Shown: piece after piece, positions 1 through 43,799 of the stretch
Layout: each line of letters begins with the position of its first letter
Position numbering within the stretch: position 1 is the stretch's first letter
Assembly (NCBI GenBank): GCA_018825785.1
Contig: JAHKAY010000054.1
Span: 1-43,799 of the forward strand
Source: Chloroflexota bacterium
Lineage (GTDB): Bacteria > Chloroflexota > Dehalococcoidia > JACVQG01 > JAHKAY01
Reading direction: 5' to 3'
Length of the DNA: 43,799 nucleotides
Notes under the pieces: model-generated
The model's input: the letters and a program-made list of their open reading frames with translations, nothing else
Databases searched by the model: none
What the model was told of the DNA's origin: nothing
Program-made: the position numbers and the translations under genes

Positions 1-325
1 CATAAAGGGAGCGGTGGCCCTTCTTGTCCACCAGGCCAAAGATGGTGCCGGTGGGGACGCCGGGCTTAACGGCTATGTGGCTGGTATCCACCCCCTGTCC
101 CTCCAGGTCGGCGATGAGCCTTCGGCCCTCCTCGTCATCCCCCACCGCTCCGATGAAGCCAGTGGCCACCCCCAGGCGGGCCAGGGCGTAGATGGTGTTA
201 GCCGCCGAGCCCCCCGGGGCCAGGAGCATCCCCTCGACGGGGGCCTCCCCCTCCCGGACAATCTTTTCCACCCGGAGGAGGCGGTCCAGGTTCATGGCCC
301 CCAGGCCCACCACTTCAGGCTTCAT
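1..325 (-). CDS. PfkB-family carbohydrate kinase, N-terminal part (cut by window edge)
   Basis: The reverse strand reads about 108 residues from an ATG at 325 and runs off the left edge of the window. The visible part has the PfkB/ribokinase N-terminal pattern: a first strand 'VVGLGAMNLD', then 'GGSAANTIYALARLG' (the GG-x-A-x-N substrate/dimer region), then 'GFIGAVGDDEEG' followed by 'GVDTSHI' and 'TGTIFGLVD'. The family phosphorylates sugars or nucleosides with ATP in the cytoplasm; the ATP-binding C-terminal half with the catalytic Asp lies outside the window, so the substrate cannot be named. Its start codon overlaps the stop of the upstream HAD gene (ATGA), so it is the distal gene of the efp-PHP-formyltransferase-HAD operon. 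Confidence 0.85.
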   Translation of the reverse strand, partial: MKPEVVGLGAMNLDRLLRVEKIVREGEAPVEGMLLAPGGSAANTIYALARLGVATGFIGAVGDDEEGRRLIADLEGQGVDTSHIAVKPGVPTGTIFGLVDKKGHRSLY

Positions 326-1278
326 CCCAGCTCCCCCGCTCTGGCCCGCAGCAGCCGGCGGTAGTGCTGGTGGAGCTCCAGGGGCCTTTCTTTCTTTCCC
401 ACCAGCCAGTGGAGGCCTCTTGCTCCTCCCGCTTCCACAAAGGCCCTCACCCCCTCCCTTCCTCCCTCCTCCCAGGCCAGGAGCACCCCCTCCAGAGGAA
501 AGAGGCTCTCCCCGGCCAGGCCCAGGGTGGCATAGGGAAGGGCATACTGGTTGGCATTGAAGGCCACTGCCAGGCCCCCCGCCTCCCCCACCACCCGGAA
601 GAGGGGGAAGTCGGTGATGCTGTCCCCCACCACCACCACCTCCCCAAAGGAGGTATCCCCTACGAGCTTTCTCAGGGCCTCCACCTTTCTTCTCCCTCCC
701 ACCGGCCTCACCTCCTCCAGGAGCACTTTCAGGGGGGAGGCAGCCAGCACCCTCCAGTAGAAATCGTCCAGGAGGGCTTTTATCTTCTCATCATCCCTCT
801 CCGGGCGAAGGGATGACAGGGCCTTTTCAGCCCTCTCTACCGGCTCAAGGCTCTCCAGGGCAAAGGCCCGGCGGTACTGGTCCAGGGGGAGAGGGGTGGA
901 GGCCACGTCCTTCGCGGGGATATCCAGACGGCGGGCGATGGCCCGGGCATAGGGCCGATAGGTGGTGGTAATACACAGGACCCGCCATCCCATCCCCATG
1001 AGCCGGCCTATCAGCTCCTGGGCACCCGGCGTGAGGCTGGCCTTTCTGGCCAGCCGGACAATCTGGGCCTCGGTGGTCCCGTGGCGAAGGAGAAAGGGAA
1101 CAATAAGGCCCAGGGTGTCCCCCGGCTCATAGCCCGGCCTCTCCTCCAGAGTCAGCAGGTCGTCATAGCGGCTCACGGCCTCGAAGACCTCCCTGCCCCC
1201 GGGGAAGAGTCCCATCAGCTCGTAGGCATTGTCATTGGGGGAAAGGGGGCCTTCCAGGTCAAAGGCCACAATCTTCAT
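322..1278 (-). CDS. HAD-superfamily hydrolase (phosphatase-like)
   Basis: A protein of 318 residues with HAD motif I at the extreme N-terminus (FDLEGPL, nucleophile Asp7; the usual second Asp is Glu9, as in phosphoserine-phosphatase-like and MPGP-like HADs) and motif III/IV near residue 225 (VVVGDSITDFPLF). Between them is a long alpha-helical cap. The overall pattern is similar to archaeal proteins annotated as energy-converting hydrogenase subunit R, a label that does not establish function. Likely a cytoplasmic phosphomonoesterase; the substrate is unknown. The start overlaps the formyltransferase stop by four bases (ATGA) and the stop overlaps the PfkB kinase start, so the genes are translationally coupled. 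Neighbouring PHP and kinase genes suggest a small phosphate-ester pathway, which is inference only. Confidence 0.8.
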   Translation of the reverse strand: MKIVAFDLEGPLSPNDNAYELMGLFPGGREVFEAVSRYDDLLTLEERPGYEPGDTLGLIVPFLLRHGTTEAQIVRLARKASLTPGAQELIGRLMGMGWRVLCITTTYRPYARAIARRLDIPAKDVASTPLPLDQYRRAFALESLEPVERAEKALSSLRPERDDEKIKALLDDFYWRVLAASPLKVLLEEVRPVGGRRKVEALRKLVGDTSFGEVVVVGDSITDFPLFRVVGEAGGLAVAFNANQYALPYATLGLAGESLFPLEGVLLAWEEGGREGVRAFVEAGGARGLHWLVGKKERPLELHQHYRRLLRARAGELG

Positions 1279-2063
1279 CCCGGCTTCCCGGCCAGGGCCT
1301 TTTCTATCTCCGCCGTGAGATTATGGCCAGGGATAGCCCTGTCCTGCCGGTCCAGGACCCGCCCCCCCTCTATCTTCACCCTCCCCTCCCCCAGGGCCCG
1401 CAGGGTAGCCACGATGAGGGGGAACTCCCTTTTGAGCCCCTCCTCCCTGATGGCCTGGAAGAGGGGCAGGTCTTCTCCCCTGGCCCGGACCTCCTCCCAG
1501 GGGAGTTTCTCAACCTCCTTCCACAACGGGTCAAACCTCGCCCCCCGCAGGGAATAGGTGCAAAAGGTCAGCGGTGGCCCCTCGTCCAGCTCGGGGGTCA
1601 CCAGGTGCATCATCACCCCCGAGGCCCGCGCCCTTGCCCGGATGAGCTGCCAGATGACCTCTTGCCAGGTCCCCTTGGGGCCTCCGGGGGCGGCGGGGTG
1701 GAGGTTTATCATGGGGTAGCGCTGGCACATCTCCTCCCCCAGGATGAGCATATAGCCCGCCAGGACCAGGAGGTCCGGTTTGAAACGCCTCAGCTTCCCC
1801 ATCACCTTCCTATCGTATTCCAGCCTCCGGGAAGGACCGGAGATGCCAAAGCTGGAGGAGGAAAGGGTGAGGAGGGGTATCTTGTAGCCTTTCACCAGCC
1901 CAAAGAACAGGTCGCTCTCCCCAGCCTCCCCCGGCTCCCGGTTAGAGAAGACAAAGGCTATTTCCGCTTTGACCTCGCCCCGCCCTATGGCCTCCCACAC
2001 CGTTTCTAAGAGGTCCCTGGCGGCCTGGTCCCTGCCCGTGGAGAGCCACCCCAGCCTGAGCAT
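1275..2063 (-). CDS. Formyltransferase-family protein (PurN/Fmt-like catalytic domain)
   Basis: From ATG 2063 the gene encodes 262 residues; an in-frame upstream extension would run through the PHP gene and is rejected. The formyltransferase Asn-His-Asp triad is visible: N120 and H122 in 'INLHPAAPG', D160 in 'TPELDEGPP'. These enzymes transfer a formyl group from N10-formyltetrahydrofolate. The region after the His reads 'AAPGGPKGTWQEVIW' instead of the usual PurN 'SLLPAFPG' and the protein carries about 60 extra C-terminal residues, so it is probably not standard PurN (about 190-215 residues). Start overlaps the PHP stop (TGATG) and the stop overlaps the HAD start (ATGA). Function of this variant: unknown formyl transfer, possibly to an amino sugar or purine intermediate. 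Confidence 0.75.
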   Translation of the reverse strand: MLRLGWLSTGRDQAARDLLETVWEAIGRGEVKAEIAFVFSNREPGEAGESDLFFGLVKGYKIPLLTLSSSSFGISGPSRRLEYDRKVMGKLRRFKPDLLVLAGYMLILGEEMCQRYPMINLHPAAPGGPKGTWQEVIWQLIRARARASGVMMHLVTPELDEGPPLTFCTYSLRGARFDPLWKEVEKLPWEEVRARGEDLPLFQAIREEGLKREFPLIVATLRALGEGRVKIEGGRVLDRQDRAIPGHNLTAEIEKALAGKPG

Positions 2064-2707
2064 CAGCGCCCCAGGGCTTTGAGGAACTTCTGCCACGGGC
2101 CCAGGAAGTGCACCCAGAGGGAGGTGGTGCCCCCCCCAATCTTCGCCTTGGCCAGGGACTCCAGGAATCCCTGAGGGCCCTGGAAGGGCGGCATCTCCAC
2201 ATAGGCCCGGCCCACCTCCCCGAGGGTGTGGGCATCGCTCCCCGCCGTCATGAGGAGGCCATGGCTCTGGGCAAAGGCCTGGGCCTGGTCCCGGTGAAAA
2301 AGGGAGCGGGCATTGAAGGCCTCTATAAACTGGAGCTGGGGGAGGAGGTCCAGCAAGGTATCCCGCCGTAGGCATGAGCGGTAGAAGCGGTCAAAGGGGT
2401 GGGGGACCCCGGCCAGCCCCCCCTGCTCGCGGATGAGTTCCACGGTCTGGGCGGCGGTGAGGCCGGAGGGGACAGTCTTCTCCATGAAGAGGCCCAGGAC
2501 TTCCCCTTCCCTGGTCATCACCTCCTCGCCCACAATGACCGAGAAGGGGGCCATCTCCCTCACCCTCAGGGCCCCCTCTATGGTCCCATGGTCAGTAACC
2601 GCCAGGCAGTCTATCCCCACCTCCCCACAGCGCCGCAGGAGCTCCCGGAGGGGGAGGCGGCAGTCAGGCGAGTAGCAGGTATGGAGGTGCAGGTCCGCCC
2701 GGAGCAA
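2063..2707 (-). CDS. PHP-domain metal-dependent phosphoesterase
   Basis: 214 residues starting at a TTG (2707), four bases after the efp stop. It has the PHP metal-binding series: D5-L-H7-L-H9, 'TDHG' (D39, H40), 'GEEV', 'HPFDR' and near the C-terminus 'GSDAH'. Such stand-alone PHP proteins hydrolyse phosphate esters (for example histidinol phosphate, 3',5'-nucleotide bisphosphates or 5'-nucleotides) using two or three metal ions. The length and the single domain fit the small PHP (COG0613-like) group rather than DNA polymerase. Second gene of the efp operon and overlapping by one base with the formyltransferase. Substrate not determinable. Confidence 0.85.
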   Translation of the reverse strand: MLRADLHLHTCYSPDCRLPLRELLRRCGEVGIDCLAVTDHGTIEGALRVREMAPFSVIVGEEVMTREGEVLGLFMEKTVPSGLTAAQTVELIREQGGLAGVPHPFDRFYRSCLRRDTLLDLLPQLQFIEAFNARSLFHRDQAQAFAQSHGLLMTAGSDAHTLGEVGRAYVEMPPFQGPQGFLESLAKAKIGGGTTSLWVHFLGPWQKFLKALGR

Positions 2708-2710
2708 GGC

Positions 2711-3271
2711 CTAGCTCACCTTCTCCAGATACTCGCCGGTCCTGGTATCCACCTTGATGGTGTCCCCCGGGCTGATGTGGAGGGGGACCTGGATGGTAAG
2801 GCCGGTCTCCAGCCGGGCCGGCTTGCGGCCGCCCTGGGCAGTATCCCCTTTATAGGCAGGGCCTGTGTCCTCCACCTTCAGCTCCACCGCCGAGGGCAGC
2901 TCCACCCCTACGGGCGCCTCCTTGTAGAGGAGAAGCTCCAGGCCGTGGCCTTCCTTGAGGTAGGGCAGGGCCTCCTCCAGGTGAGCCTTGGGCAGAGGGG
3001 TCTGCTCAAAGGTCTCCTGGTCCATCAAGAAGTAGAGGTCCCCATCATGGTAGAGGTATTGCATGGGCCGGCGCTCCAGGCGGGCCAGGATGAACTTGGT
3101 CCCCGCCTGGACCACGCGCTCGATGGTGTGCCCCTCCCGAAGGTCCCGGAGCTTCATCCTCACCTGGGCGGAGCCCCGCCCCACCTTGATATGGTGGAAG
3201 TCCACCACCTGGTAGAGCTTCCCATCTATCTCAATAGTGCTCCCGCGGCGGATTTCTCCGGTGTCAATCAT
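2711..3271 (-). CDS. efp: Translation elongation factor P
   Basis: 186 residues from ATG 3271 (an in-frame TTG at 3280 would add three residues but falls where transcription is expected to begin). EF-P binds ribosomes stalled at polyproline and stimulates peptide bond formation. The three beta-barrel domains are recognisable: N-terminal KOW-like 'IEIDGKLYQVVDFHHIKVGRG', the middle domain 'MQYLYHDGDLYFLMDQETFEQ', and the C-terminal 'PARLETGLTIQVPLHISPGD' block. The residue at the loop tip, normally Lys in the E. coli type, is Arg32 here (G31-R32-G33). It is the first gene of the operon and has its own strong promoter within 45 bases. Confidence 0.97.
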   Translation of the reverse strand: MIDTGEIRRGSTIEIDGKLYQVVDFHHIKVGRGSAQVRMKLRDLREGHTIERVVQAGTKFILARLERRPMQYLYHDGDLYFLMDQETFEQTPLPKAHLEEALPYLKEGHGLELLLYKEAPVGVELPSAVELKVEDTGPAYKGDTAQGGRKPARLETGLTIQVPLHISPGDTIKVDTRTGEYLEKVS

Positions 3272-3285
3272 TTCTGGCAATTGAG

Positions 3286-3314
3286 ATTATACACAGCCCC
3301 CCTCCCCCCTTCAA
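3286..3314 (-). promoter_or_regulatory. Sigma-70-type promoter of the efp operon
   Basis: On the reverse strand, -35 TTGAAG (3314-3309), 17-base spacer, -10 TATAAT (3291-3286, perfect). Transcription should start near 3279, leaving roughly 7 bases before ATG 3271, so the mRNA is close to leaderless; no Shine-Dalgarno sequence is present. Confidence 0.8.
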
Positions 3315-3379
3315 CAGTAATGTTATTGCCCGCCTCAGGGGCCAGGATGATAGTGGAGGAGAGGAAGTAGAAACGGGGC

Positions 3380-3787
3380 TTACCCTTCCCGCCTTCTTTT
3401 CACCGCTTCCGTGATGAACTGGACAATCTGGGGGGTGGGGGTGCCGGGACCGAAGACCTCGGCTATGCCCAGGGCCTTGAGCCGGGGGATATCTTCCTCG
3501 GGGATGATGCCCCCCACTACCACTATCACATCATCTCTGCCCTTCTTCTTCAGCCCCTCCATTATCTGGGGGAGAAGCTCAAGGTGGGCACCGGAGAGGA
3601 TGGAGAGCCCCACCACGTCCACGTCCTCCTGGGCGGCGGCCTGGACCACCATCTCCGGGGTCTGGTGTATGCCGGTGTAGATGACCTCCATCCCGGCGTC
3701 CCGGAGGGCCCGGGCCACCACCTTGGCCCCCCGGTCGTGCCCATCCAGGCCCGCCTTGGCTATCAGCACCCGGACCTTTTCCTTCAC
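3380..3787 (-). CDS. mcmA2: Methylmalonyl-CoA mutase, small cobalamin-binding subunit
   Basis: 135 residues forming a stand-alone B12-binding Rossmann domain. The base-off/His-on motif D-x-H-x-x-G is at D15-G-H17-D-R-G20, followed by 'GLSILSGAH' and '[12 protein letters not shown]', typical of the mutase C-terminal domain (cobalamin lower-ligand His17). It pairs with the large catalytic subunit to make adenosylcobalamin-dependent methylmalonyl-CoA mutase, interconverting (R)-methylmalonyl-CoA and succinyl-CoA in the cytoplasm. The split large/small arrangement is the archaeal and non-proteobacterial form. Three bases separate it from the epimerase gene; it is the last gene of the sod-mcm operon. 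Confidence 0.95.
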
Positions 3788-3790
3788 GGC

Positions 3791-4189
3791 CTACACCTTC
3801 TGGGCCAGCTCTATGAGCACGCCCCGGGTAGCCTCAGGATGAATGAAGGCCACCTTCCCCACCAGACCCGACCTCCCCTTCTTGTCTATAAGCCGGACCC
3901 CCTTTTTCTCAAGCTCCACCAGCTCCCGGTCCACATCGTCCACCTCAAGACAGATATGGTGCAGCCCCTCCCCCCGGCTCTCCAGGAACCGGCCCACCCC
4001 GCTGTTGGGGTCCAGCGGCTCAACAAGCTCAATCTCCGAGCCCCCCACGGGGAGGAGGGCCACCCTCACCCCCTGCTCCGGGAGAGCCTCTATCTTCTCC
4101 GGCCTGAGGCCGAAGAGGCCCTCATAGAGCTTCAGGGCCTCTTCCAGGTTTCTTACCACTACCGAAACATGGTGAATTTTCTTAATCAT
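3791..4189 (-). CDS. mce: Methylmalonyl-CoA epimerase
   Basis: 132 residues of the glyoxalase/VOC superfamily: N-terminal 'IHHVSVVVRNLEEAL' with the metal His, 'GSEIELVEP', then 'GLHHICLEVDDVD' and C-terminal 'GVLIEL' with the metal Glu. This is the pattern and length of methylmalonyl-CoA epimerase, which converts (S)- to (R)-methylmalonyl-CoA for the mutase. Placement between the two mutase subunit genes makes the assignment secure. Separated by eight bases from the large-subunit stop. Confidence 0.95.
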   Translation of the reverse strand: MIKKIHHVSVVVRNLEEALKLYEGLFGLRPEKIEALPEQGVRVALLPVGGSEIELVEPLDPNSGVGRFLESRGEGLHHICLEVDDVDRELVELEKKGVRLIDKKGRSGLVGKVAFIHPEATRGVLIELAQKV

Positions 4190-4197
4190 CCCTCTCC

Positions 4198-5844
4198 CTA
4201 AAGGACCAGGAGCTCCTGCTGGGTGCCGAAGACGGCCCTCAGGACAGCGCAGATTTCCCCCAGGGTGCAGTAGGCCTCCACCGCCTCCAGAATGGCGGGC
4301 ATGGTGTTTTCCCCGCTCCGGGCCACATCCTCCAGGCGCTTCAAGGCGGCCTGGGCCTTTGCCTGGTCCCTCTTTGCCTTCACCTCCGCCAGCCGGGCGA
4401 GCTGGCGCTGCTGGTCCTGGGGGCTGACCCGCAGGGTGCCCATGATTTTGGGGAAGGGGGAAACGAACTTGTTCACCCCCACCACCACCCTCTCCCCCTT
4501 CTCCATTTCCTGCTGGTATCGGTAGGATGCCTCCTGGATTTCCCTTTGCTCAAAGCCCTGCTCAATAGCGGCCACCGCCCCGCCCAGGGAGTCTATCCGC
4601 TCTATGTATTTGCGGGCCTCCGCCTCTATCCTGTCGGTAAGGGACTCCACCAGATAGCTTCCCCCCAGGGGGTCGGCGGTGTCGGCCACCCCGCTTTCGT
4701 GGGCCAGGACCTGCTGGGTGCGGAGGGCGATGGTCACCGCCTCCTCGCTTGGAGTAGCATAGGCCTCGTCCCAGGAGTTGGTGTGGAGGGACTGGGTCCC
4801 CCCCAGGACCGCCGCCAGGGCCTGGATAGCGGTGCGGACAATGTTGTTATGGGGCTGCTGGGCCGTGAGGGTGGAGCCAGCCGTCTGGGTATGAAAGCGC
4901 AGCATCCACGAGCGGGGGCCTTTGGCCCCGAACCTCTCCTTCATTGTCCGGGCCCAGAGCCTCCGGGCGGCCCGGAACTTGGCCACCTCCTCAAAGAGAT
5001 TATTGTGGGAGGCGAAGAAGAAAGAGAGACGGCCGGCGAAGCTGTCCACCTCCAGCCCCCGCTCCATGGCCGCCTGGACATAGGCAATGCCGTGGGCCAG
5101 GGTGAAGCCCAGTTCCTGGGTGGCCGTAGCGCCGGCCTCTCTCATGTGATAGCCGCTGATGCTGATGGGGTTCCAGCGGGGGAGATGCCGGGCGCTGTAT
5201 TCCAGGATGTCCACCGTGAGCCTCATGGAGGGCCTGGGGGGGAAAATATAGTTGCCCCGGGCCACATACTCCTTGAGGATATCGTTCTGGATGGTGCCCT
5301 CCAGGACTTCGGGGCCTATCCCCTGTTTTCTGGCCAGGGCGATATACATGGCCAGTAAGATAGGGGCGGTGGCATTGATGGTCATAGATGTGGAGACCTG
5401 GTCCAGGGGGATGTCGTGGAAGAGGGCCTCCATATCGGCCAGGGAGGAGATGGGGACCCCCACCTTCCCCGCCTCACCCCGGGCCAGGGGGTGGTCGGAG
5501 TCATAGCCCATCTGGGTGGGCAGGTCAAAGGCGATGGACAACCCCGTCTGGCCCTGGGACAGGAGGTATTTATAGCGCTTGTTGGACTCCTCGGCGGAGG
5601 CAAAGCCGGCATACTGCCGCATGGTCCAGAGGCGCCCCCTGTACATGGTGGGCTGGATGCCCCGGGTGAAGGGGTACTCTCCCGGGAAGCCGATGGAGTA
5701 ATAGTCGGGCCTGACATCCTCCGGGGTATAGAGGGGGTGGACCTCCAGGCCCGAGGGAGTGGTGAACCGGGCCTGTCTTGCCGGGAAGCGCTTAAGGAAG
5801 GGCTTGAGGCTGGCCTCCTCCCACTCAGCCCGGCTCTGGCTCAT
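4198..5844 (-). CDS. mcmA1: Methylmalonyl-CoA mutase, large catalytic subunit
   Basis: 548 residues, the usual length of the separate TIM-barrel subunit. Recognisable blocks: '[20 protein letters not shown]' with Tyr68 in the position of the substrate-specificity Tyr of methylmalonyl-CoA mutases (isobutyryl-CoA mutases have Phe), '[12 protein letters not shown]', '[17 protein letters not shown]', 'SMTINATA', '[13 protein letters not shown]' (catalytic His), '[15 protein letters not shown]' and '[10 protein letters not shown]'. It performs the adenosylcobalamin radical rearrangement with the subunit encoded at 3380-3787. The ATG directly follows the superoxide dismutase stop (TAG-ATG), so the two are translationally linked. 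No MeaB chaperone or propionyl-CoA carboxylase is in the window. Confidence 0.95.
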
Positions 5845-6453
5845 CTAGGCCTTCTTCCGGCGATGCTCCACAAGGTTGAGGTCCTTGACCCTCTGGTTGA
5901 CCACATCCCAGTTGATGCTCTTCATGAAGGCCTCGATATAGGCCTTCCTCCCCGTGCCGTAGTCTATGAAGTAGGCGTGCTCATAGACATCCAGGATAAG
6001 CAGGGGGGAACAGGCCCAGACGCCGTCGGAGTGGATATCAGAGAGGTAGTTGCGGAGCTTCTTGTCGGCCCAGTCAAAGGCCAGGACCACCCAGCCCCTG
6101 GCGGCGATGCCCAGGGCCCGGAACTCCTCCTCCCACTTCTCGCAGGAGCCGAGGTCCTCCCTAATCAGGTCCAGGACGATCCCCTTTGGGACACCGTCCC
6201 CGCCCAGGTTCCCAAAGTAGCCCTCATGGAGCCTAATGGCCTGGGTGGCAAAGACCTCCTCCCTCTTCAGCTCCCGGATAAGGCTGTAGGTAGCATTGGC
6301 CTCCGCCGGGGGGGCGGTGGTGAGCTTGGATTCGATCTCATTGAGCTTGTTGACATACCCCCTGTAGAGGACATCGTGGTGCTGTTCAATCTGCTTTTTG
6401 GAGATACCGGTGAGTTCTTTGGCGGGCTTGAGCTCCTTAGCTATCCAGGGCAT
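5845..6453 (-). CDS. Iron/manganese superoxide dismutase
   Basis: 202 residues with all four Fe/Mn ligands: His in 'IEQHHDVLYRGYVNKLN' (H25), H76 in 'RLHEGYFGNLGG', and D155/H159 in 'LDVYEHAYFIDYG'. It dismutates superoxide to peroxide and oxygen in the cytoplasm. The spacing between helices is that of the divergent SodA/SodB-like group common in Chloroflexota, and metal preference cannot be told. ATG 6453 has a good ribosome site (GGGAGGTGG) and a promoter upstream. Unusually it is the first gene of the methylmalonyl-CoA mutase operon, touching the next ORF with no gap. Confidence 0.92.
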   Translation of the reverse strand: MPWIAKELKPAKELTGISKKQIEQHHDVLYRGYVNKLNEIESKLTTAPPAEANATYSLIRELKREEVFATQAIRLHEGYFGNLGGDGVPKGIVLDLIREDLGSCEKWEEEFRALGIAARGWVVLAFDWADKKLRNYLSDIHSDGVWACSPLLILDVYEHAYFIDYGTGRKAYIEAFMKSINWDVVNQRVKDLNLVEHRRKKA

Positions 6454-6480
6454 GGGCCACCTCCCTAAGTCTTTGCCCCT

Positions 6481-6509
6481 ATCTTAAAGCCCCATCCAGA
6501 GAGCGTCAA
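6481..6509 (-). promoter_or_regulatory. Promoter of the sod-mcm operon
   Basis: Reverse strand: -35 TTGACG (6509-6504), 17-base spacer, -10 TAAGAT (6486-6481). The predicted start near 6474 leaves a leader of about 20 bases that contains the sod Shine-Dalgarno sequence. Confidence 0.65.
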
Positions 6510-6534
6510 GGGAAGGGGCAACCATCCCCCCTGT

Positions 6535-6621
6535 CCCCCCTTCCTTACTAAGGGAGGGGGGAACTCACTCGTTTCTGGGGGACACCCCCAGGCCCCCGCC
6601 AAAGGGGCCAAGCCCCTTTGG
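6535..6621. repeat. Cluster of three consecutive inverted repeats
   Basis: Three hairpins lie between the divergent sod and ruvB promoters. First, 6535-6547 pairs with 6549-6561 (13-base arms, one mismatch, one-base loop). Second, CTGGGGG (6575-6581) pairs with CCCCCAG (6585-6591). Third, 6599-6608 pairs with 6612-6621 (perfect 10-base arms, three-base loop CAA). There is no T-tract and no coding sequence. It looks like a REP- or MITE-type intergenic element rather than a terminator, since both flanking genes are transcribed away from it. Confidence 0.65.
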
Positions 6622-6667
6622 AATCCCCCCTTTTCGCTCCGGCCAGCGCCCCAATAGACCGCCGTGA

Positions 6668-6673
6668 TATAAT
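6668..6673 (+). promoter_or_regulatory. -10 box of ruvB (leaderless start)
   Basis: Perfect TATAAT ending seven bases before ATG 6681, so transcription should begin at or next to the start codon. No convincing -35 is found at 17 bases and no Shine-Dalgarno sequence precedes the ATG. Confidence 0.6.
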
Positions 6674-6680
6674 CGTTCCT

Positions 6681-7736
6681 ATGGAGCGGCTGGTATCGGC
6701 CAAGCCCACCACCGAGGACCAGGCCTTTGAGGCTTCCCTCCGCCCCCGCCGGCTTGCCGAGTTCATCGGGCAGGAGAAGGTCAAGGAGAACCTGAAAATC
6801 GCCGTTGAGGCGGCCCAGAAGCGGAAGGAGCCCCTGGACCATATCCTCCTCTTCGGCCCCCCCGGCCTGGGCAAGACCACCCTGGCCTATATCATCGCCG
6901 CCGAGATGGCGGTGAGCATCCGTCCATCCTCCGGCCCCGCCATAGAGAGGGCCGGCGATCTGGCCGCCATCCTCACCGGCCTCAAGAGGGATGATATCCT
7001 CTTCATTGACGAGGTCCACCGCCTGGGCAGGATGGTGGAGGAGGTGCTCTATCCCGCCCTGGAGGACTTTGCCCTGGACCTGGTGGTGGGCAAGGGGCCG
7101 GGGGCTCGCAGCCTCCGCCTCACCCTTCCCCCCTTCACCCTCATTGGGGCCACCACCCGCTTTGCCCTCCTCAGCTCCCCCCTACGGGAGCGCTTCGGTG
7201 CCGTTTACCGCCTGGACTTCTACGATGAGCCGGCCATAGCCTCCATCATCCGCCGCTCTGCCCGGGTGCTGAAGGTGGAGATAGAGGAAGGCGGAGTGGA
7301 GGAGCTGGCAAAAAGGGCACGGGGCACCCCCCGGGTGGCCAACCGCCTCTTGAAGAGGGTGCGGGACTATGCCCAGGTGAGGGCCAAGGGGGTCATCACC
7401 CGGAAGGTGGCCCAGGAGGCCCTGGCCCGGCTGGAGGTGGACCATACCGGCCTGGACGAGGTTGACCGGAAGGTGCTGTTGACCATTATTGAGAAGTTTG
7501 AGGGGGGACCGGTGGGGCTGGAGACTATCGCCGCCGCCATCTCCGAGGAGCCGGATACCATTATGGATGTCTACGAGCCCTACCTGCTTCAACTGGGCTT
7601 CCTGGAGAGGACCCCCCGGGGACGGCTGGCCACCCGCCTGGCCTACCAGCATTTGTGCCTGCCCTACAAAAAGGAAGCCCAGCCGGGCCTTTTCTCAACC
7701 ACGGAGGGAGGCTCCGATGGAGCTTCAAAGCCATAG
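6681..7736 (+). CDS. ruvB: Holliday junction branch migration ATPase RuvB
   Basis: 351 residues from ATG 6681; a longer frame from 6618 is rejected because it would start upstream of the -10 box. RuvB is the AAA+ motor that drives branch migration with RuvA. Visible: '[14 protein letters not shown]', Walker A GPPGLGKT (59-66), Walker B with DEVH (about 109-112), sensor 1 'LIGATTR', arginine finger region 'SSPLRERFG', sensor 2 '[16 protein letters not shown]', and the C-terminal winged helix '[30 protein letters not shown]' that binds DNA. Length is standard (about 335-350). ruvA and ruvC are not adjacent. Confidence 0.97.
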
Positions 7737-7771
7737 CTTGATTCCCCTCAGCGAGGACAGGAGGTTTAGAA

Positions 7772-9211
7772 ATGATGGGTAGTGCGGGCAATTCTCTGGC
7801 CAGGGTGGCCGGGGTGCTCCTCTTCCTCGCCCTGGCAGGATGCGGCTCTCGCACTCCTGTCACCCCCACCCCGACACCCGTGGCCAGTTTCACACCAACA
7901 CGCACTCCAACATCCACGCCCACTCCAACATCCCCGCCTACTCCAGCAGCCACGCCCACCCCAACATCCACGCCCACGGCTGCACCTGTTCCCTTTGCAG
8001 CCTGGACCCGCAATGTCGGCTCCCCCGAATGGGATAGAGGTAATGCGGCAGCGGTGGGCGGGTCAGGAAACATCATCGTGGCAGGTGCTACACAGGGTGC
8101 CCTGCCCGGCCAGACCTCGGCTGGCTCCTGGGATATGTTTGCGCAGGAATTCACCCCGGCGGGCGTCGACCTGCGGGCCTACCAGTCTGGCTCCTCCGGT
8201 TCGGACGGGGCTTTGGCGATGGCGGTGGACGGGTCAGAAAATGTCATCCTGGTGGGCCACACAGATGGCAGCCTGCCCGGGCAGACCAATATCGGCTTGG
8301 ACGACGCCTTTGTGCGGAAGCTCAGCCCCTCGGGAGCCGAACTGTGGACCCGCCAGTTTGGCTCATCCGAGCCGGACTGGGCTTTCGGGGTGACGACGGA
8401 TGGGTCAGGAAATATCATCGTGGCAGGCGGTGCAGATGCCACCCTGCCCGGCCAGACCTCGGCTGGTCTTGAGGATGCCTTCCTGCGGAAGTTCAGCCCG
8501 GCCGGAGCCGAGCTGTGGACACGGCAGTTCGGCTCCACCGCCACAGATAGGGCTAATGTGGTGGCGGTAGATGGGTCAGGAAACATCATCGTGGCAGGCT
8601 ACACGTATGGCACCCTGCCCGGCCAGACCTCGGCTGGTCTTGAGGATGCCTTTGTGCGGAAGTTCAGCCCGGAGGGCGCCGAGCTGTGGACCCACCAGTT
8701 TGGCTCCACCGATTCAGATAGGGCTTTTGGGGTGGCGGCGGATGGGTCAGGGAACATCTTCGTGGCAGGCTACACGTGGGGCACCTTGCCCGGCCAGACT
8801 CATGCTGGCTCCTGGGATGCCTTTGTGCGGAAGCTCAGCCCGGCCGGAGCCGAGCTGTGGACCCACCAGTTCGGAACCTCACTTGCAGATGAGGCTTTCG
8901 GGATAGCCGTGGACAAGACAGGAAACGCCTTCGTGGCGGGCATCACAGAGGGTACCCTGCCCGGCCAGACCTCGGCTGGCGCCCACGATGCCTTTGTGCG
9001 GAAGCTCAGCCCCTCGGGAGCCGAGCTGTGGACCCGCCAGTTCGGAACCTCCCAGTCAGACCCGGTTACTTCGGTGGCGGTGGATGGGTCAGGAAATATC
9101 ATCGTGGTAGGCCATACCTATGGCGCCTTCCCCGGCCAGACCAACGCTGGCTCCTGGGATGCCTTCGTCGTCCGCCTGAACGAACCCCTCGCTCCCAGGC
9201 CGGGTGGCTAA
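7772..9211 (+). CDS. Secreted lipoprotein with seven SBBP-type beta-propeller repeats
   Basis: 479 residues with AGGAGG seven bases before ATG 7772. The N-terminus is a lipoprotein signal peptide (hydrophobic 12-22, lipobox L-A-G-C with Cys24). A Thr/Pro-rich linker follows (28-74), then seven consecutive 57-residue repeats from Trp78 with consensus 'WTRQFG...D.A..VAVDGSGNIIVAG.T.G.LPGQTSAG..DAFVRK.SP.GAEL'. The last copy lacks seven C-terminal residues. This matches the SBBP/beta-propeller repeat family and the copy number fits one closed seven-bladed propeller. No catalytic residues recognised; likely a cell-surface binding protein. The stop overlaps the queH start by eight bases. Confidence 0.88.
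   Translation: MMGSAGNSLARVAGVLLFLALAGCGSRTPVTPTPTPVASFTPTRTPTSTPTPTSPPTPAATPTPTSTPTAAPVPFAAWTRNVGSPEWDRGNAAAVGGSGNIIVAGATQGALPGQTSAGSWDMFAQEFTPAGVDLRAYQSGSSGSDGALAMAVDGSENVILVGHTDGSLPGQTNIGLDDAFVRKLSPSGAELWTRQFGSSEPDWAFGVTTDGSGNIIVAGGADATLPGQTSAGLEDAFLRKFSPAGAELWTRQFGSTATDRANVVAVDGSGNIIVAGYTYGTLPGQTSAGLEDAFVRKFSPEGAELWTHQFGSTDSDRAFGVAADGSGNIFVAGYTWGTLPGQTHAGSWDAFVRKLSPAGAELWTHQFGTSLADEAFGIAVDKTGNAFVAGITEGTLPGQTSAGAHDAFVRKLSPSGAELWTRQFGTSQSDPVTSVAVDGSGNIIVVGHTYGAFPGQTNAGSWDAFVVRLNEPLAPRPGG
8003..9178 (+). repeat. Seven tandem 171-bp coding repeats
   Basis: DNA-level tandem repeat underlying the propeller blades. Units start with TGG (Trp) and are 171 bases each without indels; long stretches such as those around 'GQTSAG' and 'KFSPAGAEL' are nearly identical between copies 3, 4 and 5, while copies 1 and 2 are the most diverged. 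This suggests expansion by recombination. Confidence 0.85.
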
Positions 9212-9776
9212 CCTCCTCCTCCATACCTGCTGCGGCCCCTGCGCCACCTATACGCTGGAGCACTGGAGGAAGGAAGGCCTGGAGCTCTCGGCTTTCTGGT
9301 TCAACCCCAATATCCACCCTTACCTGGAGCACCAGCGGCGCTTTCAGGCCCTGGAACAGTTCCTGAAGGGAGCTGGGGTCCCCCTTTTTCAGGACCCCGG
9401 GTATGAGATGGTGAAGTTTATCCGCCGGCTGGTGGGGAAGGAGGGCCAGCGCTGCGGACAGTGCTTCCACCTCCGCCTGGGCCGGGTGGCGGAGACAGCC
9501 AAAGAGCAGGGCCTGGATGCCTTTAGCACCACCCTACTCATCTCCCCGTACCAGGACCACGAGCTCCTGAAGGCGGCGGGGGAGGAGGTGGCCAGGGAGA
9601 AGGGGATAAGATTCTTATATGCCGACCTCCGCCCCCATTTTTCCGAAAGCCGCCGCCTGAGCAAAGAGCTGGGCCTCTACCGCCAGAACTACTGTGGCTG
9701 TATCTACAGCGAATACGAGCGCTTTTCCGGAATAAGGCTCACCCAGATAACGGACTCCCTCAAGGAGGAAGGCTAA
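9204..9776 (+). CDS. queH: Epoxyqueuosine reductase QueH
   Basis: 190 residues, GTG start at 9204 overlapping the end of the lipoprotein gene. The N-terminus 'LLLHTCCGPCATY' carries the Cys pair C9-C10 and C13; further cysteines are in 'RCGQCFHLRL' and 'YCGCIYSEYERF', as in the DUF208/QueH family. QueH reduces epoxyqueuosine to queuosine in tRNA, the last step of Q synthesis, without cobalamin, unlike QueG. The length is typical (about 180-200). No other queuosine genes are in the window. Confidence 0.9.
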   Translation: MANLLLHTCCGPCATYTLEHWRKEGLELSAFWFNPNIHPYLEHQRRFQALEQFLKGAGVPLFQDPGYEMVKFIRRLVGKEGQRCGQCFHLRLGRVAETAKEQGLDAFSTTLLISPYQDHELLKAAGEEVAREKGIRFLYADLRPHFSESRRLSKELGLYRQNYCGCIYSEYERFSGIRLTQITDSLKEEG

Positions 9777-9832
9777 GGGGTTCGGCTGATTGAGGGAGGC
9801 ACTCTTATCCTCGCCAGCGGGGAGAGGGCCCG

Positions 9833-11179
9833 CTAGTCTTTATCTTTCTCGTCGCGCTTGTCCTGTAGCCTTTTCAGAGCCTTCTGGTAGTTATCGCGGT
9901 TTTTCTCCAGGGCCTGGCGGAGGGACTCACGCGCCTCGGGTGGGACCTTGTCCAGGTGCTCTTCCAGTAGCTCGTCCTGAAGGCGGGCCCCATCTTCCAG
10001 CCGGGCCTCCAGCTCCGGCTTCACGGGTTTTGCAGCCTTCTCCGGCTCCGGCTTCGCGGTCTTCGCCCCCTCGGGTGTGCGCGTCGCCCGCGGCGTGGCG
10101 GTCACTTCGGGAGTGCGCGCCGCCCGCGGCGTGGCCGTTACCTCAGGGGTGACCGTCCTATCGGGCCCTGCCTTCTCCGGCTCCCCCCTTTCGGGCTTTT
10201 CGTCCTCCCCCCGGCCTTCAGCCTGGGGCGGTGGGCCGGGCACTTGCTCAGGGGCCCGCGCCACCTCAGGGGTGGGGGTCGGCTCAGGGGTACGTGTAAC
10301 CGCAGCACTGGGCGCCGCCACTGGAGTGGGAGCCGGCTCGGGGGTCGGCACCACGGGGCTAACCTCTGGGGTCAGCACTGGCTGGGGGGTGGCCGCCACC
10401 GCAAAAGCAGGCGTCGCCTGGGGAGTGACGCTGACCCCGAAGCTGGGAGTGACCTCGGGGGTGGCCGCCACCCCAGGAGTTGGCGTCGGCTCCAAGGCCA
10501 ACGCTGCCTGGGGAGTGGGGGATGGCGTGGCAGGGGCAGCGGCTAACCCGGCTGCCCCGTCAGCGACCTGTTCGGTTGACGGCTCGGGGGATGGCAGGCC
10601 AGCTGGCGAGGTCGGTGCGACTTGCACGTCGGGACCTGCCACTTTCTCCAGGTGACGCTCCAGCCGTTCGGCCAGCTTCTCCAGGTCCTGGGGACGGTTA
10701 AGCTGGGCCACGGCCACCATCTCCCTCGCCCGCTTCTCGGCCAGGGCAAGTTCCAGCCTGGCCTTGCCCGCTTCCGTAGGGGTGATGGCCAGCTGGGCCT
10801 GCTCCGCCGCTAGCTTTACCTGGTAAAGTGGCTGGTGGGGAAGGCTGTTGGCCGAGGCCAGCACCGTCCCCCCCGCCAGCATAAAGACCAGAAACAAGGA
10901 GGTTGCTGCCACGGCCCAGGGGCGTAGCCAGGCCAATTGGGAAGCTCGGGGCCGGCTCCTGCCATTCATGGCTGGCTGGAGGTGGGTCCAGACGCGGGCC
11001 CGGGCCCCCGGCGGTGGGGCTATCCCGGCCAGGGCCTTCCGGGTGACAAGAGACGCCTTGAGGAGGGGCTCCAGCTCCCGCCGGGCATCAGGATAGCGGG
11101 ACAGGACGGCCTCCAGGGCCTCCCCCCGGGCCAGCCTCTCCAGGCAGTCGTTCAGGGCGTCTACAATCTTCTCATCCAT
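9833..11179 (-). CDS. Membrane-anchored DUF5667-like protein with long Pro/Thr/Ala-rich region
   Basis: 448 residues from ATG 11179, which overlaps the ECF sigma stop by eight bases (ATGGATGA). Layout: N-terminal helical segment (1-70) of the type found after ECF sigma genes in Chloroflexota, a single transmembrane helix (about 88-110), a DUF5667-like helical block (111-185, 'QPLYQVKLAAEQAQL...'), a very long low-complexity stretch rich in TPE, TPS and ATP units (about 186-395), and a charged coiled-coil C-terminus ending in KRLQDKRDEKDKD. Family members are thought to act as membrane partners or targets of the adjacent sigma factor; anti-sigma activity is an inference from the coupling. No zinc-binding anti-sigma motif is visible. 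Confidence 0.75.
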   Translation of the reverse strand: MDEKIVDALNDCLERLARGEALEAVLSRYPDARRELEPLLKASLVTRKALAGIAPPPGARARVWTHLQPAMNGRSRPRASQLAWLRPWAVAATSLFLVFMLAGGTVLASANSLPHQPLYQVKLAAEQAQLAITPTEAGKARLELALAEKRAREMVAVAQLNRPQDLEKLAERLERHLEKVAGPDVQVAPTSPAGLPSPEPSTEQVADGAAGLAAAPATPSPTPQAALALEPTPTPGVAATPEVTPSFGVSVTPQATPAFAVAATPQPVLTPEVSPVVPTPEPAPTPVAAPSAAVTRTPEPTPTPEVARAPEQVPGPPPQAEGRGEDEKPERGEPEKAGPDRTVTPEVTATPRAARTPEVTATPRATRTPEGAKTAKPEPEKAAKPVKPELEARLEDGARLQDELLEEHLDKVPPEARESLRQALEKNRDNYQKALKRLQDKRDEKDKD

Positions 11180-11705
11180 AGCCAAGCCTCTGGCGCAGGG
11201 CCTCAATAGCAGCGTGCTGGAGGGCCTTTATTGCCCCCGGGCTCTTCCCCAGCACCTGGGCCACTTCCTGAATGGAAAGCTCGGCGGCAAAGCGCAGTTT
11301 TATAACCTCCTGCTGGGCCGGAGTGAGGCGGGGAAGGTGGCCCAAGACCTCCTCCAGCCTTGCCTTCTCCTCCACCAGCGCCTCCGGGTCCTTTTCCTCT
11401 GGCGGGGGAGGGGGATTGGAGAGGAACTTCTGCTCCGAGCCCTTCCGCCTCTGGCTGTCAATGGCCTGGTTCCGGGCAATGCGGAAGAGCCAGGGAGCAA
11501 ACCCCACCCCCCGCCACCGGAAGCTATCCAGGGACTGGTAGGCCTTGAGGAACACCTGCTCCGTCATATCCTCCGCCTCCATGGCCCCTTCCGACCGCGC
11601 TGCCAGAAAGCGATAGATCCTGTCAAAATTCTCCTCATAGAGCCTGCCCCAGGCCTCCCGGTCCCCGTTCTTGGCCCTACTGACCAGGCCCTCTTCATCC
11701 TGCAA
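11172..11705 (-). CDS. ECF-type RNA polymerase sigma factor
   Basis: 177 residues. Sigma region 2 runs from 'AWGRLYEENFDRIYRFLAAR' through 'AEDMTEQVFLKAY' and 'PWLFRIARNQAID'; region 4 is 'LTPAQQEVIKLRFAAELSIQ' followed by the helix-turn-helix 'EVAQVLGKSPGAIKALQHAA'. The linker is short and proline-rich, with no region 3, as in ECF factors. TTG 11705 is preferred because GGGAGG lies six bases ahead; an upstream in-frame TTG at 11723 sits inside the apparent -10 box. Directs transcription to an extracytoplasmic-response regulon, likely with the following DUF5667-like gene as partner. Confidence 0.88.
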   Translation of the reverse strand: MQDEEGLVSRAKNGDREAWGRLYEENFDRIYRFLAARSEGAMEAEDMTEQVFLKAYQSLDSFRWRGVGFAPWLFRIARNQAIDSQRRKGSEQKFLSNPPPPPEEKDPEALVEEKARLEEVLGHLPRLTPAQQEVIKLRFAAELSIQEVAQVLGKSPGAIKALQHAAIEALRQRLGYG

Positions 11706-11722
11706 TGGCGCCTCCCACGCCA

Positions 11723-11728
11723 ATTATA
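11723..11728 (-). promoter_or_regulatory. -10 box of the ECF sigma operon
   Basis: Reverse-strand TATAAT at 11728-11723, placing the start near 11716, just ahead of the ribosome site. No good -35 hexamer at normal spacing. Confidence 0.45.
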
Positions 11729-11752
11729 ATAACGGATGAGGACAAAAGAGGA

Positions 11753-11781
11753 TAGTCGTGGCAAAATAGTCGTGCTAAAAT
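11753..11781 (+). promoter_or_regulatory. 14-bp tandem repeat overlapping the rimI promoter
   Basis: TAGTCGTGGCAAAA (11753-11766) is followed directly by TAGTCGTGCTAAAA (11767-11780), two mismatches. The second copy runs into a TAAAAT box (11776-11781) ahead of ATG 11794. Could be an operator for an unknown regulator or a chance duplication. Confidence 0.4.
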
Positions 11782-11793
11782 AGAGGTCATCGG

Positions 11794-12399
11794 ATGTCTA
11801 TTTCGGTGCGCGCAATGACTCTGGCCGATGTGGACCAGGTTATGGAGATAGAAAGGGAGGCCTTCCCCACCCAGTGGCCCCCCACCTCCTTCCGACGGGA
11901 ACTGCAGAACCGCCTGGCCCATTACTTCGTCGCCAGGGACGATAAGGTCAAGGTGGGCATACCATCCAGCCCTCAAGCAAGAAGGGGCTGGTTCTGGCGC
12001 CTTCTCCGCAGCCAGCCCCCGCGGGGGGAGGCCCCCCTGGTGGTGGCGGTGGGGGGGATATGGATGCTCTATGATGAGGCCCACGTCACTACCGTGGCTG
12101 TAAGGGAAGCCTATCGCCGCCAGGGCATCGCCGAGCTACTCCTCATCAAGGCTATTGAGAGGGCCCAGGAGCTGGGGGCCGGGATGATGACCCTGGAGGT
12201 CAGGGTCTCCAACCTGGCCGCCCAGGCCCTGTATGAGAAATGCGGCTTCCGCCGGCTGGGGGTGCGGCGGGGATACTATTCCGATAACCACGAGGATGGC
12301 ATCATCATGACCACCGACCCCTTTACCTCAGCCCCCTTCCAGGCCCTCTTCCAGCGCTTGAAGGAGGACCATACCCGCCGCTGGGGAGTTCGGCTATAG
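11794..12399 (+). CDS. rimI: GNAT N-acetyltransferase, RimI-like
   Basis: 201 residues. The GNAT fold is visible: 'VRAMTLADVDQVMEIEREAF' (motif C/D strand-helix), acetyl-CoA loop 'VREAYRRQGIAELLL' (R/Q-x-x-G-x-A), and 'TLEVRVSNLAAQALYEKCGF' which is the RimI signature with the conserved Asn and Tyr. RimI acetylates the N-terminal Ala of ribosomal protein S18. It has an insert of about 25 residues (around 55-80, Arg/Pro-rich) not usual in E. coli RimI, and a C-terminal extension, so another protein substrate is possible. tsaB/tsaD, frequent partners, are not adjacent. The 3' end overlaps the convergent nrpR gene by six bases. Confidence 0.85.
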   Translation: MSISVRAMTLADVDQVMEIEREAFPTQWPPTSFRRELQNRLAHYFVARDDKVKVGIPSSPQARRGWFWRLLRSQPPRGEAPLVVAVGGIWMLYDEAHVTTVAVREAYRRQGIAELLLIKAIERAQELGAGMMTLEVRVSNLAAQALYEKCGFRRLGVRRGYYSDNHEDGIIMTTDPFTSAPFQALFQRLKEDHTRRWGVRL

Positions 12400-13389
12400 C
12401 TCCCGGAAGTTGACCAGGTCCTGGTAGTCTATTACCCCGCTCATAGCGAAACTGTGGACTTCAATCCCCGATTCCACCGCCGCAGCCACCGGGTTAAGGC
12501 CGCCCAGGAGGACCACCCCCACCTTGTTCAGGCTCACCGGTATCTGACAGCAGGGCTCGCTTACCTCCCCCGTGACCAGGAGGCCCCCCAGTCCAGCCTT
12601 CCTCAATCCCACCACCACCTCCTCCGCCAGGGGACGGCAGAGGGCGGGGACCTCCCTGAAGTTGGCCAAGAGCTTCCCTTCCCCCTTCCTGGCTACCTCC
12701 AGGACACTGGTCATCCGGCTGGTGATGAATATCTCCGAGGGGTCCAGGGAAGACCCCGAGTATTCAACCAGCTCAACAAAGCGGTAGGGCTTCCTGTCCC
12801 TTATCTGGAGAAGGCCGCCGAAACGGGAGTCCATGGGAATGCCAACCTTGAGCAGGCAGCCATTGACGACGATGCTACATACCGAGGCGAAGCCGACCTG
12901 GCCCTGGGGGACGAGGACATCCCCTAACCTCTCCCCCCCACGGGCTACAGCTACCAGGGGGCTCACGCAAAGACCCGCCTCAAAGGCCTCCTTCATCGCC
13001 GGGAGGGCCTTCTTGAAGTCGCTCCGGAGAAAAAAGGAGATATTCATGGGCACCAGACCGGTGCGGCTCTTGCAGTCAAAGGTGGTGCGGAAGGCCAGGG
13101 ACTCGATCTTGGAGATGACGAAGCCCACCTTATCCCCTACCAGGGCATTCTGGAGCTCCTCCTCCCCCAGTAGGGTGAGGACCCGGCCATCCCGGCCTAC
13201 AAGCTGGGTGAGGCCCCTCTCATCCATAATCTTCAGGTGGTAGCGCACCGCCCGCTCCCCCAGCTCCACGCCGTGACCCTTGAGCCGGCGGGCAATAACC
13301 CTGGCCCCCACCAACTCCGGTGAGTCCCGCAGCACCCTGAGGATGGAGATAATTTTCCTCTCTACCTCCACCCTATCCTGCCCTATCAT
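12394..13389 (-). CDS. nrpR: NrpR-family transcriptional regulator (winged helix plus NrpR domain)
   Basis: 331 residues from ATG 13389, preferred because GGGAGGGG sits just ahead; ORF could extend six residues. N-terminal winged helix (about 5-75, 'VERKIISILRVLRDSPELVG', 'ERAVRYHLKIMDERGL') and one NrpR/DUF128 ligand-sensing domain (about 85-325) with 'LAFRTTFDCKSRTGLVPMNI', 'FASVCSIVVNGCLL', 'GIPMDSRFGGLLQI' and a C-terminal 'KVGVVLLGGLNPVAAAVESG'. NrpR represses nitrogen-assimilation genes in methanogens and is released by 2-oxoglutarate. Here it follows glutamate synthase and a ferredoxin, whose promoter carries an NrpR-like palindrome, so it probably controls its own operon. Confidence 0.9.
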   Translation of the reverse strand: MIGQDRVEVERKIISILRVLRDSPELVGARVIARRLKGHGVELGERAVRYHLKIMDERGLTQLVGRDGRVLTLLGEEELQNALVGDKVGFVISKIESLAFRTTFDCKSRTGLVPMNISFFLRSDFKKALPAMKEAFEAGLCVSPLVAVARGGERLGDVLVPQGQVGFASVCSIVVNGCLLKVGIPMDSRFGGLLQIRDRKPYRFVELVEYSGSSLDPSEIFITSRMTSVLEVARKGEGKLLANFREVPALCRPLAEEVVVGLRKAGLGGLLVTGEVSEPCCQIPVSLNKVGVVLLGGLNPVAAAVESGIEVHSFAMSGVIDYQDLVNFREL

Positions 13390-13438
13390 CGCCCCTCCCA
13401 CCAGCATAGCCCTGGCCGGGGGAAGTTTCCAGGGGAAA

Positions 13439-13672
13439 TCAGAGGGATTCGGCCACAGGCTCTTTGGAGTCCCTCATCATCCACTGAACGCTCTTGTGCT
13501 CCAGGGGCTTCTCCAGGCTCCAGGTTATGCAGCTCTTTCGGCACAGGCCGCAGCCAATACACAGGGCGGGGATGACCTCCACCTTCTGGTCGCTGATGCG
13601 AATGGCATTGGTGGGGCATACAGGTTCACAATAGGGGACCGGACAATAGCGGGGGCAAAGGACCTTTGTCAT
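13439..13672 (-). CDS. Small ferredoxin, two [4Fe-4S] clusters likely
   Basis: 77 residues, AGGAGG four bases before ATG 13672. Eight cysteines in two groups: the second is canonical (C38-x2-C-x2-C-x3-C, 'CIGCGLCRKSC'), while the first is irregular (C6-x3-C10-x4-C15-x3-C19-P). It probably delivers electrons to the glutamate synthase encoded eight bases upstream; archaeal-type glutamate synthases often have such a ferredoxin-like partner. Forty-nine bases separate it from nrpR. Confidence 0.85.
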   Translation of the reverse strand: MTKVLCPRYCPVPYCEPVCPTNAIRISDQKVEVIPALCIGCGLCRKSCITWSLEKPLEHKSVQWMMRDSKEPVAESL

Positions 13673-13680
13673 AGTGCCTC

Positions 13681-15246
13681 CTATCCTCCCAGAATCCTGC
13701 CTACCTCATCCCTGTCGGCATCCATAACATAGGGGATACCGGAGACTTCAGCAGCCTCCCGGGTGAGGGCCATAAGGTCACTGCGCTCCAGATGGGGCAG
13801 GGCAAACTTTCGGGCCCCGGCCATGAGCTGCTGGAGGCCAGTGGCCAACCGGTCATAGTAGGTGTAAATGCCCATGGCGGCCGGTGGTATGCGGACGAAG
13901 TCCTTGCCGTATTTCTCCTTGAGCTGGGCCGCCCCGGCAAAGACCCTGAGCAGGCCCGCCTGGCGCTCCTCAGGGTTGTCCCCATTCTTCCCGGCGACAA
14001 AGCGGCCATGCGTGCCCCCCACCATCCCCGCCAGCATCGTGGCCCGGCCAAGGCACACCCCCTTCACGTAGGGGGCGCCCATCGCGATCGCTTTGAAGAC
14101 GTGGTCTTCCAGGCAGAGCCCCCCGGCGATGGCACAGTCGGGGACAAAGGCCCCCTTCTTAGCCAGCCTGCCCAGGTAGTCGTAGAGCAGGGATTCCAGG
14201 TACACCGTGGGCACGCCCCACTCGTTCATCATCCGCCACGGGCTCATGCCGGTGCCTCCCCCCGAGCCGTCAACCGTCAGCAGGTCAATCCTGGCCTCGG
14301 AGGCGCACTTCACCGCCAGGGCCAGGTCCCGGGGACGGTAGGCCCCCGTCTTGAGGAAAACGTACTTCGCGCCCGCGTTCCTCAGGTGCTCCACGGATTT
14401 CACAAAGCCCCCCGCATCCACCATCCCCAGCCGGGAATGCCTCTCGAACTCCCGGAAGCCTCCAGTCTTGAAGGCCTCCTGGACCGAGTGGTCTTCCGGG
14501 TCGGGGAGGACAATATAGCCCCGCTTCTTGAGCTGGAGGGCTCTCTCCAGGCTGGGGAGCTTCACCTCACCGCCAATATCTTTGGCGCCCTGCCCCCACT
14601 TGATCTCTATGACCTCCACCCCCAGCTTCTCGGCGACATACTCCGGCACCCCGAGCCGCCCGTCCTCCACGTTGAACTGCGCCACCACGGCGCCGTAGCC
14701 GTCGTACCAGTCCTTGAAGGTCTTTATACGCCTCTCCATCTCCGGGGAGCGGACTATGCGGCCGCTCTTAATCTCGGCCTGAGGGTCCATCGCGCAGACG
14801 TTCTCTCCTATCACCACCATGGTGCCGGCGATGGCGGCCCCCACAGCGCAGCCCTCCCAGTTCACCCGGGCTATCTCGGTGGAGCCCATGGCCCCGGAGA
14901 AGAAGGGCACCCGCAGCTTGAGTTTGTCCTTTCCCCCGACCTTCGTGGAGACGTCCACGTTGGGGAAGAGGGCCTTGTCGGAGTCCGCAGCCGCCCCCAC
15001 TGCCCCCACGCAGCTCCCCTGGATGTTGAAGTGGGAGAAGTCGACGGGGAATTCCTTCTCCGACCCGGCGATGACCTTGCCGAAGGGCTGGGGGTACATC
15101 ACCGCCCTGCCCTTGACCGCCGACCGGCCCACCTCACAGTAGCCCGGACAGCCATCAATACAGGTGACACATATGCCCGAGGGAGAGGGCGCCACCCGGT
15201 TCGTGGTGAGGGTGGCAACGCTGGCATTGGCCCGGTTCAGAGTCAC
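13681..15246 (-). CDS. gltB: Glutamate synthase, FMN/Fe-S synthase domain (archaeal type)
   Basis: 521 residues, GTG 15246 with a perfect AAGGAGGT five bases ahead. The N-terminal segment has clustered cysteines (C25, C28, C32, C36: 'CVTCIDGCPGYC'). The rest is the glutamate synthase central/FMN domain: 'GAKYVFLKTGAYRPRDLALA', 'VDGSGGGTGMSPWRMMNEWG', 'IAGGLCLEDHVFKAIAMGA', 'CLGRATMLAG'. It makes glutamate from 2-oxoglutarate and ammonia released from glutamine. The glutaminase domain of bacterial GltB (about 1500 residues) is absent, as in archaeal enzymes where it is a separate protein; that partner is not in the window. Regulated probably by NrpR. Confidence 0.92.
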   Translation of the reverse strand: MTLNRANASVATLTTNRVAPSPSGICVTCIDGCPGYCEVGRSAVKGRAVMYPQPFGKVIAGSEKEFPVDFSHFNIQGSCVGAVGAAADSDKALFPNVDVSTKVGGKDKLKLRVPFFSGAMGSTEIARVNWEGCAVGAAIAGTMVVIGENVCAMDPQAEIKSGRIVRSPEMERRIKTFKDWYDGYGAVVAQFNVEDGRLGVPEYVAEKLGVEVIEIKWGQGAKDIGGEVKLPSLERALQLKKRGYIVLPDPEDHSVQEAFKTGGFREFERHSRLGMVDAGGFVKSVEHLRNAGAKYVFLKTGAYRPRDLALAVKCASEARIDLLTVDGSGGGTGMSPWRMMNEWGVPTVYLESLLYDYLGRLAKKGAFVPDCAIAGGLCLEDHVFKAIAMGAPYVKGVCLGRATMLAGMVGGTHGRFVAGKNGDNPEERQAGLLRVFAGAAQLKEKYGKDFVRIPPAAMGIYTYYDRLATGLQQLMAGARKFALPHLERSDLMALTREAAEVSGIPYVMDADRDEVGRILGG

Positions 15247-15294
15247 AAAGACCTCCTTCTTTTCAGTCCTGTTGTTTCAAACGTGTTACCCAAA

Positions 15295-15310
15295 CGGCAA
15301 CCATTTGCCG
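15295..15310. promoter_or_regulatory. Candidate NrpR operator (GGCA-N6-TGCC palindrome)
   Basis: CGGCAACCATTTGCCG is a perfect 6+4+6 inverted repeat, equal to GGCA-N6-TGCC. It begins at the base after the glutamate synthase -10 box and covers the predicted transcription start. Known NrpR operators have the same geometry (GGAA-N6-TTCC in Methanococcus, GGTA-N6-TACC in Methanosarcina). A related half-site GGTTGCC lies in the -35/-10 spacer (15326-15332). Confidence 0.7.
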
Positions 15311-15339
15311 ACTCTACCACTTCTTGGCAACCGTGTCAA
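15311..15339 (-). promoter_or_regulatory. Promoter of the glutamate synthase operon
   Basis: Reverse strand: perfect -35 TTGACA (15339-15334), 17-base spacer, -10 TAGAGT (15316-15311). Predicted start near 15304, in the centre of the adjoining palindrome, giving a leader of about 58 bases. Confidence 0.75.
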
Positions 15340-15365
15340 TACTGGCAGGCGGGAGAGAAAATGAA

Positions 15366-15439
15366 TGCCCCCAAGGGGATTCGAACCCCTGATTACCGGC
15401 TTGAAAGGCCGGTGTCCTAGGCCACTAGACGATGGGGGC
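15366..15439 (-). tRNA. tRNA-Glu (anticodon TTC)
   Basis: A 74-base cloverleaf on the reverse strand. The acceptor arms GCCCCCA and TGGGGGC pair fully, with discriminator A and no encoded CCA. The anticodon arm CCGGC/GCCGG encloses loop CTTTCAA, giving anticodon TTC; the T arm AGGGG-TTCGAAT-CCCCT is standard. CCA must therefore be added by the Cca enzyme encoded at 23763-25187. Confidence 0.97.
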
Positions 15440-15446
15440 CACAGAG

Positions 15447-15476
15447 AGTATATCAGCCCCCACTGGCAAGGGGCAA
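15447..15476 (-). promoter_or_regulatory. Promoter of tRNA-Glu
   Basis: Reverse strand: -35 TTGCCC (15476-15471), 18-base spacer, -10 TATACT (15452-15447). The expected start, near 15440, is within a base or two of the mature tRNA 5' end. Confidence 0.5.
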
Positions 15477-15544
15477 GAAAACAGTGAGAAGTGTTTGGCC
15501 CACGATGGGCCTCCCACGCCCTTGTTAAAAACTATGCCAAGTTC

Positions 15545-15553
15545 TGGTATAAT
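15545..15553 (+). promoter_or_regulatory. Extended -10 promoter of the small membrane protein gene
   Basis: TGG-TATAAT (extended -10, perfect hexamer). The 215 bases between the tRNA and this gene hold only the two promoters. A leader of about 95 bases would separate the start from ATG 15654; no riboswitch is recognised in it. Confidence 0.55.
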
Positions 15554-15653
15554 GCATGCCCGGCTGGCCAGGACTTCCGTCTATTGATTTAGGTGAGCCA
15601 TCCCTGTAGAATAGCCCAGATGAGAAGGGCAAGATGACAGACCGAGGAGGTGT

Positions 15654-16043
15654 ATGTTCTTAGAAGCTGCCAGGAACTTCCTTAGAGCACTGGGCTCCAG
15701 GAGGAAGAGAAGTCTCATTAGTCTCCCGGTATTCTGCGCTGGCATCGTCCTTGGATATCATGCCTTTCTAGCATGGTTGCTTTCCGGATTCATCATAGCT
15801 AAATACTTCGGTGGCAAAGCGACCGGTAAACGAGGCAGGATTCCCTCCATCGCTTTTCCTCTAAGGAAGCGCAAGGCCCACCTGCACCATTGGCTTATTT
15901 CTTCAGCGACGATGGGTCTCACGCTCTTGACAGGCACGTGGTTCTTGCCCGGGGACCTATTCTATGGATTTGGGGTTGGTATAGCATTCCAAGGTATTTA
16001 TTGTTATCAAGACTGGCACAAGATCTTGTTCCTCAACCAGTAA
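15654..16043 (+). CDS. Small integral membrane protein with HLHHW and YQDWH motifs
   Basis: 129 residues, GAGGAGG ahead of ATG 15654. Hydrophobic stretches at about 23-50, 80-97 and 101-116 predict three or four membrane helices; a basic loop (53-75) lies between. Striking polar motifs sit at membrane edges: H76-L-H78-H79-W80 and Y118-Q-D-W-H122. Clustered His and Asp suggest metal or haem binding, but I do not recognise the family and assign no function. Single gene with its own extended -10 promoter; the base composition is A+T-richer than neighbouring housekeeping genes. Confidence 0.7.
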   Translation: MFLEAARNFLRALGSRRKRSLISLPVFCAGIVLGYHAFLAWLLSGFIIAKYFGGKATGKRGRIPSIAFPLRKRKAHLHHWLISSATMGLTLLTGTWFLPGDLFYGFGVGIAFQGIYCYQDWHKILFLNQ

Positions 16044-16217
16044 CCCGGCGCGCTGTGCCAGAGCCAGCCCGGCATGGCCAGTTGAGGTCCACCAGCGGGC
16101 TGAAACAGTCTTATCCCGAAGGCAGCATGGTCCTGCAAGTACGCCCCTCAGTGCATTCAGCGGAAGAAGCACGGGCCGAATACGGGAAGCCGGAAAGGCG
16201 GGCCGCCAGGCCCCCTA

Positions 16218-16604
16218 CTAGGGGACTCTGGAGATGCGTCCGGCGCTGTCCCACTGATAGGGGCCGTACTTAGCGTAGCGCACCCTCAAGAAGGCGCCCG
16301 CCAAATCCCCATAGAGGTAGGCCGTCCCCACCGCATCTTCGTCAATATCACCCCCGCCGGCTGATGAGAAGTCAGAAACACCTCCCACCGGAGAAGGTTC
16401 TACGGTGGTAAAGCCGAAATAGGTGATAGCGGTATCCATGGAGGACTGGAGGGTATTCAGCTCCCAGTCGGCCCCCTCGTCCTCACCCGTGCCCACGAAC
16501 CGGGCCACATTGGGCACCACTATGGCGGCCAGGGCTGCCATAATCCCCACGACCACCAGAAGCTCAATGAGGGTGAAGCCCCTATTCATATTAGGTCTTT
16601 TCAT
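16218..16604 (-). CDS. Type IV pilin-like prepilin (pseudopilin)
   Basis: 128 residues with a class III prepilin leader: M-K-R-P-N-M-N-R8-G9 | F10-TLIE14-LLVVVGIMAALAAIVVPNV. Cleavage after Gly9 would leave N-methyl-Phe with Glu at +5. The N-terminal helix is followed by a short globular part rich in Gly/Asp ('GGGDIDEDAVGTAYLYGD') ending 'AGRISRVP', similar to small pseudopilin-type proteins of Chloroflexota. No pilus assembly ATPase or prepilin peptidase is nearby, so it is an orphan pilin used by machinery elsewhere. Confidence 0.88.
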   Translation of the reverse strand: MKRPNMNRGFTLIELLVVVGIMAALAAIVVPNVARFVGTGEDEGADWELNTLQSSMDTAITYFGFTTVEPSPVGGVSDFSSAGGGDIDEDAVGTAYLYGDLAGAFLRVRYAKYGPYQWDSAGRISRVP

Positions 16605-16642
16605 TTCCAGCCCCCTCTTGCAAGGACTCTCCCTTTACTGAG

Positions 16643-16671
16643 AATTTACTGCGTTCCTGGGCCTGGTTCAA
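16643..16671 (-). promoter_or_regulatory. Promoter of the prepilin gene
   Basis: Reverse strand: -35 TTGAAC (16671-16666), 17-base spacer, -10 TAAATT (16648-16643). Leader about 30 bases with a GA-rich ribosome site ahead of ATG 16604. The rest of the 190-base gap up to the MarC stop shows nothing recognisable. Confidence 0.5.
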
Positions 16672-16795
16672 TGCCTCTTTAGTACTACCTCCTCTGAGTA
16701 ATAAAGTACATCCTCTTCCCGGTAAGGAATGAGGAGCCATGTCCCAAAGCTCCTGGGTGTCAGACTTTCAGGGGGTATTTCTCGGGGCTTGAGCT

Positions 16796-17386
16796 TTACC
16801 CCAGCACCAGCTCAATCCCGCGGAAGATCATCCGCACCCCGATGGCGGCCAAGAGGAGGCTGGCCACCTTGGATACCGCCCTCAACCCCCCCCGGCCCAG
16901 AAAGCTGGCAATCGCGCTGGCCTGAAGGAAGATAAGCCAGGCCGCCGCCATGTTCAGGGCAAAGGCCAGGAGCACTAGGGGCAGGGAGTACTGGTCGCTC
17001 AAGAGGAAAAGGGTGGTGAGGGTAGCGGGTCCCACGGTGAGGGGCGTGCCAATAGGCACCACCGCCACCATCTCTTCCTTTGAGGGCTCGTCCACCATCT
17101 TGCCCATCACCAGGTCCCGGACGGAGAAGGCCAGGAGCAAAAGCCCCCCGGCCACCGCAAAATGGCCCACCGAGATTGCCAGGAGTCTGAGGATGGCCCG
17201 GCCCAGGAGGAGAAAAACCAGCCCCACAGCCGATGCGGTAAAGATGGCCACATTCACCAGGCGGAGGCGTTCCCTCCGCCCCATCCCCTCGGAGAGCCTG
17301 ATGACCGCCGGCAAGGTGCCCACGGCATCAATGGCCACAAATAGGGGGACAAAGCTCACGAGCAGGGAATCCCAGAACGCTGCCAC
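16796..17386 (-). CDS. MarC-family integral membrane protein
   Basis: 196 residues from GTG 17386 with six predicted membrane helices. Family signatures: 'FVPLFVAIDAVGTLPAVIRL' in helix 1, 'GHFAVAGGLLLLAFSVRDLV' and 'VVPIGTPLTVGPATLTTLFL' (the conserved P-x-x-x-P-L/GP-A-x-x-T motif). MarC/YhcE proteins were once thought to be antibiotic-resistance exporters but have no established transport substrate. Monocistronic; divergent from the deacetylase gene, with a 191-base shared upstream region. Confidence 0.9.
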   Translation of the reverse strand: MAAFWDSLLVSFVPLFVAIDAVGTLPAVIRLSEGMGRRERLRLVNVAIFTASAVGLVFLLLGRAILRLLAISVGHFAVAGGLLLLAFSVRDLVMGKMVDEPSKEEMVAVVPIGTPLTVGPATLTTLFLLSDQYSLPLVLLAFALNMAAAWLIFLQASAIASFLGRGGLRAVSKVASLLLAAIGVRMIFRGIELVLG

Positions 17387-17560
17387 AGCTTGCCTATCCT
17401 AAGCTCGGTGCCCCTGCCTGTCAATAAGAGGCTTGCTGGCGCAATACCCAGTTTTGACTTCGCCCCGTATTCTTTCCGGGGAGAGTCTGGCCCCTGCGAC
17501 CCACGCCAGATATGGAAGCCTTCCCTGGACGCTCCTGATGGCGAAACCGCCCCGGGCTTG

Positions 17561-17569
17561 TGGTATATT
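17561..17569 (+). promoter_or_regulatory. Extended -10 promoter, leaderless start of the deacetylase gene
   Basis: TGG-TATATT with the hexamer at 17564-17569, ending eight bases before ATG 17578. No Shine-Dalgarno sequence between; the bases are TATCCCCCG-like. Transcription should begin at or within two bases of the ATG. Confidence 0.55.
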
Positions 17570-17577
17570 ATCCCCCG

Positions 17578-18603
17578 ATGAAGGTCGGGCTGGTCTATGA
17601 CCCTATCTACCTGGAGCATGATACCGGAACCCATCCGGAGAACCCCCGCCGCTTGAAGGCGGTGATGGAACTCCTGAAAAAGGATGGGCTCCTTTCCCGG
17701 CTCCACATGCTCTCCCCCAGGAAGGCCACCACCGAGGAGCTGGCCCTGGCCCACTCCGCGGAGCACATCCAGCGGGTGGAGGCCACGGCCCGGAGAGGCG
17801 GGGGCTGGGCGGATGCGGACACCATGGTTTCCCCTCGTTCTTACGAGGTGGCCCTCTACGCCGCCGGAGGAGTCCTGCGGGGGCTGGAGGCGGTGATGGG
17901 CGGAGAGGTGGACTCGGCCTTCTGTCTGGTAAGGCCCCCCGGCCACCACGCCTCCTTCTGGCAGGGGGGCGGCTTCTGCCTCTTTAACAACCTGGCCATC
18001 GCGGCAAAGTATGCCCTCAACCACTGGGTCCAGAGGCTCCTCATCGTGGACTTTGATGTCCACCACGGCAACGGCACCCAGGACCTCTTCTACACTGACC
18101 CCAATGTCCTCTATTTTTCCACCCACCAGGTACCCCTCTACCCCGGCACCGGCTCCCTGGAGGAGAGGGGTGCCCGCGAGGGGGAGGGGATTACCATCAA
18201 TATCCCCCTACCCCCCGGCTGCGGGGATGAGGAGTTCCTCCGGGCCTTCCAGGAGGTCCTCCTGCCCGCCGCCAAACGCTTCGTGCCCGAGCTCATTCTG
18301 GTCTCCGCCGGCTACGATGCCCACTGGCGGGACCAAATTGCCGGCATGAACCTTTCGGTCAAGGGCTACGCCCGCATTGCCAAGTTGCTCAAGGATATGG
18401 CCCGGGACCTGTGCCAGGGGAAGCTCCTCTTCGCCCTGGAGGGGGGCTATGACCTGGAGGCCCTGGCCTCTTCGGTGGCTGCCACCCTGCGGGTGCTCCT
18501 GGGGGAAGAGGACCCCCCCGACCCCCTCGGCCCCCCTCCCAGCTACCAGCCCCCCTCTATATCTGCCCTGCTCCAGATAATCAAGGCCAGGAACGGGCTG
18601 TAG
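17578..18603 (+). CDS. Histone-deacetylase-superfamily hydrolase
   Basis: 341 residues from ATG 17578. The arginase/deacetylase fold signatures are complete: 'HPENPRRL' near the N-terminus, the catalytic His pair H123-H124 in 'PPGHHASF', zinc ligands D160 and H162 in 'DFDVHHGNGT', the third zinc ligand D247 in 'SAGYDAHWRD', and 'LEGGYDLEALASS' near the end. These enzymes remove acyl groups from lysines, polyamines or acetoin-utilisation enzymes. Length and motifs fit bacterial class II-like HDAC/AcuC homologues. Single gene; the substrate is not determinable. Confidence 0.92.
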   Translation: MKVGLVYDPIYLEHDTGTHPENPRRLKAVMELLKKDGLLSRLHMLSPRKATTEELALAHSAEHIQRVEATARRGGGWADADTMVSPRSYEVALYAAGGVLRGLEAVMGGEVDSAFCLVRPPGHHASFWQGGGFCLFNNLAIAAKYALNHWVQRLLIVDFDVHHGNGTQDLFYTDPNVLYFSTHQVPLYPGTGSLEERGAREGEGITINIPLPPGCGDEEFLRAFQEVLLPAAKRFVPELILVSAGYDAHWRDQIAGMNLSVKGYARIAKLLKDMARDLCQGKLLFALEGGYDLEALASSVAATLRVLLGEEDPPDPLGPPPSYQPPSISALLQIIKARNGL

Positions 18604-18609
18604 ACCAAC

Positions 18610-19485
18610 ATGGCAGGAACGATACTTGGCTACTATTTTGTTGCCTTTATCGACATAGTAGGTCAGCGCGACAGGCTTAAGCAGTTGGTTTCACTTCCGA
18701 AGAATGACGCCGAAAGGAAGGCTGTCGCAGGTATTCTCTCGGAGACGTCCGCGTATGTGAAGGACCTAAGAGGGCAGTTTGACACATTGTTCGAGATGGC
18801 CGCGAAGCCAACCGGTTTGCTCGACGGTCTCAAGCCCGAGCAGAGAGCGTGGGCAGAACAGCGCAAGCGGACAACCCTATGGCGTCGGGGCTTTTCCGAT
18901 TCATACTTCATGACGGTCCCTTGCTGGCATGAACAGTCCTGGGGCGCGCATACCCTTGCCATCTACGGTTCTTTGTTCAGTATTTGCGGCATGTTCATAT
19001 GGGCGTTGGCCAAGCGAAAGCCATTTCGAGGAGCAGTGGAAGTTGGGTTGGGAACGGAAATAGCCAAAGAGGAAGTCTACGGACCAGTGAACGTGCGAGT
19101 ATTTGAACTTGAAAAAAATGCAGGATGCCCCCGTATCATAATTGGCAAAGGCCTGCTGGATCATCTCGACGACCTGGAGAAGAGATGTTCAGATAGTTTG
19201 GAAGGTAGGCATACAAAACACAGCATCCAAGATTGCAGAAACCTAGTCACAACGGACTATACAGATACGCTCATCCTCGACCCCATGGGTGAAGGTGTGA
19301 AAGCAGTTCCCGGAGCGGTTGCTCCAGAGATGGTCGAACGAGCCTACAGATTCGTCGTCAGCGAAGAGCAATCCTTTGGTAAGTCTGGCAAGGAGCCTGA
19401 CGAGAAGCTTCACCGCTATTATGGAGACCTTCGCAAATACTGTGAATCAAGACTCGGTCTGTGGAACCTGCGCGCTATCCAGTAG
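18610..19485 (+). CDS. Orphan protein with nucleotide-cyclase-like pattern
   Basis: 291 residues, ATG 18610, six bases after the deacetylase stop, yet clearly A+T-richer and with different codon choice, so probably acquired. The order of elements recalls the class III adenylate/guanylate cyclase fold: strand 'YYFVAFIDIVG' with D15 where the first metal Asp sits, 'GFSDSYFMTVP' with D97 as possible second Asp, a long helix ending 'FRGAVEVGLG' (cyclase R-x-G-I-x-x-G analogue), then 'VYGPVNVRVFELE' like the cyclase G-x-x-V-N motif. Canonical GD and substrate-binding Lys/Asp pairs cannot be confirmed. Could be an active cyclase, a degenerate domain, or unrelated. No partner effector gene follows. 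Confidence 0.55.
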   Translation: MAGTILGYYFVAFIDIVGQRDRLKQLVSLPKNDAERKAVAGILSETSAYVKDLRGQFDTLFEMAAKPTGLLDGLKPEQRAWAEQRKRTTLWRRGFSDSYFMTVPCWHEQSWGAHTLAIYGSLFSICGMFIWALAKRKPFRGAVEVGLGTEIAKEEVYGPVNVRVFELEKNAGCPRIIIGKGLLDHLDDLEKRCSDSLEGRHTKHSIQDCRNLVTTDYTDTLILDPMGEGVKAVPGAVAPEMVERAYRFVVSEEQSFGKSGKEPDEKLHRYYGDLRKYCESRLGLWNLRAIQ

Positions 19486-19521
19486 TGCGAACCGCGTTGT
19501 CGCCTGGACGTGTGTCCTCCT

Positions 19522-20649
19522 CTACCCCACGAAGCGGCAGAAGACCTGGTTGGCGAGGAGGCGGCCGCGGGGGGTGAGGCGCAGATGGCCTTCCCTTTCT
19601 TCCAGGAGGCCCAGGCCCACAAGCTCCTCTATCTGCGGGCCGAAGAATGACCGGGGCGGCCCGCCAAAGCGCCGGGCGAAGGCCCCGCCCTCTATCCCCT
19701 CTATTAGTCTGAGCCCCAGGAACATGGCCTCCGCCCTCTCCATCTCCGGGCCCATCTCCTCGCTTTCCGCAACGGGGGACTCCCCCGCCTCCACCTTCTG
19801 GATATATTCCTCTATTGAGGAGACCCGGGCGGAGCGGACGCCCATCAAGTAGGAGTGTGCCCCCGCCCCCAGGCCCAGGTAGGGGCCACCCTCCCAGTAG
19901 ATGATGTTATGGACGCACTCCCTCCCCGGCCTTGCCCAGTTGGAAAGCTCATAGTGCCGGTAGCCGGCCTCGTCAAGAAGCGCTTCTGCCAGGAGATACA
20001 TGTCCGCCTGCTGGTCGGGGTCGGGGGCAGGGAGGTCCCCCAGGGAGACCGCCTTCTCCAGGGGGGTCGCCTCCTCCAGGCTCAAGGCATAGAGGGAGAG
20101 GTGCTCCGGCCCCAGCGCCAGGGCCGACTCCAGGCTGTGCCGGAAGGCCCCAAGCCCCTGCCCGGGGAGGCCGTAGATAAGGTCCAGGCTGATATTCCCC
20201 AGCCCAGCCTCGCGGGCCTGGGCGAAGGTGCGGGCTGTATCCCCGGCCCGGTGCCTCCTGCCCAGGAGCCTCAGCTCCCCGTCATCAAAGCTCTGTGCCC
20301 CCAGGCTGAGGCGGTTCACCCCCAGCCCCAGCAGGGCTTTGAAGTAGTCCAGCCCCCCGTCCGCCGGGTTGGCCTCCAGGGTTATCTCCGCCCCGGGAAG
20401 GACCCGAGAACTCCCCTCAAACGCCTTGAGAAAGCCCCCGATTTCCTCCGCCTTCAGAAGGCTGGGGGTGCCGCCCCCGAAAAAGATAGTCTTTGCCACC
20501 AGCCCCTTTCCCCGGAAGCCCTCTATCTCCCGGACGAGGGCCTTTAGATAGGCGGGGATGAGGTGGTCTTTCCCTGCCCAGGTAACGAAGTCGCAGTATC
20601 GGCAGCGGGAGGCGCAGAATGGGATGTGTAAGTAGAGGCCCAGGGTCAC
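19522..20649 (-). CDS. hemW: Radical SAM heme chaperone HemW
   Basis: 375 residues, GTG 20649 overlapping the transporter stop (GTGA). The radical SAM cysteine triplet is C12-x3-C16-x2-C19 ('PFCASRCRYCDF'), followed by 'FFGGGTPSLL', 'TLEANPAD', 'NRLSLGAQSFDD', 'SLDLIYGLPGQ' and 'LSLYALSLEE'. Proteins of this length with these motifs are HemW, which inserts heme into apoproteins, and are often annotated as oxygen-independent coproporphyrinogen oxidase (HemN), which is longer (about 450). The C-terminal winged domain ends 'LTPRGRLLANQVFCRFVG'. Last gene of the def-to-hemW operon. Confidence 0.93.
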   Translation of the reverse strand: MTLGLYLHIPFCASRCRYCDFVTWAGKDHLIPAYLKALVREIEGFRGKGLVAKTIFFGGGTPSLLKAEEIGGFLKAFEGSSRVLPGAEITLEANPADGGLDYFKALLGLGVNRLSLGAQSFDDGELRLLGRRHRAGDTARTFAQAREAGLGNISLDLIYGLPGQGLGAFRHSLESALALGPEHLSLYALSLEEATPLEKAVSLGDLPAPDPDQQADMYLLAEALLDEAGYRHYELSNWARPGRECVHNIIYWEGGPYLGLGAGAHSYLMGVRSARVSSIEEYIQKVEAGESPVAESEEMGPEMERAEAMFLGLRLIEGIEGGAFARRFGGPPRSFFGPQIEELVGLGLLEEREGHLRLTPRGRLLANQVFCRFVG

Positions 20650-21539
20650 GGGGAGCCGGTCTGGACGCGGGGCGGGGGGGGCTCTTCCAGGGGCGGCTCG
20701 CAGTGGATAATCACCGAGGTGTCGGGCAAACGCGCCTGGATATCAGCTTCCAGGTGGTCGCACAGCCGGTGGGCTTCTTCCAGGCTCATCCTCCCCGACA
20801 GGACCAGATGTAGCTCCACGTGGTGAGTCTTGCCCGAGTGGCGCGTGCGCAGCTGGTGGAAGTCAATGAACTCCTGGTAATGCTCGACGATTGTCTGGGT
20901 AATGACCCTCTCCTCCTCGGCGGGCAAGCGAGCGTCAACCAGGCCAGGGAAGGACTTCCTACCCACCTCCCAGGCTGACTTGAGGATGAGGACGGCTACT
21001 CCCAGGGCAATCAGCGGGTCCAGGAGCTCAAAGCCCGTGAGTCGGACGGCCCCGAGCCCGACCACCACCCCCAGCGAGGTATAGATATCGGCAGTGAGGT
21101 GGCGGGCATCGGCCTCAAGGGCCAGGGAATCGTGCTGGCGAGCCATGCGGTAGAGGAAGCGGGAGACCACCAGATTTGTCAGCACGGAGAAGAGCATCAC
21201 TCCCATCCCCACCTCCAGGAACTGCAACTGCGCCCCTCTCAGGAGCCTCTGCACCGCCTCGTAGATGACCCACCCTGCCCCCACCAGGATGAGCAGCCCT
21301 TCCACGAAGGCGGCGACGTTCTCGGCCTTGCCGTGACCGAAGGGATGGCCCGAGTCCGGTGGCTGGTAGGCAAACCGCAGGCCAAAGAAGGCCACCAGGG
21401 CCGCCATGAGGTCCAGCAGACTATTCGCCGCCCCCGCAAGGATGGCCACCGAGCCCGTGACCAGCCCCGCCGTAAGCTCAATGCCAATGACAAAGGCGTT
21501 GGACAGGACGGATAGGCCGGCTGCCCGGGCAGGGGTCAT
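20646..21539 (-). CDS. Cation diffusion facilitator (CDF) metal exporter
   Basis: 297 residues with six predicted membrane helices and a cytoplasmic C-terminal domain with 'SGKTHHVELHLVLSG' and 'HCEPPLEEPPPP'. Family motifs: 'HPFGHGKAEN' after helix 2, 'DARHLTADIYTSLGV' in helix 5 (H-x-x-x-D). In helix 2 the metal site reads 'AANSLLDL', so the first Asp of D-x-x-x-D is Asn, a change also found in some manganese-type CDFs. CDFs export Zn, Fe, Mn, Co or Cd by proton exchange; the ion cannot be fixed here. The stop overlaps the hemW start. Confidence 0.9.
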   Translation of the reverse strand: MTPARAAGLSVLSNAFVIGIELTAGLVTGSVAILAGAANSLLDLMAALVAFFGLRFAYQPPDSGHPFGHGKAENVAAFVEGLLILVGAGWVIYEAVQRLLRGAQLQFLEVGMGVMLFSVLTNLVVSRFLYRMARQHDSLALEADARHLTADIYTSLGVVVGLGAVRLTGFELLDPLIALGVAVLILKSAWEVGRKSFPGLVDARLPAEEERVITQTIVEHYQEFIDFHQLRTRHSGKTHHVELHLVLSGRMSLEEAHRLCDHLEADIQARLPDTSVIIHCEPPLEEPPPPRVQTGSP

Positions 21540-21540
21540 A

Positions 21541-22428
21541 CTACCTGCGGGTCGGCCAGCGGCGCTCCCAGGCCACCAGGAGCTGGCTGGCCAAGAGCAG
21601 GGAGCTGTAGGTCCCCACCACCACCCCGATGAGCAGGGCCAGCATGAAGAAACGGATGGTCACCCCGCCCAGGAGCAGAATGGCCAGGATGGTCAGGACA
21701 ACCGTGATAATGGTATTTAGCTGCCGGCCCACGGTATCCAGAAGGCTGCGGTTCACCACTGCCTCAAAGTCCTTGCTTATCCCCCTCTTCATATTCTCCC
21801 GGATGCGGTCAAATACCACCACCATGTTGTTATCGCTGTAGCCGAGGACGGAGAGGACGGCGGTGATAAACAGCGCGTCAACCTGGACGCCGAAGAAGCG
21901 CCCCAGGAAGGCAAAGGCTCCCAGGACAATGAGCACGTCGTGCAGAAGGGCCACTACGGCGCAGGCACCCCAGCGCAAGGGGCTGGGCATCTTGCGGAAG
22001 GCCCACGCGATGTAAAGCAGGATGCCCGCTACGGCCGCCGCCACCGCAATGGCTGCGTTCCGCCTTACCTCCTGGGCGACGACCGGCGAGACCAGATAGA
22101 AGTCCAGCACCGTTAGCTCGCCAAACCGGTCTCTAAGCCCAGCCTCCAGCTGGGCCTTTTCTTCCTGGTCTATCGCCCTCAACCTCAGCAGGAAGTCCCC
22201 CTTCCCGGTCTTCTGGATAACGGCCTCGGGGTGGCCAATCTCTCCCAGGGCCGACCGCAGGTCGGCCTGCTCCACCACATCTTGAAAGCGGACGGTCATG
22301 GTGGAGCCAGCGGTGAACTCAATCCCCCAGTGCAGGCCGGGTGGGAGGAGGAGGAAGAAGAGGCTAAAGGCGGCCAGGACTCCCGAGATGAGGAAGTACC
22401 ATTTGCGGCCCCGGGCTAGGTTGAACAT
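21541..22428 (-). CDS. secF: Protein translocase subunit SecF
   Basis: 295 residues, ATG one base after the secD stop. One N-terminal helix ('WYFLISGVLAAFSLFFLLL'), a periplasmic P1 domain containing 'GIEFTAGSTMTVRF', and five C-terminal helices with 'VVAQEVRRNAAIAVAAAVAG' and the signature 'LGYSDNNMVVVFDRIREN' and 'LLDTVGRQLNTIITVVLTIL'. With SecD it uses the proton gradient to finish protein export at the SecYEG channel. Normal length. Confidence 0.96.
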   Translation of the reverse strand: MFNLARGRKWYFLISGVLAAFSLFFLLLPPGLHWGIEFTAGSTMTVRFQDVVEQADLRSALGEIGHPEAVIQKTGKGDFLLRLRAIDQEEKAQLEAGLRDRFGELTVLDFYLVSPVVAQEVRRNAAIAVAAAVAGILLYIAWAFRKMPSPLRWGACAVVALLHDVLIVLGAFAFLGRFFGVQVDALFITAVLSVLGYSDNNMVVVFDRIRENMKRGISKDFEAVVNRSLLDTVGRQLNTIITVVLTILAILLLGGVTIRFFMLALLIGVVVGTYSSLLLASQLLVAWERRWPTRR

Positions 22429-22429
22429 C

Positions 22430-23758
22430 CTAAATCCTGTAGAGGGCCGTCTGGTCGGCCCCGGCGCCCAGTGCCAGGCCGAACAGACGCCGCGTTACCG
22501 TAACGGCGGTGAACATGCTCACCGCTACCCCCAGGAACAGGGTAACGGCAAAGCCCATCACCTGGCCAGCGGCAAACTGGCTGCCAAACCAGTAGAGGAC
22601 AACACAGGCAATAAAGGTGGTGATATTGCTATCCCGGATGGCGGTCCAGGCCCGGGAGAAACCCCTATCTATGGCCCCCCGCAGGGGCACACCCCCCCGC
22701 AGTTCCTCCTTCATCCTCTCAAAGATGAGGATGTTGGCATCCACCGCCATGCCCAGGGAGACGATAAAGCCAGCGATGCCCGCCAGGGTGAGGGTAACGG
22801 GGAGGAGTTTGAAAATGGCCAGGAGTAATGCCCCGTAATAGAGCAGGGCCAGAGAAGCCAGGAGGCCGGGAAGGCGGTAATACAGGATGAGGAAGAGCAT
22901 CACCAGCCCCAGCCCCACCACTCCGGCCTGGAGGCTTCTCTTCAGGGAATCGGCCCCCAGAAAGGCATCCACATCCTCCTGCTGGACCACCTTCAGGGGG
23001 ATAGGCAGGGCACCGGCGTTGAGCTGGATGGCCAGAAGGCGGGCCTCATCCAGTTTGATCCCCTCTATTATCCCCTTGTCCTCGATGACCGCCCTCACGA
23101 CGGGGTCGGAGACAAGCTCGTTGTCCAGGAAGATGCCCAGGGGCATGTTGAGGAGCTCTGTGGTTATCTGTTTGAAGAGCTGGGCCCCCTCGGCGTTCCA
23201 TTCAAAATGGACGATGGGCTGGTTGGTAGTGGGGGTCAACTCTACAAAGCTGTTGGGCTTGAGAAAGGCCCCGGTGAGGTGGACATCTTTGTCGTCCATG
23301 GTCCCCGTGGCCGGGACCCACACCGGCTCCCCCAACTCATCCAGCACCACCTGGCCTGTCTCATCCAGCTTCTGCTTGCGGAAGTCCAGCTTGGCAGTCT
23401 GGCCGATGAGCTTGATGGCCTGGCCCACATCTTTCACCCCGGGGAGCTGGACGATAACGCGGTTGCCCGCCGGCTGGCGCTGGACTGTGGCCTCAGCCAC
23501 GCCAAAGGCGTTGGTTCGCCGCTCTATGATTTTCATGGCCCCATCCATTGCCTCCCCCGGGTCCTGGCCAGGTGCAAGCTGGGTGAGGTCGGCCTCCAGC
23601 ACCACGTGGGTCCCTCCAGCCAGGTCCAGGCCAAGCTTCATTCCGAGGTCCTTGGTCCCCCCTCGCTCAAAACCCCCAATCTTGATAGTGGGGGTGAGCA
23701 GGGCCCAGACTGAAAAGAGGATGAGGAGCAGGACGAAAATATTGGTGGCAGTCTTCAT
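22430..23758 (-). CDS. secD: Protein translocase subunit SecD
   Basis: 442 residues, ATG 23758, four bases after the cca stop. The N-terminal helix is followed by 'DLGMKLGLDLAGGTHVVLEAD' (conserved D1 motif), the periplasmic P1 head with 'ERRTNAFGVAEATVQRQ' and 'RVIVQLPGVKDVGQA', and C-terminal helices 'LGMAVDANILIFERMKEELR' and 'GFSRAWTAIRDSNITT'. Length is within the short SecD group (about 400-500) that lacks the long proteobacterial periplasmic insert. Works with SecF in the membrane. Confidence 0.96.
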   Translation of the reverse strand: MKTATNIFVLLLILFSVWALLTPTIKIGGFERGGTKDLGMKLGLDLAGGTHVVLEADLTQLAPGQDPGEAMDGAMKIIERRTNAFGVAEATVQRQPAGNRVIVQLPGVKDVGQAIKLIGQTAKLDFRKQKLDETGQVVLDELGEPVWVPATGTMDDKDVHLTGAFLKPNSFVELTPTTNQPIVHFEWNAEGAQLFKQITTELLNMPLGIFLDNELVSDPVVRAVIEDKGIIEGIKLDEARLLAIQLNAGALPIPLKVVQQEDVDAFLGADSLKRSLQAGVVGLGLVMLFLILYYRLPGLLASLALLYYGALLLAIFKLLPVTLTLAGIAGFIVSLGMAVDANILIFERMKEELRGGVPLRGAIDRGFSRAWTAIRDSNITTFIACVVLYWFGSQFAAGQVMGFAVTLFLGVAVSMFTAVTVTRRLFGLALGAGADQTALYRI

Positions 23759-23762
23759 TTTC

Positions 23763-25187
23763 TCAGCTACCTTCCTTCTTTAGCTGTTTTTCCACCCAGG
23801 CCAGGGCCTCCTCACGGGTGCTGACCTCCCCCGCCGCCTGCGCCTCCCTCAACCCCTCCAGAAGCTCCCCGATTATGGGGCCGGGGGGGAGGTGGAAGAG
23901 TTCCATTATGTCACACCCGTCAATCAGCTTGGGCGGCGGCACCTCCCGGAGCGAGCGGAGGTGCTCCTCCAGGGCGAAGGCCGTGGCCTGAGCATGGCGC
24001 CGCCACTCGGCCATATCCAGAAGGGGCCCCCGGGTGGCCAGGTGGTCAGCCAGGCTGAGGAAGAGGGTGTCAATCCCCGCCTCACCGGTATCGCGGAAAT
24101 AGCGGTAGATGGCCCGGCGGGTGGGGGGCTCACCGTCCCGGCCCATCTGGGCGGGGCGGAGGTGGTGGATGACCATTGTCTGCACCAACTCTGTTTCCCG
24201 GCGGGAAAAACGCAGCCGCTCCATTACCGCCTGGAGCATTTCCGCCCCCTCCTGGGCATGGCCTATGAACCTTATCCTCCCGCCCTCCTCTGTCCTCTTC
24301 CGGGGCTTCCCTATATCGTGGAGGAGAGCCGTCAGCTTGAGGTGGGACGAGCGGGGAAACCCCCCCAGAAGCCCCCCAAAATGCCCCTCCAGAAAGGGGC
24401 CCCAGGGCTCCTCCGCCAGGGCCTCCTCCGGCCAGCCGTTGCCCTGGCGGAGGAGGAACCCCACCGCCCCCACCGCAGCCAGCGAATGCCGATAGACATC
24501 CCAGTAGTGCTCCGGGGGCTGTACCACCCCCTTCTCCTCCCCCAGCTCCGGGAAGAGGACCAGGAGAAGGCCCAGCCTGTCCAGAAGCCCCACCCCCTCC
24601 CTGGCCCCGGGCAGGGATAGGAGGCGCATCAGCTCCTCCCGGGACCTCTCCCCTGCTACCCTCCGGAGTTCACCGGCATGGGAGCTTATCCAGCCCTGGG
24701 TCCTCCCATCAATCTCAAAGCCCAATTCCACCGCCAGCCGCACGGCCCGGAGGAGCCGGGCGGGATCCTCTTCAAAGGCCCGCTCGCCCAGGGCCCGGAT
24801 AAGCCTGTCCTCCAGGTCTTCGCGCCCACCGAAGGGGTCCACCACCTGCCCGTCCAGGGTCAGGGCTATGGCATCTACGGTAAAGTCCCGGCCTGCCAGG
24901 TCACGGGATATTTCCCCCTTTAAAGAGGCAAAGTCCAGGGAAAACCCCTCCCCCACCACGCGGGCAATCCCCCGCTCCTGGTCCAGGGGGACAAAACTGC
25001 CCCCCAGGGCAGCCGCCGCCCTCCGGGCCACCTCCAGGGCCGACCCCTCCACCGCGATATCAATATCCCTGGTCTCGCGGCCCAGCATCAGGTCCCGGAC
25101 ATACCCCCCCACCAGATAGACCTTCCCTTCCCGGCGGAGAAAAGCCGCCAGCTTTCCCTGGAGAAACAAGGGCTCTAGCTTGACCAT
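23763..25187 (-). CDS. cca: tRNA nucleotidyltransferase (CCA-adding) with HD domain
   Basis: 474 residues. The head domain has 'LVGGYVRDLMLGRETRDIDI' (GG plus D-x-D catalytic motif), 'RDFTVDAIALTLDG', and 'ARLLRAVRLAVELGFEID' (neck), and the body carries an HD domain ('LTALLHDIGKPRKR', 'VMIHHLRPAQMG'). The class II nucleotidyltransferase adds CCA to tRNA 3' ends; the tRNA-Glu here has no encoded CCA, consistent with need for it. Distinction from A-adding enzymes or poly(A) polymerase cannot be made by eye. It starts directly after the stop of the 52-residue membrane protein. Confidence 0.9.
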   Translation of the reverse strand: MVKLEPLFLQGKLAAFLRREGKVYLVGGYVRDLMLGRETRDIDIAVEGSALEVARRAAAALGGSFVPLDQERGIARVVGEGFSLDFASLKGEISRDLAGRDFTVDAIALTLDGQVVDPFGGREDLEDRLIRALGERAFEEDPARLLRAVRLAVELGFEIDGRTQGWISSHAGELRRVAGERSREELMRLLSLPGAREGVGLLDRLGLLLVLFPELGEEKGVVQPPEHYWDVYRHSLAAVGAVGFLLRQGNGWPEEALAEEPWGPFLEGHFGGLLGGFPRSSHLKLTALLHDIGKPRKRTEEGGRIRFIGHAQEGAEMLQAVMERLRFSRRETELVQTMVIHHLRPAQMGRDGEPPTRRAIYRYFRDTGEAGIDTLFLSLADHLATRGPLLDMAEWRRHAQATAFALEEHLRSLREVPPPKLIDGCDIMELFHLPPGPIIGELLEGLREAQAAGEVSTREEALAWVEKQLKKEGS

Positions 25188-25346
25188 CTAGCGCCTCTGA
25201 AGCCTGAGGATGACCAGACCCACCAGGATGAGGACGATGGGCAGGATGACGAACCACCGGAACAGCAAGACGAACTTCAGGCCGCTGAAGAGCGCAATGA
25301 CGCCCAGGACCAGCAGGGCCAGTCCCAGGCAGGAGGTCCGGTTCAA
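25188..25346 (-). CDS. 52-residue membrane protein (LiaI/LiaF-like helices)
   Basis: From TTG 25346, one base after the pspC-like stop, 52 residues: two hydrophobic helices 'CLGLALLVLGVIALFSGL' and 'WFVILPIVLILVGLVIL' with a basic tail. The helices resemble the C-terminal pair of the preceding gene ('WRWAVLWPVVLILVGLLLVW'), so it may have arisen by duplication. TAG then ATG of cca follow with no gap. Function unknown; envelope-stress role suggested by the PspC neighbour. Confidence 0.7.
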   Translation of the reverse strand: MNRTSCLGLALLVLGVIALFSGLKFVLLFRWFVILPIVLILVGLVILRLQRR

Positions 25347-25347
25347 G

Positions 25348-25803
25348 CTAGCGCCTTCGCCACACCAGGAGCAGGCCCACCAGGATGAGAACGACAGGCC
25401 AGAGTACGGCCCACCGCCACCACCGCACGATGTCCAGGCTGGAGAGGAGGAACATGAGGCCCAGGGCAACCAGAAACACCCCCACCCAGAAAGCGCCACT
25501 CCGCTTCCACTCCTCGGCCTTCTCCCCGGTTACCGCCGCCTTTGCCTCGCCCTGCAACTCCACGAGGCGCTTCTTGATGTCCTCTATGTTATCTCCCACC
25601 ACCCCCCCGGCCTCCACCTGGGAGCGGCGGGGCATGATTATCCAGAGGACGATATACACGAGTATCCCCGCCCCGCCGGCCAGGGCCACGAGGACAAAGA
25701 CAAGCCGTACCAGGGTGGGGTCGAAGCCAAAGTATTCCGCCAACCCCCCGCACACCCCGCCCAGAATGCGCTCCTTCTCACTCCGCGTGAGCTTCTTCTC
25801 CAT
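25348..25803 (-). CDS. PspC-domain membrane protein
   Basis: 151 residues from ATG 25803, chosen over an ATG at 25818 because AGGAGG lies six bases ahead inside the end of def. The PspC domain covers residues 3-62 ('RILGGVCGGLAEYFGFDPTL' then a membrane helix ending 'VLWIIMPRR'). A charged linker with coiled-coil potential (65-100) leads to two more helices (about 107-150). PspC domains take part in envelope-stress (phage shock/LiaIFSR-like) responses. It overlaps def by 26 bases. Confidence 0.88.
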   Translation of the reverse strand: MEKKLTRSEKERILGGVCGGLAEYFGFDPTLVRLVFVLVALAGGAGILVYIVLWIIMPRRSQVEAGGVVGDNIEDIKKRLVELQGEAKAAVTGEKAEEWKRSGAFWVGVFLVALGLMFLLSSLDIVRWWRWAVLWPVVLILVGLLLVWRRR

Positions 25804-26278
25804 CCTCTTCCTCCTCAACCTTCTTGAGCATATCCGGGCTTTCCAGCCGGTCTATATAGAGGACCCCGTTCAGGTGGTCTATCTCATGCTCCAGGACCTG
25901 GGCCAGGAGCTCTTCCCCCTTGATGCGGAAGGACTTGCCTTCCCGGTCGAGGGCCTTCACCACCACCTGAAGGGAGCGCTTCAGCTGGGCGTGGTAGCCG
26001 GGGATGGAAAGACAGCCCTCCCCCACATCCCTGTCCCCCCTCCTCTTGACCACCTCGGGGTTGATGAGGACCAGGGGCTCCTGCTCCGGTAGCTGAATGA
26101 CCGCCAGCCTCAGGGAGACCCCCACCTGGGGCGCAGCCAGGCCCACCCCCTCGGCGTGGCGCATGGTGTCCAGCATGTCCTCCACCAGTCTCTGGATGGA
26201 GCCATCTATTATCCCCAGCCTCCTGGCCTTCTGCCTTAGGACAGGGTCAGGGTGACAGCGCAAAGGGAGGACCGCCAT
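25778..26278 (-). CDS. def: Peptide deformylase
   Basis: 166 residues with the three metal motifs: 'GVGLAAPQVG', 'EGCLSIPG' (Cys ligand) and 'LEHEIDHLNG' (HExxH-type with two His ligands). It removes the formyl group from nascent N-terminal Met; the Fe/Zn enzyme is essential. Length normal; the C-terminal tail is very acidic (VEEEEDGEEAHAE). First gene of the def-pspC-cca-secDF-CDF-hemW operon, with an almost perfect promoter that leaves only about five bases of leader. Confidence 0.96.
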   Translation of the reverse strand: MAVLPLRCHPDPVLRQKARRLGIIDGSIQRLVEDMLDTMRHAEGVGLAAPQVGVSLRLAVIQLPEQEPLVLINPEVVKRRGDRDVGEGCLSIPGYHAQLKRSLQVVVKALDREGKSFRIKGEELLAQVLEHEIDHLNGVLYIDRLESPDMLKKVEEEEDGEEAHAE

Positions 26279-26290
26279 ACTTTCCGGCCG

Positions 26291-26319
26291 ATTATATTCC
26301 AGGGTGCTAGGCTTGTAAA
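26291..26319 (-). promoter_or_regulatory. Promoter of the def operon
   Basis: Reverse strand: -35 TTTACA (26319-26314), 17-base spacer, -10 TATAAT (26296-26291). Predicted start near 26284, six bases from ATG 26278. Confidence 0.8.
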
Positions 26320-26346
26320 GCTTACAGAATCTCCCCCACCCCTACA

Positions 26347-26375
26347 TTGACTGGTGCCCCTATGCCAACTATAAT
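26347..26375 (+). promoter_or_regulatory. Promoter of the leaderless 53-residue protein
   Basis: -35 TTGACT (26347-26352), 17-base spacer, perfect -10 TATAAT (26370-26375). Start predicted exactly at GTG 26382. Divergent from the def promoter, with 27 bases between the two -35 boxes. Confidence 0.8.
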
Positions 26376-26381
26376 CCGTCC

Positions 26382-26543
26382 GTGTCGAACAAAAAGCTGG
26401 GTACGGCACTATTCGCGGCAGCAGGGGTATGTATTGCTGCCGTGTTTCTCTTTGCTCTCGTCCACGCGCCGGAAGCGGTTTTCCCGCCGATAGTCATACT
26501 TGCAGCCGTCCTCTTCTCAGCCGGACTCATAGCTAGCCGCTAG
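26382..26543 (+). CDS. Small leaderless membrane protein (53 residues)
   Basis: GTG 26382 opens a 53-residue frame ending TAG 26543. It has two hydrophobic segments, 'LGTALFAAAGVCIAAVFLFA' and 'VFPPIVILAAVLFSAGLIA', with a basic N-terminus (MSNKK) and a short polar turn (HAPEA). The frame is below the usual ORF size cutoffs; support comes from its fit to the adjoining promoter, six bases between -10 and GTG. No Shine-Dalgarno sequence. Function unknown. Confidence 0.65.
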   Translation: MSNKKLGTALFAAAGVCIAAVFLFALVHAPEAVFPPIVILAAVLFSAGLIASR

Positions 26544-26575
26544 CCACACGTGCAGCTGGGGAAGGAGCAGAGAGC

Positions 26576-27169
26576 TTGGCACGACCGACGAAGGAAACCA
26601 AGAAGCTCATCGCCGAAGCAAGGAAGCAGTGGGAGTATGAAGAAGATTGGGACGGGGAGCGGAGGAAAACGGGGAGGGTCCGTTGTCCGGAATGTAGGAG
26701 GGCTTTTCCCCTGGACATTATGGAGGTGGACCACATTCGTCCGAAGAAACTCCGTGGAGGAGACTTCATTGACAACACTCGGCTCCTCTGTCCACCCTGC
26801 AACAAGAGGAAGGGCAGCAAACTAGAAAGAGTGGGGCCTAAAACAAAAAAGGGCGTGGGAGCCAGCAGAGTTTCAGGCGCGACAAAAAAGGCAACGACCA
26901 AGGGCACAGCTGCCAAGAGGGCTACCAAAGTGAAGAAGGTGGAGCGCAAGACGACAGCCAGGCGCACAGCTACCAGCAAAGCCATGGCCGCCAAGAAGCC
27001 GACCACTCGTAAAGCTTCAGCTTCCAAGAAGAAAACGACTGCCAAGCGCACAGCAAGCAGGAAGGCCACTGGAGTCAAGAAGGTGAAGAGGAGGACAGCG
27101 GCCAAGCGCACAGCAACCAGGAAAGCTCCAGCCAGCAGAAAGGGAAAGAGAACAAGCACGCGGAAGTGA
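26576..27169 (+). CDS. HNH-domain protein with histone-H1-like basic tail
   Basis: 197 residues from TTG 26576 with AAGGAG ten bases ahead. The N-terminal third is an HNH nuclease-like zinc module: C37-x2-C40, 'EVDHIRPKK' (D52-H53), N67 in 'DNTRLLC', C72-x2-C75-N76 and 'KRKGSK'. From about residue 80 the sequence is nearly all Lys, Arg, Ala and Thr in loose repeats such as 'TAKRTASRKATGVKKVKRRT', like the histone-H1-type tails of some bacterial DNA-binding proteins. The tail would coat DNA nonspecifically and may deliver the nuclease domain. Base composition differs from neighbours. Could be a DNA repair or island-encoded factor; target unknown. Confidence 0.8.
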   Translation: MARPTKETKKLIAEARKQWEYEEDWDGERRKTGRVRCPECRRAFPLDIMEVDHIRPKKLRGGDFIDNTRLLCPPCNKRKGSKLERVGPKTKKGVGASRVSGATKKATTKGTAAKRATKVKKVERKTTARRTATSKAMAAKKPTTRKASASKKKTTAKRTASRKATGVKKVKRRTAAKRTATRKAPASRKGKRTSTRK

Positions 27170-27253
27170 CAATTTGAGTGTCACTATCGGCTCCAGAGGG
27201 CCCTCCACTCCCAGGACCAAAGTGAGGAATGAGTTGATTTACGAGCCTCTCTT

Positions 27254-27327
27254 TGTCATTCTGAGCAAAGCGAAGAATCTCGGAGATTCTTCGTCGTCCC
27301 GACTCATCGGGACTCCTCAGAATGACA
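27254..27327. repeat. Three-way-junction inverted repeat (MITE/REP-like)
   Basis: Outer arms GTCATTCTGAG (27255-27265) and CTCAGAATGAC (27316-27326) enclose two internal hairpins: GAAGAATCTC-G-GAGATTCTTC (27272-27292, split here by hyphens) and GTCCCGA/TCGGGAC (27296-27302 with 27307-27313). The GTCATTCTGAGC...GAAGAATCT type is a widespread dispersed repeat in many environmental bacterial genomes, as far as I recall. It lies between the convergent HNH and priA genes; the remaining 100 bases hold nothing else recognised. Confidence 0.8.
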
Positions 27328-27347
27328 TCAGGAATGACCTCGATAGC

Positions 27348-29468
27348 TTACAGCAAATGCACCGGGTCTATATCCACCGCCCAGCCCGGGGGTATCTCCA
27401 GGGAGGAGAAAAGGCGGGGCAGGTCCTCCCCCCGGACCAGGTTCTGCCAGCGGTATTTGCCCCGGAGGCGGGGGTAAAAGGCGGGGGAGGGGCCCAGGAC
27501 CTCCGCCCCCGCCGCCCTTAGCTGCTGGCCCAGCCTCTCCGCCTCCTTCCCGGCCCGGGCCTGGCTGGGGCTTGAGTAGAGGAGGCGGGCCATCTGGGAG
27601 AAGGGGGGATAGCGGTAGCGGCGGCGGTAGGCCATCTCCTGCTGATAGAAGGCCCGGTAGTCGTTGGCCAGGGCGGCCTGGACGGCATAGTGCTGGGGCT
27701 GGTAGGTCTGGATGATGACCCTCCCCGGCCAGTCCCCCCGCCCCGCCCTCCCCGCCACCTGCATGATAAGCTGGAAGGTCCGCTCCCCGGAGCGGAAGTC
27801 GGGATAGGTGAGGCCGATATCCGCCAGAACCACGCCCACCAGGGTCACGCGGGGTATGTCCAGCCCCTTGGCCACCAGTTGGGTCCCGATAAGGATGGAG
27901 GCCTCCCGGCGGCGGAACCTCTCCAGGACCTCCTCGTGGGCCCCGCGGCGGGTGACGGCATCCCGGTCCCAGCGCAAAAGGCCCGCCTGGGGAAAAGCCT
28001 GGGCCACCTCCTCCGCCAGGCGCTGGGTGCCCAGGCCGAGGAAGCTCAGCCGCTCCGCTCCACAGCGGGGGCAGCGGGAGGGGAGGGGCTGTCTTGAGCC
28101 GCACTGGTGGCACTTTAGGCCCTCGGGATGGCGGGTGAGGGCCAGGGCGCAGCGGGGGCATTCCAGGACATGCCCGCAGGCGCGGCACTGGACCTGGGCC
28201 GATAGGCCCCGGCGGTTGAGGAAAAGGATAACCTGCTCCCCGGCCGGGAGGGCCTCGGCCAGGGCCTGGGAAAGGGCCCGGCTGAGGGGGCTGCGGTTAC
28301 CGGCCTTTAGCTCCTGGCGCATGTCCACCAGCTCCATCCTGGGGAAGGCCCCCGGGCTGATGCGCTGGGGGAGCTCCAGCAGGCGGTATTCCCCCTTGAG
28401 GGCCCGAGAATAGCTCTCTACATCCGGGGTGGCACTGCCCAGGACCACCACCGCCCCCTCCCTCCGTCCCCTCTCCAGGGCCACCTCACGGGCATGATAG
28501 TAAGGGGTCTCATCCTGTTTGTAGGTCCACTCATGTTCCTCGTCCAGGACCACCAGGCCCAGGTCGGGGACGGGGGCAGAGACAGCGCTCCGGGTGCCGA
28601 TGACCACCTGGTAAGCCCCCTCCCTTATCCCCCGCCAGGTATCAAACCTCTCCCCCTCACCCAGGCCGCTGTGGAGGAGGGCCACCCTGCCCGGGAAGCG
28701 GGAGAGAAAGCGCTCCACGGTCTGGGGGGTGAGGGCTATCTCCGGCACCAGCACCAGCCCCCGCCTCCCCAGGGCTGCTGCCCGGAAGAGGGCCTGAAGA
28801 TATACTTCTGTCTTTCCGCTCCCCGTTACCCCGTGGAGGAGGAAGACGCCCTTCCGGGAGAGGAGGCCCTGGCGGATTTCCTCCAGGGCCCCATCCTGGG
28901 CGGGGGTGAGGGGCAGGGGGGGCTCGTGGGGGAAGACCTTCCCCGCCAGGGGGTCCCGCCTCACCTCCACCTCTATTCTTTCCACCACCCCCTTCGTAGC
29001 CAGCGAGCGCACCCCCTCTCCGGCTATTTCCCTCGCCTGGGCCAGGGTCATAGGCCCCTCCTTCAGCTTCTCCAGCAGGAGGGCCTGGCGGGGGGAGCGG
29101 GGGGCAAAGGAATCCACCTTGAGACAGAGGTAGATAACCTTTTTGGGCTTTTGGGTCTCCCAGGCCGGGGGGAGAAAGAGGGCGAGGGCCTGATAGAGGG
29201 GGGCAGAATAGCGCCAGGCAAGCCAGCGGCCCAGGGCCAGGGCCTCAGGCGAAAGGACAGGCCCGGGAGTGATGACCTCCACTATGAGCCTGGTATCGGC
29301 CACAGGCGAGGCGGGGACAAGCTCCAGGACGAAGCCCCGCAGGACCTGCCGGCCAAAGGGGACCCTCACCCCCTGGCCGGGCTGGACCTCCATAGAGGGA
29401 GGGATAGCGTAGGTGAAGGTGGCCGGCGAGCGAAGGGGGAAATCAACAGCTACCTGGGCATAGCCCAC
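27348..29468 (-). CDS. priA: Primosomal replication restart helicase PriA
   Basis: 706 residues, GTG 29468. The N-terminal 3' DNA-binding domain ('VAVDFPLRSPATFTYAIP', 'GQGVRVPFGRQVLRGFVLE') is followed by the SF2 helicase core: Walker A GVTGSGKT (213-220, Lys219), 'LVPEIALTPQ', DEEH box in 'VVLDEEHEWTYKQDE', and 'IGTQLVAKGLDIPRVTLVG'. Between lobes are eight cysteines binding two zincs ('CRACGHVLECPRC' and 'CHQCGSRQPLPSRCPRC'). PriA reloads the replisome on stalled forks. Slightly shorter than E. coli (732). Fifteen bases after rplS; last gene of the mogA-trmD-rplS-priA operon. Confidence 0.96.
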   Translation of the reverse strand: MGYAQVAVDFPLRSPATFTYAIPPSMEVQPGQGVRVPFGRQVLRGFVLELVPASPVADTRLIVEVITPGPVLSPEALALGRWLAWRYSAPLYQALALFLPPAWETQKPKKVIYLCLKVDSFAPRSPRQALLLEKLKEGPMTLAQAREIAGEGVRSLATKGVVERIEVEVRRDPLAGKVFPHEPPLPLTPAQDGALEEIRQGLLSRKGVFLLHGVTGSGKTEVYLQALFRAAALGRRGLVLVPEIALTPQTVERFLSRFPGRVALLHSGLGEGERFDTWRGIREGAYQVVIGTRSAVSAPVPDLGLVVLDEEHEWTYKQDETPYYHAREVALERGRREGAVVVLGSATPDVESYSRALKGEYRLLELPQRISPGAFPRMELVDMRQELKAGNRSPLSRALSQALAEALPAGEQVILFLNRRGLSAQVQCRACGHVLECPRCALALTRHPEGLKCHQCGSRQPLPSRCPRCGAERLSFLGLGTQRLAEEVAQAFPQAGLLRWDRDAVTRRGAHEEVLERFRRREASILIGTQLVAKGLDIPRVTLVGVVLADIGLTYPDFRSGERTFQLIMQVAGRAGRGDWPGRVIIQTYQPQHYAVQAALANDYRAFYQQEMAYRRRYRYPPFSQMARLLYSSPSQARAGKEAERLGQQLRAAGAEVLGPSPAFYPRLRGKYRWQNLVRGEDLPRLFSSLEIPPGWAVDIDPVHLL

Positions 29469-29483
29469 GGAGGACGGCGCAGC

Positions 29484-29873
29484 CTATCGCTCCCCGGCGG
29501 GTGTCTCGGCGGCCGCGGCCTCGGGGGCGGCCTCGGCGGGCAGCACCTCCTTGGGCAGATCCCGCCTTTCCTTTATCCTCCCCTTCCTGGCCGAGAGTCC
29601 CCTGAGGTAGTAGAGCTTGGCCCTCCTCACCTTGCCCCGCCGGAGCACATCCACCTTCTCCAGGGTAGGGGAATGGAGGAAGAAAGTGCGCTCCACCCCC
29701 ACACCATAGCTTACCCGGCGCACAGTAAAGGTGGTCCTCTCCCCTCCCCGCTTCACCCGGATGACCACCCCCTGGAAGCTCTGGCTCCGCTCCTTCTCCC
29801 CCTCCTTTATCCGAATGGTGACCTTCACCAGGTCACCGGGGCGGGGGACCTCCATGTTAGGTCTGGTTTCCAT
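29484..29873 (-). CDS. rplS: Ribosomal protein L19
   Basis: 129 residues from ATG 29873, supported by GAGGGAAGAG ahead; the frame could begin at GTG 29885 inside trmD. Signatures: '[16 protein letters not shown]', '[20 protein letters not shown]', '[20 protein letters not shown]' and '[21 protein letters not shown]'. The usual 15-20 residue N-terminal helix is short, and the C-terminus carries an Ala/Glu extension ('[19 protein letters not shown]'). L19 sits at the 30S-50S interface. Position after trmD is the standard bacterial order. Confidence 0.95.
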
Positions 29874-30603
29874 CTCTTCCCTCACTAGCCTTTATTATTT
29901 CCAGAAACCGTCTATCCTCCCGGGTAAGACAGGCCTTCTCCAGAAGCTCGGGACGCCGCTTCAGGGTTCTCACCAGGGCCTGCTCCCGGCGCCAGCGGGC
30001 TATTTTAGCATGGTGGCCGGAGAGGAGTATTTCAGGCACCGTCCAGCCCCGGAAGTCGGGTGGGCGGGTATACTGGGGGTATTCCAGGAGGTCCCAGGTA
30101 TGGGAGTCCTCCTCCAGGGCCTGGGGGGAGCCCAGGGCCCCGGGCTGGAGCCTGGCCACCGCCTCCACCACCACCATGGCCGCCACCTCCCCCCCACAAA
30201 GGACAAAGTCCCCCAGGCTTATCTCCTGGTCCGCCAGGTGCTCCCTGACCCTCTCATCCACCCCCTCATAGCGGGTGCAGAGGAGCAGAAGATGTGGCCT
30301 CCGGGCCAACTCCTGGGCCAGGGCCTGGTGGAAGGGGACCCCCTGGGGGTCCAGGAGGATGACCCAGCTCCCCTCCCTCTTCAGGGCCTCCACGGCCTCG
30401 AACAGGGGCTCGGGCTTGAAGACCATCCCCGGTCCTCCGCCGAAGGGGTAGTCATCCACCGTGCGGTGGCGGTCATGGGCAAACTGGCGCAGGTCGTGCA
30501 CCCCCACCCTCACCAGCTCCTTTTCCCTGAGCTGGCCGAGGAGGCCCACCTGGAGGAAGCCCTGGAACATCTCGGGGAAGATGGTGATGATATCAATCTC
30601 CAT
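29857..30603 (-). CDS. trmD: tRNA (guanine-N1)-methyltransferase TrmD
   Basis: 248 residues from ATG 30603 (TGATG overlap with the mogA stop). It methylates G37 of tRNAs reading CNN/proline codons using SAM. The SPOUT trefoil-knot motifs are visible: '[20 protein letters not shown]', '[20 protein letters not shown]', '[19 protein letters not shown]', '[12 protein letters not shown]', '[20 protein letters not shown]' and C-terminal '[18 protein letters not shown]'. Length normal (about 240-255). Overlaps rplS by 17 bases. Confidence 0.97.
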
Positions 30604-31079
30604 CACTCCTTAGCCTCCCCCCGCAGCACCTCAATGGCATGGGGCAGGGCGGGGAGGATGGCCTCCAGCCCCTCCCTCACCCCCCGGGGGCTGCCGGGGA
30701 GGTTGATGATGAGGCACCTTCCCCTCACCCCCGCCACCCCCCGGCTGAGCATGGCCCTGGGAGTCTGAGAAAGCCCCCGCTGGCGCATGGCCTCGGCAAA
30801 GCCAGGGGCCAGTCTGTCCACCACCGCCAATGTAGCCTCCGGGGTGTGGTCCCTGGGTGAAAGCCCCGTCCCCCCCGAGGTCAGGATGATGTCCAGCCCA
30901 GCATCGGCCCAGTCTCTAAGCCTTTTCTCAATCATCTCCCTTTCATCGGGCACGATTTCATATTTTACAGCCTCCACCCCCAGGGGAGAAAGGAGCTCCC
31001 CTATCAGGGGCCCGCTCTCATCCGCCCTCTCCCCCCGGAACCCCCGGTCCGACGCCACCAGCACCCCGGCCTTAATCAT
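30603..31079 (-). CDS. Molybdopterin adenylyltransferase family protein (MogA/MoaB)
   Basis: 158 residues from ATG 31079, which lies nine bases from a -10 box; a GTG at 31085 would be in the untranscribed part. Motifs: '[20 protein letters not shown]', '[20 protein letters not shown]' (the G-G-T-G-x-x-x-x-D-x-T substrate motif) and '[20 protein letters not shown]'. MogA/MoaB adenylate molybdopterin before metal insertion. No other moa/moe genes are here; the position ahead of trmD is unusual. First gene of its operon. Confidence 0.9.
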
Positions 31080-31087
31080 GCCCACAT

Positions 31088-31116
31088 ATTATACTCGACC
31101 TGAACCTTATTGTCTT
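31088..31116 (-). promoter_or_regulatory. Promoter of the mogA-trmD-rplS-priA operon (leaderless)
   Basis: Reverse strand: -35 AAGACA (31116-31111), 17-base spacer, perfect -10 TATAAT (31093-31088). The start should fall near 31081, two bases before ATG 31079. Confidence 0.7.
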
Positions 31117-31223
31117 CGCAGTTGTTTCAAAACAGTTTAATCTTTTTTCTCATATGCTCGTCATCAAACTGAACCTGGAGATGGGTATTATGGACTAATT
31201 TTTAGATTATTCTTAAAAAGGTA

Positions 31224-31254
31224 TTGACAAAGCGGGGACTAGGTGCTCTATAAT
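31224..31254 (+). promoter_or_regulatory. Promoter of the division gene cluster
   Basis: Perfect -35 TTGACA (31224-31229) and perfect -10 TATAAT (31249-31254), but with a 19-base spacer, longer than ideal. The start near 31261 leaves a leader of about 32 bases. The A+T-rich 130 bases upstream, between the divergent promoters, include the short inverted motif GTTTCAAAAC. Confidence 0.7.
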
Positions 31255-31292
31255 TGGGCCGTTGTGTGGAGGGGAGGGGAAGGAGAAGGGAT

Positions 31293-31622
31293 TTGGGGCT
31301 CCTGCAGTTTGTAGAGGTTTACGGCAACACCCGGGCCAAGCTCCGGGTGCTCTTCATCTTAGCGCGCCATCCTCACGCTCGCCTTGACCGCCGGACCTTT
31401 TCCCTCTCCCTTGAGGGCTATCCCCTGGACCTGGCCGAGGGCCTTGAGGAGTTGGTGGCCCAGGGGGTAGTGGAGGAGCACCCCCACTCGGGCGATTCCC
31501 TCTACTCCCTCACACCCGCCAAGAGGGAACCAGTGCAGGAGCTGGCGGATCTGGACCTGGGACAGGCCCAGATCCTGTCCCGCCTTGCGGTGAGCCTCAG
31601 GCTTACCCAGGTACCGGCTTAG
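31293..31622 (+). CDS. Winged-helix-like protein at the head of the division cluster
   Basis: 109 residues from TTG 31293, chosen because AAGGAG lies seven bases ahead; upstream in-frame starts are at or inside the -10 box. 'VEVYGNTRAKLRVLFILARH', 'EGYPLDLAEGLEELVAQGVV', and 'HSGDSLYSLTP' look like a winged helix (helix, recognition helix, wing with small hydrophobic turn), as in MarR- or PaaX-type domains. It occupies the place where mraZ normally stands, four bases before rsmH. It may be a cluster regulator; the domain assignment is by pattern only. Confidence 0.65.
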   Translation: MGLLQFVEVYGNTRAKLRVLFILARHPHARLDRRTFSLSLEGYPLDLAEGLEELVAQGVVEEHPHSGDSLYSLTPAKREPVQELADLDLGQAQILSRLAVSLRLTQVPA

Positions 31623-31626
31623 AGAA

Positions 31627-32544
31627 ATGAGGCTGATGGGCGCTGTCCACATACCCGTCCTCCTCCCCCAGGTCATGGAGGCCCTGCAGGTGACGAGGGG
31701 AGGGAGGTATCTGGACGCTACGGTGGGGGGAGGAGGGCATGCCCGGGCCATCCTGGAAGGGGGAGGCAGGCTCCTGGGCCTGGATGCCGATGCCGAATCG
31801 CTGAAGACGGCCCAGGAGAACCTTGGGGGCAGAGGAGATTTCTACCTGGTCCATGCCAACTTCAGAAACCTGGAAATGGTCTGCCACCTACACGATTTCG
31901 AGCCCCTGGACGGGGCCCTCTTTGACCTGGGCCTCTCTTCCCTCCTACTGGAGGAGGGGGGGCGGGGCTTCAGCTTCCTCAGGGATGAGCCCCTGGACAT
32001 GCGCTTTGACCCCACCCAGGAGCTCACCGCCGCCCAGCTAATAAACTCCTCCTCACCCCGGGAGTTGGAAGAGGTCTTGAGGAAATACGGTGAGGAAAGA
32101 CAGGCCCGGCGGATTGCCCATGAGGTTCTGAGGCGGCGCCCAATTCATAGCACCGTTGAGCTGGTCCAGGCGGTGGAGATGGCGGCGGGGAAGAGGCGGG
32201 GAAGGCTTCACCCCGCCACCCGGACCTTCATGGCCCTGAGGATTGCCACCAACCGGGAGCTGGAGAACATCTCCCTGGCCCTGCCCCAGGCAGTGAAGCT
32301 CCTCAGGCCTGGAGGAAGGCTGGTGGTTCTTTCCTACCACTCCCTGGAGGATAGACTGGTGAAAGAGTTCCTCCGCCGGGAGTCCCGGGCATGTCTCTGC
32401 CCGCCCCGGACCCCGGCCTGTATCTGTGGGCACAAACCCAGCCTTCGCCTCCTCACCCCCAGGCCCGTTATCCCTACCCCGGAGGAAATAGCGGTAAATC
32501 CCCGCAGCCGTTCCGCCCATTTGAGGGCGGCGGAGCGGGTGTAG
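31627..32544 (+). CDS. rsmH: 16S rRNA (cytosine-N4) methyltransferase RsmH (MraW)
   Basis: 305 residues from ATG 31627; ATG 31636 (MGAVHIPVLL) is an equally good start by family alignment. Methylates N4 of C1402 in 16S rRNA. Visible: 'HIPVLLPQVMEAL', SAM loop 'YLDATVGGGGHARAIL', 'GALFDLGLSSLLLEEGGRGF' (D-L-G-x-S-S), 'DEPLDMRFD', 'HPATRTFMALRIATNREL' and 'LVVLSYHSLEDRLVKEF'. Length normal. The C-terminus includes extra cysteines ('CLCPPRTPACICG') as commonly seen. First conserved gene of the dcw-type cluster. Confidence 0.96.
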   Translation: MRLMGAVHIPVLLPQVMEALQVTRGGRYLDATVGGGGHARAILEGGGRLLGLDADAESLKTAQENLGGRGDFYLVHANFRNLEMVCHLHDFEPLDGALFDLGLSSLLLEEGGRGFSFLRDEPLDMRFDPTQELTAAQLINSSSPRELEEVLRKYGEERQARRIAHEVLRRRPIHSTVELVQAVEMAAGKRRGRLHPATRTFMALRIATNRELENISLALPQAVKLLRPGGRLVVLSYHSLEDRLVKEFLRRESRACLCPPRTPACICGHKPSLRLLTPRPVIPTPEEIAVNPRSRSAHLRAAERV

Positions 32545-32556
32545 AAAGGAGTTCGC

Positions 32557-32784
32557 ATGAAAGTCTATTGGGCCGACTGTCTTGGAGGGGCATACCACCT
32601 GGCAGGAAGGTGCGCCAAGTGCTCCTCGGGGGTCATCTTCGTCACCTCCAACTCCCAGCAGTCAGGGATTGTGCAAGCCCCCTGCCTGGACTGCGGGGCC
32701 AAGCAAGCCCTCTATGTGCACCCGGCTGACCACCAGGCCTGGGCTCTGGCCGAAGCCGTAGACGTGGTCCCGGTCAAAGGGTAG
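32557..32784 (+). CDS. Small zinc-ribbon-like protein
   Basis: 75 residues, AAAGGAG ahead of ATG 32557, twelve bases after rsmH. Two cysteine pairs spaced as in a zinc ribbon: C19-x2-C22 ('CAKCSSGV') and C43-x2-C46 ('CLDCGAK'), with a beta-hairpin-like middle. It ends with 'LAEAVDVVPVKG'. Function not recognised; the position between rsmH and ftsA suggests a link with cell envelope or division, otherwise occupied by ftsL/ftsI. Confidence 0.65.
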   Translation: MKVYWADCLGGAYHLAGRCAKCSSGVIFVTSNSQQSGIVQAPCLDCGAKQALYVHPADHQAWALAEAVDVVPVKG

Positions 32785-32811
32785 AAGAGGAGGGTCTTTC
32801 AGGGATAAGGG

Positions 32812-33153
32812 ATGAAACGAGTCAGTCTGGTGAGAGAGAAGAGGGGCTTCTTCCTTTCCCTGGTATATGGCCTGGGGATTCTCCTTATTATTTTCCCCGA
32901 GCCCATCAGCTCTATTCCGGGCTCCCTCATGGTGGCCTGGGCCCTGCACCAGACCCTAAGAAGGTGCAGAGGGGCCTACGGGGCCTGCCGTTGCGACTAT
33001 CACCGCTACGGGCCCTGCCTCTTCTCCGGGTTTCCTTACCTTGAGGTCTGGGGCAGCCTGCCGCCCAAGAGAAAAATCGTCGTCGAGCGCGTGGCGGTCC
33101 TGTCCCGACCCGGAATCTTTCCCTTGCCACTAAGGGGAGTAAAGGCAAGATGA
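32812..33153 (+). CDS. Small Cys-rich membrane protein
   Basis: 113 residues from ATG 32812 with a GGGATAAGGG sequence ahead. A single hydrophobic stretch (about 12-31, 'GFFLSLVYGLGILLIIF') near the N-terminus suggests one membrane helix; four cysteines cluster at about 52-68 ('CRGAYGACRCDYHRYGPC'). It stands where FtsL/FtsB-type bitopic proteins would be expected, but its short soluble part has no coiled coil. Not recognised. Confidence 0.55.
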   Translation: MKRVSLVREKRGFFLSLVYGLGILLIIFPEPISSIPGSLMVAWALHQTLRRCRGAYGACRCDYHRYGPCLFSGFPYLEVWGSLPPKRKIVVERVAVLSRPGIFPLPLRGVKAR

Positions 33154-33206
33154 GAACCGAGCCCTATCCGTCCCAAGGTAACCCTACTCTAGAAAGGAGG
33201 AAATAG

Positions 33207-34457
33207 ATGGCGAAAACAGTCTTCGCCGCCCTCGATGTGGGCACCACCAAGACTTGCGGCATCATCGCCAGCGCCGGAGACGCCGGCGCCTTTCAGGTCC
33301 TCGGGGTGGGGGTCTCCGCCACCAGGGGCCTGAAGAAGGGGGTGGTGATCAACCTGGATGAGGCCAAAAGTGCCATCCGGGAGGCAGTGAAAAAGGCAGA
33401 ACATGCCAGCGGGATAAAGATGGAATCGGCCTATGTGGGGGTCACGGGCAAGCACATCTCCTCCCTCAACACCCGCAGCGCCGTGGCCGTCGGACGTGGG
33501 GACCGGTTGGTGAAGGGCGCCGACCTGAAGAGGGTCATGGAGTCCGCCCGGGAGATTGAGATCCCCAGCGACCGCAGGCTCCTCCATGTAATCACCCGCC
33601 AGTATATCCTGGACGGCCATGAGGGGGTGAGGGACCCAGTGGGGATGTCTGGCTTCCGCCTGGATGCCGATGCCCATGTGGTCACCGCCTCGGCCTCCGC
33701 CGTGCTCAATTTGGTCAAGTGCGTCCGGGGGGTGGGGGTGGAGGTGGAGGACCTTGTCCTGGAGCCCCTGGCCTCCGGTGAAGCGGTGCTGAGCCCCGAT
33801 GAGATGGAGGCCGGGGTCATCCTGGCGGATATCGGAGGGGGCACCACTGACATTGCTGTCTGGAAAGGCGGCAGCGTCTGGTTCACCTCGGTCCTCCCCG
33901 TAGGGGGCTTTCAGGTCACCCGGGACATCGCCGTAGGCATGGGTATCCCCTATGAGATGGCGGAACAGGTGAAGGTGAAGTATGCCAACCTCACGCCGGG
34001 CACCGATGGCAAAGCAAAGGTGCAGCCGGCAGTAGTGGGCACGGACAACGGCCAGGAGATACTGCTCCAGGACCTGAACGACATCGTCCGGGCCCGGATT
34101 GACGAGCTCCTGCGGATGGTGATGATGGAGCTGCCCCGCTCGGAGCTTGCCGCCCTGGCCCCAGCCGGCCTGGTCCTCACCGGCGGGACCGCCAACCTGC
34201 CGGGGATTGAGGTCCTGGGCGAGGATGTCTTCCGCCTGCCGGTGCGGGTGGGGGCCCCCCAGGATGTCTATGGCCTGGCCGACATCCTCTACGACCCCGC
34301 CTATGCCACCTGCGTGGGCCTGCTCAAGTGGGGGGCCAAGAGGGCGGGGACCGACCCCGTCCCTGCCACCCCCCTGGAAGCCATGGGCAAGACCCTCCGC
34401 CACTTCATGTTCCGGGCACAGCAGACATTTACTAGAGCTAGACAGGAAAGGAGGTAG
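33207..34457 (+). CDS. ftsA: Cell division protein FtsA
   Basis: 416 residues, AAAGGAGG nine bases ahead of ATG 33207. Actin-fold ATPase that tethers FtsZ to the membrane. Visible: phosphate 1 'AALDVGTTKTCGIIA', the 1C domain insertion with 'ESAYVGVTGKHISSLNTRSA', phosphate 2 'ILADIGGGTTDIAVWKGG', 'LPVGGFQVTRDIAVGMG', adenosine motif 'GLVLTGGTANLPGIEVLGED'. C-terminal 'KTLRHFMFRAQQTFTRARQE' would be the amphipathic membrane-binding helix. Length normal. Two bases separate it from ftsZ. Confidence 0.95.
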   Translation: MAKTVFAALDVGTTKTCGIIASAGDAGAFQVLGVGVSATRGLKKGVVINLDEAKSAIREAVKKAEHASGIKMESAYVGVTGKHISSLNTRSAVAVGRGDRLVKGADLKRVMESAREIEIPSDRRLLHVITRQYILDGHEGVRDPVGMSGFRLDADAHVVTASASAVLNLVKCVRGVGVEVEDLVLEPLASGEAVLSPDEMEAGVILADIGGGTTDIAVWKGGSVWFTSVLPVGGFQVTRDIAVGMGIPYEMAEQVKVKYANLTPGTDGKAKVQPAVVGTDNGQEILLQDLNDIVRARIDELLRMVMMELPRSELAALAPAGLVLTGGTANLPGIEVLGEDVFRLPVRVGAPQDVYGLADILYDPAYATCVGLLKWGAKRAGTDPVPATPLEAMGKTLRHFMFRAQQTFTRARQERR

Positions 34458-34459
34458 CT

Positions 34460-35593
34460 GTGGCAAAACAGATCATGGCTCCCAACGCCGCCCGGATAAA
34501 GGTCATCGGCGTGGGCGGGGGGGGCTGTAACGCCGTCACCCGCATGGTTCGGGATGAAATCCAGGGCGTAGAGTTCTACTGCCTCAATACCGATGCCCAG
34601 TCCCTGCAACTAGTGGACTGCCCCCATAAGGTCCAGATCGGGGAGAAGCTCACCCGGGGCCTGGGGTCGGGGGGAGACAACGCCATGGGCCAGAGGGCAG
34701 CGGAGGAAAGCCGGGACGATATCCGCGATATAACCGCCGGCGCCGACATGGTGTTTGTCACCGCCGGCATGGGCGGCGGCACCGGCACCGGCGCCTCACC
34801 CGTAGTGGCCGAGGCTGCCAGAGAAACCGGGTCCCTGGTTATCGGCGTGGTCACCAGGCCCTTCAGCTTTGAAGGCGCCCACCGCCGCATGGTATGCGAG
34901 GACGGGATAAACAGGCTTATGGAGCATTGTGATACTCTTATTATTGTTCCTAATGACCGCCTGCTCGCCCTCTGCGACACCAAGACCGCCGTGGACAATG
35001 CCTTCAAGATGGCCGATGAGGTCCTGCGTCAGGCGGTGGCGTCCATCGCCGAGGTCATCACCGTCCCCGGGATGATAAACCTGGACTTCGCTGACATCAG
35101 GTCAATAATGAAGGATGCCGGCCCCGCCTGGCTCTCCATTGGCAAGGGAACCGGGACCAACCGGGCCACCGATGCCGCCAAGGCCGCCCTGGCCAGCCCC
35201 ATGCTGGACATCTCCATTGAGGGGGCCAAGGGCGTACTTTATACCGTCTCCGGCGGTTCCAGCCTCACCCTCCACGAGGTAAACCAGGCCGCCGATCTCA
35301 TCAAGGGGGCCGTGGACCCCGAAGCCAATATAATCTTCGGCGTCACCTATGACCCCAAGATGGACAGCGAGGTGCGCATCACCCTGGTAGCCACCGGCTT
35401 CCGCACCAAAGCGGGGGGCACCGCTCCCAAGCCGGAAGACATAAGACAGCTTCTCAAGGAGACGAAGGAGGAAAGCGAGCTGGATGTCCCATCATTCCTG
35501 CGCCGACCATTAAGCCTACGCCGCCAGCAAATGCTCTCCAGGACATCCTCTGTTTCCAGCCGCACCCCCCCAGGGTCAATCTCCGGCCGCTGA
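34460..35593 (+). CDS. ftsZ: Cell division GTPase FtsZ
   Basis: 377 residues, GTG 34460 preceded by AAAGGAGG. Tubulin homologue forming the division ring. Motifs: 'IKVIGVGGGGCNAVTRMV', T3 'TAGADMVFVTAGMGGGTG', signature GGGTGTG at about 103-110, 'IIVPNDRLLA', T7 loop 'NLDFADIRSIMKDAG' with catalytic Asp, 'SGGSSLTLHEVNQAAD'. The conserved C-terminal peptide is present as 'LDVPSFLRRP', but it is followed by about 29 extra Ser/Arg-rich residues, whereas most FtsZ end soon after. A strong terminator follows. Confidence 0.97.
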   Translation: MAKQIMAPNAARIKVIGVGGGGCNAVTRMVRDEIQGVEFYCLNTDAQSLQLVDCPHKVQIGEKLTRGLGSGGDNAMGQRAAEESRDDIRDITAGADMVFVTAGMGGGTGTGASPVVAEAARETGSLVIGVVTRPFSFEGAHRRMVCEDGINRLMEHCDTLIIVPNDRLLALCDTKTAVDNAFKMADEVLRQAVASIAEVITVPGMINLDFADIRSIMKDAGPAWLSIGKGTGTNRATDAAKAALASPMLDISIEGAKGVLYTVSGGSSLTLHEVNQAADLIKGAVDPEANIIFGVTYDPKMDSEVRITLVATGFRTKAGGTAPKPEDIRQLLKETKEESELDVPSFLRRPLSLRRQQMLSRTSSVSSRTPPGSISGR

Positions 35594-35612
35594 CCTCTCC
35601 GCCTCTGCCTCT

Positions 35613-35651
35613 GGAGGCCGGCCGCTTTCGCGGCCGGCCTCCTCGCTTTTT
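35613..35651 (+). terminator. Intrinsic terminator after ftsZ
   Basis: A perfect 13-bp stem (35613-35625 with 35630-35642), loop TTTC, then TCGCTTTTT (35643-35651). It ends 20 bases after the ftsZ stop and before the nrdR promoter. Confidence 0.9.
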
Positions 35652-35675
35652 GACCCAACATTTTGATGTTTCCCC

Positions 35676-35704
35676 TTGACAGGCACAACATATTGTGGCC
35701 TAAT
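35676..35704 (+). promoter_or_regulatory. Promoter of nrdR-nrdJ (leaderless)
   Basis: Perfect -35 TTGACA (35676-35681), 17-base spacer, -10 CCTAAT (35699-35704). Six bases separate it from ATG 35711, so the start codon should be at the transcript 5' end. No NrdR box pair or B12 riboswitch is seen. Confidence 0.7.
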
Positions 35705-35710
35705 GGGACA

Positions 35711-36220
35711 ATGAGGTGTCCCTATTGTGGTGGAGCGGAGAGCCAGGTGGTGGACTCGCGGGAGGTGGGGGAGGGAATCAGGCGGAGGCGCGAGTGCCTG
35801 GGATGTGGGGCCCGGTTCACCACCCAGGAGCGGGCAGTGGCCAGGAGCCTTTATGTCATCAAGAGAGACGGCCGGCGGGAGCCCTTTCAGAGGGAGAAGC
35901 TCCTCACCGGGGTGCGCAAGGCCTGTGAGAAGCGCCCCCTTCCTACGGGGACCCTGGAGAAGATGGTGGACGATATTGAAGGGGAGCTCTACCGGCTGGG
36001 CAAAGAGGAGATTCCCAGCCCGGCCCTGGGGGATATGGTGATGGAGAGGCTGAAGAGCCTGGACCACATAGCCTATATCCGCTTCGCCAGCGTTTACAGA
36101 CGGTTCACCGACCTCTCCGACCTCAAACAGGAGGTGGACAGCCTGGTGGGGACCCCGGTCCCAACTCAACTCCCCCTCCTCCCCGGCCCCCCACCCCGCC
36201 AGAGAAAGAGGGCCAGATGA
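35711..36220 (+). CDS. nrdR: Transcriptional repressor NrdR
   Basis: 169 residues from ATG 35711 (a frame from 35663 would start before the promoter). Zinc ribbon C3-x2-C6 ... C31-x2-C34 ('MRCPYCGG', 'CLGCGARFTT'), then an ATP-cone domain ('VIKRDGRREPFQREKLLTGV', 'DHIAYIRFASVYRRF'). NrdR senses ATP/dATP and represses ribonucleotide reductase genes. Normal length is about 150-165; the C-terminus has an extra Pro-rich tail. It overlaps nrdJ by four bases (ATGA), a direct operon with its target. Confidence 0.96.
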   Translation: MRCPYCGGAESQVVDSREVGEGIRRRRECLGCGARFTTQERAVARSLYVIKRDGRREPFQREKLLTGVRKACEKRPLPTGTLEKMVDDIEGELYRLGKEEIPSPALGDMVMERLKSLDHIAYIRFASVYRRFTDLSDLKQEVDSLVGTPVPTQLPLLPGPPPRQRKRAR

Positions 36221-38745
36221 CCACCAGGAGACGGGCCCGAAAGGGTCTGGACAGGAATGAAATAGCCCAGCGCTTCTTCACCGAGGCCAGCGCCATGGGG
36301 ATGGCGGAAAGGGACATGGTGGAGGAGGCCATCGGCCTCTTCATCGCCCGACACACCCTCCCCGGCTTTGAGGTGGAGGCCTGGCCTGAACCCCTGCCCG
36401 CCCAGGTCCACGCCCTCCTCCGGGAGGTCCAGGCCAACAAAGCCCCCCAGGCCCCCTCCCCCAGCCCCAGAATTATCCTTAAGGAGGAAGTTGTGGCCCA
36501 GGAAACGCTCGTCACCAAGCCCCCCCTGCAGCTCTCCAACACCGCCAGGAACGTACTGGAGAGGCGCTACCTGGCCAAGGACAGCCAGGGGAAAGCGATA
36601 GAGACCGCCGAGGAGATGTTCCGCCGGGTGGCCGGGAACATCGCCCAGGCCGAGCTCCAGTACAACCCCCAGGGAGATGTGGCACGCTGGGAGGAGGAGT
36701 TCTACCGCCTCATGACCAGCCTGGAGTTCCTGCCCAACTCCCCCACCCTGATGAACGCCGGAAGGGAGCTCCAGCAGCTATCGGCCTGCTTTGTTATCCC
36801 CATAGAGGACTCCATGGAGTCCATCTTTGATGCCGTAAAATACACCGCCCTCATCCACAAGAGCGGTGGAGGCACGGGCTTCTCCTTCTCCCGCCTCCGG
36901 CCCGAAAAGGACAAGGTTGGCTCCACCGGGGAGGTGGCCAGCGGGCCTGTCTCCTTTATGAGGGCCTTTGATACCGCCACCGAGGTCATCAAGCAGGGGG
37001 GGAAGAGGCGGGGGGCCAACATGGGCATCCTCGTTGTCACCCACCCCGATATCCTGAAGTTCATCACCGCCAAGGCGGAGCCGGGGGCCTTCACCAACTT
37101 CAACCTCTCCGTGGCCGTCACCAGAGACTTCATGGAGAAAGCCATGAAGGGCGAGGAATACGACCTCATCAATCCCCGCGACAGCCAGGCGGTGGGGAGG
37201 CTCAATGCTAAGGCGGTCCTGGACAAGATTGTGGAGATGGCCTGGAAGACCGGGGACCCCGGGATAGTCTTCATTGACCGGATAAACGAGACCAACCCCA
37301 CCCCCCATCTTGGGCAGATTGAGAGCACCAACCCCTGCGGCGAGCAGCCCCTCCTCCCCTTTGAGTCCTGCAACCTGGGCTCCATCAACCTGGCCCGTAT
37401 GCTCCGGGAAAGGGACAGCAGCTACGAGATAGACTGGGAGAAGCTGTCCAGGACCATAGATAGCAGCGTCCGCTTCCTGGACAACGTGATAGATATGAAC
37501 CGCTTCCCTGTGGAGCAAATAGCGAAGAAGACCCGGGCCACCCGCAAAGTCGGCCTGGGGGTGATGGGCTTCGCCGATATGCTTATCCGCCTGGGCATCA
37601 GCTATGACTCCGAGGAGGCCCTGAAGCTGGGGGAGAAGGTCATGGCCTTCCTATCGGAGAAGGCCACCCGGGCCTCGGAGGGGCTGGCAAAGGAGAGGGG
37701 GACCTTCCCCGCCTTCAAGGGGAGCATCTACGACCGGGCCGGGATGCCCCAGGTGAGGAACGCCACCCGCACCACCATCGCCCCCACCGGGACCCTCTCC
37801 ATCATCGCCAACTGCTCCTCGGGCATTGAGCCCCTCTATGCCCTGAGCTATACGCGCAATATCCTGGACAATGAGCAGTTCCTGGAGGTCCACCCCATCT
37901 TTGAGGAGGTGTCCAAAAAGGAGGGCCTCTACTCCCCGGAGCTCATGGCGGAGCTGGCGGGGGGGAAGAGCCTGCGGGAGATGAAGGGCATCCCGGAGCC
38001 GGTGAAACGGGCCTTTGCCACCGCCCATGACATCACCCCAGAATGGCATGTGAAGATGCAGTCGGCCTTCCAGCGCCATACCGATAACGCCGTCTCCAAG
38101 ACGGTGAACCTGCCCCACACCGCCACCCCCGAGGATGTTTCCCGGGTCTTCCTCCTGGCCTACAAGGAGGGGCTGAAGGGCATCACCATCTACCGGGACC
38201 GCTCCAAGGACCGGCAGGTGCTGGCCACCCCTCAGGCGGAGGCTCCCCCGGAGGCCCGGGCCACCCGCCAGCCCCGCCAGCGCCCCAAGAGAACCAACGG
38301 CTTCACCGAGAAGGTGACCACCGGGTGCGGGAACCTTTATGTAACGGTGAACTCCGATGAGAAGGGGCCCTTTGAGGTCTTCACCTCCCTGGGGAAGGCG
38401 GGGGGCTGTGCCGCCGCCCAGCTTGAAGCCACCAGCCGTCTCGTCTCACTGGCGTTGAGGAGCGGGGTGGAGCCCGCCTCCCTCGTCAAGCACCTTAAAG
38501 GGATAAGGTGCCCGGCCATAACCTGGGAGGAGGGCCACGCCATCCTCTCCTGCGCCGACGCCATCGGCACCGTACTGGAGAGACACCTGTCCGGGAAGCA
38601 GGAGCCGCAGGCCAAGGGTAGCGCCACCCACACGGCGAACGTCGCACTCGGGGGGCAGGGCCAATGCCCCGACTGCGGCGGCATGCTCATCTACCAGGAA
38701 GGCTGCTTCGTCTGCCGCTCCTGCGGGTACACCAAGTGCTCATAG
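36217..38745 (+). CDS. nrdJ: Adenosylcobalamin-dependent (class II) ribonucleotide reductase
   Basis: 842 residues. Reduces ribonucleotides with a thiyl radical made from adenosylcobalamin, so no oxygen or second subunit is needed. The redox cysteines are visible: Cys191 in 'LSACFVIPIEDSMES', thiyl Cys374 in 'ESTNPCGEQPLLPFESCNL' and Cys385 in 'FESCNLGSIN'. Also 'HKSGGGTGFSFSRLRPEKD', 'KQGGKRRGANMGIL', 'ATRTTIAPTGTLSIIANCSSG' and C-terminal zinc-finger/redox tail 'CPDCGGMLIYQEGCFVCRSCGYTKC'. The length and C-terminal domain match the TIGR02504-type NrdJ group. It shares the cobalamin need with the mutase of 3380-5844. Confidence 0.96.
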   Translation: MTTRRRARKGLDRNEIAQRFFTEASAMGMAERDMVEEAIGLFIARHTLPGFEVEAWPEPLPAQVHALLREVQANKAPQAPSPSPRIILKEEVVAQETLVTKPPLQLSNTARNVLERRYLAKDSQGKAIETAEEMFRRVAGNIAQAELQYNPQGDVARWEEEFYRLMTSLEFLPNSPTLMNAGRELQQLSACFVIPIEDSMESIFDAVKYTALIHKSGGGTGFSFSRLRPEKDKVGSTGEVASGPVSFMRAFDTATEVIKQGGKRRGANMGILVVTHPDILKFITAKAEPGAFTNFNLSVAVTRDFMEKAMKGEEYDLINPRDSQAVGRLNAKAVLDKIVEMAWKTGDPGIVFIDRINETNPTPHLGQIESTNPCGEQPLLPFESCNLGSINLARMLRERDSSYEIDWEKLSRTIDSSVRFLDNVIDMNRFPVEQIAKKTRATRKVGLGVMGFADMLIRLGISYDSEEALKLGEKVMAFLSEKATRASEGLAKERGTFPAFKGSIYDRAGMPQVRNATRTTIAPTGTLSIIANCSSGIEPLYALSYTRNILDNEQFLEVHPIFEEVSKKEGLYSPELMAELAGGKSLREMKGIPEPVKRAFATAHDITPEWHVKMQSAFQRHTDNAVSKTVNLPHTATPEDVSRVFLLAYKEGLKGITIYRDRSKDRQVLATPQAEAPPEARATRQPRQRPKRTNGFTEKVTTGCGNLYVTVNSDEKGPFEVFTSLGKAGGCAAAQLEATSRLVSLALRSGVEPASLVKHLKGIRCPAITWEEGHAILSCADAIGTVLERHLSGKQEPQAKGSATHTANVALGGQGQCPDCGGMLIYQEGCFVCRSCGYTKCS

Positions 38746-38805
38746 GTTCAGGTATATGGGCACAAAGCGCAAATGTGTATGATGCCTGCACGGATAGGAG
38801 GACAA

Positions 38806-39288
38806 GTGCTGAACCCAATTGAGAAGTTGGAGGCCTTCCGGAGCAAAAACGGGTTATCAAAAGGACAGCTTGCGCAAATGATGGGTATCCCCGTGAAGAC
38901 CATTGAACCCTGGTTTTGCCCAGGGCCGTCCGGGTACATACCCGGTAAGAAGAACCTCAGGCGGATACAAGACTTCCTAGCTGATAAATTGCCAGAGGCA
39001 GTCAGGAGAGCAGAGACTACAGAACTGGAGAGAGAAGCCGAGCGACGCTCAGAGAAAATCAAGTATCTACTGCTATTGCTGGAAGACGAACTTAGGTGGT
39101 TCAAGGACACGCCACAAAAAGAAGCTAGGCAAGTGCTGCGAAGACAAATCTACTTTAATGATGTGGGCTACATCTCCAGTCTCCTCGGTATGTTAGGGGA
39201 CGAAGAGATGTTTCAGCGGTGGAAGACCCTAACAAATTACCGGTTCAAAGGATTAAGAGGAGGGGGGGATGGGAAAAGTAAGAATTGA
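38806..39288 (+). CDS. HTH-domain protein paired with a GHKL ATPase
   Basis: 160 residues from GTG 38806, supported by AGGAGG five bases ahead; an ATG at 38773 lacks a site. Near the N-terminus is a helix-turn-helix of Cro/XRE look ('LEAFRSKNGLSKGQLAQMMG', 'IPVKTIEPWFCPGPSGYIPG', 'NLRRIQDFL'). The remainder is helical, very charged ('ELEREAERRSEKIKYLLLLL') and may be a coiled coil. It overlaps the ATPase gene by 20 bases, so the two are made together. A probable regulator or DNA-binding partner of the ATPase. Composition is A+T-richer than nrdJ, which suggests transfer. Confidence 0.7.
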   Translation: MLNPIEKLEAFRSKNGLSKGQLAQMMGIPVKTIEPWFCPGPSGYIPGKKNLRRIQDFLADKLPEAVRRAETTELEREAERRSEKIKYLLLLLEDELRWFKDTPQKEARQVLRRQIYFNDVGYISSLLGMLGDEEMFQRWKTLTNYRFKGLRGGGDGKSKN

Positions 39289-40780
39289 GGCAAACCTTGG
39301 TAATCTCCTCGCCTACATCGGTTCTCTATACCGAAACCCTGCTGAAGCCGCAAAAGAATATATCAGCAACGCAATCGACACGTGGAAGAAGGCCGGGGGA
39401 GACGTATCACGGCCATGTCATGTTGTGTTCCAGCTAAGCCGGAGCCGGATAGTTGTTGATTACGATGCGCCAGGCATGACGCAGGACGAGTTCAAAGCCG
39501 CTTTAAGAAGGGTGGCAGACTCAATAAAGAAGGGCGAGCCATCTGCCATTGGCGAGTTGGGAATAGGATTATTTGCCTTCAGCCAATTTGCCAACTGCGC
39601 CACCTTCTTTAGCAAGAAGGATAAGCATGGTCCCACTCTCAAAGTTGTTCTGCGCAAAGGCAGCGCCGAAGCAGAAATTGCAACAGCGATGAAGCGGGAA
39701 ACGCGTCCAGAAAGAGGAATGACCATAGTATTCACCGGATTGTTCACCGACCCGCTGAGGCGAAGAGGACCGCTTTCAGCAGAAGTACTGCAAAGGTTCT
39801 TTTCAGAGAAGTTTGACCCCTATTTGAGGGAAGGCGGCTTACAAATATCTGTTGCCGCCAATGGGGAAAGGCTTGAGGTTCTGCCTCTCAATATAGATTT
39901 ACCCAAGGTGGGCGTGGCTTTCGGCCAAGTACACCTCACTGGTGAGTGGCAAAAGAGCTTTGGCTGTCAATTCTGGTTTGACCCGTCCGGAAACGGAAGG
40001 GTTTTAATCCGCCATAAAGGCCTGGCGATTGTGGAGGACTTGAAAGACCTTCAGGCCTATGGCTTGCAGGAGAGCATCCTGGCCAGCGGCTTTGTGAGGG
40101 GAGACATAAATGCCGATTTCTTGAAGCCCCTGCCAGCGAGAGCCGGGTTTGAGTTGAATCGGGACTGGATATTGTTTCTGAAGGAACTGGAGAGGATTTG
40201 TCCATCCATTGAAGCCGAAGTTGAGCAGTTGAAAGCCGAAGTTGAGCAAAAATCGTTGACTACTATCCAAAAGCAAGCCATAGAAATGGCGAAGAGCATA
40301 TTGAGCCAAGAAACCTTCAAGGACCTCGCACTTCTGGGCGGCCTAGTTAGGAAGCGCGGACCGAAGAAACTCACTGGCAAGTCGAGCAAGAAGGGGCAAT
40401 TGACGGGCGAAAGGTCAGGGGACCCTGGCGCCAAGAGGGGGCCCGGGCTTCGCATTAAGTATCAGGAATTACCATTTGAGCAAGAAGCTTCCTTGCACAG
40501 CCGCTTCATAAGCGGCATCGTCCAAGTCAATACGCTGAACGCTGACTACCTAAGGGAAATGAAGGGCACCCCGAAGGACCAGCTAGCCTATTGCACTTTA
40601 ATGATAGGCAAGGAGACCCTAACCTATAACAATAAGGAAGCCGATAGAGTGTTGGAGAAGCTACTGTCGTATCTCTTTCAAATCAAGTCAAAGGTCGGCA
40701 CGTGGAGACCAGCGGCACGCCCCAAGAAGTCCAAACGCTTGGTCGCTCGCTCCCCACAAATGAAGTTGAACCTGCGGTAG
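39269..40780 (+). CDS. GHKL (HSP90/MutL/gyrase-type) ATPase of unknown function
   Basis: 503 residues from ATG 39269 with AGGAGG before it. The Bergerat fold is visible: N-box E30-Y-I-S-N34-A-I-D37, motif II 'VVDYDAPGMTQDEF' (a variant of D-x-G-x-G, one residue off), motif III 'AIGELGIGLFAFSQFA' (G95-x-x-G98-x-G100). Further parts: a beta-rich middle (about 140-290), a coiled-coil-like stretch 'CPSIEAEVEQLKAEVEQK' near 310-328, a basic linker ('KKLTGKSSKKGQ') and a C-terminal helical domain. Similar domain layout occurs in HtpG-like and MORC-like ATPases. No nuclease domain is seen. It is convergent with purL, 20 bases apart. Confidence 0.7.
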   Translation: MGKVRIEANLGNLLAYIGSLYRNPAEAAKEYISNAIDTWKKAGGDVSRPCHVVFQLSRSRIVVDYDAPGMTQDEFKAALRRVADSIKKGEPSAIGELGIGLFAFSQFANCATFFSKKDKHGPTLKVVLRKGSAEAEIATAMKRETRPERGMTIVFTGLFTDPLRRRGPLSAEVLQRFFSEKFDPYLREGGLQISVAANGERLEVLPLNIDLPKVGVAFGQVHLTGEWQKSFGCQFWFDPSGNGRVLIRHKGLAIVEDLKDLQAYGLQESILASGFVRGDINADFLKPLPARAGFELNRDWILFLKELERICPSIEAEVEQLKAEVEQKSLTTIQKQAIEMAKSILSQETFKDLALLGGLVRKRGPKKLTGKSSKKGQLTGERSGDPGAKRGPGLRIKYQELPFEQEASLHSRFISGIVQVNTLNADYLREMKGTPKDQLAYCTLMIGKETLTYNNKEADRVLEKLLSYLFQIKSKVGTWRPAARPKKSKRLVARSPQMKLNLR

Positions 40781-40800
40781 TTATTGGGGGTGAAACCAAG

Positions 40801-43011
40801 CTAGCTCCCCTTAGCCGCCAGCGCTCCCTCCAGCCCTCCCCTCCATGCCCGCGCCATCTCTGCCAGGGGGAGGCTGACAGGACCTAAGCCAAAGCTGTCT
40901 CCACCTACCATCCCCAGCGGAATAAGAGAGACCTGATAGGCCGCGGCCAGGCGGCTCAGGGCAGGGGCTTGGCGGGGGGGGACGGAGACCACGACCCTGG
41001 CCCCGCCCTCGCCGAAGAGGAACTCGTCAAGACGGCCCTTTGGCTTAACCGTCCCCTGGAAGCCGATATTGCCAGCGATGGCGCTTTCCGCCAGGGCCAC
41101 CGCCAAGCCGCCATCGGAGACGTCGTGGGCGGAGCTTATGAGGCCCCGCTTGATGGCCTCGCGCAGACATCGCTGGACCCTTTTCTCCAGGGCTAAGTCC
41201 AGGCCCGGCCTGCCGGCCACCAGGCCATGAATCAGCTCCAGGTACTCGCTCCCCGCCAGGCTGCCGCCCTCCCCCAGGAGAAAGACTATATCGCCCTCCT
41301 TCTTGAAGGCGTGGTCGGCCCGTTTTTCTATCTCCTCCAGGAGGCCCGCCATGCCCACCACGGGGGTGGGGTAGATGGCCTGGCCCCGGGTCTCGTTGTA
41401 GAGACTCACATTGCCGCTGATGACGGGGATGCCCAGGACCCGGCAGGCGTGGGCCATGCCCCGGATGACCTCCTTTAGCTGGTAGAAGACATCGGGCCTC
41501 TCGGGGTTGCCCAGGTTCAGGCAGTCGGTGATAGCCAGTGGCTCCGCCCCCACGCAGGCCAGGTTCCTGGCGGCCTCGGCAACCGCCAGGGCCCCACCCC
41601 GGTAGGGGTCAAGATAGCAGCACCTCCCGTTGCCGTCGGCCGTCAGGGCCAGGCCCTTCCCTGTCCCCTTCACCCGGAGCACCGCCGCATCCCCGCCGGG
41701 GGGAAGCACAGTGTTTATCATCACCTGGTGGTCATACTGTCTATAGACATATTCTTTAGAGGCGATATTGGGCGAGGAGAGGAGCCGGAGGAAGACCCGG
41801 CTGGCCTGCTCCGGCTTGAGGTCGGGGAGGGAACGGGGGTCAAAGGCCTGGAGCTTCTTGAGCCAGAAGGGCTTTCGCACCGCGTGAGTGTAGCTCGGGG
41901 GCTGGGTGAGGAGCCCTACGGGGACCTCAGCGATGGGCTTTGTCGCCTCCTTTATCCGGACAAGGCCGTCGCCCGTGACCCGGCCTATCTCGGAGCAGGG
42001 CAGGCCCCAGCGGGAGAAGAGGGCCTTTATCTTCTCTTCATATCCCCTCTTGCCGATGATGAGCATCCGCTCCTGGGACTCTGCCAGCATGACCTCGTAG
42101 GGGCTCATCCCCTCCTCCCGGCGGGGCACCTGGTCTATGTCTATTTCCACCCCACTCCCCCCCCGGGAAGCGGCCTCCACGGCGGAGGAGGTGAGGCCCG
42201 CCGCCCCCAGGTCCGCCATCCCCTCTATCCAGCCGGTCTCCGCCAGCTCCAGGCAGGCCTCGATGAGGAGCTTCTCCATGAAGGGGTTCCCCACCTGGAC
42301 CGCCGAGCGCAGTTCCCGCTCCTCCTCAAAGGTCCGGGAGGCCAGGCCCGAGGCCCCGTGGAGGCCGTCCCGTCCGGTGTCAGCCCCCACCAGAAAGAGG
42401 GGGTTGCCCTCCCCCTGGGCACGGGCCCGCACCAGCTTTTCCTTTTCCATCAGCCCCAGGCACAGGGCGTTGACCAGGGGGTTGTGGGAATAGGCGGGGG
42501 AGAAGGAGAGCTCGCCCCCCACATCGGGGATTCCCAGGCAGTTGCCGTAGCTGGCGATGCCCCCCACCACGCCCCCGAAAAGGTAGCGGTTGCGGGCCTC
42601 GGCGAGGGGGCCAAAGCGGAGAGAGTTGAGGAGGGCGATGGGGCGGGCCCCCATGGTGAAGATATCGCGGACGATGCCCCCCACCCCCGTGGCCGCCCCC
42701 TGGAAGGGCTCGATGGCCGAGGGGTGGTTATGGGACTCCATCTTCATCACCACCGCCAGCCCCCCCCCGATGTCCACCGCCCCGGCATTCTCCTCCCCGG
42801 GTCCCACCAGGACCCTCCTCCCCCGGCTGGGGAACATCCTGAGGAGGGCCTTAGAGTGCTTGTAGCCGCAGTGCTCGCTCCACAGGGCCCCGAACATCCC
42901 CAGCTCCAGGGGGTTGGGCTCCCGGCCCAGGAGCCGGACTATCTCCCTGTACTCCCCCTCGGAGAGGGCTATTTCATCCAGGAACTCCTTAGATACCGTC
43001 ATTCTCCCCAT
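40801..43011 (-). CDS. purL: Phosphoribosylformylglycinamidine synthase subunit PurL
   Basis: 736 residues from ATG 43011 (ATG 43002 also possible). An in-frame extension to 43230 is rejected as it overlaps the aminotransferase gene and precedes the promoter. FGAM synthase, step four of purine synthesis, ATP-dependent amidation of FGAR. Visible: 'LELGMFGALWSEHCGYKHSK', 'MKMESHNHPSAIEPFQGAAT', 'GVGGIVRDIFTMGARPIALL', 'GIPDVGGELSFSPAYSHNPL', 'MADLGAAGLTSSAVEAASRG', 'ADGNGRCCYLDPYRGG' and 'SSAHDVSDGGLAVALAESAI'. This short PurL needs PurQ and PurS, which are not in the window. Confidence 0.96.
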   Translation of the reverse strand: MGRMTVSKEFLDEIALSEGEYREIVRLLGREPNPLELGMFGALWSEHCGYKHSKALLRMFPSRGRRVLVGPGEENAGAVDIGGGLAVVMKMESHNHPSAIEPFQGAATGVGGIVRDIFTMGARPIALLNSLRFGPLAEARNRYLFGGVVGGIASYGNCLGIPDVGGELSFSPAYSHNPLVNALCLGLMEKEKLVRARAQGEGNPLFLVGADTGRDGLHGASGLASRTFEEERELRSAVQVGNPFMEKLLIEACLELAETGWIEGMADLGAAGLTSSAVEAASRGGSGVEIDIDQVPRREEGMSPYEVMLAESQERMLIIGKRGYEEKIKALFSRWGLPCSEIGRVTGDGLVRIKEATKPIAEVPVGLLTQPPSYTHAVRKPFWLKKLQAFDPRSLPDLKPEQASRVFLRLLSSPNIASKEYVYRQYDHQVMINTVLPPGGDAAVLRVKGTGKGLALTADGNGRCCYLDPYRGGALAVAEAARNLACVGAEPLAITDCLNLGNPERPDVFYQLKEVIRGMAHACRVLGIPVISGNVSLYNETRGQAIYPTPVVGMAGLLEEIEKRADHAFKKEGDIVFLLGEGGSLAGSEYLELIHGLVAGRPGLDLALEKRVQRCLREAIKRGLISSAHDVSDGGLAVALAESAIAGNIGFQGTVKPKGRLDEFLFGEGGARVVVSVPPRQAPALSRLAAAYQVSLIPLGMVGGDSFGLGPVSLPLAEMARAWRGGLEGALAAKGS

Positions 43012-43020
43012 AACCGGGCA

Positions 43021-43029
43021 ATTATAGCA
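43021..43029 (-). promoter_or_regulatory. Extended -10 promoter of purL
   Basis: Reverse-strand TGC-TATAAT (43029-43021), nine bases from ATG 43011, in the 49-base gap after the aminotransferase gene. Suggests purL is separately transcribed with a leader of two or three bases. Confidence 0.55.
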
Positions 43030-43060
43030 TTGTAGGCAACGGTTCCCGTAGCGACCCCTT

Positions 43061-43799
43061 TCAGCCCAGCCCGAATCTCCTGGCGGCCGCCCGGAAGCCT
43101 GCCAGCGAACCCTCCAGGGTGCGCTCCTCAACGCAGTAGGCGATGCGGAAATAGCCGGGGGAGCCAAATCCCCTGCCGGGAACGGTGAGAACCCGGTGCC
43201 GGGCAAGCTCGGCGCAGAAGGCAACATCATCCTCTATGGGGGCCCTGGGGAACATGTAGAAGGCCCCCTGGGGCTTAACGACTGAATAGCCCATCCCCAC
43301 CAGGTGACCGTAGAGGAAGTCCCTTCTCTTCTGGTATTCCCCGGGGTCAACACTTATCCCCTGGAGGGCGGCCACCACCCGCTGCATGAGGGCAGGGGCG
43401 TTGACAAAGCCCAGGGTCCGGTTGCAGTGGCCCAGGGCACCGGCGAGCTCCTCCACCCCTTTGCAAACGGGGTTGACGGCGATATAGCCTATCCTCTCTC
43501 CCGGGATGGCCAGGTCCTTGGAGTGGGAGGTGACCATAATGGTCCGGGGGTGATTGTGGAAGACAGGGGGGCATTCCAGGCCATCAAATACCAGCTTCCT
43601 GTAGGGTTCATCGCTCACCAGGAAGATGGGGTGGCCGAACTGGGCCTCCTTTTTCTGAAGGACCTGCCCCAAACCCCGGAGGAGCTCCCCGGGATACATG
43701 GCCCCGGTGGGGTTGTTGGGGGAGTTGATAATGACGGCCTTGGTGCGGGGGGAAAGGCGGGCCTCCAGGGCCTCCAGGTCAGGGTAGAAGCGCTCATCC
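43061..43799 (-). CDS. PLP-dependent aminotransferase, class I/II (C-terminal part; cut by window edge)
   Basis: About 245 residues enter from the right edge. The fold-type I pattern is clear: 'INSPNNPTGAMYPGELL' (substrate Asn), 'FLVSDEPYRKLVF' (Asp/Tyr binding PLP), 'VTSHSKDLAIPGERIGYIAV' with the Schiff-base Lys in S-K-D, 'PQGAFYMFPRAP' and 'YFRIAYCVEE' with the Arg that binds substrate carboxylate. Likely aspartate-type aminotransferase; the specificity cannot be seen as the N-terminus is missing. Confidence 0.9.
   Translation of the reverse strand, partial: DERFYPDLEALEARLSPRTKAVIINSPNNPTGAMYPGELLRGLGQVLQKKEAQFGHPIFLVSDEPYRKLVFDGLECPPVFHNHPRTIMVTSHSKDLAIPGERIGYIAVNPVCKGVEELAGALGHCNRTLGFVNAPALMQRVVAALQGISVDPGEYQKRRDFLYGHLVGMGYSVVKPQGAFYMFPRAPIEDDVAFCAELARHRVLTVPGRGFGSPGYFRIAYCVEERTLEGSLAGFRAAARRFGLG

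Follow-up and report, generated by a model that had tools for sequence, protein, structure and literature searches.

A conserved palindrome as the probable NrpR operator at nrpR and glutamate-synthase start sites in Dehalococcoidia

Introduction

In Dehalococcoidia, the class that includes the organohalide-respiring Dehalococcoides, comparative sequence evidence makes it very probable that the archaeal-type nitrogen repressor NrpR occupies a conserved palindrome where transcription of its own gene and of glutamate-synthase operons starts. To our knowledge, NrpR is known experimentally only from archaea. Homologues in Dehalococcoides were noted in 2007 (PMC1852104), and NrpR was attributed to "certain Bacteria" in 2009 (PMC2723118); these belong to the same protein family and the same class as the proteins described here, and their presence is all that was reported. 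The literature searched, with most subscription journals outside its scope, holds no description of a Dehalococcoides NrpR operator or regulon, and an earlier description is possible. The occurrence of NrpR in Dehalococcoidia is already known; the binding site and the target set proposed here appear to be new relative to that literature.

The analysis starts from a 43,799-nt stretch of DNA (the window) from a 1.59 Mb genome that falls, like Dehalococcoides, in this class. This genome has two nrpR copies, nrpR1 in the window and nrpR2, which closes a second operon (operon 2). In two relatives of the class, each with one chromosome (1.36 and 1.52 Mb), there are 27-28 reductive dehalogenase matches, as would be expected of Dehalococcoides. 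Nearly all named NrpR relatives come from Dehalococcoidia, and among the 80 matches listed the genome-contig scan contains bacterial records only. In records labelled Syntrophaceae, Syntrophales or Deltaproteobacteria (L185, L194, L200, L202), the operator precedes the matched start of nrpR by 10-11 bp; either the gene left Chloroflexota by transfer or the contigs are misbinned.

The window promoter and its palindrome

On the minus strand of the window, a -35 box TTGACA (15334..15339) and a -10 box TAGAGT (15311..15316) are separated by 17 nt and match the consensus at 10/12 positions. The -10 box directly abuts the putative NrpR operator, CGGCAA-ATGG-TTGCCG (15295..15310, minus strand), which lies over the expected transcription start. 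The original observation of a perfect palindrome right after the -10 box is confirmed and can be extended: the palindrome is 16 bp long, its arms have 6 bp rather than the four bases first described, and its first base is directly 3' of the -10 hexamer. The 4-base arms alone are no evidence, since the window has two copies of GGCA-N6-TGCC where chance predicts 1.97, and their significance in isolation is rejected; CGGCAA-N4-TTGCCG with at most one mismatch is found once against 0.07 expected. What carries information is the whole 16-bp sequence together with its location directly next to the -10 box.

A GGTTGCC half-site, also noted originally, is present within the promoter spacer (15326..15332, minus strand). 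Across the class, such spacer half-sites accompany 5/71 sites, only weakly above chance (shuffled mean 1.9, maximum 5), and the element is rejected as a generally conserved one.

The window operon

Downstream on the same strand follow genes for a GltB-like FMN-domain protein (13681..15246, 521 aa), a small 4Fe-4S ferredoxin (13439..13672, 77 aa; Pfam Fer4 25 bits, LdpA_Fe-S-bd 30 bits) and NrpR1 (12394..13407), separated by 8 and 31 nt. The first has a GTG start and a ribosome site, AAGGAGG, at 15252-15258. NrpR1 combines a winged helix-turn-helix with one NRD domain and has 337 aa if read from ATG 13407; its relatives point to ATG 13389 (MIGQDR...) instead. The region 13380-15460 yielded no terminator-like site, and the three genes apparently form one operon. 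A tRNA-Glu(TTC) gene lies just upstream of this glutamate-linked operon on the same strand (15366-15439).

The operon had been proposed earlier as gltB-ferredoxin-nrpR, and its gene order, gaps and lack of a terminator-like site bear this out; the reading of "gltB" as the glutamate synthase large subunit is not supported. The protein matches PF01645 in part (51 bits, residues 281-406 only, where GltB2 of operon 2 scores 469 bits), is without a GATase domain and, like all 19 aligned relatives, without the C-x5-C-x4-C 3Fe-4S motif; the N-terminal cysteines C26/29/33/37 are invariant in the alignment of relatives. A structural model (pLDDT 68) matched FMN alpha-hydroxyacid oxidases as well as glutamate synthase, the fold being a generic FMN barrel, and a PDB sequence search gave no match. 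Judged from its sequence, the protein is a divergent FMN-domain paralogue, and the true glutamate synthase sits in operon 2.

A split glutamate synthase in operon 2

Operon 2 encodes, in order, an Fe-S protein, an FAD oxidoreductase, a GATase, the 501-aa GltB2, a GXGXG protein and NrpR2. The GATase, Glu_synthase and GXGXG domains that define glutamate synthase are all present, as is the C-x5-C-x4-C motif, here CTVCQQCHTGKC, and by domain content the operon is a complete split glutamate synthase. It resembles the archaeal-type enzyme in that the GATase, the FMN/central domain and GXGXG are separate genes; it differs in its additional FAD oxidoreductase, DmsB-like Fe-S protein and nrpR, and in that the genome also has the GltB-like window protein as a separate paralogue. 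The promoter of operon 2, TTGACA-N17-TATGAT followed immediately by AGGCAAACGGTTGCCG, is laid out as in the window operon: in both nrpR operons of the genome, TTGACA-N17 and a -10 box are directly followed by (C/A)GGCAAA(T/C)GGTTGCCG. A tRNA-Met gene lies upstream of operon 2 on the opposite strand.

Conservation of the site across Dehalococcoidia

The palindrome is enriched around nrpR genes of the class. GGCAA-N4-TTGCC occurs 9 times in 30 stretches (474 kb) around these genes against 0-3 times for 29 permuted arms, and 19 times in 80 named loci (959 kb) against 0-5 for permuted arms. When every 4-base dyad upstream of nrpR was counted with no preset motif, the commonest were TAGG-N10-CCTA (17/80) and GGCA-N6-TGCC (16/80; controls 0.4-0.5). 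The class pattern GG[C/A/T]AA-N4-TT[G/T/A]CC, usually right after a -10 box, lies within 150 bp upstream of nrpR at 53/80 named loci versus 0-2/80 random segments; one mismatch raises this to 65/80 versus 4-6, among them L178, a contig-edge artefact. At several loci where nrpR itself has no site (L127-L130, L171, L191), nrpR is inside an operon and the site is at the operon's first gene. Absence or lack of conservation of the palindrome at orthologous promoters had been named as the refuting outcome; the comparison shows the opposite, with the palindrome conserved at most of these nrpR loci and at 42/42 glutamate-synthase operons of nrpR-containing genomes.

The 71 non-redundant sites have the consensus (C/A)GG[C/A/T]AAACGGTTGCC(T/G), a table in which the search pattern dictated the outer dyad bases, so that information comes from the free positions and the flanks alone. 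Of the 71 sites, 65 score strongly for a sigma-70-like promoter versus 5 when shuffled, and the end of the -10 box falls most commonly 1-2 bp upstream of the operator, lending comparative support to the predicted NrpR operator over the start region.

In 23/58 nrpR promoters (L127-L206) there is an additional half-site, TNCC, 7 bp beyond the dyad (offset +17 from the operator's first G), and 5/10 glutamate-synthase (Fe-S gene) promoters have the mirrored form, GGNA, at -7; the window site has no such element. The extra half-site suggests that more than one dimer may bind.

NrpR proteins and the operator code

NrpR1 matches PF01995 (NRD1_2) at 275 bits (cut-off 25) and, in its N-terminal winged helix-turn-helix, PF08461 (HTH_12) at 67 bits (cut-off 21.4), with a profile match of E 2e-39. 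Its AF2 model (pLDDT 78) superimposes on the NRD of MJ0159 (3nek) with a TM of 0.86 by target length and 28% identity. From the helix-turn-helix alignment and the model, ERAVRYHLK is the likely recognition helix; it is common to NrpR1 and NrpR2, which fits their common operator.

The Methanococcus maripaludis NrpR and its GGAA-N6-TTCC operator are reportedly the work of Lie and Leigh. The Dehalococcoidia proteins share with this NrpR the winged helix-turn-helix and NRD, the GGNA-N6-TNCC dyad, whose matching arm spacing had been noted earlier, and sites at nitrogen-gene promoters; they differ in their bacterial sigma-70-type promoters, a base 3 that is mostly C and one NRD per protein. The published methanogen consensus is GGAAN6TTCC (PMC2723118). 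The GGCA arms had been taken for a variant specificity, a view that is rejected: position 3 is C, A or T in 55, 25 and 20% of the 71 sites (its partner G, T or A in 56, 30 and 14%), and exact GGAA-N6-TTCC (L134, L146, L148, G090) and GGTA-N6-TACC (L131, L162, L176, G123) occur in the class at the same positions as GGCA sites. The third base thus seems to be loosely read, and the GGNA-N6-TNCC code at the promoters inferred as regulated is common with methanogens.

Predicted targets

The predicted targets are glutamate synthase and nrpR itself, whereas NrpR of M. maripaludis acts on nif, glnA and glnK-amtB; here, moreover, nrpR belongs to the operons under its predicted control. The expectation of operators at glnA and amtB fails in the host genome: GGNA-N6-TNCC was found neither upstream of amtB (with a PII gene) and glnA on contig C2 nor upstream of a second glnA, so that both are rejected as targets there, and the operators at glnA and glnK/amtB that mark a methanogen-type regulon are absent. 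Loose genome-wide scans (CGGCAAN4TTGCCD, WHGGHAN6TDCCDW and a 2-mismatch scan of the own genome) gave counts near background, so the regulon is not readable from loose patterns; the remaining exact consensus matches are mostly inside genes or in genomes without nrpR.

In relatives, NrpR-marked operons include hisF or hisH (L153 8998-9771, L138 3192-3962, L114 3289-3906), which would tie histidine synthesis to the same control. In a Dehalococcoides genome, a gene for a SufC-like ABC ATPase has an exact GGCAA-N4-TTGCC 86 bp ahead of it (L112 4764), either a target or a chance match.

A start-site repression model

From protein family, site, promoter layout, conservation and co-occurrence with nrpR we infer binding, repression and 2-oxoglutarate as inducer, and consider it highly likely that the palindrome is the NrpR operator, with start-site repression of both operons, release by 2-oxoglutarate and autoregulation. 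With sufficient nitrogen, an NrpR dimer would occupy GGNAA-N4-TTNCC just downstream of the -10 box and block RNA polymerase at the start site, keeping the gltB-like/ferredoxin/nrpR1 operon off; at the second copy of the site, the split glutamate-synthase operon ending in nrpR2 would also be off. Under nitrogen shortage, 2-oxoglutarate, which glutamate synthase uses as its carbon substrate, would bind the NRD domain and release the repressor. Because nrpR lies inside the operons that it would control, the circuit would be autoregulated; the earlier proposal of autoregulation by an archaeal-type regulator in a bacterium gains comparative support from the site upstream of nrpR on sigma-70-type promoters. 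Start-region repression is the best reading of the position and conservation of the site, and relief by 2-oxoglutarate the best reading by homology to methanogen NrpR, whose repression 2-oxoglutarate relieves (PMC9765008).

Ferredoxins and flavoproteins among the targets, together with an identity to the MJ0159 NRD of only 28%, would also suit an NrpR that binds the site but senses a signal other than 2-oxoglutarate, or that is partly an activator or a redox-linked switch. We regard this as unlikely: the targets are mainly glutamate synthase and the glutamine users hisF/hisH, an operator over the start site fits repression, and methanogen NrpR does respond to 2-oxoglutarate (PMC9765008).

NrpR as the binder

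Orthologous glutamate-synthase operons were compared in 49 genomes of the class, 42 with and 7 without nrpR. A site was scored when the 300 bp preceding the Fe-S gene contained GG[CAT]A-N6-T[GAT]CC, or GGCAA-N4-TTGCC with no more than one mismatch. By this criterion 42/42 genomes with nrpR have it versus 1/7 without (shuffled pass rate 3.7%); the Fisher p of 5e-7 is overstated because there are few independent events on the tree, 2 supported independent pairs and 4 on the best tree. Genomes with the operon type have nrpR in 48/55 cases versus 41/199 for the others, counts that take no account of relatedness. At least one strong genome-wide match to the strict symmetric consensus is found in 29/89 genomes with nrpR versus 11/165 without. 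The nrpR contrast and the site upstream of nrpR support NrpR as the binder and autoregulation. Counting against it are the 11 genomes just mentioned, the site-like GGCAGATTTTTGCC at the glutamate-synthase promoter of a genome without nrpR (G069, L265), which is a relic, the sign of a missed nrpR or chance, and a second NrpR type (YGxxLSERAVRYHLRITDERGYT; L036, L048-L052, L054, L055) with no GGNA-N6-TNCC within 300 bp upstream.

As nrpR and glt genes stand together in many operons, linkage alone cannot separate NrpR from a different glutamate-synthesis regulator that commonly accompanies these operons and binds the palindrome, nrpR being a passenger. Such a regulator is quite improbable: the site precedes nrpR where nrpR leads the operon (the 53/80 loci), it precedes the glt operon even when nrpR is elsewhere in the genome (G038, G042), the same operon is without it in 6/7 genomes lacking nrpR, and the sites obey the published NrpR code (PMC2723118). 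That the palindrome is a chance feature, as the first-written GGCA-N6-TGCC with about two expected per window might suggest, is ruled out for practical purposes by the full palindrome, its position and its class-wide conservation.

Implications

The fuller picture, to which we give an even chance, is that Dehalococcoidia NrpR is a dedicated glutamate-synthase repressor at bacterial start sites, with a degenerate base 3 and, in many promoters, a third half-site suggesting more than one dimer. Dehalococcoidia would have a nitrogen-control circuit concrete enough to be tested, centred on a regulator whose experimental record is otherwise archaeal. The DNA code would be unchanged while serving sigma-70-type promoters, and the predicted operator may be used for regulon mapping in cultured strains.
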